36,402 bases of DNA from an uncultured bacterium (GTDB lineage: Bacteria > Patescibacteriota > Minisyncoccia > Phycocordibacterales > UBA2163). Both the position numbers and the translations under genes were made by a program. Below the pieces are notes generated by a model, which had not been told where the DNA came from, ran no database searches, and saw only the letters and a list, made by a program, of their open reading frames with translations. Where the stretch lies: contig CAJWGW010000003.1 of assembly GCA_913041175.1 (NCBI GenBank), positions 1 through 36,402 of the forward strand, written 5' to 3'. Positions 1 through 36,402 of this stretch are shown in pieces (positions within the stretch are counted from its first letter, which is position 1; every line of letters starts with the position of its first letter).

Positions 1-440
1 AAGTCAGCTGCGGAATTTGTAGCTCCAGCAGGGTCAGGACATCCTGTTCCTAATGCACCTCCCGATGAGTTAACCTTACTTTGGAGAGCGCTGTGATTAG
101 AATCTTCAAGTGTTGTCCCAATGTGATAACTTGTACATCCTGCGTTAATAGCCGCGTATAGGTATGCTCCACCTCCTACGGGGTCTGCAGGAATAACTGC
201 AATGTATCCTGGCGTTACAAGATTTGCTATTGACAAAGCTGATGGATATCCGCCATTTGTGTCAAAGAAAAATTCTAATGCCAATTGTAGTTGTTTTACA
301 TCTGAAATTCTCTTTGCATCTCGTGATTTCTGACGCGCGCTGTTTAAGCTTGCCAGAACAACAGATGAAAGAATACCAATAATGGCAATAACAACTAAAA
401 GTTCAATGAGTGTAAAACCTTTATTTCCTGTTTTTCTCAT
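1..440 (-). CDS. type IV pilin-like protein, 3' end cut by window
   Basis: Reading the minus strand from an ATG at 440 gives an uninterrupted frame of about 146 codons running off the window edge. The N-terminus has a class III prepilin signal: MRKTGNKG then FTLIELLVVIAIIGIL, with cleavage expected after Gly8 and the conserved Glu at position +5 of the mature protein, followed by a hydrophobic helix to about residue 30. Next comes a GspG/PilA-like segment (SRDAKRISDVKQLQLALEFF, then a NGGYP motif) and a Gly/Ala-rich globular part with two Cys (about residues 108 and 134) that could form a pilin disulphide. It lies directly downstream of the pilM-to-pilC operon and is probably a structural or minor pilin of that machine. 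The missing C-terminus prevents a finer assignment. Confidence 0.93.
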   Translation of the reverse strand, partial: MRKTGNKGFTLIELLVVIAIIGILSSVVLASLNSARQKSRDAKRISDVKQLQLALEFFFDTNGGYPSALSIANLVTPGYIAVIPADPVGGGAYLYAAINAGCTSYHIGTTLEDSNHSALQSKVNSSGGALGTGCPDPAGATNSAAD

Positions 441-519
441 ATTGAATTTAATTATTTAATAAATATTTAAACGACCGCTCTCTAGTAGTATTAAAAAGAA
501 AGCTTTCTTTATGCTTGTT

Positions 520-548
520 ATTATAGCTATTTAGGGCTTTTTCCCCAA
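520..548 (-). promoter_or_regulatory. putative sigma70 promoter for the pilin gene
   Basis: On the minus strand a TTGGGG (543-548) and a perfect TATAAT (520-525) are separated by 17 nt, about 80 nt before the pilin ATG at 440. The leader between them is AT-rich and has no Shine-Dalgarno motif. The site lets the pilin be transcribed separately from pilC, which ends at 587. The -35 is only a partial match. Confidence 0.5.
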
Positions 549-586
549 ATATGCCCCTGTGGATAACCATTTTTTAGGATTGAGGG

Positions 587-1792
587 CTATATGCCAGCAG
601 AGATATTGTATATAGGCATAAGAACTGACGCTAAAAGCACTCCAACCCCTAGTGCAAGCGCCACGATAAGCATTGGTTCAATGAGTGTCACGAGAGTATC
701 AACAGTGTTTTTTACTTCTCTGTTATAAAATTTGGAAAGTGTTCCTAAAATCTTACCTAATTCTCCTGTCTCTTCACCAACTTTTATCATTTGAATCATA
801 ATGTTTGGAATTTCGGAATATTTTCCCAAAGATTCTGATACGGGACTGCCGGCTTTTATGTCCTGCACCGACTCTACAAGTAATTTTTGATATACTGCAT
901 CGCCTACAACATCTGATGTGATTTCAATGGCGCGTACCATCGGTATTCCACTTGAAAGCATTGTACTTAAGTTGTCCGAAATTCTGGAAAGATAAAGTCG
1001 TCTGTACAAACCTCCCAAATACGGCAGTGATAATCTTATTTGGGATATTGATAATTTACCGTGTTTAGTCTTGCTAAACCTCCATATAAAGAATCCTCCT
1101 ATAACTACTAAAATTAAAATAAATATTCCATAATTCACAAAAAACTGACTCAAGCCTACTACTGCTTTTGTATAGATAGGAAGTTCTTGCCCTGATTCTA
1201 GAAAGATTGCGCTTATACGCGGAATAACCAACGTAAGCATCAAAATCATAACTGTAATGAATGTAAATATAACAAATATAGGATAGATAAGTGCATTTTT
1301 TGCTTTGGATGTCACTTCGTATGTCCTGTCCAGATAATCAGCCAAATATGAAAATGTTTTATCAAGTTTTCCTGATTCTTCCCCGGCTTTCACCATGTTC
1401 ACATAAAAGGGTGTAAATATTTTCTCATGTTTTCCAAGTGCCTTTGATATAGTGTTACCAGATTGAAGATCATCTACAACTTCTGCAAGTGCAGACCTTA
1501 ACATTTTATTATCGGATTCTGCACCCAATAACTTAAATACTCGGAGAGCCGAGACTTGAGATTCAAAAAGTGTTGCTATTTGCCTTGAGAGAATAACTAT
1601 TTCTTTATTTGAAACCCTGTTAAAAAAAGAAATGTCACGTTTCAGAAGCGATTTGTTTTCTGCAGAGACTATTGATGCAATGACTAGACCGCGCCTCTGA
1701 AGCGAGCTTATTGCGACATCTTCATTCATTGCATCAATACTCCCTGATGTTTCGTGTCCCGTGTTGTCTATTGCTGTGTAGTTAAAAAGCAT
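587..1792 (-). CDS. pilC: type IV pilus inner-membrane platform protein PilC
   Basis: At 401 aa it has the usual length of the PilC/GspF family, the integral-membrane platform that couples the PilB and PilT motors to the pilus. Two GspF repeats are visible: one around residues 60-190 (RQIATLFESQVSALRVFKLL ... VKAGEESGKLD) and one around 260-390 (LSTMLSSGIPMVRAIEI ... VGEETGELGKIL). Each is followed by hydrophobic segments (about 167-192, 220-238, 372-395). A short N-terminal domain begins MLFNYTAIDNTG. The ATG is 4 nt after the pilT stop, so it is cotranscribed with pilT. No Shine-Dalgarno motif precedes it. Confidence 0.96.
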   Translation of the reverse strand: MLFNYTAIDNTGHETSGSIDAMNEDVAISSLQRRGLVIASIVSAENKSLLKRDISFFNRVSNKEIVILSRQIATLFESQVSALRVFKLLGAESDNKMLRSALAEVVDDLQSGNTISKALGKHEKIFTPFYVNMVKAGEESGKLDKTFSYLADYLDRTYEVTSKAKNALIYPIFVIFTFITVMILMLTLVIPRISAIFLESGQELPIYTKAVVGLSQFFVNYGIFILILVVIGGFFIWRFSKTKHGKLSISQIRLSLPYLGGLYRRLYLSRISDNLSTMLSSGIPMVRAIEITSDVVGDAVYQKLLVESVQDIKAGSPVSESLGKYSEIPNIMIQMIKVGEETGELGKILGTLSKFYNREVKNTVDTLVTLIEPMLIVALALGVGVLLASVLMPIYNISAGI

Positions 1793-1796
1793 AATT

Positions 1797-2867
1797 TTAC
1801 ACGAGTTGCTCTAATAGTTTTGGATTAAGTGAATGGGCCTTTGCGTCCTCTATTGTAATCTCCCCACGTCTTACAAAATCAGCTAATGATCTGTTTAAGT
1901 CAACCATTCCTTCTCCCATACTTGTCTCAATCACGGCATTTATCTCATGTGTTCTTTTTTCACGAATAAGATTTGCAATAGCATTGTTGTTAATCAGAAG
2001 CTCATAGACAGGAATAAGCCCCCCAGAGATTCTAGGAACAAGGCGTTGAGAAAATATTCCAGCCAACGATGCCGCAAGTTGTAATCTTATTTGATCTTGT
2101 CCATTTTCCGGAAATGAGTCAATAATCCTGTCTATTGTCTGTGCAGCATTGTTTGTATGAAGTGTTGAGAGAACAAGGTGTCCTGTCTCGGCAGCGGTTA
2201 CGGCAGTTGATATTGTCTCCACCCCACGCATTTCTCCTATCATAAGCACATCAACATCCTGCCTGAAAACTGACCTCAAAGCTGTGCCAAAATCTTTAGT
2301 GTCAATCTTGACCTCTCTTTGGTCAATCATTGATTTCCTTTGCTCAAATATATATTCTATCGGGTCTTCAATTGTTACTATATGCTCCGCTCTATTGCTG
2401 TTTATAATCTCAATCATTGATGCTAATGTAGTAGTCTTACCTTGTCCGACTGGTCCTACTGCAAGAAAAAATCCTTGTTTTTTTTGTGCGAATGTTTCAA
2501 GTATTGGAGGTAAATTCAGCTCTTCAAGGGATTTGATGTACCTAGGAATAAGACGAAGTGCAACGCCCACATTCCCCTGCTGGAAAAAGCCATTTCCTCT
2601 GAATCTTGTTTCTTTATTATAGCTATATGAGAAATCCATCTCTTTATTCTTAAGGAAAGATTCCATTTGCTCGGGAGTTAAAAGTTCTGTTATAAAACCC
2701 AATGTATCCTCTTTTGTAAGTTTTGGTCTTTTCAAAAGCGGTATCAGAGCACCATTTACTCTAATTGTCGGATTATTACCTGAAGATAAATGTAAATCAG
2801 ATGCTGATTCCTTTACAACAATATCAATCATCTCATCTAATTGCTTTTTGTAGTTATTTTCACTCAT
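1797..2867 (-). CDS. pilT: pilus retraction ATPase PilT
   Basis: This 356-aa secretion ATPase belongs to the PilT subgroup. Visible motifs are the N-terminal ASDLHLSSG (about 22-30), Walker A GPVGQGKTT (138-146), the Asp box VTIEDPIEY, Walker B VLMIGEMRG (about 207-215), the His box around TGHLVLSTLHTNN (228-240) and AIANLIRE (296-303), a version of the AIRNLIRE retraction motif. The P-loop departs from the usual GPTGSGKST at two positions (Val and Gln). It depolymerises pili by pulling pilin back through PilC. Its ATG overlaps the stop of the upstream response regulator by one base, so translation is probably coupled. No SD is seen. Confidence 0.96.
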   Translation of the reverse strand: MSENNYKKQLDEMIDIVVKESASDLHLSSGNNPTIRVNGALIPLLKRPKLTKEDTLGFITELLTPEQMESFLKNKEMDFSYSYNKETRFRGNGFFQQGNVGVALRLIPRYIKSLEELNLPPILETFAQKKQGFFLAVGPVGQGKTTTLASMIEIINSNRAEHIVTIEDPIEYIFEQRKSMIDQREVKIDTKDFGTALRSVFRQDVDVLMIGEMRGVETISTAVTAAETGHLVLSTLHTNNAAQTIDRIIDSFPENGQDQIRLQLAASLAGIFSQRLVPRISGGLIPVYELLINNNAIANLIREKRTHEINAVIETSMGEGMVDLNRSLADFVRRGEITIEDAKAHSLNPKLLEQLV

Positions 2868-3265
2868 TATTTTTTCTTATCAATTATTTTTTGTACATTA
2901 TTTAAAACCTCTGACGGAATAAAATTCGCTTTTACTATATAGTCGCTTACGCCAAGTTCTTTTGCTTTTTTGATATTAGATTCCTGCCATTGATTTGTCA
3001 GAGCTATCTTTATACAATCTTTTACCAAATTTTCTTCATTTACGACTTTTAAAAATTCAAATCCATCCATGTCGGGCATGACTATATCAAAAAGGATTAT
3101 ATCGGGTACAAGACCTTCACGAAGTCTATTAAGCGCTTCTTTTGTATCCAAACTTGCTACTACTTCAAAACCTCCTTCTTTGAATTTAGTCACGTACATT
3201 TCAAGCAAAAAATTGTCGTCATCTATAATAAAAATTTTGTTTTTGTTTTTTGCCTCTTGTTCCAT
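2867..3265 (-). CDS. single-domain response regulator (CheY/PilG-like)
   Basis: This is a stand-alone receiver domain of 132 aa from the ATG at 3265. The frame is open further upstream, but residues before this Met have no receiver character, and the later start leaves a clean 22-nt gap after pilB. Conserved residues are the acidic triad Asp15-Asp17 (IIDDD), phospho-acceptor Asp60 (ILFDIVMPDMDG), Thr90 and Lys112 (YIVKANF). There is no output domain and no histidine kinase in the window. Its place between pilB and pilT suggests it switches or tunes pilus extension and retraction, as PilG/PilH-type regulators do elsewhere. That role is inferred from context. Confidence 0.9.
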   Translation of the reverse strand: MEQEAKNKNKIFIIDDDNFLLEMYVTKFKEGGFEVVASLDTKEALNRLREGLVPDIILFDIVMPDMDGFEFLKVVNEENLVKDCIKIALTNQWQESNIKKAKELGVSDYIVKANFIPSEVLNNVQKIIDKKK

Positions 3266-3287
3266 AATATTAATTGTACACTGAAAA

Positions 3288-5036
3288 TTATTCTGATGTA
3301 AGCATCTCACCTCCAAGCATGTTGATTTCACTGAAAGGAATGATTTTGTTAAACGCTTTGATTATCGCATCTTCTTTCATTGTAAACATACCGTTCTCTC
3401 GTGCTATTTTTCTTATAGCTGCCTCTGTAGGATTTTTGAGAATCGTTTCTTCAAGCTCTTTGTTCATATCAAGTATCTCATATACGCCAGTTCTCCCTCT
3501 TGTACCTGAAGGGCATTCATTTGTCGGCTTTGCATTGAAAAGCTCCTTGCTCATAGGCACCGTTTTTCTGTATTTTTCAGGTAAATCGCTGAACTGCTTT
3601 TCAAGCATCAACTTAAGAGAACCTTCAACAGGAATTGGCTTGCCTGCACCTGGGCATAACTTTTTCACAAGACGTTGTGCGATTGCAATAACAAGCGTTG
3701 GTGCAATTAAAAACGGGTCAACGTCCATCTCTATCAATCGCGGTATAACACCAAGTGAGTCATTTGTATGGATTGTGGAAAGGACAAGGTGTCCTGTGAG
3801 CGCAGCTTGCACAGCAAGCTGCGCAGTTTCTTTATCTCTTATTTCTCCGACCATTATAATGTCTGGATCCTGACGGAGAGTTGTCCTAAGACCGTTAGCA
3901 AACGTATATCCTATTTCTGGTCTTACTTGAGACTGACTCACTCCCTCAATATTGTATTCAACTGGGTCTTCAAGAGACAAAACATTTTTTGTCTCACGGT
4001 CCATTTCATTTAACATCGCGTAAAGTGTTGTTGATTTACCTGAACCTGTAGGACCTGATATTAGTACCAACCCAAACGGTCGTTTTATAGCTTTTCGTAT
4101 TATTTTAAGATTCCTTTCATCAAGATTCATTTCATCAAGTTTCCATATACCTTTTGCAGTGTCCAATATTCTTATAACTACTTTTTCTCCATAATATGAA
4201 GGAAATGTAGATACACGAAAATCAACCCTGTGTTCATTTAGATTTGTAGAAAAACGACCATCTTGAGGTTTTCTTTTCTCATCAAGTTTCATTGAAGAAA
4301 GTACTTTAATGCGTGCTACCACTGCTTGATGCGTTTTGGTAGGAAGTACCAAACTAGTGTGCAGAATACCATCAACTCTGAATCTTACTCTGACAAAGTC
4401 CCCCATATTTTCAATATGAATATCTGACGCTCTTCCTTCAACGGCATATCTTATAATATTTGCAACTATTTTCGTAACAGGTGCGTCTTCTTTTATAACC
4501 TTTGTGGCAAATTCAGTTTTTTTATCGTCTGTTTTCGTCTTCTTTTTGTCTTTTCTCTCTTCCGCAGCCAACCCTATCTCAAGTTCCGATACTGCTTTGT
4601 TAACTTCTCCAGAAAACCCTTTATACATTTTGAGAACTTTATCAAAATCAGCAACAGATATGAGATATACTTTAAACGGCATACCCGCTTTTGAGGAGAT
4701 GAAATTCATGGCATCAAGTGCTTCTATATTGTCCGGATCAATTATTCCTATCTCCAGAACACTATCTTTAACTCCAAGCGGCACAAATTTATAATGAAGT
4801 GCTGACTCCTCGGGAATATATTTGAACACCTCAAAAGGAATCCTTTTGTTTCCAAGATTCCATATAGGAACATTGAGATGCTCGCCTTTTGTCTTGAGTG
4901 TTATGTCCGGATCAATACCACGATTCTCAAGTACTTTTTCTATCGTTTCACCCGATTCTTTCGCTTCTTCTTTTATTAAAGGAATATCCCCTTCATTTAT
5001 AATGTTTTTTTCTGCTAAGACAGATAAAAGATTCAT
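3288..5036 (-). CDS. pilB: pilus extension ATPase PilB
   Basis: This 582-aa type II/IV secretion ATPase drives pilus assembly. It has an N-terminal MshEN/GspE-N-like region (about 1-140), a short charged linker (158-180), then the catalytic core: Walker A GPTGSGKST (328-336), Asp box LSLEDPVEY (about 353-361), Walker B IIMVGEIRD (393-401) and His box TGHLVLSTIHTND (414-426). The zinc-binding tetracysteine motif found in many PilB/GspE proteins is reduced here to Cys461 and Cys508, although the following RGRTGVYEI segment is kept. It is 11 nt from the pilP-like gene, in the same operon. No SD precedes the ATG. Confidence 0.96.
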   Translation of the reverse strand: MNLLSVLAEKNIINEGDIPLIKEEAKESGETIEKVLENRGIDPDITLKTKGEHLNVPIWNLGNKRIPFEVFKYIPEESALHYKFVPLGVKDSVLEIGIIDPDNIEALDAMNFISSKAGMPFKVYLISVADFDKVLKMYKGFSGEVNKAVSELEIGLAAEERKDKKKTKTDDKKTEFATKVIKEDAPVTKIVANIIRYAVEGRASDIHIENMGDFVRVRFRVDGILHTSLVLPTKTHQAVVARIKVLSSMKLDEKRKPQDGRFSTNLNEHRVDFRVSTFPSYYGEKVVIRILDTAKGIWKLDEMNLDERNLKIIRKAIKRPFGLVLISGPTGSGKSTTLYAMLNEMDRETKNVLSLEDPVEYNIEGVSQSQVRPEIGYTFANGLRTTLRQDPDIIMVGEIRDKETAQLAVQAALTGHLVLSTIHTNDSLGVIPRLIEMDVDPFLIAPTLVIAIAQRLVKKLCPGAGKPIPVEGSLKLMLEKQFSDLPEKYRKTVPMSKELFNAKPTNECPSGTRGRTGVYEILDMNKELEETILKNPTEAAIRKIARENGMFTMKEDAIIKAFNKIIPFSEINMLGGEMLTSE

Positions 5037-5047
5037 TTAATTTTAAA

Positions 5048-5368
5048 TTATTCTTCATCGCTTGAAGTTATGCCAATCGGCGCAAAAGGATTTTCTCTTC
5101 CTATTGGTTCTGCTGTAAGTTCTTGCCCAAAATCCTCCAGACTTTTGAAAACGGGGTCAGAGAAAATATTTTCATCAAGCTTCACGGAACGCAAATCAAG
5201 AAGAAATGTGAGAAGGTTGCTCTCCTCTACAGAAGCTGCATTGTCCTGACGCTCTGAGACAAGAAGAGTGCTGTCCTCTCCGCCGAACAAAATAGTGTAT
5301 GCAACGCCTGCCATTATTGCTATTGCGATAATTAGTATTGTTGTTTTGTATTTTTTAAAAATTCCCAT
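5048..5368 (-). CDS. small pilus operon protein, PilP-like
   Basis: This 106-aa protein has one N-terminal membrane helix (about residues 9-29) after a basic start (MGIFKKYK), then an acidic extracytoplasmic part. It ends with RENPFAPIG, which resembles the short NPF-type segment of the pilotin-like PilP protein that pairs with PilN/PilO. It lies between pilO and pilB, where pilP is found in other bacteria. It is too short to hold the PilP beta domain, so any PilP role would be limited to an anchor plus linker. Position supports a role in the alignment subcomplex; sequence similarity is weak. Confidence 0.7.
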   Translation of the reverse strand: MGIFKKYKTTILIIAIAIMAGVAYTILFGGEDSTLLVSERQDNAASVEESNLLTFLLDLRSVKLDENIFSDPVFKSLEDFGQELTAEPIGRENPFAPIGITSSDEE

Positions 5369-5376
5369 ATTTAAAA

Positions 5377-5925
5377 TTATTTAAGCCAATACGTCTTAAT
5401 GCCTATATTATATTCATAAAGATTACTCTCTCCGGTCTTTGAAGGAATAAGCGAGATTTCAGTGACATCAACAATTCGTAAACTTTTTTCTATATCTTTA
5501 ATAAATTGAATCAAACTCTCATAAGCAGATGTCACTGAAAATGAAAGCAAAACTTGCTCATACGGCTTTTTATCAGGACCTATAACGCTTGCTTGTCTAT
5601 CATCTGTTTTGCTTATCGCTACATTTTTTATGCGTATTCCATAAACTGACGCAATGTTATCAATATCAAGCACAAGTCGCACATTATCAACATTGTCTGG
5701 CAAAAGCTTGGTTAACCTGTCAAGATCGTTTGTTGAAAATGTATTATATCTAGACAACAATCTGTCTCTGACTTCCTGAAGTTCTTTTGATTTATCAAGT
5801 GCCTGATCAAACCTTGTTTCTTCTTGAAGAATTATCTGAATCTCATTGTACGTAGGATCAATGAAGCCAAAGAAAAGCCCCACCGAGAGAAGTATTAAAA
5901 TAATTGGAAATGCTAATCTAGTCAT
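5377..5925 (-). CDS. pilO: pilus alignment protein PilO
   Basis: This 182-aa bitopic protein has a membrane helix at about residues 4-22, a coiled-coil stretch (about 35-65, EETRFDQALDKSKELQEVRD) and then a ferredoxin-like periplasmic domain. The segment LLPDNVDNVRLVLDIDNIA around residues 74-92 is typical of PilO-family proteins (LPPxxxxxxLLxxIxxxA). PilO dimerises with PilN on the outer face of the cytoplasmic membrane and links PilM to the pilus channel. It follows pilN by 5 nt. Confidence 0.88.
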   Translation of the reverse strand: MTRLAFPIILILLSVGLFFGFIDPTYNEIQIILQEETRFDQALDKSKELQEVRDRLLSRYNTFSTNDLDRLTKLLPDNVDNVRLVLDIDNIASVYGIRIKNVAISKTDDRQASVIGPDKKPYEQVLLSFSVTSAYESLIQFIKDIEKSLRIVDVTEISLIPSKTGESNLYEYNIGIKTYWLK

Positions 5926-5930
5926 AATAT

Positions 5931-6524
5931 TTATTGGGACAATATCGCACTTTCATATGATATGAGCCGCGAATCTATGAAAGCTGAAAAATTAAATACT
6001 ACATCGCCTTTCTTGTTCAGATCAAGCTCCGAGAAAATTGGCTCCAATATAAATTTATTTTTGCCAAACACATCTGACTGTAGTGCAACTGAGCTGAAAT
6101 TCTGTGCCCTTCCTTTCATTGAAATTCTTGTTTTACCACTTTCGTCTGTTATATAATCAAGACTCTCAAAACTTATACTTTCAAGTGTTGTCGCTTCAAG
6201 CAGGTCAAAAAATGCGGATGTAGCTTTGTGATTATCCAATATATCCTGCGCTGAGTTTATACGAGTATCAAGACGGCTTATTTCCTCTATAATAGACGGC
6301 TCAAAGGCGATGCTTGCACGCGCAAGTGATGCACTTTTTTGCTCTATACTTTTGATAATAAACTGCTGATAGAGAAATACTCCTATCGCAAGAGCAATAG
6401 CGCCAATGAATACAACCAATGTGAACAAAAAGAAAATGCCGATACTGCTTCCTTTTGCCTGCCTTCTTGGTGCAGTAAGCGATTTTTTAGGAATAAAAGA
6501 TGTATGTGTCTTAAGTTCAGGCAT
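5931..6524 (-). CDS. pilN: pilus alignment protein PilN
   Basis: This 197-aa protein has a basic cytoplasmic N-terminus (residues 1-27), one membrane helix (about 28-52), a coiled-coil segment (about 55-95) and a C-terminal ferredoxin-like domain. The N-terminus lacks a clear copy of the INLLP-type motif that binds PilM in proteobacteria, so that interface has diverged. Identity rests on topology and on its place between pilM and pilO. A TATAAT lies only 6 nt before the ATG, so besides read-through from pilM it may start its own leaderless transcript. Confidence 0.85.
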   Translation of the reverse strand: MPELKTHTSFIPKKSLTAPRRQAKGSSIGIFFLFTLVVFIGAIALAIGVFLYQQFIIKSIEQKSASLARASIAFEPSIIEEISRLDTRINSAQDILDNHKATSAFFDLLEATTLESISFESLDYITDESGKTRISMKGRAQNFSSVALQSDVFGKNKFILEPIFSELDLNKKGDVVFNFSAFIDSRLISYESAILSQ

Positions 6525-6530
6525 ATACTT

Positions 6531-6536
6531 ATTATA
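6531..6536 (-). promoter_or_regulatory. -10 box of a putative leaderless promoter for pilN
   Basis: A perfect TATAAT on the minus strand ends 6 nt before the pilN ATG at 6524. Transcription starting about 7 nt downstream of the box would begin at or next to the ATG, leaving no 5' leader. Confidence 0.6.
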
Positions 6537-6583
6537 CTTTGTAATTTACACAGACGCTATTAAGAAAAGTGAATAAGGGTGCC

Positions 6584-7723
6584 TTAAGTATCTTCCTGCA
6601 GTCTGCGCAGTGCAAGTCCTATAGCTACGGCAAATCCCGGTCCTACTTCTTTTAACACTTTCTCGAAAAATGCCGGCGCTTCTATTTTTGAAAACGGATC
6701 GCTTATTGAAACGTCTATTTCAAGGTGTTTTTTTGCAATAGGAAGCAGACCCTTCACTGTCGCACCGCCACCTGTAAGTACTGCATTCCCTACATTTTTC
6801 CCATATTTCTGTTGGTACTGGAGAATCACTCTGTTTGCTTCCGAAAAAACCCTGTTTAACCCAAGAACAATGGCCTCTTTGGAGTTTATGATTGTGTCAT
6901 CACTCTGCCCGTCCTCAATACCGAATTTTCTTTTAAGTTGTTCAGCCTTGGATACGCTTACACCGAGGGATTTTGAAATTGTTTGCGTGATGTCCTGCGA
7001 ACCGGAGTTTATGACATGAGATGTTTTTACAACGCCATACTCCACAATGTAGAGCTTAGTGTTACCGGCACCCATATCAAGAACCATTGTTGGTGTAATA
7101 CTTCGTCCGACAATCGCCCTTATTGCGCTGAAAATCTCTATCTCAAAAAATCCTACATTAAGCTGTACTGCTTTAACTATTTCATTGTATTTAGTTAAAG
7201 TACTGTTGTGAATCGCAACGACAAGTACGTCTATTTTTTTTCCTGATGTCTCTTTTTTAGTTTCAGTCTTTTTTTTGTCTTCTTTGTCTTCATCATCTAA
7301 AGGTAAAGATTTATCCTCATTTGGAATTATAAACCAGTCAAGTGTCACTTCAGAGATTGGCACAGGAATGTACTTCCTCGCCTCAATGGGAATCATTGAG
7401 GCGAGGTTTTTATCCTTAAGCACAGGCATTTTAACTACCGATATCAAACTTGATGAAAAAGGGATAGAAACACCTGCTTTTTGGGTGGTAACATTTGCTT
7501 CTTTCAGGAGGTCCTTAAGCGCTTCTGCAAGTTTAGGGGCAGGAGGGCTTGTCGCCTGTCCTACTTCTAAGTTCATATACGGCCCTAAAGACAGCTCTCC
7601 GTATGTCTCCAGCACAGCTACGCCACGGCGTTTCTTTAACTGTACGACTTTTATTGATGATGCGCCGATATCAACGCCGATTACGCTGGTATTCTTTTTA
7701 TTCCCAAAGTTTAAAAACTTCAT
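6584..7723 (-). CDS. pilM: actin-like pilus assembly ATPase PilM
   Basis: This 379-aa cytoplasmic actin-fold protein has phosphate-1 motif VIGVDIGASSIKVVQL (14-29), phosphate-2 motif TMVLDMGAGNTKLYI (212-226) and the adenosine motif NAVLTGGGATVKG (313-325). PilM binds nucleotide and the cytoplasmic tail of PilN, joining the motor to the alignment complex. A lysine/aspartate-rich insert at about 136-163 (DKEDKKKTETKKE) is unusual for the family. It is the first gene of the pilus operon. Its ATG is only 26 nt from the divergent comF start. Confidence 0.95.
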   Translation of the reverse strand: MKFLNFGNKKNTSVIGVDIGASSIKVVQLKKRRGVAVLETYGELSLGPYMNLEVGQATSPPAPKLAEALKDLLKEANVTTQKAGVSIPFSSSLISVVKMPVLKDKNLASMIPIEARKYIPVPISEVTLDWFIIPNEDKSLPLDDEDKEDKKKTETKKETSGKKIDVLVVAIHNSTLTKYNEIVKAVQLNVGFFEIEIFSAIRAIVGRSITPTMVLDMGAGNTKLYIVEYGVVKTSHVINSGSQDITQTISKSLGVSVSKAEQLKRKFGIEDGQSDDTIINSKEAIVLGLNRVFSEANRVILQYQQKYGKNVGNAVLTGGGATVKGLLPIAKKHLEIDVSISDPFSKIEAPAFFEKVLKEVGPGFAVAIGLALRRLQEDT

Positions 7724-7733
7724 TATATAATAA

Positions 7734-7741
7734 AGTATAAT
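7734..7741. promoter_or_regulatory. overlapping divergent -10 boxes, pilM / comF
   Basis: The 26-nt gap between the two start codons holds TATAAT on the plus strand (7736-7741, 8 nt before the comF ATG) and TATACT on the minus strand (7739-7734, 10 nt before the pilM ATG). The boxes overlap by four bases, so RNA polymerase could not melt both at once. Both transcripts would have little or no leader. Confidence 0.65.
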
Positions 7742-7749
7742 ATAGAAAT

Positions 7750-8406
7750 ATGCATAGATTCAACCAAATCATTGGGATAGCATTTGATTTTTTCTTACCT
7801 AAATCCCCGCTTGATAAAGCCGTTGATGAAGTCAACGTGGAGAGTTTGTCAAAGAAATTACTTAAGGGAAGGGAAACTGAAAACGAATCTATCTATGCCC
7901 TATTTGACTATCAAGATGAGCTCATAAGACATATGGTATGGGCGCTTAAATACAGGAGAAATCGGAGAGCCGCTCAAATCTTTGCGCAGATTCTTTATGA
8001 TTTCCTCGCAGAAGAGTTCTCGGATTTGAATGTTTATTCGGATTTTGATAAACCACTACTTGTCCCTATCCCGCTTTTCAAAAAGAGACTAAGAAAAAGG
8101 GGATTCAACCAAACAGAAATCCTTGCGAAAGAGATTGCCGTAATCGGTGGTGATTCTTTTTGCACGCTTCACACGGGTTTACTTAGAAAAATAAAAGATA
8201 CACCGAGCCAGACATCACTTGAAAGAGAAGCGAGGTTGAGAAATGTAGCAGGCGCATTTGCTGTAGCAAATGTGCCTAATATAAAAAACCGAAACATAGT
8301 CTTGCTTGATGATGTTACAACAACAGGAGCAACATTAAACGAAGCTCGCAAGACTTTACTCAACTCCGGCGCAAAAAGCGTTTTGGGAGTCGCAGTTGCA
8401 CATTGA
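7750..8406 (+). CDS. comF: ComF-family phosphoribosyltransferase-like protein
   Basis: This 218-aa protein has the ComF core: HMVWALKYRRNRRAAQIFA (61-79), the VPIPLFKKRLRKRGFNQTEILA block (105-126) and the PRPP-binding loop IVLLDDVTTTGATL (183-196). ComF is needed for DNA uptake in naturally competent bacteria and acts with the pilus/Com machinery. Usual ComF proteins start with a four-Cys zinc finger; here residues 1-50 contain no Cys, so that finger is lost. Being divergent from the pilus operon fits a joint role in DNA import. TGA is the stop codon. The -10 box 8 nt upstream suggests leaderless mRNA. Confidence 0.9.
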   Translation: MHRFNQIIGIAFDFFLPKSPLDKAVDEVNVESLSKKLLKGRETENESIYALFDYQDELIRHMVWALKYRRNRRAAQIFAQILYDFLAEEFSDLNVYSDFDKPLLVPIPLFKKRLRKRGFNQTEILAKEIAVIGGDSFCTLHTGLLRKIKDTPSQTSLEREARLRNVAGAFAVANVPNIKNRNIVLLDDVTTTGATLNEARKTLLNSGAKSVLGVAVAH

Positions 8407-8916
8407 GTGGAAATAAAAAACCCCCTGTTGTAGAAAACAGGGAGTTTGTGCCATTCTTTTAAGATCAAGTTTTGGCTTTGGTGCAAGAGAACGAAGTTCT
8501 TCTTCGCTTGTACCAATATCGTCAAGAGAAAGATCTCCTTCTTTAAGTCTTTCGCGTAAGCGTTTTATCCAAGTAGGATATTGAGACGGTTTTTCACGTA
8601 TCCACCTAATATATCTTTGAGCTCTCAATTTACACCCTTCTATAAATAGTTCTTCGAGTTCTTTTTTACTTGTACCAATGTCAGTAAGAGAAAGACCGCC
8701 TCTTTCAAGATTTTTTCGTAAAGATTCTATCTGAAAATGACGAGCATATGGATATTTACGTATGTAGTCAAGATTTTTTTGAACAGATACGAAATAAGTT
8801 TTTCTTGTTTCTTTAGTTGCTAAATCATTAAGTAATGTGATTACTATCACTATTACTAAAATCGAAATAGATACTATGAGGACATATATTCCATATATAA
8901 TGAACACTTTCTTCAT
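8356..8916 (-). CDS. membrane-anchored protein with tandem DIGTS repeats
   Basis: This 186-aa ORF of unknown function starts with one membrane helix (about 5-30). Two copies of a roughly 45-residue helical repeat follow, aligned as LRKNLERGGLSLTDIGTS then KKELEEL (66-90) and LRERLKEGDLSLDDIGTS then EEELRSL (121-145), each preceded by a stretch with YP or KP. A strong SD, GGAGG at 8925-8929, sits 8 nt before the ATG, unlike core genes nearby. The last 30 or so codons (MAQTPCF onward) cover an intrinsic terminator on the same strand and overlap comF antisense by 51 nt, so the C-terminus is doubtful and the gene may have lost its original stop. Confidence 0.75.
   Translation of the reverse strand: MKKVFIIYGIYVLIVSISILVIVIVITLLNDLATKETRKTYFVSVQKNLDYIRKYPYARHFQIESLRKNLERGGLSLTDIGTSKKELEELFIEGCKLRAQRYIRWIREKPSQYPTWIKRLRERLKEGDLSLDDIGTSEEELRSLAPKPKLDLKRMAQTPCFLQQGVFYFHSMCNCDSQNAFCAGVE
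8411..8447 (-). terminator. intrinsic terminator inside the 3' end of the repeat-protein ORF
   Basis: The inverted repeat CCCTGTT (8423-8429) / AACAGGG (8436-8442) with a 6-nt loop extends through one mismatch by further pairs. On the minus strand it is followed by TTTTTTATTT. On the plus strand there is no U tract, so it serves minus-strand transcripts. Confidence 0.7.
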
Positions 8917-8954
8917 TTCGTCTTCCTCCTTTTTGAAGTTCTATGAAATCAAGA

Positions 8955-9040
8955 TAGGTAAAGCGGTATACTCCGGATATGATGTCGAAGATCTTAGATC
9001 TTCCTTTTATTCATATTATCATTAGCAACCGCTTTACCTA
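8955..9040 (-). repeat. 86-nt hairpin element with 13-bp perfect inverted repeat
   Basis: TAGGTAAAGCGGT (8955-8967) is matched by its exact reverse complement at 9028-9040. Inside is a second perfect hairpin, GAAGATC (8987-8993) / GATCTTC (8997-9003), with a 3-nt loop. The right arm overlaps the stop codon of the basic-protein gene. Neither end is followed by a T tract, so it is not a normal terminator. As RNA it would fold between two genes of the operon and could affect processing or stability. Confidence 0.65.
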
Positions 9041-9223
9041 AAGAAATTCCATTCTGTTCCTTCTTCTTATCTTGGAAGTCGGAATAAGATTAGGAGATGA
9101 GCCAGAGCCATGTATCTTTAAAGCTCGCTCAAGGATTACCATAGAATAACTAGCTCTAGACTCTAAATATCGGCTTTCTTTTTCATCTTTTTCTTCTCTA
9201 GATTTTTTGCGTTTAGTCGTCAT
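9038..9223 (-). CDS. small basic protein, unknown function
   Basis: This 61-aa product begins with a Lys/Arg/Glu-rich stretch (MTTKRKKSREEKDEKESR) and ends RRRNRMEFL. It has no recognised domain, signal peptide or membrane segment. Support for it being real is the SD GAGGAG (9230-9235) placed 6 nt before the ATG and its position 12 nt after the Cys-rich gene, whose stop overlaps this SD region. That layout implies translational coupling. A highly charged short protein could bind nucleic acid, but this is a guess. Confidence 0.6.
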   Translation of the reverse strand: MTTKRKKSREEKDEKESRYLESRASYSMVILERALKIHGSGSSPNLIPTSKIRRRNRMEFL

Positions 9224-9235
9224 AACTATCTCCTC

Positions 9236-9442
9236 TTATACTTTCAGAAATAATTTTCTTATATCATTATGAAGGCAACCACATGTTTTCTGCATTACTT
9301 CTTTTGCTGTGAAATTCTCTACAAGACATTTGTCGCATACTCCATCTCCAAATGGCCATAGATGTTTAAAGAAACCCTTACATTCACAGCATTGAGAAAG
9401 TACTGTTCTAAATCCATAAGATTGTTTTTTTACAGTTAACAT
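9236..9442 (-). CDS. small Cys-rich, probably zinc-binding protein
   Basis: This 68-aa protein has seven cysteines in pairs: CCEC (18-21), CDKC (36-39) and CGC (54-56), the pattern of a small metal-binding fold. I do not recognise the family. It is the promoter-proximal gene of the accessory operon: a strong sigma70 promoter at 9482-9511, a leader of about 35-40 nt, and the best SD in the window region (AGGAGGT, 9447-9453), 5 nt before the ATG. Confidence 0.7.
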   Translation of the reverse strand: MLTVKKQSYGFRTVLSQCCECKGFFKHLWPFGDGVCDKCLVENFTAKEVMQKTCGCLHNDIRKLFLKV

Positions 9443-9481
9443 AACTACCTCCTTTTAAGGTTTGGGTTTTTGTCTAGGTTT

Positions 9482-9511
9482 AGTATATAAAAATACACAA
9501 GAAAAAGTCAA
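9482..9511 (-). promoter_or_regulatory. sigma70 promoter of the small-gene operon
   Basis: On the minus strand TTGACT (9506-9511) and TATACT (9482-9487) are spaced by 18 nt. The predicted start leaves a leader of about 35-40 nt carrying the SD of the Cys-rich gene. Confidence 0.75.
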
Positions 9512-9532
9512 ATCAAAGTTGAGGGTGGGAGC

Positions 9533-9575
9533 AAAAAAATAAGGGGTTATCTAACATATAGCTAGATAACCCCTT
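9533..9575 (-). terminator. intrinsic terminator after the zinc-finger remnant
   Basis: Perfect 13-bp stem AAGGGGTTATCTA (9541-9553) / TAGATAACCCCTT (9563-9575). On the minus strand it is followed by ATTTTTTTG. It lies 7 nt after the stop of the DnaJ-type zinc-finger frame. Confidence 0.85.
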
Positions 9576-9581
9576 TATTAT

Positions 9582-9860
9582 TTACTTACAAGATATTAAA
9601 CCTTTCCGAAGAACCGGATTCCAGATTTTAATCTCACCAGCTCCTTTGCATTTCCAACATCGGTTGCATATTACTTTTTCGTTTTTGGACCAAATAGTCT
9701 TAGCTCCATTACACTTACCACATGACTGTCGGTAAAATGGATGTGTAAATCTGCCTGTTCCGTCACATTTTTTGCAATTAACAATTACTTTAGTACGTCT
9801 TTGTCTGAACTTACCTGTTCCATCACAAGCAAAACAGGAGCAACACGATAAATTAATATA
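9582..9860 (-). pseudogene. DnaJ-type zinc-finger protein, no usable start codon
   Basis: The minus strand is open for about 92 codons and encodes four CxxCxGxG-type units: CFACDGTG, CKKCDGTG, CGKCNGA and CWKCKGAG, plus the preceding CCSC and CNRC pairs. This is the cysteine-rich zinc-finger pattern of DnaJ/Hsp40 and related small chaperone-like proteins; no J domain is present. An in-frame TAA lies at 9861-9863 and no ATG, GTG or TTG occurs in frame before the first finger, so the gene appears 5' truncated or uses a rare start such as ATT at 9857. A strong terminator directly follows the stop, so it was once an expressed unit. The frame cannot be random, given the repeated motif. Confidence 0.7.
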
Positions 9861-9871
9861 TTATCGTTAAC

Positions 9872-9899
9872 AAAAAGGCTACAGCAATGTAGCCTTTTT
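9872..9899. terminator. bidirectional intrinsic terminator
   Basis: Perfect 12-bp stem AAAAAGGCTACA (9872-9883) / TGTAGCCTTTTT (9888-9899) with a GCAA loop and T runs on both strands. It separates the zinc-finger remnant from tRNA-Ser. No clear plus-strand gene precedes it; on the minus strand it would sit just upstream of the remnant. Confidence 0.75.
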
Positions 9900-9943
9900 T
9901 ATATGGAAAAAGGTGCAGAAAAATGATATTGTTGCAATTATAT

Positions 9944-10030
9944 GGAGAGTTGGCTGAGTGGTCTAAAGCGCCTCACTGCTAACGAGGTAAGGGTTAAACC
10001 CCTTCGAGAGTTCGAATCTCTCACTCTCCG
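9944..10030 (+). tRNA. tRNA-Ser(GCU)
   Basis: An 87-nt class II tRNA with acceptor arms GGAGAGT (9944-9950) and ACTCTCC (10023-10029), discriminator G, anticodon GCT in the loop of CTCACTGCTAACGAG, and a long variable arm (GTAAGGGTTAAACCCCTTCGAG region) as in serine tRNAs. The T loop reads TTCGAAT. CCA is not encoded (GCATT follows). It reads AGC/AGU. The accessory small-gene block ends just before it. Confidence 0.95.
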
Positions 10031-10093
10031 CATTAGTAACTCGTGACCGAATCCCCAAAACCCCCTATTTGACCCAAATACCTCAAATTTTGG

Positions 10094-10099
10094 TAGAAT
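10094..10099 (+). promoter_or_regulatory. -10 box of a putative leaderless promoter (GH3 gene)
   Basis: TAGAAT ends 7 nt before the ATG at 10107. No SD is present, so the transcript would be leaderless or nearly so. Confidence 0.55.
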
Positions 10100-10106
10100 A
10101 GAACCT

Positions 10107-11162
10107 ATGGATAAAAAGATAGCCCAGATGTTTATAGTCGCCCTCCCCTACACCACGGACGAGAAGGAACTTTTTGAGACAGTGGAAAAATATATAGACA
10201 TCGGTGTCGGCGGACTTATGCTCGGTCTTGGTGGTAAATTACCGTTCGTAGAGACAAACAACATCACTGATATTAAAAAGTTAAAAGCTTTGACTGACAA
10301 ACTAAAGTCATTAGACCCAAATCTGTTTTTGGCAATTGACGGCGAGGGCGGAAAGATATTTAACCTTTTTAAAAACGCATCTGCGCTCAAATCCCAAAGA
10401 TATTACGGACTTGAATTTGAAAATTCAGGAAATACAAAGGAGTACGAGAAAGATTTGGATGAATATATAAAACTAATGCGCAAAGTTCATATCAATATGA
10501 ACTTTGCGCCTATTTTAGGCACTGCAAAGGAAGGATACAAAGGATACTTAAGCGAACACGACAGAGCATATTCTGACAAAGAAGAAACTGTGAAAAAATT
10601 AAGCGGAATTGCGATTAAAAAGATGAGTGAGAATGGGATTATCGCCGTGGGCAAACATTTCCCTGGATATGGTGGTATAGACGAAAACCCGCACTTGCAT
10701 CTTTCAAAACTTGAAGCTTACGACAAAAATGACCCGTTTGGCTTTGCAATAGGAAAGCTTGGTATAAACGCAATAATGAAAGGGCATGTCCTTTCGTCAA
10801 TTGATGAAGATATGCCCGCAACAATATCAGAGAAAGTTGAAAAATACTTGAGAAAGAGTTTAGGGTTCACAGGACTTGTGGTAACTGATGCGATTTTTAT
10901 GCATGGTTTGGGACACCATTATGAGAAATTTGGAGGAGATGGCAACTACACAAAAAGAGCGGTTAGTGTCGCCAAAACAAACGACATTATTCTTATGAGC
11001 TATCCTAAAGGAGCAAATGGTGAAATAGATATAAGTGCGCATGAGCATTTCCCAAGACTACATAAAGCAATAGTGGAGGAAGTTATGAAGGGCGAGATAG
11101 ATAAAAGTAAAATAGACGAATCATACGAGAGAATAATGAAACTAAAACGTGTTATAATGTAA
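10107..11162 (+). CDS. GH3-family beta-N-acetylhexosaminidase-like protein (NagZ-like)
   Basis: This 351-aa protein matches the single-domain GH3 layout of NagZ. Motifs are FLAIDGEGGK (74-83), NMNFAPILG (130-138), the signature VGKHFPGYG (181-189) followed by His196/His198, IMKGHVLSS (223-231) and nucleophile Asp261 in GLVVTDAIFMHG. NagZ removes N-acetylglucosamine from cell-wall muropeptides. The usual Asp-Ser/Thr-His triad in the acid/base loop is changed (ENPHLH instead of DSH-like), so activity may be altered. There is no signal peptide, so it should act in the cytoplasm. It has no SD and a -10 box 7 nt upstream. Confidence 0.85.
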   Translation: MDKKIAQMFIVALPYTTDEKELFETVEKYIDIGVGGLMLGLGGKLPFVETNNITDIKKLKALTDKLKSLDPNLFLAIDGEGGKIFNLFKNASALKSQRYYGLEFENSGNTKEYEKDLDEYIKLMRKVHINMNFAPILGTAKEGYKGYLSEHDRAYSDKEETVKKLSGIAIKKMSENGIIAVGKHFPGYGGIDENPHLHLSKLEAYDKNDPFGFAIGKLGINAIMKGHVLSSIDEDMPATISEKVEKYLRKSLGFTGLVVTDAIFMHGLGHHYEKFGGDGNYTKRAVSVAKTNDIILMSYPKGANGEIDISAHEHFPRLHKAIVEEVMKGEIDKSKIDESYERIMKLKRVIM

Positions 11163-11191
11163 TAATTACTAACTTAAATAATATTATTGAT

Positions 11192-11644
11192 ATGAAGGGA
11201 ATAATAACTATCATAATAATTATAATAATCATCGCCGTTGGATTCTTTTTACTTCAAGACGGGACCACAGAGGATGCCGGTACAGTAACAAATGAGATGA
11301 CCACAGAGGAAACTGGTGATACTGCAGATATGATTGTAGAGGATGAAGACACTGCTTTAGATACAACTGCAGAAGTTATTGTGGTTACATACACTAGTAG
11401 TGCGTTTTCACCAAAAGATATTGCAGTATCTGCCGGCCAGACAGTGCGGTTTGTAAATGAAAGTTCCGGCAATATGTGGGTGGCGTCGGATGAACATCCG
11501 ACGCATACGGTTCTGCCGGAGTTTGATAATAAGGAGTCTGTTGGGAACGGTGAGAATTATGAGTTTGTGTTCACAGAAACGGGTGAATGGAATTATCACA
11601 ACCACGTGAACCCAAGTGCGGTGGGAACGGTGACTGTTGAATAA
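11192..11644 (+). CDS. membrane-anchored cupredoxin-like protein
   Basis: This 150-aa protein has an isoleucine-run membrane anchor (residues 4-21, TIIIIIIIIAVGFFLL), an acidic Thr/Glu/Asp-rich linker (23-60) and a plastocyanin-like domain (62-150) with the strands SAFSPKDIAVSAGQTVRFVN and a C-terminal YHNHVNPSAVGTVTV. In type 1 copper proteins that last block carries Cys, His and Met ligands (like YHCxxHPxMxG). Here the matching positions are Asn, Asn and Ala. His residues in HPTHT and YHNH remain. It is therefore a cupredoxin fold without a normal blue-copper site and may bind metal differently or not at all. Confidence 0.82.
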   Translation: MKGIITIIIIIIIIAVGFFLLQDGTTEDAGTVTNEMTTEETGDTADMIVEDEDTALDTTAEVIVVTYTSSAFSPKDIAVSAGQTVRFVNESSGNMWVASDEHPTHTVLPEFDNKESVGNGENYEFVFTETGEWNYHNHVNPSAVGTVTVE

Positions 11645-11708
11645 CCTTGTTTACACCCAATACCGCAAAATGCTATTATTATGGCATTATTAACAGTGAT
11701 AATTTTCA

Positions 11709-11900
11709 ATGTACATGAAAAGAATAATAACTATCATAATAATTATCATCATTATCGTCGCAGGTTTCTTGCTATTTAGAGACAATCCCGCAGATGATGC
11801 TGATACAACTACTACTACAGAAGAGGTAGTTGAGACGGAAGATACAGATACAGAAGACGATGCAGCGGCAGCAATAGAAGCAGTGGAAGCGGTAGAATAA
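11709..11900 (+). CDS. short paralogue of the cupredoxin anchor, domain lost
   Basis: This 63-aa product repeats the anchor of the previous gene almost exactly (MKRIITIIIIIIIIVAGFLL against MKGIITIIIIIIIIAVGFFL), followed by an acidic Thr/Glu/Asp/Ala-rich tail, and stops before any cupredoxin domain. The similarity extends to the DNA, so it arose by tandem duplication. The start may be the ATG at 11709 or the one at 11715; the second aligns with the paralogue. A GATAAT at 11698-11703 is close upstream. It ends just before a very strong terminator. It may be a functional acidic membrane peptide or a decaying copy. Confidence 0.65.
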   Translation: MYMKRIITIIIIIIIIVAGFLLFRDNPADDADTTTTTEEVVETEDTDTEDDAAAAIEAVEAVE

Positions 11901-11910
11901 ATTTACAATC

Positions 11911-11943
11911 AAAACCCCGCAGGCCAAAGGCCTGCGGGGTTTT
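11911..11943 (+). terminator. strong intrinsic terminator before recG
   Basis: Perfect 15-bp stem AAAACCCCGCAGGCC (11911-11925) / GGCCTGCGGGGTTTT (11929-11943) with an AAA loop and a terminal T run. It closes the cupredoxin pair and overlaps the region where the recG -35 box would lie. Confidence 0.93.
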
Positions 11944-11949
11944 GTCTGT

Positions 11950-11955
11950 TATACT
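11950..11955 (+). promoter_or_regulatory. -10 box of a putative leaderless promoter for recG
   Basis: TATACT ends 7 nt before the ATG at 11963, and a terminator lies immediately upstream, so this is the only reasonable source of recG transcript. It supports the ATG at 11963 over the in-frame TTG at 11942, which lies upstream of the -10 box. Confidence 0.7.
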
Positions 11956-11962
11956 AAACCCT

Positions 11963-14119
11963 ATGCAACCAAATAACCCCTTAGAAAATCACTTCCGTTT
12001 AGCGCAATCACAAAAAAGTGCGCTTAAAAAGCTTGGTATTTTGACTATCCGAGACCTCCTTTTTCACTTCCCTTCTCGGTATGAAAATATTACTGGAAGC
12101 CTGCCTATAAGTTCTCTCAAAAAAGATGATGATACAATAATCTACGGCAAACTAAGTGGGCTTAAAACACGCAAATCCTTCAAAAGCAGGCGCCCTATTG
12201 CAGAAGGATATATTGAGGACAATACGGGAAAAATCAAAATCATCTGGTTCAACCAGCCATACATCGCAAAGATGTTGCGTAATGGCGCACTCGTAAAACT
12301 AAGCGGTAAAGTAACAGGTGATACAAAAAACTTATACATCGCAAACCCAGAAGCTGAATCCCTAGAAAACTTGCCTATCAATATCGGCGAATCGCTTTTC
12401 AGCAATTCTAAAAATATAAATACATTCCTACCTGTTTATCCTGAAAGTCGTGGTATTACTTCAAAATGGTTTTATCACAATATTCAAAAAATTTTTGCAA
12501 GCGGACTTCTGGATACAATGCAAGATGCTATACCAAATGAGATTCTAAAAAAATACAACCTTCCGACACTCAAAACCGCTCTAATCTGGATTCATACGCC
12601 GAAGACGCAAGCAGATAGTCAGTCAGCACGAAAACGGTTTGCATTTGCAGAAGTTTTCTTCATTCAGATTTCAAAACAAAGAGACCGCAAAGAATATGAA
12701 AAGAAAAAGTCGTTTTCTATAAAAACAGATAAAAAAGATGTAAAAGAATTTATGGAAAGATTCCCTTTCTCCGCAACCAAATCGCAAAATGAAGCAATAG
12801 AAAGTATCTTAAAAGATTTTGAAGGCAAGCACGCAATGTCACGACTCCTTGAGGGAGATGTCGGCTCTGGTAAAACTGCCGTCGCCGCAACTGTTGTGCA
12901 TGCTGTTACAACCACGCGTCCCGAAGGACAGGACTTTGGCAATCTTCAGACCGCATATATGGTACCGACGGAAATCCTAGCAAAACAACATTTTGAGACA
13001 TTTATACAATACTTTTCACACTTACCAATCAAAATTGGTCTCATAACTTCAAGCGGTTGCAAGAAATTCCCCTCTAAAGTGAGCTCAGATGGCGCTACTA
13101 ATATATCCCGCACGCAACTCCTAAAATGGGTCGCAAATGGCGAGATTCCAATCCTTATCGGCACTCACTCCCTCATCCAAAAGACGGTGAACTTTGAAAA
13201 TTTGGCGTTTATAATAATAGACGAGCAACACCGTTTTGGCACAGCCCAGAGACAAAAATTAACAAGAAAGGACGATATAGCCCCTCACCTGTTATCAATG
13301 ACAGCAACACCAATTCCAAGAACGCTCGCCTTGACCATTTATGGCGATTTAGATTTGACTGTACTTGATGAGATGCCAAAGGGGCGAAAACCGATAATCA
13401 CAGAGATAGTAACGCCAAAGGGTCGCGATAAAATATATGAGAAAGTGTGCGAAGAATTAAAATCAGGCAGGCAAGCTTATGTGATAACTCCAAGGATTGA
13501 CGAGCCGGATTTAACAAAAGAAAAAGCAATCAATGCAAAGTCAGTAAAAGAAGAAGCTAAGCGACTTAAGAAAGATATTTTTCCCGAGTATGAAATAGAG
13601 ATTCTTCACAGCAAGATGAAAGCAAGTGAGAAAGAAGAAGTGATGGAGAGATTTACAAAAAACAAAACTCAAATTCTTGTTGCAACTTCCGTGGTTGAGG
13701 TCGGAGTAAATGTACCAAACGCTACTGTGATAATTATTGAAGGTGCGGAGCGCTTTGGACTGGCACAACTCCACCAGCTCCGTGGACGAGTGATAAGAAG
13801 TAACCACCAAGCGTATGCTTATGTATTTTCAGACAGCAGAACGGCAAAAACAAATGAAAGATTAAAAGCGCTCAAAAGTGCAAAGAACGGTTTTGAACTC
13901 GCAGAGTTTGATTTGGGAATCCGTGGTTCAGGTGAGCTCTACGGCAAGCGCCAGTCGGGGCTTTCCGACATTGCGATGGAAGCAATGAAAAATATTAAAA
14001 TGGTAGAAGCCGCACGAGAAGAGGCAAAAGAAATAGTAGAGAAAGATAACAACCTTGAAAAATATCCCGAAATTATGGAGATAATAAAGCGCAGAACGAA
14101 AGACATTCACTTTGAGTAA
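11963..14119 (+). CDS. recG: ATP-dependent DNA helicase RecG
   Basis: This 718-aa superfamily 2 helicase remodels stalled replication forks and Holliday junctions. An N-terminal wedge with an OB fold (about 55-140) is followed by the helicase core: Walker A LLEGDVGSGKTAVA (295-308), motif Ia MVPTEILAKQH (333-343), Walker B/DEQH box IIIDEQHRFGTAQR (417-430), motif III LLSMTATPIPRTLAL, and the C-terminal VVEVGVNVPNA and QLRGRV motifs. The start is the ATG at 11963, because the frame's upstream TTG precedes the promoter. It ends 1 nt before the convergent tRNA-Ile(UAU). Confidence 0.97.
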   Translation: MQPNNPLENHFRLAQSQKSALKKLGILTIRDLLFHFPSRYENITGSLPISSLKKDDDTIIYGKLSGLKTRKSFKSRRPIAEGYIEDNTGKIKIIWFNQPYIAKMLRNGALVKLSGKVTGDTKNLYIANPEAESLENLPINIGESLFSNSKNINTFLPVYPESRGITSKWFYHNIQKIFASGLLDTMQDAIPNEILKKYNLPTLKTALIWIHTPKTQADSQSARKRFAFAEVFFIQISKQRDRKEYEKKKSFSIKTDKKDVKEFMERFPFSATKSQNEAIESILKDFEGKHAMSRLLEGDVGSGKTAVAATVVHAVTTTRPEGQDFGNLQTAYMVPTEILAKQHFETFIQYFSHLPIKIGLITSSGCKKFPSKVSSDGATNISRTQLLKWVANGEIPILIGTHSLIQKTVNFENLAFIIIDEQHRFGTAQRQKLTRKDDIAPHLLSMTATPIPRTLALTIYGDLDLTVLDEMPKGRKPIITEIVTPKGRDKIYEKVCEELKSGRQAYVITPRIDEPDLTKEKAINAKSVKEEAKRLKKDIFPEYEIEILHSKMKASEKEEVMERFTKNKTQILVATSVVEVGVNVPNATVIIIEGAERFGLAQLHQLRGRVIRSNHQAYAYVFSDSRTAKTNERLKALKSAKNGFELAEFDLGIRGSGELYGKRQSGLSDIAMEAMKNIKMVEAAREEAKEIVEKDNNLEKYPEIMEIIKRRTKDIHFE

Positions 14120-14120
14120 T

Positions 14121-14196
14121 TGGTGCGCGCGCTAGGACTCGAACCTAGGACCACGAAGGTATAAGCTTCGCGCTCTACCAACTGAGCTACACGCGC
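14121..14196 (-). tRNA. tRNA-Ile(UAU)
   Basis: A 76-nt cloverleaf: acceptor GCGCGTG / CGCGCGC, D arm GCTC-loop-GAGC, anticodon stem CGAAG / CTTCG with loop CTTATAC (anticodon TAT, U33 and A37 present), T arm CTAGG-TTCGAGT-CCTAG, discriminator A and an encoded CCA. UAU reads AUA codons. Most bacteria read AUA with a lysidine-modified CAU tRNA instead, so a gene-encoded UAU is uncommon. It converges with recG, leaving one base between them. Confidence 0.95.
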
Positions 14197-14229
14197 ATTT
14201 ATTTATATTTTATAGCACAAAATACGCTA

Positions 14230-16164
14230 TTATTCACTATGTTCTATATCTTGCTTTTTCTTTGGAGTAATGCTGTTTAAGAGAAGTAGTTTTTCAAACT
14301 CATCGCGTTCAATTGTTTCAACTTCAACAAGTTTCTTTGCAATTGAATCAAGCGCTTTTCTGTGAGTCTTTAGAATATGTTCCGCGCTTCTGTGAGCATG
14401 GTCTATTATGTAAGTTACTTCAGCATCTATCTCCGCTGATACTTTTTCAGAGTGTTTTTTATCCGCTATTCCTATACCAAACATTGTTCGTCCATTGTCC
14501 CCTTCAAGTGCAACAGGACCCATCTTCTCGGACATTCCGTATTTTGTAACCATATTTCGCGCAAGCGCAGTTAATACTTGCAAGTCATTTGATGCGCCTG
14601 TCGTAAGGTCATCAAATATCATTTTCTCTGCCAAGTATCCACCGAGTGAAACCGCAATGTCATCAATGAATTCTTTCTTTGACTGCATTCTCCTGTCTTC
14701 AAACGGAAGTTTAAGTGTGTATCCTGCAGCTCGCCCTCGAGATATTATAGAAATCTTGTGCACGGGGTCAGCGTAAGGCAGAACAGAAGCGACGAGTGCA
14801 TGTCCTGCTTCGTGATACGCTGTTATTTCCTTTTCGCGTTTTGAGAGAATGTGGCTCTTACGCTCAGGCCCGAGCATAACTTTTTCAATTGAACGAACGA
14901 AATCAAATTGCGATACTTGTTTTCTTTCCTCTCTCGCTGCCAAAATCGCAGCTTCGTTCACTAGTGAGTAAAGGTCCGCTCCAGAGAATCCGGGAGTACG
15001 CTCTGCAATAGTTGTAAAGTTTACATCCTCGCCTAACGGCTTCTTACGCGCGTGGATTTTAAGTATATCTTCTCTGTCTTTACGGTCAGGCAGGTCTATA
15101 ACTACCCTTCTGTCAAAACGCCCAGGACGCAAAAGCGCTGGGTCAAGCACGTCCGGTCTGTTGGTTGCAGCCATCACTATCACCTTTTCATTTGGCTCAA
15201 AACCGTCCATCTCCACAAGTATTTGGTTGAGTGTTTGTTCTCGCTCGTCATTGCCACCTCCTGCACCTACTCCTCTTACTCGCCCTACTGCGTCAATCTC
15301 ATCTACAAAAATTATCGCCGGCGCTGTTTTCTTTGCAAGTTTAAACAAATCACGCACACGCGATGCTCCAACTCCAACAAACATTTCCACGAACTCCGAA
15401 CCAGAAATTGAGAAGAACGGCACACTCGCCTCGCCGGCGACGGCGCGCGCAAGTAAAGTCTTACCAGTTCCGGGCGCGCCCATAAGTACGATACCTTTAG
15501 GAATGCGCGCGCCTATATCTAAGAATTTTTTAGGGTTCTTAAGAAAATCAACAATTTCCAAAAGTTCTTGTTTTGCTTCCTTTGCACCTGCAACGTCATT
15601 AAATGTTATACGTTGTGTTTTGTCTTTTGGGTCAATCATTCTTGCTTTGGACTGCCCAAAGGAGAACGCCTGCATACCCGCGCCTTTGACCTGTCTAGAG
15701 AGAAACCAGATGAAAAATACAATAAAGAGAAGCGGGATAAGAAACGGCGCGAGATTGCCAAGCCAGAAAAGAAAACCGCTTGGATTTTTGATTTCAATTT
15801 TTACATCTTTAAGCTCTTCTAAAGATACACCATAATTTACAAGAGTGTCAGTGAGTGCGGTACCTGATTCTTTTTTTGATTTTTGTTCTGTGCTGTCAGT
15901 GTAGAGAATCTCAAGCTCTTCGCCTTTGACTACAATTTCAGAGACTAACCTCTCATTTATCTGAAGAGCTAATTGTGAAATAGCTATTTTTTCTTGCTTT
16001 GTACCATTCTCAGCAATGAGAGAATACGCCCCTATTATTATGAAAAATATGAGAAGTGTTACAAGGATATTCTGCCACAAGGACTTACCAAGTGACTGTT
16101 TGAGTCCCTTTTTACCGCCCTTTTTTGGGGCTTTTAGATGATTGTACTTTTTGTTGTTTGGCAT
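14230..16164 (-). CDS. ftsH: ATP-dependent zinc metalloprotease FtsH
   Basis: This 644-aa membrane-bound AAA+ protease degrades unassembled and damaged membrane proteins. It has a basic N-terminus, membrane helices at about 32-50 and 134-156 flanking a small outer domain, AAA Walker A GAPGTGKT (229-236), pore loop [10 protein letters not shown] (262-271), Walker B IIFVDEID (284-291), the SRH region [19 protein letters not shown] and zinc site HEAGH (451-455) with third ligand Asp527 in TTGASNDLQ. All catalytic residues are intact. It follows the tmRNA gene by 27 nt; tmRNA-tagged and misfolded proteins are among FtsH substrates, so the neighbours fit a quality-control cluster. Confidence 0.98.
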
Positions 16165-16191
16165 GCTAAATACGTGTTTTATTTTTTATTG

Positions 16192-16563
16192 TGGAGACGG
16201 CGAAAATTGAATCCGCGTGCAAAGAAAGAATTTAAATGATTCTACAAAACATAGTCAACTTTAGGATTTCAGCATGTGGGCTTAAAAGAAGACAAAATAC
16301 CCATACGCCAATTCTCTTGATTTCGGAAGCGCGCCGAGACGCTCGCTTTTCCTAGTTTGAAATTATTACACCCGAATCTGCTTATCAAACTTGGGCAGAT
16401 CAGACGCCGGCTTAGGCTATTGCGTAAGCTGGAGTAAGAGAAGCAAAAGCTCCTTTTACTTTAGAGATAACGTTTGCACGTATCTTTTCGAAATTTTAAG
16501 GAAGATTCCGACTTCCGTTTTGCACATATAAATTACATTCCCTTGTCGAGGCCTGTCATCCCC
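16192..16563 (-). ncRNA. ssrA: transfer-messenger RNA (tmRNA)
   Basis: About 372 nt on the minus strand with the tmRNA frame: a 5' end GGGGATGACAGGCCTCGACA and a 3' tRNA-like end with T arm GCGGATTCAATTTTCGC and acceptor GTCTCC. The acceptor pairs GGGGATG with CGTCTCC through two G-U pairs. The discriminator is A and CCA is not encoded. The tag frame lies at 16412-16477: 21 codons starting ANVISK and ending AYAIA, then TAA. It rescues ribosomes stalled on mRNAs without a stop. smpB, encoding its partner, is directly upstream and ftsH directly downstream. Confidence 0.93.
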
Positions 16564-16566
16564 CTG

Positions 16567-16596
16567 AAAAAAACCTCAAAAGATACTCTGAGGCAT
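16567..16596 (-). terminator. intrinsic terminator between smpB and ssrA
   Basis: Short stem CCTCA (16574-16578) / TGAGG (16589-16593); on the minus strand it is followed by seven T (16573-16567). It would end or attenuate smpB transcription just before the tmRNA 5' end. The stem is short. Confidence 0.6.
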
Positions 16597-16608
16597 TCTT
16601 TAGGGGGA

Positions 16609-17064
16609 CTATAATGCAATGTTTTGTTTCAATGAACGTTTAAGATCTCTTTCGGTGTCTTTCTTTTTTATTGTTTCGCGCTTGTCGTATTTCTTTTTTC
16701 CTTTTGCAACACCGATTTCAACTTTTATCTTCGCTCTTTTACTATACACTAAAACTGGCACTATTGTCAACCCTTTTTGTTTTTCAAATAGAGAGAGACG
16801 AGCTATCTCTTTTTTACTCAAAAGTAGCCGACGGTTCCGCTCAGGGTCATAATCTTTCGGAGTATTTGCGGGCTGATACGGTGGTATCGTAACGCCCACA
16901 AGGAACGCCTCACCTCCCCTAACTATCACATGCGCTCCCTCAAGCGAGCCCTGCCCCCCTCGGAGTGATTTGACTTCAAAACCAAAAAGCTCCATTCCTG
17001 CCTCGAATGTTTCAGTAACTTCATAGTTGAAGCGTGCTTTTTTATTTTTTATCAATACTGTCAT
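16609..17064 (-). CDS. smpB: SsrA-binding protein SmpB
   Basis: This 151-aa protein binds the tRNA-like part of tmRNA and delivers it to stalled ribosomes. It begins MTVLIKNKKARFNYEV, typical of the family, has ETFEAGMELFGFEVKSLRGG (the strand that binds RNA) and ends with a basic tail (KKKYDKRETIKKKDTERDLK) that enters the mRNA channel. Two upstream in-frame ATGs exist (17091 and 17073). The one at 17064 is preferred because family members start here and a TAATAT with an extended TG lies 7 nt before it, giving leaderless mRNA. Confidence 0.95.
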   Translation of the reverse strand: MTVLIKNKKARFNYEVTETFEAGMELFGFEVKSLRGGQGSLEGAHVIVRGGEAFLVGVTIPPYQPANTPKDYDPERNRRLLLSKKEIARLSLFEKQKGLTIVPVLVYSKRAKIKVEIGVAKGKKKYDKRETIKKKDTERDLKRSLKQNIAL

Positions 17065-17107
17065 TAATGTCATATTAGCATGCACAAGCACAGAAAAGAA
17101 ATTCTCC

Positions 17108-17136
17108 TTGACATCAGAAAAAGTTTGTGATAATCT
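17108..17136 (+). promoter_or_regulatory. sigma70 promoter of the small Cys-containing gene
   Basis: TTGACA (17108-17113), 17-nt spacer, then TAATCT (17131-17136) preceded by TGTGA. It leaves a leader of about 55 nt before the start at 17199, unlike the leaderless infC promoter further on. Confidence 0.65.
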
Positions 17137-17198
17137 AATGGCTCATTGAATAGTTCTTTTATATTTATATTTCTGAAATTTCATGAAAGGAAATGAAT

Positions 17199-17417
17199 AT
17201 GTGCACCGCTGTTCCTGAAAAACAACTGGAAGTATTGTGTGGTTGTGAAGATTCATTTTGTCCTCTTTTCAAAAACTTGTCAGAAAAAGAAATGATGGAA
17301 CTGGAAATAATAGGCTATGAAACAGATTGTTTTATCATTATTGACAGTTGTGAGACTGGAGCACCTGATATAAGTAAACTTATATCAGAGAGAGGTGAAT
17401 ATACAATCTACGAATAA
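17199..17417 (+). CDS. small Cys-containing protein, unknown function
   Basis: This 72-aa acidic protein starts MCTAVPEKQLEVLCGCEDSF and has five Cys in the first half (CGC at 14-16, then FCPLF) plus one near the middle. It has no signal peptide or membrane helix, and I do not recognise the family. The start at 17199 is chosen over the ATG at 17193 because the purine-rich GAAAGG (17185-17190) is 8 nt before it. The sequence GGAAAT there would pair with this organism's altered 16S tail (ATTTCC). It has its own promoter and terminator, so it is a single-gene unit. Confidence 0.7.
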   Translation: MCTAVPEKQLEVLCGCEDSFCPLFKNLSEKEMMELEIIGYETDCFIIIDSCETGAPDISKLISERGEYTIYE

Positions 17418-17421
17418 TTTT

Positions 17422-17456
17422 ATAAAGCCGCTAATCTTAAAAGATAGCGGCTTTAT
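17422..17456 (+). terminator. terminator hairpin after the small Cys-containing gene
   Basis: Perfect 12-bp stem ATAAAGCCGCTA (17422-17433) / TAGCGGCTTTAT (17445-17456), 4 nt after the stop at 17417. The following T tract (TTTATTGTAT) is moderate. It isolates the gene from infC. Confidence 0.8.
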
Positions 17457-17478
17457 TGTATCAAACACAGTGATATGC

Positions 17479-17484
17479 TATAAT
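17479..17484 (+). promoter_or_regulatory. -10 box of a putative leaderless promoter for infC
   Basis: TATAAT ends 7 nt before the TTG start at 17492. The terminator at 17422-17456 precedes it, so infC-rpmI-rplT must start here. No leader remains for the L20-binding autoregulatory structure known from other infC operons. Confidence 0.7.
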
Positions 17485-17491
17485 TTTCCCA

Positions 17492-18004
17492 TTGATAGAA
17501 AAAGTAAGAATTAACAAAAGCATACTGGCAAAAGAATTAAGAGTTATGGGCGCCGATGGCGCTAATTTAGGTGTTATTTCAAAAGACGAAGCGCTAAGAC
17601 AAGCAGAGACCGCGGGTCTTGACCTCATTGAAATATCTCCCAAAGCCAACCCCCCTGTTGCAAAAATAATGGATTATGGTAAATTTCAGTACGAGCAGAA
17701 GAAAAAACAAAAGGAAATAAAGGCTAAATCTCACACCACAGAGACTAAAAACATTCAGATAAAGATGGGTACAGGAGAGCATGACCTTTCTCTCAAATCA
17801 AAAAGAATTTCCGAGTGGCTTAAAGAGGGACACAGAGTAAAGATTGACTTGTTTCTCTTTGGAAGATATAAGTATATGGAATTCAATTTCCTAAAGGAAC
17901 GTCTAGAGAAATTCTTAACACTTATTACAGAAGAATACAAAGTAGCAGAGGCAGTCAAAAAGAGCCCTAAAGGATTGACTACAGTTATAGAAAAAACAAA
18001 ATGA
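17492..18004 (+). CDS. infC: translation initiation factor IF-3
   Basis: This 170-aa protein checks start-codon pairing on the 30S subunit. The N-domain is RINKSILAKELRVMGADG and the linker region contains EISPKANPPVAKIMDYGKFQYEQ. The C-domain follows (IKMGTGEHDLSLKSKRISEWLKEGHRVKIDLFLFGR). The start is TTG at 17492: the first residues (IEKVRIN) align with the N-terminus of known IF3 (xxRIN), and the next in-frame ATG (17546) would remove it. Non-standard infC starts are common because IF3 rejects them and so controls its own level. The stop overlaps the rpmI ATG by 4 nt. Confidence 0.96.
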   Translation: MIEKVRINKSILAKELRVMGADGANLGVISKDEALRQAETAGLDLIEISPKANPPVAKIMDYGKFQYEQKKKQKEIKAKSHTTETKNIQIKMGTGEHDLSLKSKRISEWLKEGHRVKIDLFLFGRYKYMEFNFLKERLEKFLTLITEEYKVAEAVKKSPKGLTTVIEKTK

Positions 18005-18183
18005 AAACCAAAAAAATATTTACAAAAAGATTAAAAGTGACCAAGAAAGGAAAGGTACTTGCAAGAGTCCCAGGCCAGAATCATTTTAATGCTAAAGAAT
18101 CAAGTTCAAAAAGAATGGCTCGAAGGAGAGTTGTTTCATTTGGTATGACAAACAGAGTCAAAAGCAGACAATTAAGTAATTAA
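18001..18183 (+). CDS. rpmI: 50S ribosomal protein L35
   Basis: This 60-aa basic protein has the family pattern: MKTKKIFTKRLKVTKKGKVL, then GQNHFNAKESSSKRMARRR. The ATG overlaps the infC stop (ATGA), so translation is coupled. It is the middle gene of the conserved infC-rpmI-rplT operon. Confidence 0.95.
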   Translation: MKTKKIFTKRLKVTKKGKVLARVPGQNHFNAKESSSKRMARRRVVSFGMTNRVKSRQLSN

Positions 18184-18185
18184 AT

Positions 18186-18539
18186 ATGGCACGAGTAAAA
18201 AGAGGAACAACAAAATCCAAAAGTCGTAAAAACGTTCTTAAGAAAACGAAGGGTTATCGTCATGGCCGTTCTACAAAAAAGAAGCAAGCGCATGAAGCTA
18301 TAATGCACGCTGGCACTCACTCATTCACACACAGAAGAGATAAGAAAAACGACTTTAGACGACTTTGGAATATTAAAATAAATGCAGGAGCTCGCTCAAG
18401 TAAAGAAAACCCTATTTCATACAGTAAGTTTATCGGGGCACTGAAGAAAAACAAAATTGACTTGGACAGAAAAATTCTCGCAGATATTGCGGAAAATAAT
18501 TCGGAAAGTTTTGAAAGAATTGTAAAAAAGGTTATTTAA
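18186..18539 (+). CDS. rplT: 50S ribosomal protein L20
   Basis: This 117-aa early-assembly 23S-binding protein starts MARVKRGTTKSKSRKNVLKK and contains KGYRHGRSTKKKQAHEA, DKKNDFRRLWNIKINAGAR and ISYSKFIGALKKNKIDLDRKILADIA, all family hallmarks. It starts 2 nt after rpmI ends. Its stop overlaps by three bases the stop of the convergent LOG-family gene. Confidence 0.97.
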   Translation: MARVKRGTTKSKSRKNVLKKTKGYRHGRSTKKKQAHEAIMHAGTHSFTHRRDKKNDFRRLWNIKINAGARSSKENPISYSKFIGALKKNKIDLDRKILADIAENNSESFERIVKKVI

Positions 18540-19141
18540 CTTCTGTATACTCTTCCGTGGCTTGCCTTGTCCTGCCGAACTAATTCAATTATCTTCTCTA
18601 CAAGTGTTTTGGGATCAGAATCAAATATAATTTTATCGTTTACCCGATTGCTTGCTTCAATTACATGCTTTATCACTTCGTCTGTCTCCCAATCACCTTC
18701 CAAGATTCCTATCGGCTTGCCATCTTCATATGCAACGGTAAATTCATTGATTGTGCCAATTCTTCCGCAGCCTATAAATACAGCGTCTGCCGAGCGCGTC
18801 AAAATCAAGTTTCTCCCTGAATAGCCAAACCCCGTGTAGATAATAACATCCAAATGATCAAGTGGGAGACGGTAGAACTCTAAATGCTCTTCTTCTGTGG
18901 AGGCAGGAGAAAATCCAATTGAGATACCATTTTCTTCTTTTGCACCTGTTGCAGCCCAAAATGGAAACCCCGTCGTAGCACCAGTTGTCAAAATTGCTCC
19001 CTGACGAACTATTTCTCTGCCGAGTTCTTTGCCCTTTTCAAACGCATCAAGTCCGCAATGGCCAGTTTCTGCTGCGCCTGATACGCAGAGTTTTAGTTTA
19101 TCGTGAGCATGTTTATGTTTTCCGTTTTTTTCTCCGTTCAT
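18536..19141 (-). CDS. SLOG/LOG-family nucleotide-binding protein
   Basis: This 201-aa Rossmann-like protein is of the LOG/TIGR00725 type (often labelled possible lysine decarboxylase). It shows KLCVSGAAETG, GAILTTGATTGFPFWAATGA (two glycine-rich loops), SGRNLILTRSADAVFIGCGRIGTINEF (in place of the PGGxGTxxE motif of plant LOG enzymes) and GKPIGILEGDWETDEV. The phospho-ribohydrolase motif is changed (GCGRIGT), so cytokinin-type activity is not assured; a role in binding or cleaving a nucleotide derivative is all the family supports. A TATAAT 8 nt before the ATG suggests leaderless mRNA. Confidence 0.82.
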   Translation of the reverse strand: MNGEKNGKHKHAHDKLKLCVSGAAETGHCGLDAFEKGKELGREIVRQGAILTTGATTGFPFWAATGAKEENGISIGFSPASTEEEHLEFYRLPLDHLDVIIYTGFGYSGRNLILTRSADAVFIGCGRIGTINEFTVAYEDGKPIGILEGDWETDEVIKHVIEASNRVNDKIIFDSDPKTLVEKIIELVRQDKASHGRVYRS

Positions 19142-19149
19142 ATATAAAT

Positions 19150-19155
19150 ATTATA
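19150..19155 (-). promoter_or_regulatory. -10 box of a putative leaderless promoter (LOG gene)
   Basis: TATAAT on the minus strand, 8 nt before the ATG at 19141. It touches the stop of the upstream membrane-protein gene (19156). Confidence 0.55.
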
Positions 19156-19569
19156 TCAGATTTGTTTGCTTCTTTGAAATTTCCATACTGCGTATAAAGA
19201 TGCAGTAACCGCACCAAGTGTATCCATCAGAAGGTCAACGGACGTATCAAGTGGATAATCTGTTGCAAATACCAGCACACCTGCATAAATTTCAAAAATC
19301 TCCCAGAGTACCCCTATTACAATAACCGAGGCAATTGAAACAGTGAATATGTTACGCGCTGAAAGTTGTAAAGTGAATTTTTTGGCGACACTTGAAAAAA
19401 AGAAGAACCAAATTGAAAAAATCCCAAACCAAAGACCTCCGAGAAAATGCATAAGATTGTCAAACCACGGAAACGTCCAGTACAGGAAAAACTGCATGGC
19501 ACTTATATGTAATATTCCGATTATTAAAACTAATATGAAGTTCGTTAAAAAAAGTGGATGTTTAAGCAT
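19156..19569 (-). CDS. four-helix membrane protein, YjdF/DUF2238-like
   Basis: This 137-aa integral membrane protein has about four helices (8-32, 38-58, 76-98 and 115-130). Conserved-looking residues sit at helix ends: FDNLMHFLGGLWFG (35-48), GVLWEIFEIYAG and YPLDTSVDLLMDTLGA. The combination H-x-x-GG, WE-x-x-E and D-x-x-x-D-x-x-x-D-x-x-GA resembles DUF2238/YjdF and VanZ-like membrane proteins of unknown biochemical role. A TATAAT (19578-19583) is 8 nt before the ATG. Confidence 0.68.
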   Translation of the reverse strand: MLKHPLFLTNFILVLIIGILHISAMQFFLYWTFPWFDNLMHFLGGLWFGIFSIWFFFFSSVAKKFTLQLSARNIFTVSIASVIVIGVLWEIFEIYAGVLVFATDYPLDTSVDLLMDTLGAVTASLYAVWKFQRSKQI

Positions 19570-19596
19570 GTCGAATTATTATACCAAAAATTTAAA

Positions 19597-19633
19597 TTAA
19601 AACCCCCTCCGCCAAGGGCGGAGAGGGGGTTTT
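19597..19633 (-). terminator. GC-rich intrinsic terminator of the putative ncRNA
   Basis: Stem around ACCCCCTCCGCC / GGCGGAGAGGGGGT (19601-19629, one-base bulge), followed on the minus strand by TTTTAATTT; on the plus strand it also ends in TTTTAA. On the minus strand it ends the transcript starting near 19760. Confidence 0.85.
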
Positions 19634-19635
19634 AA

Positions 19636-19760
19636 GCAGGGTTACTAAAGTATTGACCACGATTAATACCATGTGGGTGTCCTTAGTGCTGAACCAATGG
19701 CGCAACATCCTCAAGACTCCCTGAACAATGAGTAAACTAGACAATACTCTAACTAACCCT
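19636..19760 (-). ncRNA. putative structured non-coding RNA with closed 5'/3' stem
   Basis: There is no ORF here, but the minus strand has a complete transcription unit. A promoter (19767-19794) places the start near 19760; from there the RNA begins AGGGTTAGTTAGAGTATTG, which pairs almost fully with its own end CAATACTTTAGTAACCCT (19636-19653), an 18-bp stem with one bulge and one G-U pair. A GC-rich terminator follows at once. The inner part holds further pairing options, such as CCAC/GTGG around TGGTATTAATC. The long closing stem resembles the plan of 6S RNA, though it is short for one. It lacks the SRP RNA apical motif and RNase P signatures. Family unknown. Confidence 0.6.
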
Positions 19761-19766
19761 ATCTAC

Positions 19767-19794
19767 ATTATACTCCTATGAAAAACTTTTGCAA
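19767..19794 (-). promoter_or_regulatory. sigma70 promoter of the putative ncRNA
   Basis: On the minus strand TTGCAA (19789-19794) and perfect TATAAT (19767-19772) are spaced by 16 nt. The predicted start 6-7 nt downstream coincides with the first base of the closing stem of the RNA. Confidence 0.7.
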
Positions 19795-19854
19795 TATTGT
19801 TTTCACTAAAAATTTGTATCGTGCATATCTATTCGTTCGTCTAAGCGAGGTGTG

Positions 19855-20043
19855 TCGTTTGAAATAGCCTTATTCGTCGGAACGTAGCAAGTTCTGTTCA
19901 AAGGACTTCGCAGGCCGAGCGGGCAGGGTTCGAGCGTAGCGAGAGAGCGAGGCCGAGACTGAGCGCGTGCTCACGCTGGGAGTACGACGCGTGCCTTTGA
20001 GAAGAAGCTTGCGGAGTGGAGTTTATGTGTGCTTTTCAAACGA
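19855..20043. repeat. GC-rich fold-back element with terminal inverted repeats
   Basis: TCGTTTGAAA (19855-19864) is exactly inverted at 20034-20043, and the match continues imperfectly on both sides (GGTGTG / GGTATGC outside, TAGC / AGC inside). A second nested pair, TCAAAGG (19898-19904) / CCTTTGA (19994-20000), follows the same symmetry. The interior is much richer in G+C than its surroundings and contains stuttering GAGCGTAGCGAGAGAGCGAG motifs. No ORF is present. It looks like a small non-coding repeat or MITE-like insertion between ndk and the ncRNA. Confidence 0.55.
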
Positions 20044-20060
20044 GCATACCGAGCGGTCCT

Positions 20061-20675
20061 TTATTCTAAAATCCCGTCCAAATCAACATCATAAAGTATT
20101 GCTTCTTGTACAAGACGATAGTTTACCATTTCATTTTCTTTAAACCAAAGTTTGATTTCTTTTTCTGCTTCTTCCACGGAGCCGGAAGCATGAAGAACAT
20201 TTCTTACTGCTCTTCCGTCTGTGTCAGACATTACATATGAATCCAAGACAAAGTCCCCACGGATTGTACCGACGTCCGATGTCAATGGTTCTGTTGTTCC
20301 AGTAATCTTTCTGACAATACCTACAGCATGTGCACCTTGCCACACCATAAGAACAACTGGTCCGCTTGTCATATATTTTTTTAAATTTTCAAGAACTATT
20401 TTTGTAATCTCAAGAGGATCTTCTGATGGTGGTGTGAGTCCTTTCTTTTTATAATTAGCAATATTTTTTTCTCCAGTCTTTCTCATCCATTCAGGGTCAA
20501 TTGTATAATGCGTTTCAATAACTTCTGGTTTTGGAATAACTATTTTAAGACCGATAAGCTTAAGTCCGATTTTCTCATATCGTTTTATTACTTCTCCAAC
20601 GAGAGACCTCTGAACTCCGTCAGGTTTTATAATTACAAAAGTCCTTTCTTCTTTGTGATGTTTATTTTTTGCCAT
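20061..20675 (-). CDS. ndk: nucleoside diphosphate kinase, with insertion
   Basis: This enzyme transfers the gamma-phosphate between NTPs and NDPs through a phospho-His. It has RTFVIIKPDGVQR (11-23), the MTSGPVVLMVWQG block (102-114), TIRGDFV (137-143) and catalytic His162 in RAVRNVLHASGSVEEA. At 204 aa it is longer than the usual 140-150: about 25 residues are inserted near 58-90 (a Lys-rich segment with KKKGLTPPSEDP) and the C-terminus is extended. It follows map by 22 nt, in the tail of the ribosomal operon. Confidence 0.95.
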   Translation of the reverse strand: MAKNKHHKEERTFVIIKPDGVQRSLVGEVIKRYEKIGLKLIGLKIVIPKPEVIETHYTIDPEWMRKTGEKNIANYKKKGLTPPSEDPLEITKIVLENLKKYMTSGPVVLMVWQGAHAVGIVRKITGTTEPLTSDVGTIRGDFVLDSYVMSDTDGRAVRNVLHASGSVEEAEKEIKLWFKENEMVNYRLVQEAILYDVDLDGILE

Positions 20676-20697
20676 AGTAAGCTTTAGTAATACCGCA

Positions 20698-21483
20698 CTA
20701 CTCTCCTTTAGTCAACACCTCCGCATCACCTTCTGTGATTAAAATTGTGTTTTCAGAATATGCCCCACGTTGACCATCAGCTGTTTTGTAAGTATGTCCA
20801 TCTTCATCTAGAAAAACCTTTCCACTTCCTTTGTTTATTATAGGTTCAATTGCAAGCGTCATACCTGCTTTAAGTTCAGGTCCTTCTCCCTTCTCGCCAA
20901 AATTTGGTACTTCTGGAGGTTCTGACAACTCACATCCAACACCATGACCAACAAGTTCATAGACAATGCCGTAACCATGAGGTTTTACGAACTGTTCAAT
21001 GGCATGTCCTATATCACCAACTGTATTTCCAGCACGTGCCACTTTTATACCTGCTTTAAGTGCTCCTTCTGTAACATCAATGAGTTTCTGATCTTCTTTA
21101 CTTATTTTCCCAACTCCAACAGTCAATCCTGCATCCACAATAAGACCTTTGTGCTTTAGACCACAATCAAGCCCTACTATATCGCCTTCTTTTAAAATTT
21201 TTTTATCCCAATTTGGAATACCATGTACAACTTCATTATTTACAGAAACACATAATGTTGCGGGGTATGAATCATCTTTAGAATAAGGACGTATTGAACC
21301 TTGTGGCTTGTAATTTAGAAATGCTGGAATGTCTCCACCTTTTTTTATAAGTTTCTCTGCTAAATCATTTAGCTCTTTAGCATCTACACCAGGTTTAACT
21401 AATTTAACTACTTCATCCAATACAAAAGCAAGGCGTTTACCGCCTTCGCGCATTATTTCTATTTCTTCTTTTGTTTTAACCAT
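20698..21483 (-). CDS. map: type I methionine aminopeptidase
   Basis: This 261-aa metalloenzyme removes the initiator Met. Metal ligands are Asp106 (GLDCG), Asp117 (VDAG), His180 (VGHGVG), Glu213 (AIEPI) and Glu244 (SENT); His87 (VVHGIP) lines the active site. All are present. The start overlaps the adk stop by 8 nt, so the two are translationally coupled. secY-adk-map is the usual order at the end of the spc operon. Confidence 0.97.
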   Translation of the reverse strand: MVKTKEEIEIMREGGKRLAFVLDEVVKLVKPGVDAKELNDLAEKLIKKGGDIPAFLNYKPQGSIRPYSKDDSYPATLCVSVNNEVVHGIPNWDKKILKEGDIVGLDCGLKHKGLIVDAGLTVGVGKISKEDQKLIDVTEGALKAGIKVARAGNTVGDIGHAIEQFVKPHGYGIVYELVGHGVGCELSEPPEVPNFGEKGEGPELKAGMTLAIEPIINKGSGKVFLDEDGHTYKTADGQRGAYSENTILITEGDAEVLTKGE

Positions 21484-22069
21484 TTATCTTTTTTATAATT
21501 TCTTCGTGAACTTCTTCAATAGTCTGTTCGCCATTTATTTCATGCACTGTATAATCAGGATTATTTCTAAAAAATTCTATTGTGGGTACAACATTTGTGT
21601 CGTACCATTCAATCCTTTTTTTAATATGCTCTTCATGGTCGTCGTGTCGTCCTCTTTTAAGCAATCGCTCCACCCCCCATTCATGTGATACATTTAGAAT
21701 TATGACTTCTGGTTTTCTTCGATTATAAAATTTTAACGCTTTATCAAGCACAGGCGCTTCATCTACCCTACGCGCAAGTCCATCAAGTATCAAGTTTTCT
21801 TTTCCTGTTTTGAAATTATCTATAAGAAAATCAGACCACATCCATATTGGAAGAAACTCTGGCAATAATTCTCCACTATTAATGATATCTTTCGTCAATT
21901 TGCCCGTATAATTGTCTTTTTTCATAAACTCCCTAAAACGCGCTCCTGTTTCTATATAAAGAGTTTCATTTTCACCTACTTCCCTTTCGATGTATTCCTT
22001 AAGCAAAGATGCCTGTGTACCTTTACCAGAACCAGAAGACCCATAGAAAATATATGTTTTTGGTGCCAT
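21476..22069 (-). CDS. adk: adenylate kinase
   Basis: This 197-aa enzyme interconverts ATP, AMP and ADP. It has P-loop GSSGSGKGT (10-18), the AMP-site segment TGARFRE (41-47), LILDGLARR (92-100) and a short lid around RGRHDDHEEHIKKR. The lid has no zinc-binding Cys. The usual DGFPR motif is DGLAR here and the lid arginine cluster is altered, so it is a divergent member. Position between secY and map supports adk. Confidence 0.9.
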   Translation of the reverse strand: MAPKTYIFYGSSGSGKGTQASLLKEYIEREVGENETLYIETGARFREFMKKDNYTGKLTKDIINSGELLPEFLPIWMWSDFLIDNFKTGKENLILDGLARRVDEAPVLDKALKFYNRRKPEVIILNVSHEWGVERLLKRGRHDDHEEHIKKRIEWYDTNVVPTIEFFRNNPDYTVHEINGEQTIEEVHEEIIKKING

Positions 22070-22108
22070 TACTTAAGTATGGAATATAGAGAGAAAAGTA
22101 TCAAGTTT

Positions 22109-23383
22109 TTAATACTCCCTCATTGAGATTTGTGCTTCAATCTTTCTTATAAGGTCTATGACTACAGAAACTGCAATGAGGAGTGCCGTACCACCAATTG
22201 CAAGCGCTGTGATACCGGTGACTGCCTGCATTCCAAGAGGAATAACTGCAATAACTCCCAAGAAGAGCGCCCCAACTAAAGTGATACGTGTAAGGATTTT
22301 CCCAATATATTCTGATGTAGTTCTTCCTGGTCGTACCCCTGGCACGAACGCTCCACTTTTTTGTAAGTTCGTTGCGATTGAATCTGGGTCAAAGGTAACA
22401 GCAGTATAAAAATATGTAAATGCAAATACAAGTAAAAAATAAAGTCCAGCGTAGACCCAGCCATTTGCTAAAATCCCCAGTATAAAATTAGATACTGACG
22501 ATATTAAAACGCTGTTAATATTCGCAAGAAAATTAAATACCATCTGCGGAAAAAGAAGAATTGAAAGTGCAAAAATAATTGGGATAACACCAGCCTGATT
22601 GACCCTTAGGGGCAAATATGTAGAAATGCCACCATAGACTTTCATACCCCTGACACGCTTCGCATAAGTAATCGGTATGGGTCTTTCTGCCTCTGTTACT
22701 ACCACCACGCCCGCTGTAATGAAAAGTCCGACTGCAATGAACCCGAGGTAGAGCGGAACCTGTGACACATCAAAAGTAAAGATAAGCTGACTTATAGTAC
22801 TTGGAAGACTTGCGACAATTCCGGCAAAAATTATGAGCGAAACACCGTTACCAATACCAAATTCCGTAATAAGCTCACCTATCCACATCAGAAGTATGGA
22901 GCCGGCGGCGATAACAAGTACGTTTGTAATGAGTCCAAAGAAACCAAGGTCAGGAACAATCCCTTGTCTTGTGAGAAGTATTAGAAAGCCGAATCCTTGC
23001 ATGAACGCAAGCGGAATCGTCAATAATCGTGAGTACTGGCTAAATTTCTTTCTTCCTGCCTCACCCTCTTCTTGATATATAGCTTTGAGTTTCGGTGACA
23101 TAATAGTCAAAAGTTGCATTATGATGGATGCGGTAATGTAAGGCGCGACACCAAGCATCACAATAGAGAGATTTGAAAGTCCACCACCAGAGAAAATATT
23201 CAAGAGTCCCAAGAATTGGTTGTTTGAGAAGAACTGCTCCAAGGCAAGTACATCAATCCCTGGAATTGGAATCGTCGCTAGAAGTCGGAAAACGGCGAGA
23301 GCGGCAAGTACAAAAAATATCCTCTTGCGTAGAGTGACATCTTTGAAAACTAAACTTAATTTACTTAAAAAATTTGAAAACAT
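22109..23383 (-). CDS. secY: preprotein translocase subunit SecY
   Basis: This 424-aa channel protein with ten predicted membrane helices forms the Sec pore. It starts with an amphipathic segment (FSNFLSKLSLVFKDVTLRKR), then helix 1 and the plug region (FLGLLNIFSGGGLSNLSIVMLG). Also present are ITEFGIGNGVSLIIFAGIV (helix 4/5 region), the cytosolic loop AERPIPITYAKRVRG and LRVNQAGVIPIIFA, all family signatures. It follows rplO by 6 nt. Confidence 0.98.
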   Translation of the reverse strand: MFSNFLSKLSLVFKDVTLRKRIFFVLAALAVFRLLATIPIPGIDVLALEQFFSNNQFLGLLNIFSGGGLSNLSIVMLGVAPYITASIIMQLLTIMSPKLKAIYQEEGEAGRKKFSQYSRLLTIPLAFMQGFGFLILLTRQGIVPDLGFFGLITNVLVIAAGSILLMWIGELITEFGIGNGVSLIIFAGIVASLPSTISQLIFTFDVSQVPLYLGFIAVGLFITAGVVVVTEAERPIPITYAKRVRGMKVYGGISTYLPLRVNQAGVIPIIFALSILLFPQMVFNFLANINSVLISSVSNFILGILANGWVYAGLYFLLVFAFTYFYTAVTFDPDSIATNLQKSGAFVPGVRPGRTTSEYIGKILTRITLVGALFLGVIAVIPLGMQAVTGITALAIGGTALLIAVSVVIDLIRKIEAQISMREY

Positions 23384-23389
23384 AGTATT

Positions 23390-23824
23390 TTATATTTTAA
23401 CTTTTCCACCGGCTTTTTCAATCTGTCCTTTTGCACTTTCCGAAACTGTACACCCTGAGACTAACACTTTCTTTGATAGTTTTCCGGTCGCAAGAATCTT
23501 TATCGTAGGGATTTTACCTTTACGTCTATTCACAAGACCGCTGTCAATCAATGTCTTGGGAGATACTTTGTCCCCTGCTGAAAAAACATTTTCTATAGAT
23601 GACAGGTTAACTGGTACTGATTTTGGACTTACAGATGCAAATTTATAACCTCTCTGCTTTGGGATTTTCTTTATAGCATCGCGTATTTCAGGACGAATGC
23701 TATGCCCTGACCTTGCCTTCTGGCCCTTGTGCCCACGCCCAGATGTCTTGCCACGCAAACCTCCGCGTCCAACACGCTTTTTGCTTTTTGCTTTTTTATT
23801 TCTTTGTAATTGATGAAGCTGCAT
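23390..23824 (-). CDS. rplO: 50S ribosomal protein L15
   Basis: This 144-aa protein has the glycine/arginine-rich N-terminus RVGRGGLRGKTSGRGHKGQKAR and the C-terminal L15 fold (VLVSGCTVSESAKGQIEKAGG). It lies 14 nt after rpsE; the gene normally found between them, rpmD for L30, is absent. Confidence 0.97.
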   Translation of the reverse strand: MQLHQLQRNKKAKSKKRVGRGGLRGKTSGRGHKGQKARSGHSIRPEIRDAIKKIPKQRGYKFASVSPKSVPVNLSSIENVFSAGDKVSPKTLIDSGLVNRRKGKIPTIKILATGKLSKKVLVSGCTVSESAKGQIEKAGGKVKI

Positions 23825-23838
23825 ATTTTTACATTAAA

Positions 23839-24435
23839 TTAAATGAGTTGTTTCAGCGCTTTTATAGTAGCTTTTGCATTGTTCAATTTATTCTTGCTTC
23901 GCGAAAGCATTTTCGCCGTTACGTCTTTTATGCCTGCAAGTTCAAGCACGTTTCTTGCTGAAGAGCCTGCAACAAGACCTCTTTCAGGCGAGGGAATGAT
24001 CTTAACCACTGATGAAGTGTACTTTGCATCAACATCATGAGCAATTCTCATATTTTTATCAAGCGGTACTTTTATCATATTTTTCTTCGCATCTCTTGTC
24101 GCTTTCTCAATCGCAAGTGCTGTGTCTGATGCTTTCCCAATACCAACACCCACGGAACCCTTACGATTACCAGAGATTATCGCAACAGAGAAACTAAATC
24201 TTCTTCCTCCTGCAACGACTCTCGTCACTCTTCTTATACTAATTATCTTTTGGTCAAACTCAGACCGTGGCCTTTCTGCCCGTCTTGGAGACCTTTTCTT
24301 TTTATTTTTAGGTCTTTCATTTTTTTGAAATCCGCCAAAACCTCCTGATTTCCCGTCTCGACTCGGTCGATTCGAGGCGGATTTAATATCCGGTTTTGTG
24401 TTTTTTTCTTCTTTTTTTTCTTGTGTCTTCTCCAT
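23839..24435 (-). CDS. rpsE: 30S ribosomal protein S5
   Basis: The S5 double-stranded RNA-binding and beta domains are intact (ISIRRVTRVVAGGRRFSFS, GNRKGSVGVGIGKASD, IKVPLDKNMRIAHDV). At 198 aa it exceeds the usual ~166 because of a charged, low-complexity N-terminal extension (residues 1-55, rich in Lys/Glu/Arg). The extension probably reaches along the ribosome surface. It is 5 nt from rplR. Confidence 0.97.
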   Translation of the reverse strand: MEKTQEKKEEKNTKPDIKSASNRPSRDGKSGGFGGFQKNERPKNKKKRSPRRAERPRSEFDQKIISIRRVTRVVAGGRRFSFSVAIISGNRKGSVGVGIGKASDTALAIEKATRDAKKNMIKVPLDKNMRIAHDVDAKYTSSVVKIIPSPERGLVAGSSARNVLELAGIKDVTAKMLSRSKNKLNNAKATIKALKQLI

Positions 24436-24440
24436 AATTA

Positions 24441-24791
24441 TTAAAACTTAAGTCCCCCTTCCCTTGCGCCATCGGCAAATGCTTTTATCTTTCCTGTATA
24501 AAGAAATCCTCCTCTGTCAAACACAACATTTTTAATCTTTTTTGCAATTGCTTTTTTGGCTATCTCTTTTCCTGCAACTTTTGCCTTTTCGGTCATTGTT
24601 TTACCTTTCTTTGCATCCGTAAGCGTATTAACAATAGTAACGCTGTTGTCGTCATCAATAAGCTGTGCATAAATACGCTTGTTTGATTTGTATAGAGAAA
24701 GTCGCGGAGTTTCTTTTGTGCCAGAAACCCGCGCTCTTATCTTCTTATGACGCTTTACTCTGTTTCTTGTTTTTTCGTTAATTTTACTCAT
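24441..24791 (-). CDS. rplR: 50S ribosomal protein L18
   Basis: This 116-aa 5S rRNA-binding protein has KRHKKIRARVSGTKETPRL, LSLYKSNKRIYAQLIDDD and VFDRGGFLYTGKIKAFADGAREGGLKF, the standard C-terminus. It sits 5 nt after rplF and before rpsE in usual spc order. Confidence 0.97.
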   Translation of the reverse strand: MSKINEKTRNRVKRHKKIRARVSGTKETPRLSLYKSNKRIYAQLIDDDNSVTIVNTLTDAKKGKTMTEKAKVAGKEIAKKAIAKKIKNVVFDRGGFLYTGKIKAFADGAREGGLKF

Positions 24792-24796
24792 AATTT

Positions 24797-25333
24797 TTAA
24801 GTAACTGCCCTTTTACCCTGCTTTCTTCTTACAACTTCATTCTCATATCTAATTCCCTTACCTTTATACGGCTCTGGTTTTTTGGTGGCGCGAACCTTTG
24901 CAGCAAACTGTCCTACTGTTTCTTTATTAGAGCCTATTATGCTGATAACATTTTTTTCTACTTCAACATTAAGTCCTTCGGGAACTACGAATTTTACAGG
25001 ATGAGAAAATCCTACATTAAGAACAATGTCATTACCTTGTTTGTCTACTTTGTACCCGATACCTTCAACTGAAAGTTTTTTCGTAAATACTTCGTTAACT
25101 CCCTTTATCATATTTGTTATATGTGATGCGTAAGTTCCCCAAAGCATGTTTGACTCATTTGTAATTTTAACAGGTTCAAGTGTTATCTCTTTTCCTTCAA
25201 TTTTAATATTTATATCCGGCTTGAAAGAGCGAGAAAGCTCTCCTAAAGGACCTTTTACAGAAACCTTGCCTTGAGAGACATTGACTTCTGTTTTATCGGG
25301 GATTGAAATTGGTTTTTTGCCTATTCTACTCAT
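24797..25333 (-). CDS. rplF: 50S ribosomal protein L6
   Basis: This 178-aa protein has two L6 repeats. It starts MSRIGKKPISIPDKTEVNV and ends PEPYKGKGIRYENEVVRRKQGK, the signature near the sarcin-ricin loop binding site. It is 45 nt after rpsH; that gap holds AT-rich sequence without an SD. Confidence 0.98.
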   Translation of the reverse strand: MSRIGKKPISIPDKTEVNVSQGKVSVKGPLGELSRSFKPDINIKIEGKEITLEPVKITNESNMLWGTYASHITNMIKGVNEVFTKKLSVEGIGYKVDKQGNDIVLNVGFSHPVKFVVPEGLNVEVEKNVISIIGSNKETVGQFAAKVRATKKPEPYKGKGIRYENEVVRRKQGKRAVT

Positions 25334-25378
25334 AAATAATTTTATAAAATTAAAAATTGGAAATTAAAAATTTATTAT

Positions 25379-25771
25379 CTACCATATCTTGAATAAAGCC
25401 TCTCCTCCCATTTTCTTCTTGCGAGCCTCTTCTCCCGTTAAGATACCGTCTGGGGTAGATAATATTATAGCTCCTTTACCGTATTTTACAGGGAAAATTT
25501 CAGAAGTTTTTTTGTATATTCTTCTTCCCGGTTTTGAAATGCGTGTCACTCCGTTTATTCTGGGGCTTTTGCCTTTATATTCAAGTTCAATATCAAGATA
25601 TTTTTTTATCTTTTTTCCGCGTCGAGATACTGATTTTGTATACCCTTTCTCTTTGAGTTTTTCTGCAACTTGAAATTTAAATTCAGAATATGGTACAGAA
25701 ATTACTGTTTTACCGGCGTTTCCGGCATTTTTAAGCTGTATTATTAAATCTCCTATAGAATCGCTTACCAT
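25379..25771 (-). CDS. rpsH: 30S ribosomal protein S8
   Basis: This 130-aa 16S-binding assembly protein has DSIGDLIIQLKNAGNAGK, SVSRRGKKIKKYLDIELEY and the signature GKGAIILSTPDGILTGEEARKK (GxxIxSTxxGxxTxxEA). Its start overlaps the rpsN stop by 7 nt. Confidence 0.97.
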   Translation of the reverse strand: MVSDSIGDLIIQLKNAGNAGKTVISVPYSEFKFQVAEKLKEKGYTKSVSRRGKKIKKYLDIELEYKGKSPRINGVTRISKPGRRIYKKTSEIFPVKYGKGAIILSTPDGILTGEEARKKKMGGEALFKIW

Positions 25772-25950
25772 GATGATTTCTTTATTCCGGGGATCATTCC
25801 TTCGTTTGCAAGTTCTCTAAAACAAATACGACAAAGATCAAAATCTCTCATATATCCACGACCTCTTCCGCATTTAAAACAACGTCGAACTACTCTCGAT
25901 TTGAATTTCGGCTTTTTCTTTGACCTTGCTATTGTTGATGTTTTTGCCAT
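25765..25950 (-). CDS. rpsN: 30S ribosomal protein S14, zinc-binding type
   Basis: This 61-aa short (type Z) S14 keeps the zinc ribbon CFKC (24-27) and CRIC (40-43) and ends GMIPGIKKSSW. It is the first gene of this ribosomal block. rplE, rplX, rplN and rpsQ, normally upstream, are not here; a promoter and the lamin-tail gene take their place. Confidence 0.97.
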   Translation of the reverse strand: MAKTSTIARSKKKPKFKSRVVRRCFKCGRGRGYMRDFDLCRICFRELANEGMIPGIKKSSW

Positions 25951-25961
25951 ATTCCTAAAAA

Positions 25962-25984
25962 AACAAGCCCCCGTGAGCTTTGTT
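25962..25984 (-). terminator. weak terminator hairpin after the lamin-tail gene
   Basis: ACAAGC (25963-25968) pairs with GCTTTGT (25977-25983) with one bulge; on the minus strand seven T follow. The predicted rpsN transcription start falls in the 5' arm, so it should act on read-through from upstream and not on the rpsN transcript. Confidence 0.45.
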
Positions 25985-25986
25985 AG

Positions 25987-26014
25987 AGTGTATCAGAAAA
26001 CGCCCTATTGTCAA
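25987..26014 (-). promoter_or_regulatory. sigma70 promoter of the rpsN-ndk ribosomal operon
   Basis: On the minus strand a perfect TTGACA (26009-26014), 16-nt spacer, and TACACT (25987-25992) preceded by TGA (extended -10). The -35 overlaps the stop codon of the lamin-tail gene. It leaves a leader of about 30 nt. Confidence 0.8.
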
Positions 26015-27369
26015 TCAATTATCTCTATTTCATCACTTAACTCCTTCTTGGATTTTCCAATGAAAACTATAGCACCTGCTGAAACTACTATTATGCTGAA
26101 AATTGCCAAAAGCCATTTAAACATACTGCTTTCTTTATCCTGATTATTTATACTTGAAATGACTGACGCTGTTTGAATAGTATTTTCTTGCGGCTCTTTT
26201 AGTGCCTCTTTTTGTGGTGGATCTGCTTTTGTAATTATCGGTTGTGCTGTAATCGTTTTTGTAGCAACAGTCTTTTGCGGAATTTTAATTTGCTCAAATG
26301 AAACTGCCTCTACGCCGTTTGGATATAAAAGTGATGCATCATTAGTATGAGTATTTAGACCAGTTACATCAGAAGAAAATATTAATTTCTTGCCGGACAA
26401 AATAATCGTATCTTTTGGAACCATAAATCTTTTCCCCTCTGCTTCTAGTTGCCACCACGAAAGATTGAGTTCACGATTTGATTTATTATGTATTTCAACA
26501 AAATCTTCCTGCACTTTTGAAACAGCAAGTTCCGCAGGATATGCATTTACAATAATCCTATCAGATGCAGAATATTGCCCTGATGAAATACTTAACGTTA
26601 CTACATACTCGCCGGGATACCCATAATAATAAAGTACATTCTGTCCTTCTTTGGTCTCACCATTTCCAAAGTTCCAAGTATATCTTGCATTATCAAGCGG
26701 TTGCATCTTTAGTCCAAGCGACTCCCCTTCAAACAAAGTATCAGCACCAACTACCACATTTCTATCTCCCCCTGCATCTGCAAAAATCTGCTGTTCAACT
26801 GGAAAATTGTTTGTAGAAGATGAACTGCTCGAACTAGACTCTGAGCTCTCTTCTTCTTGTTCACTTTCCTCACCTCCTCCTGAGCCAGAGTTAGCCAGAC
26901 CGGGTGTTGGGAGAGCAGCACTCCAAACACTTAAAATTAGCTGAAGTGAGTTGCCGTCCTCGCCTGCACCGAGTTCTATGTCATATGTTAATGAATCAAT
27001 ATCATTTAAATCTGCGTCTCTAATAGCAATAAGCTCTCCTGTGTTTTTTAGAGAGAAAGAACTGTCAAATAAGTTGCCAGAAAAGGAGGGCCAATCAATT
27101 AGAAATTTGTCAGGATTGTCAGAAATAATCGCAACATCACTGGAAGACAGTGTTGCGTTACCTTGAATCAAAGTAAGTCCATGATTTGTTCCATTCTCAA
27201 AAAATTTCCACGTCGATATATCAACTGAATCTCCTGTATTTTCAATTTCAACCCACTCTCTACCTGTATCACTTCCTTCTATGTCATACATCACCTCACT
27301 TATAACAACCTGCGCGTTTAGAGAGGAAAACGAGGCAAAAAACATTATAGGGATGAGAATATATTTCAT
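26011..27369 (-). CDS. surface protein with lamin-tail and PKD domains
   Basis: This 452-aa exported protein has a signal peptide (1-19), a lamin-tail domain (about 20-140: VVISEVMYDIEGSDTGREWVEIENTG ... ISTWKFFENG) and a Glu/Ser-rich linker (163-190). A PKD domain follows (about 195-278: ARYTWNFGNGETKEGQN, GYPGEYVVTLSIS), then a second, shorter lamin-tail-like unit (280-345) and a C-terminal membrane helix (about 415-437) with a short cytoplasmic tail. The make-up suggests a cell-surface adhesin or scaffold anchored from the C-terminus. The ATG overlaps the ATPase stop by 4 nt, so the two proteins are made together. Confidence 0.85.
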   Translation of the reverse strand: MKYILIPIMFFASFSSLNAQVVISEVMYDIEGSDTGREWVEIENTGDSVDISTWKFFENGTNHGLTLIQGNATLSSSDVAIISDNPDKFLIDWPSFSGNLFDSSFSLKNTGELIAIRDADLNDIDSLTYDIELGAGEDGNSLQLILSVWSAALPTPGLANSGSGGGEESEQEEESSESSSSSSSSTNNFPVEQQIFADAGGDRNVVVGADTLFEGESLGLKMQPLDNARYTWNFGNGETKEGQNVLYYYGYPGEYVVTLSISSGQYSASDRIIVNAYPAELAVSKVQEDFVEIHNKSNRELNLSWWQLEAEGKRFMVPKDTIILSGKKLIFSSDVTGLNTHTNDASLLYPNGVEAVSFEQIKIPQKTVATKTITAQPIITKADPPQKEALKEPQENTIQTASVISSINNQDKESSMFKWLLAIFSIIVVSAGAIVFIGKSKKELSDEIEIID

Positions 27370-29159
27370 ATCTGCTTGTCCTTGCCTTCAACATCCAGCA
27401 TCTTTTTCAGAACATCTTCAGGAACTTCTTTTTTTGGAGTTACTTCATCTATTACTTTATCTTGTGTTTTATTTTTAGAATTCTTGGTTGGATTTGAATT
27501 TGGCCATTTTTTAAAAGGCTTGCCATGTGCTCCGGCAAAAGGTTCATAATCTGAACTTTTTTTGTTTTCTTTTTGTGCTTGAACATCCTCGTCTTTACCA
27601 TTCATAACAGACGCAAGAGCTTTTTTTAAGTCTGATCTATTTTCTTTGCTTGGTTCTTTTTTTGTCTTAGGTATTATTTTTGGAGAAGTTTTGAGCTCAT
27701 TTAGTGAAACTACTTTCTGTGGCATTACTTTAGGGCCAACTGGTACTTCCTTTTTAAGAGTTTGTGTTTGTTTTAATTGAGCTTCTGTAAGTGGTGGAAG
27801 TTCTGTCTTGTTTTGCGGTGGTTTTTTAACAGTTTCTGTCGTTTTTGCTTTTGGTTTTGATGGAGGAACAATAGGTTCGTACCACAGCTTTATATTATCT
27901 TCAACAAGAGCACGCGGCCTGCCATAGTGCTCACGAGAAAATGTCATAACTTTTTCTTTAATAGATACGTGTTTTGGTTCAATAGGAGCAAGTGAGGTAG
28001 CAGAAAATGGTGCAGATGAAACACCATCTATCATTAACTTCAAATACATTTGAATGAAGCCGAGATTTACCAAATCCTCTGCAGTAAATGTCGGCATATA
28101 TTCTTTTTCTAAAACTTCTGCGTCAATCGCACCAACACGAAATGTAATCATAGTACCCACGTTACCAAACACTGCGTCCCTTACTTCCTCCGTCATCTGT
28201 TCTATATATTGATGCGCAATCGTAAGATTGAGCTTGTATTTTCTCGCTTCTGATAAGATATCCGCAAACGACTTGTTTGCAAATGATTGAAACTCGTCAA
28301 CATAAAGAAAAAAGTTTGGTAAATTTTCTTTAACTACAGCTGATACATCAGCTCTTGACATCGCTGCCAAATAAATTTTTGTAATGAGCATACTTCCAAG
28401 AAGGTTCACGTTACCTTCACCCACTCTTCCTTTTGATAAGTTAATAATAAGTATCTTTTTATTGTCCATCATTTCTCTTATATCAAAAGACGACTTTGGT
28501 TGTCCTATGATATTTCTCATAAGAGAGTTTGAAGTAAACTGCCCGACTTTGTTCTGGATTGCAGCTGATGCCTCAACCGCAAACCTGCCACTATATTTTT
28601 CAAATTCATCTACCCAAAAAGATTTGACGGATGGATCTTGTACATTATCCACTACTTTTTTTCTATAATTCTTATCAGACATCATCCTGTTGATACCTAA
28701 AAGTGTAGAATCAGGATATTCAAGAAGCGCTAAGATTGTGTTATTCAAAATATACGCCATTCTCGCTGACCATGCGTCTTCCCAAATCTTCTCAAATACA
28801 CTCATAAGACCACTTACGACAAGATGCCGTTTGTCTGGCTCTACATTTTCCATCACATTAAAAGAAACCGGGTGTTCCAAATCAAATGGCGCAAAATAAA
28901 GCACGTCTTGAATACGTTCTTCTGGAATATGTTCAAGTAATGTCTCTGCAGATGAACCATGCGGGTCAAAAAAAGCAAGACCTTCTCCGTTTTGAATATC
29001 CTGAATGGCCATGTTCTCCAAAAGCACCGACTTACCCATTCCGGTCTTACCAATGACATACACGTGCTTTAGTCTATCTTTTGCCTTTATGCCGAATTTT
29101 ATTTTTTTGCCACGAAAGTCCGTAGAGCCAAAAAATGTAGTTCGTTCTTTGTGATTCAT
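27366..29159 (-). CDS. type IV secretion coupling-protein-like ATPase (VirD4/TraD/HerA type)
   Basis: This 597-aa ATPase has Walker A VIGKTGMGKSVLLEN (35-49), FFDPHGSSAETLL (63-75), Walker B FFLYVDEFQSFANKSFADILSEARKY (283-308, DEFQ) and AHQYIEQM typical of the TraD/TrwB C-terminal half. Instead of the N-terminal membrane helices of VirD4 it begins almost directly with the ATPase, so it is cytoplasmic. A Lys/Pro-rich disordered tail of about 160 residues follows. Such proteins move DNA or protein at the membrane; no relaxase or other secretion genes are in the window. It is cotranscribed with a surface protein and wall genes. Confidence 0.85.
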   Translation of the reverse strand: MNHKERTTFFGSTDFRGKKIKFGIKAKDRLKHVYVIGKTGMGKSVLLENMAIQDIQNGEGLAFFDPHGSSAETLLEHIPEERIQDVLYFAPFDLEHPVSFNVMENVEPDKRHLVVSGLMSVFEKIWEDAWSARMAYILNNTILALLEYPDSTLLGINRMMSDKNYRKKVVDNVQDPSVKSFWVDEFEKYSGRFAVEASAAIQNKVGQFTSNSLMRNIIGQPKSSFDIREMMDNKKILIINLSKGRVGEGNVNLLGSMLITKIYLAAMSRADVSAVVKENLPNFFLYVDEFQSFANKSFADILSEARKYKLNLTIAHQYIEQMTEEVRDAVFGNVGTMITFRVGAIDAEVLEKEYMPTFTAEDLVNLGFIQMYLKLMIDGVSSAPFSATSLAPIEPKHVSIKEKVMTFSREHYGRPRALVEDNIKLWYEPIVPPSKPKAKTTETVKKPPQNKTELPPLTEAQLKQTQTLKKEVPVGPKVMPQKVVSLNELKTSPKIIPKTKKEPSKENRSDLKKALASVMNGKDEDVQAQKENKKSSDYEPFAGAHGKPFKKWPNSNPTKNSKNKTQDKVIDEVTPKKEVPEDVLKKMLDVEGKDKQI

Positions 29160-29171
29160 ACTAAAAGTATA

Positions 29172-30392
29172 TTACATATCTTTTAATAGTGCATCTTTTG
29201 TATAGATATTCGCAGGGTCCCACAACATCCAGCTATCAAGTCCTGCATCATAGACAGCCTGGATCTGCGCGCGGACTTCTGCAATGCCGTAGTTGCCACC
29301 ATAATCAAAATCCTGGAGCCACGGGCGTATTTTGCTTGGAGATGTGCTTGCTTCATTCATCCGCCTCACTGCTTGATCCATTGAATATTTGATAACTCCG
29401 TATACTTCTTTGTTTGGATTAGGATACCCATTAAAGCCATTCGGGTAGTGCGACGGATATGTCATGGGGGCAATGTAGTCAAAATATGGCTCTGCGTATT
29501 CAAGTACTTGCCCTATATTTAAATCGTCTGGGTTTGTAGTAACCATTCCAAACATATCAGCAGAAAGTACTGCACCTGTACTTTTCATTTCTTTAGCCAA
29601 GTATTTGAAAAAGTCACGCATTATTTCTGCTTTCCCATAATTAGGGTCAGCCATAACCCTCTCTTCACTAAACGGATATTTTATATCATTCATATCACCA
29701 TCTGATGGAAATCTTATGTAGTCAAAATTAAGCTCATCAAAACCATTTGCATAAGCTTCTTTTGCAATAGCTACCGTGTAGTCCCATACTTCTTTAGAGC
29801 CAGCATCAAGCCACGAGATGCCTTTATAGTCCTCCCAAATTCCTCCGTCGCTCTCTCGCTTCACCGCAAACTCTGGATGCATAGATACAAAATGTGGGTC
29901 TTGAAAAACTGATATTCTCCCCATCACGTAAATATTTTTTTCGTGGAGTCGTTTTATAAATTCACGAACATCTGGAATACGATTTTCAACTGCTTCTTCT
30001 TTTTGAAGTGCAGGATCATCTACTTTAAAAGCAATCTTGCCTGTATAGTCCTTGATATCAATAATGATTGCATTAATCTCTGTCTCATCAGCAATTTTTA
30101 CAAGTTTCTCTCTGAAACTTGGAGTGCCTGCAACCCAACTTGTCATATAGATTGCTTTTACGGCTTTCGGTGTATCTATGTGCGATGCGACAAATTTTTC
30201 TTCAATTACCTCTGCGTCTTTTTCTTTATTAATGTATTCAGCTGAATAAGTTAGACCAGAACTTACTCCTATGTATTTAGTAGGAAGAATATTAGGTAAA
30301 CCAAAATATGCAGCAGAAAAAAATACAGCAGTCAAAATACCGATTACAAAAAATTTTATTTTACTTCCTTTATTATTTCTCCTTTTTCTTTT
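29172..30392 (-). CDS. membrane-anchored putative glycoside hydrolase (DUF4015)
   Basis: This protein of 406 aa (from the ATG at 30392) has a basic start MKRKRRNNKGSK, one membrane helix (about 13-35) and an extracytoplasmic TIM-barrel-like domain. Motifs include KAIYMTSWVAGT, AIIIDIKDYTG, GFDELNFDYIRFPSDG, SADMFGMVTT, DYIAPMTYPSHYP and LDSWMLWDPAN. These match the DUF4015 putative glycosyl hydrolase family; the acidic NFDYIRFP and APMTYP motifs are likely at the active site. The frame is open upstream to 30464, but that part overlaps the preceding gene; alternatives are 30398 and 30410. Context with mur genes suggests a wall or surface-glycan target. Confidence 0.82.
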   Translation of the reverse strand, partial: KRKRRNNKGSKIKFFVIGILTAVFFSAAYFGLPNILPTKYIGVSSGLTYSAEYINKEKDAEVIEEKFVASHIDTPKAVKAIYMTSWVAGTPSFREKLVKIADETEINAIIIDIKDYTGKIAFKVDDPALQKEEAVENRIPDVREFIKRLHEKNIYVMGRISVFQDPHFVSMHPEFAVKRESDGGIWEDYKGISWLDAGSKEVWDYTVAIAKEAYANGFDELNFDYIRFPSDGDMNDIKYPFSEERVMADPNYGKAEIMRDFFKYLAKEMKSTGAVLSADMFGMVTTNPDDLNIGQVLEYAEPYFDYIAPMTYPSHYPNGFNGYPNPNKEVYGVIKYSMDQAVRRMNEASTSPSKIRPWLQDFDYGGNYGIAEVRAQIQAVYDAGLDSWMLWDPANIYTKDALLKDM

Positions 30393-30603
30393 CATGCCCA
30401 TTATCAACATATGCATCGGCTCCATTTCCTCCAAATCTGAAATTGTCTCTACTTGATGACTCACTTCTTATAAGCAGTGTCAAAGTCACAACTGCAAAAC
30501 CTGATATAACGAAGAGTAGTGTCCTCCAAAAACCAGGAAATCCTAAGAATGGCAGGATTATAATCCAAATGCCGAGAGTTATTATTATTGTATATTTGCT
30601 CAT
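30373..30603 (-). CDS. small two-helix membrane protein
   Basis: This 76-aa protein has two hydrophobic helices (about 4-23 and 25-44) separated by a short GFPGFW turn, then a hydrophilic cytoplasmic tail with SESSSRDNFRFGG and a charged end. It is conserved in position only as far as I can judge; no function is known. It begins 9 nt after murC and overlaps the start of the glycosidase gene by 20 nt, so it belongs to the wall operon. Confidence 0.7.
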   Translation of the reverse strand: MSKYTIIITLGIWIIILPFLGFPGFWRTLLFVISGFAVVTLTLLIRSESSSRDNFRFGGNGADAYVDNGHEKKKEK

Positions 30604-30612
30604 AATTGAATT

Positions 30613-31899
30613 TTAAATAAGATTTTCCGCTATCTTATAAATATCTCCTGCTCCCATCGTTATTATAATATCACTTTTTTGGGTATTGTCTTTGAGATAT
30701 TGTTCTATTTCGCTAAAATCGCTATATGCCCTCGCATTTGAGCCATTCTTCTTGATTTCCTCTGCAAGAATCTGTGAACTGATGTTTGGGTCGTTTTTCT
30801 CACGCGCCGCATAAATTGGCGCAACAAGTATATCGTCTGCATCCTTGAAACTTTGCGCCATATCATTTAGAAGTAATTTTGTTCTGCTGTAGAGATGTGG
30901 TTGGAAAGCGATGATTATTTCCTGATTTGGGAACTTCTCGCGCGCGGCGCGAAGCGCCGCGCGGATTTCCGTCGGATGATGCGCATAGTCATCGTACACT
31001 TCTGCACCGTTTATCGCAGTTCCTTTATATTCAAACCTTCTCCAGACACTTTCAAATTCTTGAAGTGAAGAAATCGCTTTTTGTTTTTTAACTTTTAAAA
31101 TCTCTAGAACTGCAAACGCCGCTTTTGCATTCTCCAGATTATAAACTCCTTCAACTTTCAAATCTTTAATGTTTTCTACTTTTGTATAATCTACTATTTT
31201 GCATTTTGCATTTTTAATCACGGGTTTTATTTTTTCATCGTTAGGATTACAAACAAGAAAATTATCCTCGCCGAGCTTGCTCACAAGCTCGGTAAATGCA
31301 TTTTGAATATCAGCGAGGTCTTTATAGTAATCCAGATGATCTTCATCAATATTTGTAATTACAAGAATGTTTGGTTTTAAATCTAAAAACGACCTCTTGT
31401 ATTCACACGCTTCTACTATAAACAAATCTCTGTCACCAACAATCAAATTACTTCCAGAGTCCTTCAATAAACTTCCTACGATTACAGTTGGGGAAAGTTC
31501 TGCATCTACTGCAACTTTTGCGAGCATTGCTGTTGTTGTGGTCTTACCGTGTGTTCCTGCGACTGCGACTGTATAGTATCCATCAGAGATACTTCCAAGC
31601 ATTTGTGAATATGTTTTCGTTTCAATCCCCAATTCTTTTGCTTTTACAAATTCTGGATTGTCAGAATCTATCGCGACAGTATAAACAACTAAATCAGTAT
31701 CGTCTGCAAGATTTTCAGCAGAGTGCTTGTCAAAAATCTTAGCACCTTCTTCTTCAAGCGCTTTTGTGATTTCGGATTCATCTATATCAGAACCGCTCAC
31801 AATCTTGTCTTTCTGCAACATCATCCTTGAAATAGCAGAAACGCCAATCCCGCCGATACCGATAAAATGCACTTTATTTATATTTTCTAAATCAAGCAT
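30613..31899 (-). CDS. murC: UDP-N-acetylmuramate-L-alanine ligase
   Basis: MurC adds the first L-Ala of the peptidoglycan stem. It has the N-terminal dinucleotide-like loop VHFIGIGGIGVSAISRM (10-26), ATP loop VAGTHGKTTTTAM (113-125), ITNIDEDHLDYY and the C-terminal DDYAHHPTEIRAALRAAR block. At 428 aa it is slightly short for the family. It follows murD by 9 nt. A TATAAT 8 nt before its ATG, overlapping the murD stop, suggests an extra leaderless start. Confidence 0.97.
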   Translation of the reverse strand: MLDLENINKVHFIGIGGIGVSAISRMMLQKDKIVSGSDIDESEITKALEEEGAKIFDKHSAENLADDTDLVVYTVAIDSDNPEFVKAKELGIETKTYSQMLGSISDGYYTVAVAGTHGKTTTTAMLAKVAVDAELSPTVIVGSLLKDSGSNLIVGDRDLFIVEACEYKRSFLDLKPNILVITNIDEDHLDYYKDLADIQNAFTELVSKLGEDNFLVCNPNDEKIKPVIKNAKCKIVDYTKVENIKDLKVEGVYNLENAKAAFAVLEILKVKKQKAISSLQEFESVWRRFEYKGTAINGAEVYDDYAHHPTEIRAALRAAREKFPNQEIIIAFQPHLYSRTKLLLNDMAQSFKDADDILVAPIYAAREKNDPNISSQILAEEIKKNGSNARAYSDFSEIEQYLKDNTQKSDIIITMGAGDIYKIAENLI

Positions 31900-31907
31900 A
31901 CTTCAAT

Positions 31908-31913
31908 ATTATA
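31908..31913 (-). promoter_or_regulatory. -10 box of a putative leaderless promoter for murC
   Basis: TATAAT on the minus strand ends 8 nt before the murC ATG at 31899 and overlaps the murD stop codon (31909-31911). Confidence 0.5.
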
Positions 31914-33189
31914 GACTATTTACCAAACTATTAAATTGTTCTCCCCTATCATATTCATTCTTAAACATTCCAAATGATGCAAACGCAGGGCTGAAAAGGA
32001 TTGTATCGCCTTTTTTTGCCTCTTTCATCGCAAGCTTTACTGCACTCTTGAGACTATTTGCTTTTTTATATTCAAATTTTAGATTTCTCAACTTCTTCGT
32101 TCCCGTACCGTCAAGTAATATTACTGATTTGGTAAATTTAGGAATTTCTTTCAAGAGTGCTTTCATATCAAGACCTTTATCCGCACCTCCAACAATCAAA
32201 ACAGTGTTTTGATTGTTGCCTACCGCTCTAAGTGCAGCGACAGTTGCATCCGGAGTTGTTGCAGTGGTGTCATTGTAGATTTTAATACCCCGAATTGTTT
32301 TTATAAGTTCCAGTCTTCCTTCAACTCCTTTGAAGTTCTCCATTGTCTTTTTGATTATTCTCTGCGATACACCAGCCACGCTTGTCGCATCTCTAGCAAG
32401 TGCGGCATTTTTTCTATTATGCTCACCTGCAATCTTTAGCCTCCAGTTTTTTGGAAGTGACTTTGGAACGATTGATTTTCTTTTAATTTTTTTAGCGATT
32501 TCTTTTCCTGCAATCAAATAATCGCCTTTTTTTTGATATTTATAAATATTCGCCTTGTCTTTGAAATACTTAGCCATACTGCCCTTGTAGTAATTCATAT
32601 GATCAGGAAGTAGGTTTGTAAACACAGCAATGTGCGGACTGATTTTACTATCACCAAATCCCTGTAGTTGCCATGAATCAAGCTCCATTACCACAGTATC
32701 GCCCTTTTTTACTTTTCCCAAAAGTGCAAGAGTTGAAACACCTTTTATGTTGCCACCCAAAAAAACTCTTTTTTTAGCTTTTTTGAGAATTTGATAAATC
32801 ATATACGTAACTGTCGTCTTACCTCTTGTTCCTGTAACGCCGATTATCTTTGCACCCGAGAGTTTGGTAAACAAAGACGCACTCATCTCAATTGGAATTT
32901 TATTTTTCTTTGCTTCTTTTATATATGGAGAATCAAGAGGAACACCTGCTGATTTCAAAATCATATCTCTCCTTCTAAAATCCTGCAGTTTGTGCTTTCC
33001 GAGAGTGTACTTTATGTTTTTAAATCTTTTTAGCCTATCTAAAGAGGTTTTGAGCTGTTTTTTAATTTTTAAGTCAATAACTATCAAATCCGCTCCATTT
33101 TTCGCCAGAAATTCAGCATCTCCTACACCACGCCCCAAAAGCCCGAGTCCCATGACCGTTATTTTTTTATCTTTAAAATAGTCCTCCAC
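31909..33189 (-). CDS. murD: UDP-N-acetylmuramoylalanine-D-glutamate ligase
   Basis: MurD adds D-Glu to the peptidoglycan precursor. This 426-aa protein has an N-terminal ITVMGLGLLGRGVGDAEFL loop (10-28), ATP loop GVTGTRGKTTVTYM (117-130), VMELDSWQLQGF, NLLPDHMNYYKG and the C-terminal YNDTTATTPDATVAALRA block. In the ATP loop Arg replaces the usual Asn/Ser/His. The start is GTG at 33189, 6 nt after a TATACT, so the mRNA is probably leaderless. It is the first gene of the murD-murC-surface operon. Confidence 0.95.
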   Translation of the reverse strand: MEDYFKDKKITVMGLGLLGRGVGDAEFLAKNGADLIVIDLKIKKQLKTSLDRLKRFKNIKYTLGKHKLQDFRRRDMILKSAGVPLDSPYIKEAKKNKIPIEMSASLFTKLSGAKIIGVTGTRGKTTVTYMIYQILKKAKKRVFLGGNIKGVSTLALLGKVKKGDTVVMELDSWQLQGFGDSKISPHIAVFTNLLPDHMNYYKGSMAKYFKDKANIYKYQKKGDYLIAGKEIAKKIKRKSIVPKSLPKNWRLKIAGEHNRKNAALARDATSVAGVSQRIIKKTMENFKGVEGRLELIKTIRGIKIYNDTTATTPDATVAALRAVGNNQNTVLIVGGADKGLDMKALLKEIPKFTKSVILLDGTGTKKLRNLKFEYKKANSLKSAVKLAMKEAKKGDTILFSPAFASFGMFKNEYDRGEQFNSLVNSL

Positions 33190-33195
33190 CCAATG

Positions 33196-33201
33196 AGTAT
33201 A
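33196..33201 (-). promoter_or_regulatory. -10 box of a putative leaderless promoter for murD
   Basis: TATACT on the minus strand ends 6 nt before the GTG start of murD at 33189. Confidence 0.6.
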
Positions 33202-33253
33202 ATATAAAACAAAAGAGAGGTCACTTGTGTTAGAATATTACTAATGATAGCCC

Positions 33254-33282
33254 TTGACTTTTTTAATAAAGTAGTTTATAAT
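33254..33282 (+). promoter_or_regulatory. strong sigma70 promoter of the 3D-domain gene
   Basis: TTGACT (33254-33259), exactly 17 nt, then perfect TATAAT (33277-33282). It leaves a leader of about 52 nt with an SD, in contrast to the leaderless murD promoter on the other strand of the same gap. Confidence 0.85.
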
Positions 33283-33330
33283 AGTAGAAGATAAAATAGA
33301 GTTATCTTTAAATCGTTAACGGAAATTCTA

Positions 33331-33335
33331 GAGGG
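33331..33335 (+). promoter_or_regulatory. Shine-Dalgarno that fixes the start of the 3D-domain gene
   Basis: GAGGG directly touches the first in-frame ATG (33336) but lies 6 nt before the second (33342). The spacing favours 33342. Confidence 0.75.
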
Positions 33336-33341
33336 ATGATT

Positions 33342-33728
33342 ATGAGAAAGTTTCTATTATTGATTTTCACAATTTTTGTAATTACTGTTTTTTGCCACAC
33401 AGAGAAAGCAACTGCCGAAACGCTGAACATGCTGGTAACAGCATATTGTCCTTGTGAAAAATGTTGTGGAGAATCAAGTGATGGTAGAACATCAAAAAAC
33501 GATGATGCTTACATTTGCGACGGTGTTGCAGCTGATCCAAAAGCTATTCCGTACCGCACAAAATTAAAAATTCCAGGAGCTGGGATCAAAGAAGTGGACG
33601 ACACAGGTGGTGCTATGAGGCAATCTTGGAGGAAGAAAGGAATCTATCATATAGATTTGAGATTTTCAAACCATCAGGATGCACTGAACTGGGGTAGACA
33701 ACAACTTGATGTAGAAATATTAAAATAA
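33342..33728 (+). CDS. secreted 3D-domain protein
   Basis: This 128-aa protein has a signal peptide (1-26, cleavage near TAE) and a 3D (three-aspartate) domain related to lytic transglycosylase/RlpA-type barrels. It shows MLVTAYCPCEKCCG (30-43), GVAADP with Asp65, IPYRTKLKIPG (69-79), VDDTGGAM with Asp86/Asp87, and HIDLRF with Asp105, ending in NWGRQQLDVEIL. These three acidic positions define the family, which acts on peptidoglycan. It is probably secreted to act on cell wall, its own or that of a host cell. It has its own promoter, SD and terminator. Confidence 0.9.
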   Translation: MRKFLLLIFTIFVITVFCHTEKATAETLNMLVTAYCPCEKCCGESSDGRTSKNDDAYICDGVAADPKAIPYRTKLKIPGAGIKEVDDTGGAMRQSWRKKGIYHIDLRFSNHQDALNWGRQQLDVEILK

Positions 33729-33739
33729 ATAGAGCAACG

Positions 33740-33776
33740 AAGGGTGACGAAGTTTTAACTTCAGTCACCCTTTTTT
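33740..33776 (+). terminator. strong intrinsic terminator of the 3D-domain gene
   Basis: Long hairpin AAGGGTGAC (33740-33748) with inner GAAGTT/AACTTC, closing with GTCACCCTT (33764-33772), followed by TTTTTT. It lies 11 nt after the stop and just before the convergent tRNA-Ile(GAU). Confidence 0.93.
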
Positions 33777-33782
33777 ATTTTG

Positions 33783-33856
33783 TGCGAGTGCTAGGAATCG
33801 AACCTAGGACCTCATCCTTATCAGAGATGCGCTCTAACCAACTGAGCTACACTCGC
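33783..33856 (-). tRNA. tRNA-Ile(GAU)
   Basis: Cloverleaf of 74 nt: acceptor GCGAGTG / CACTCGC, D arm GCTC/GAGC, anticodon stem CATCT / GGATG with loop CTGATAA (anticodon GAT), T arm CTAGG-TTCGATT-CCTAG, discriminator A. CCA is not encoded, unlike in the tRNA-Ile(UAU) of this window. It reads AUC/AUU. Confidence 0.96.
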
Positions 33857-33922
33857 AATAGCAAAATGGTACCAAAAAATAAGGGTTCGGGCAATTATTG
33901 ATTTATAAAATTTTGAAATAAG

Positions 33923-33953
33923 AAAACCGAGAAATATATCATTCCTCGGTTTT
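33923..33953. terminator. bidirectional terminator overlapping the lysozyme-like gene end
   Basis: AAAACCGAG (33923-33931) / CTCGGTTTT (33945-33953), with T-rich flanks on both strands. On the minus strand it ends the lysozyme-like gene, the last codons of which form the 5' arm. Confidence 0.75.
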
Positions 33954-34222
33954 TAGTACTTCTTTCACCTTTTCCCAGTACTTTTTTGTACTGGGCTTCT
34001 TGTAACCATTTGGCCCGCCGTTCCATATGCGAGCCATGTCTTGAAGAGTTGGTTCTCTTCCAATCCTTCTTTCAATAGCGTAATAATCAATATATTCTCT
34101 GCAGATGGCTATCGAACGTATGCAGATACCAAGACGACAAAAAACATAAAGAGCAAACAAATAAATAACCAAAAAAAACAGTCGTATAAAATACCGACAA
34201 GAGATAACAATGTTTTTAGCAT
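33939..34222 (-). pseudogene. frameshifted, truncated lysozyme-like gene
   Basis: A perfect promoter (34264-34292) and SD GGAGG (34229-34233) point to the ATG at 34222, but that frame (MLKTLLSLVGILYDCFFW, 36 codons) ends at a TAG. The frame carrying the recognisable domain runs to 33939 and is entered by a -1 shift at a run of eight T (34171-34178). Joined, the product has an N-terminal membrane helix or signal and then AICREYIDYY, REPTLQDMARIWNGGPNGYK and KKYWEKVKEVL. This matches the C-terminal half of invertebrate-type (destabilase-like) lysozyme families and related phage/bacterial proteins; the catalytic N-terminal half is absent. It is either a decayed gene, an assembly error in the homopolymer, or a slippage-expressed protein. 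Confidence 0.65.
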
Positions 34223-34263
34223 TATTCGCCTCCTTTTATTTTGCTATAAATATAACTTTGTCT

Positions 34264-34292
34264 AGGATATCACATTTATATTATTTTGTCAA
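34264..34292 (-). promoter_or_regulatory. sigma70 promoter of the lysozyme-like gene
   Basis: On the minus strand a perfect TTGACA (34287-34292), 17 nt, and TATCCT (34264-34269). The spacer is nearly identical to that of the lipoprotein promoter facing away from it. Confidence 0.8.
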
Positions 34293-34377
34293 TACTTTGA
34301 CATATATGGTGATGGTGATAAAGTGAAATTAGCTATATATTAGGCAATACAGCTTATTAGTGGTTTTTAGAAAGTAC

Positions 34378-34406
34378 TTGACAAAATAATATAAACATGA
34401 TACGCT
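34378..34406 (+). promoter_or_regulatory. sigma70 promoter of the glycine-zipper lipoprotein gene
   Basis: Perfect TTGACA (34378-34383), 17-nt spacer, TACGCT (34401-34406). The leader is about 110 nt, AT-rich, with no clear riboswitch fold; the gap 34223-34524 otherwise holds only the two promoters and SDs. Confidence 0.75.
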
Positions 34407-34510
34407 GTTTACTTATATCTTATTACAAGATGTAGTAAGTGTTCTTTTTAATTAATATTCTTCGGAAGGAAGATAAATTATTATTTAAGTTTTTTGGCCT
34501 TTTTTTGAAA

Positions 34511-34518
34511 GGGAGGTG
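34511..34518 (+). promoter_or_regulatory. strong Shine-Dalgarno of the lipoprotein gene
   Basis: GGGAGGTG continues to GGAGGTGA and is the longest SD in the window. It sits 8 nt before the ATG at 34525 and contains the in-frame GTG at 34516, which therefore cannot be the start. Confidence 0.85.
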
Positions 34519-34524
34519 AGAAAG

Positions 34525-34971
34525 ATGTTAGCAATATCTAAGAAGAGAAATTGGTTTTTATCAATAGTATTCTTCTTCGGGTTAGGGCTATTGGGACTCA
34601 CAGGATGTGAAACCTACGAGAATGTAGGGGGCGGCTCTGCAATTGGCGCAGGACTTGGTGCCTTGGTGGGCGCAGCTGTGGGTGATACTGCCGCAGGTGC
34701 AGCAATAGGGGCTGGAATTGGTGCTGTCGGAGGCCTAGCAAAAGATAATATGGAGATCCGACAAGAAAATCGTGCTAACCAAGCTCAAAGTAATATCAGA
34801 CTGCGCGATTTAGAAGTAAACGCCGAGATTGACAGGCAAATCAGAATACTCAAAGCGCAAGGATACACAGCGGATAAATACGTGTATAGCGCAGTAAGGG
34901 GAATAGACGGTGGAATAATTGTCAATCCCATCGAAAGAAGCGGGGTTCCTAAAACAGAGGTTTATAAATAA
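34525..34971 (+). CDS. glycine-zipper lipoprotein
   Basis: This 148-aa protein has a lipoprotein signal: basic SKKR, hydrophobic core and lipobox LTGC with Cys28. A glycine-zipper segment follows (about 36-72: GSAIGAGLGALVGAAVGDTA, then AGAAIGAGIGAVGG) of the type that packs helices in membranes. Next are a Gln/Asn/Arg-rich helix (DNMEIRQENRANQAQSN) and a C-terminal part with tyrosines. Similar lipoproteins tie envelope layers together. Lipobox processing would anchor it on the outside of the cytoplasmic membrane. It has its own promoter, SD and terminator. Confidence 0.87.
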   Translation: MLAISKKRNWFLSIVFFFGLGLLGLTGCETYENVGGGSAIGAGLGALVGAAVGDTAAGAAIGAGIGAVGGLAKDNMEIRQENRANQAQSNIRLRDLEVNAEIDRQIRILKAQGYTADKYVYSAVRGIDGGIIVNPIERSGVPKTEVYK

Positions 34972-34995
34972 TATAAACAAATTCAAAAAGAGATT

Positions 34996-35030
34996 ACCAC
35001 TTCCATGAGGTTTATGGAAGTGGTTTTTTT
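34996..35030 (+). terminator. intrinsic terminator of the lipoprotein gene
   Basis: Perfect 11-bp stem ACCACTTCCAT (34996-35006) / ATGGAAGTGGT (35014-35024) followed by TTTTTTT. The region from here to the 16S 3' end (35031-35185) holds no gene I can support. Confidence 0.93.
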
Positions 35031-35185
35031 ATTCATATTCTTTCTTTTGTTTCGTTCTATTGGTCTTTCCCAAATGCCAGATTGCTTTTAAGATATTCAA
35101 TCATAATCTTTTCTGAACTCGATCGAGATCCAGAAAACCGACTCAATAAGTCCAATCTACATAATATGTAAATGAACGGGTTCCG

Positions 35186-36402
<1,217 letters not shown>

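Follow-up and report, generated by a model that had tools for sequence, protein, structure and literature searches.

The window, a 36,402-nt stretch of DNA from a 444-kb genome of an uncultured member of Patescibacteria, carries on its minus strand (19636-19760) a gene for an RNA that, judging from its sequence and from those of its relatives, is very probably a diverged and shortened 6S RNA. 6S RNA is a mimic of an open promoter that blocks bacterial RNA polymerase and acts as a global brake on transcription.

The RNA gene, its homologues and its surroundings

The original prediction for this interval was a structured RNA that has a promoter and a terminator of its own, is preceded on the minus strand by TTGCAA-16-TATAAT and starts on the first base of the closing stem. 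These elements can be read directly in the sequence (Table 1), with A19760 of the minus strand as the predicted +1, and the homologues bear them out: a -10 element matching at least five of six positions closely precedes the first paired base in 83 of 90 homologues, compared with 59 of 1073 control windows, and a terminator directly follows the RNA in 76 of 90. The 127-nt RNA has a minimum free energy of -43.8 kcal/mol (z -3.95), which no shuffled sequence equalled; folding the RNA and the terminator together gives z -7.0.

Clear homologues were retrieved with BLASTN in two genomes of the genus and in one further family of the order, and compensatory changes were already visible in the alignment of these sequences with the window. 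The covariance model built from the four sequences (R1) matched 124 of the 197 genomes of the order, nearly always in single copy. A second model (R2), built from 44 diverse members and including the 3' hairpin, matched 158 of the 197 genomes of the window's order, 111 of 286 genomes in the class and 135 of 380 in the phylum. Across the order there is almost always one copy per genome, and no second R2 match was found in the whole source genome. Most members are 110-130 nt long (110 nt in L098). A search with the core pattern matched, among named records, those of Paceibacterota / Parcubacteria. Second copies lie within about 300-500 bases of the first at L118 (G052:C2), L035 (G041:C47) and G085:C30, an arrangement reminiscent of 6S-1/6S-2 pairs.

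Table 1. Features of the RNA locus and its neighbours (coordinates of the window)
Feature	Position	Strand	Basis and remarks
ndk (nucleoside diphosphate kinase)	20061-20675	-	PF00334, E 1.6e-37; conserved upstream neighbour
-35-like element, TTGCAA	19789-19794	-	Sequence; TTG-rich -35 weakly recurrent among homologues
-10 element, TATAAT	19767-19772	-	16-nt spacer from TTGCAA; 6 nt ahead of the start
Predicted divergent short 6S RNA, ~125 nt	19636-19760	-	R2 match, 78.2 bits, E 3.8e-14
Closing stem P1, 5' strand	19742-19760	-	Pairs with 19638-19655; compensatory changes in 17/17 model pairs
Central bubble, 5' strand, UCUAGUUUACUCAUUGUUCA	19722-19741	-	A/U-rich; unpaired in the model
Apical helix P2, 5' strand, GGGAGUCU	19714-19721	-	GGGAG core common to RF00013; 98.5% of P2 cells paired
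Short apical hairpin	19683-19713	-	Variable; 8 covarying pairs, 90.5% of cells paired
Apical helix P2, 3' strand, GGACACCC	19675-19682	-	CACCCAC core common to RF00013
3'-bubble hairpin P3 (CAUGGU-AUUA-AUCGUG), putative release hairpin	19658-19673	-	94.9% of cells paired
Closing stem P1, 3' strand	19638-19655	-	Partner of 19742-19760; fold and covariation
Intrinsic terminator	19599-19635	-	G+C-rich hairpin ending UUUU, directly 3' of the RNA
Small membrane protein gene	19156-19569	-	Conserved downstream neighbour; own -10 TATAAT at 19583-19578

In the fold, a closing stem leads into an A/U-rich central bubble, which bears a hairpin at its 3' side and is topped by a short apical arm. The alignment used for model building (A6) consists of edited strings, with insertions taken out and N in place of gaps, which biases its helix counts toward the structure. 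In a second alignment (A7) of 78 natural sequences, distant ones included, which is likewise fitted to the model, 92.9% of cells are paired, compared with 38-46% (about 44%) for slid controls, and 34 of the 38 model pairs show changes on both sides. The closing stem, the large central bubble and the apical stem, as known from 6S RNA, are kept by compensatory changes; in P3, these occur in four of the six pairs. As to the closing-stem arms first proposed, the 5' arm (19742-19760) was correctly placed, while the 3' arm, given as 19636-19653, lies about 2 nt from its actual position. Loss of pairing between these arms in relatives had been named as an outcome that would speak against a structured RNA; in the relatives examined, the arms still pair.

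In ten members (L055, L056, L094, L101, L107, L113, L115, L116, L117 and L118), the apical arm is longer and contains GAUGAG ... CUGACGA-like strands. By its sequence, this insert looks like a box C/D-type k-turn, for which an L7Ae-like protein could be a ligand.

The ndk gene lies upstream, on the same strand as the RNA, at 77 of 90 loci. Between ndk and the RNA promoter, the stretch 19840-20050 of the window is richer in G+C and contains no open reading frame of at least 80 aa; since ndk is closer to the RNA in most relatives, this stretch may be an insertion. RNase P RNA is encoded near the 6S match at six loci (L180, L183, L184, L186, L188 and L191). At the far end of the window, a small-subunit rRNA gene is split over two contig ends, L137:12665-13251 (C13) and 35185-36402 of the window (C3). 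Its first 326 model positions occupy 587 bases in C13, suggesting an insertion in the rRNA gene.

Relation to 6S RNA and alternative readings

The Rfam model of 6S RNA, RF00013 (187 positions; cut-off 46.4 bits), had no match in the window up to E 10 and none in the source genome. The Rfam search proposed with the original prediction found no family fitting the RNA region of the window at the curated threshold, and none matched at the RNA in 20 members of the order; the alignment of relatives proposed alongside it yielded the compensatory changes in the closing stem. NsiR1 and the other Rfam matches in the region up to E 10 are weak, unrelated chance matches, that of NsiR1 stemming mostly from the terminator hairpin.

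The link to 6S RNA was found in more distant members. When Rfam was run on 20 distant R2 loci, RF00013 fell on top of the R2 match in nine. Its score reaches 49.8 bits at L174, above the cut-off, 41.9 bits at L181 and 36.7 bits at L182. In a survey of 380 genomes of the phylum, RF00013 matched in 30, four of them above the cut-off; 27 of the 30 matches coincide with R2 matches in place and strand, two more (L196 and L198) do so at a lower R2 score, and G476 lay outside the comparison. The window's order has three sub-threshold RF00013 matches, all three on model matches. In alignments, RF00013 and the new RNAs have in common a core, GGGAG...CACCCACCU...GG, flanking the A/U-rich bubble, and alignments of distant members place the 5' bubble strand of the window on the RF00013 central bubble. 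The window retains GGGAG and CACCCAC, but in its genus the letters of the 3' hairpin are of the CAUGG/CGUGG type. R2 did not match E. coli 6S RNA. As the window misses RF00013 up to E 10 and R2 misses the E. coli RNA, homology to RF00013 stands via the intermediate members of the phylum. The curated RF00013 score, which is Rfam's operational criterion and not a biological one, is not reached by the window, and the RNA is therefore filed as a diverged subfamily and not as a curated member of RF00013.

The new RNA resembles 6S RNA (SsrS, RF00013) in having a closing stem, an apical arm, a central bubble rich in A/U with a hairpin on its 3' side, and the conserved core, and in being a free-standing gene with promoter and terminator. 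In E. coli 6S RNA, the -35-like contact lies in the apical arm. Unlike in RF00013, this arm is a single short hairpin in the new RNA, the closing stem is one nearly uninterrupted helix, part of it having been lost, and the length is about 110-130 nt in most members; in all but four of the 380 genomes of the phylum, the new RNAs fall below the Rfam cut-off. At 125 nt, the RNA of the window is shorter than the typical 160-200 nt of 6S RNAs, a length that is not a defining feature. 6S RNAs have been described at 160-200 nt, with that of Aquifex (~160 nt) named among the shortest known, and a length below 150 nt has been used to exclude 6S candidates (PMC9130861). The original prediction noted the resemblance to 6S RNA and set it aside for the short length; the resemblance turned out to be the answer. 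Its suggestion of an uncharacterised, lineage-specific RNA survives only in so far as Rfam lacks the short form, which was seen here throughout the phylum; as to kind, the suggestion is wrong, the RNA being very probably a diverged 6S RNA.

Further parallels come from individual RNAs. The 6S RNAs of E. coli and B. subtilis have, or can be induced to form, a hairpin on the 3' side of the bubble; it is found here as P3, which as in E. coli can share a strand with the top of the stem (PMC8876501). A B. subtilis 6S-1 RNA trimmed to its bubble and two short arms can still bind, template pRNA and be released in vitro, though its affinity is about ten-fold lower (PMC8876501); the new RNA has a similar build, although here the short form is natural and the hairpin strongly conserved. 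Ms1 RNA of Actinobacteria also has a 6S-like architecture that is recognised only by lineage-specific searches, but it measures about 300 nt, has extra end hairpins and binds core polymerase (PMC9130861). Ms1 tends to vanish from small genomes (PMC9130861), whereas the new RNA is kept in a 444-kb genome.

Ms1 also bears on the question of target. 6S and Ms1 RNAs have a common bubble architecture and yet bind different forms of the polymerase (PMC9130861), and both the length and the apical arm of the new RNA are strongly reduced, so a 6S-derived RNA whose function has changed with a new target, such as the sigma-free core RNA polymerase bound by Ms1, has to be considered. We regard this as improbable, because the core flanking the bubble is retained as in RF00013 and each of the 18 near-complete genomes tested encodes sigma70 region 2.

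Gene order raises a different reading, in which the RNA is a cis-acting leader, either a riboswitch or an attenuator, whose output would be the terminator. At 69 of 90 loci of the order, a gene for the same small membrane protein, which has no Pfam match in the window, follows on the same strand, with the terminator in between. The terminator and the closing stem have no strand in common, however, and hence lack the mutual exclusivity expected of such a device. The downstream gene has its own TATAAT, and in several distant members a tRNA gene takes its place behind the same RNA, which there scores as 6S. A leader is thus highly improbable, and the promoter-like and terminator sequences of the RNA, together with these two observations, make it look like a free-standing gene. 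In four of the distant members (L181, L186, L188 and L190), the tRNA gene starts some 20-35 bases past the 6S match, and both may form one transcript.

The missing SRP RNA (4.5S) of the lineage was considered as RF00169 was unmatched in 16 genomes, the window's own (G000) and 15 relatives, in which controls were detected. The idea was dropped since Ffh/FtsY (PF00448) is absent from the same genomes as well, with only short or sub-threshold P-loop matches, in line with the report that neither ffh nor ffs was found in Parcubacteria (PMC4508563). In distant members, moreover, the loci of the new RNA are matched by RF00013, which leaves the SRP reading barely credible: with neither an RF00169 match nor Ffh, the computational evidence excludes SRP RNA. 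The original prediction had set aside SRP RNA, tmRNA and RNase P RNA, and rightly so for the latter two also, as the Rfam tmRNA match sits elsewhere in the window (16189-16563) and that of RNase P RNA on another contig. That an unrelated structured RNA should look like 6S RNA by chance would fit the lack of a direct Rfam match in the window and in 20 members of the order, but it is scarcely conceivable given that 29 of the 30 RF00013 matches in the phylum coincide with matches of the new model.

Predicted action and meaning

RNA polymerase binding, the synthesis and start of pRNA and the physiological role are inferred here from the predicted identity as 6S RNA. The A/U-rich bubble would imitate an open promoter, and the predicted RNA would thereby occupy the sigma70-RNA polymerase holoenzyme, lowering transcription while nucleotides are scarce. 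The source genome encodes one primary sigma70 and one further sigma factor, and the primary one is the likely partner. Once nucleotides return, the polymerase would make a short pRNA by copying first the 5' bubble strand and next the closing stem; this pRNA is predicted to start in UCUAGUUUA and to proceed toward the 5' end. This synthesis would free the 3' strand of the stem top, which would fold into the P3 hairpin, and the RNA would be released. In the E. coli RNA, the helix beneath the bubble is opened as pRNA is made, and an extended hairpin arises from the freed 3' strand of that helix and the 3' bubble strand (PMC8876501).

The 3' strand of P3 has a second possible partner at the beginning of the 5' bubble strand, and this pairing would extend the closing stem. 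In a test of 1000 swaps among sequences, with kinship not removed, the own pairing of P3 beat all swaps (mean score 13.2 versus 10.2). The alternative helix did so in 1000 of 1000 swaps, again with kinship not removed and by a smaller excess than P3 (9.8 versus 9.25), and a control segment pair showed no excess. These sequence comparisons make a two-state switch between the stem top and the P3 hairpin likely, and no stronger claim is made as the swap test leaves relatedness in.

More broadly, a proposal that we consider evenly poised is that these RNAs form a phylum-wide, natural minimal 6S RNA with a bubble, two short arms and a built-in switch, carrying on its apical arm, in some lineages, a k-turn-like module able perhaps to recruit an extra protein, which has been kept despite the genome reduction that removed SRP and would control the polymerase in cells dependent on a host or partner. 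Among the open-access papers searched, we found no relevant one joining 6S RNA with Patescibacteria; prior reports may exist elsewhere, and the few members above the Rfam cut-off may have been annotated automatically. 6S RNA is almost wholly unannotated in this very large phylum: RF00013 exceeds its cut-off in four of 380 genomes, whereas R2 has matches in 135 of these genomes and, within the order, in 158 of 197. The short RNA would lower the size limit for accepting an RNA as 6S and would be a naturally occurring equivalent of the truncated 6S-1 constructs, which still function in vitro (PMC8876501). It would also name a transcription-wide regulator for ultra-small bacteria that are thought to depend on partners.
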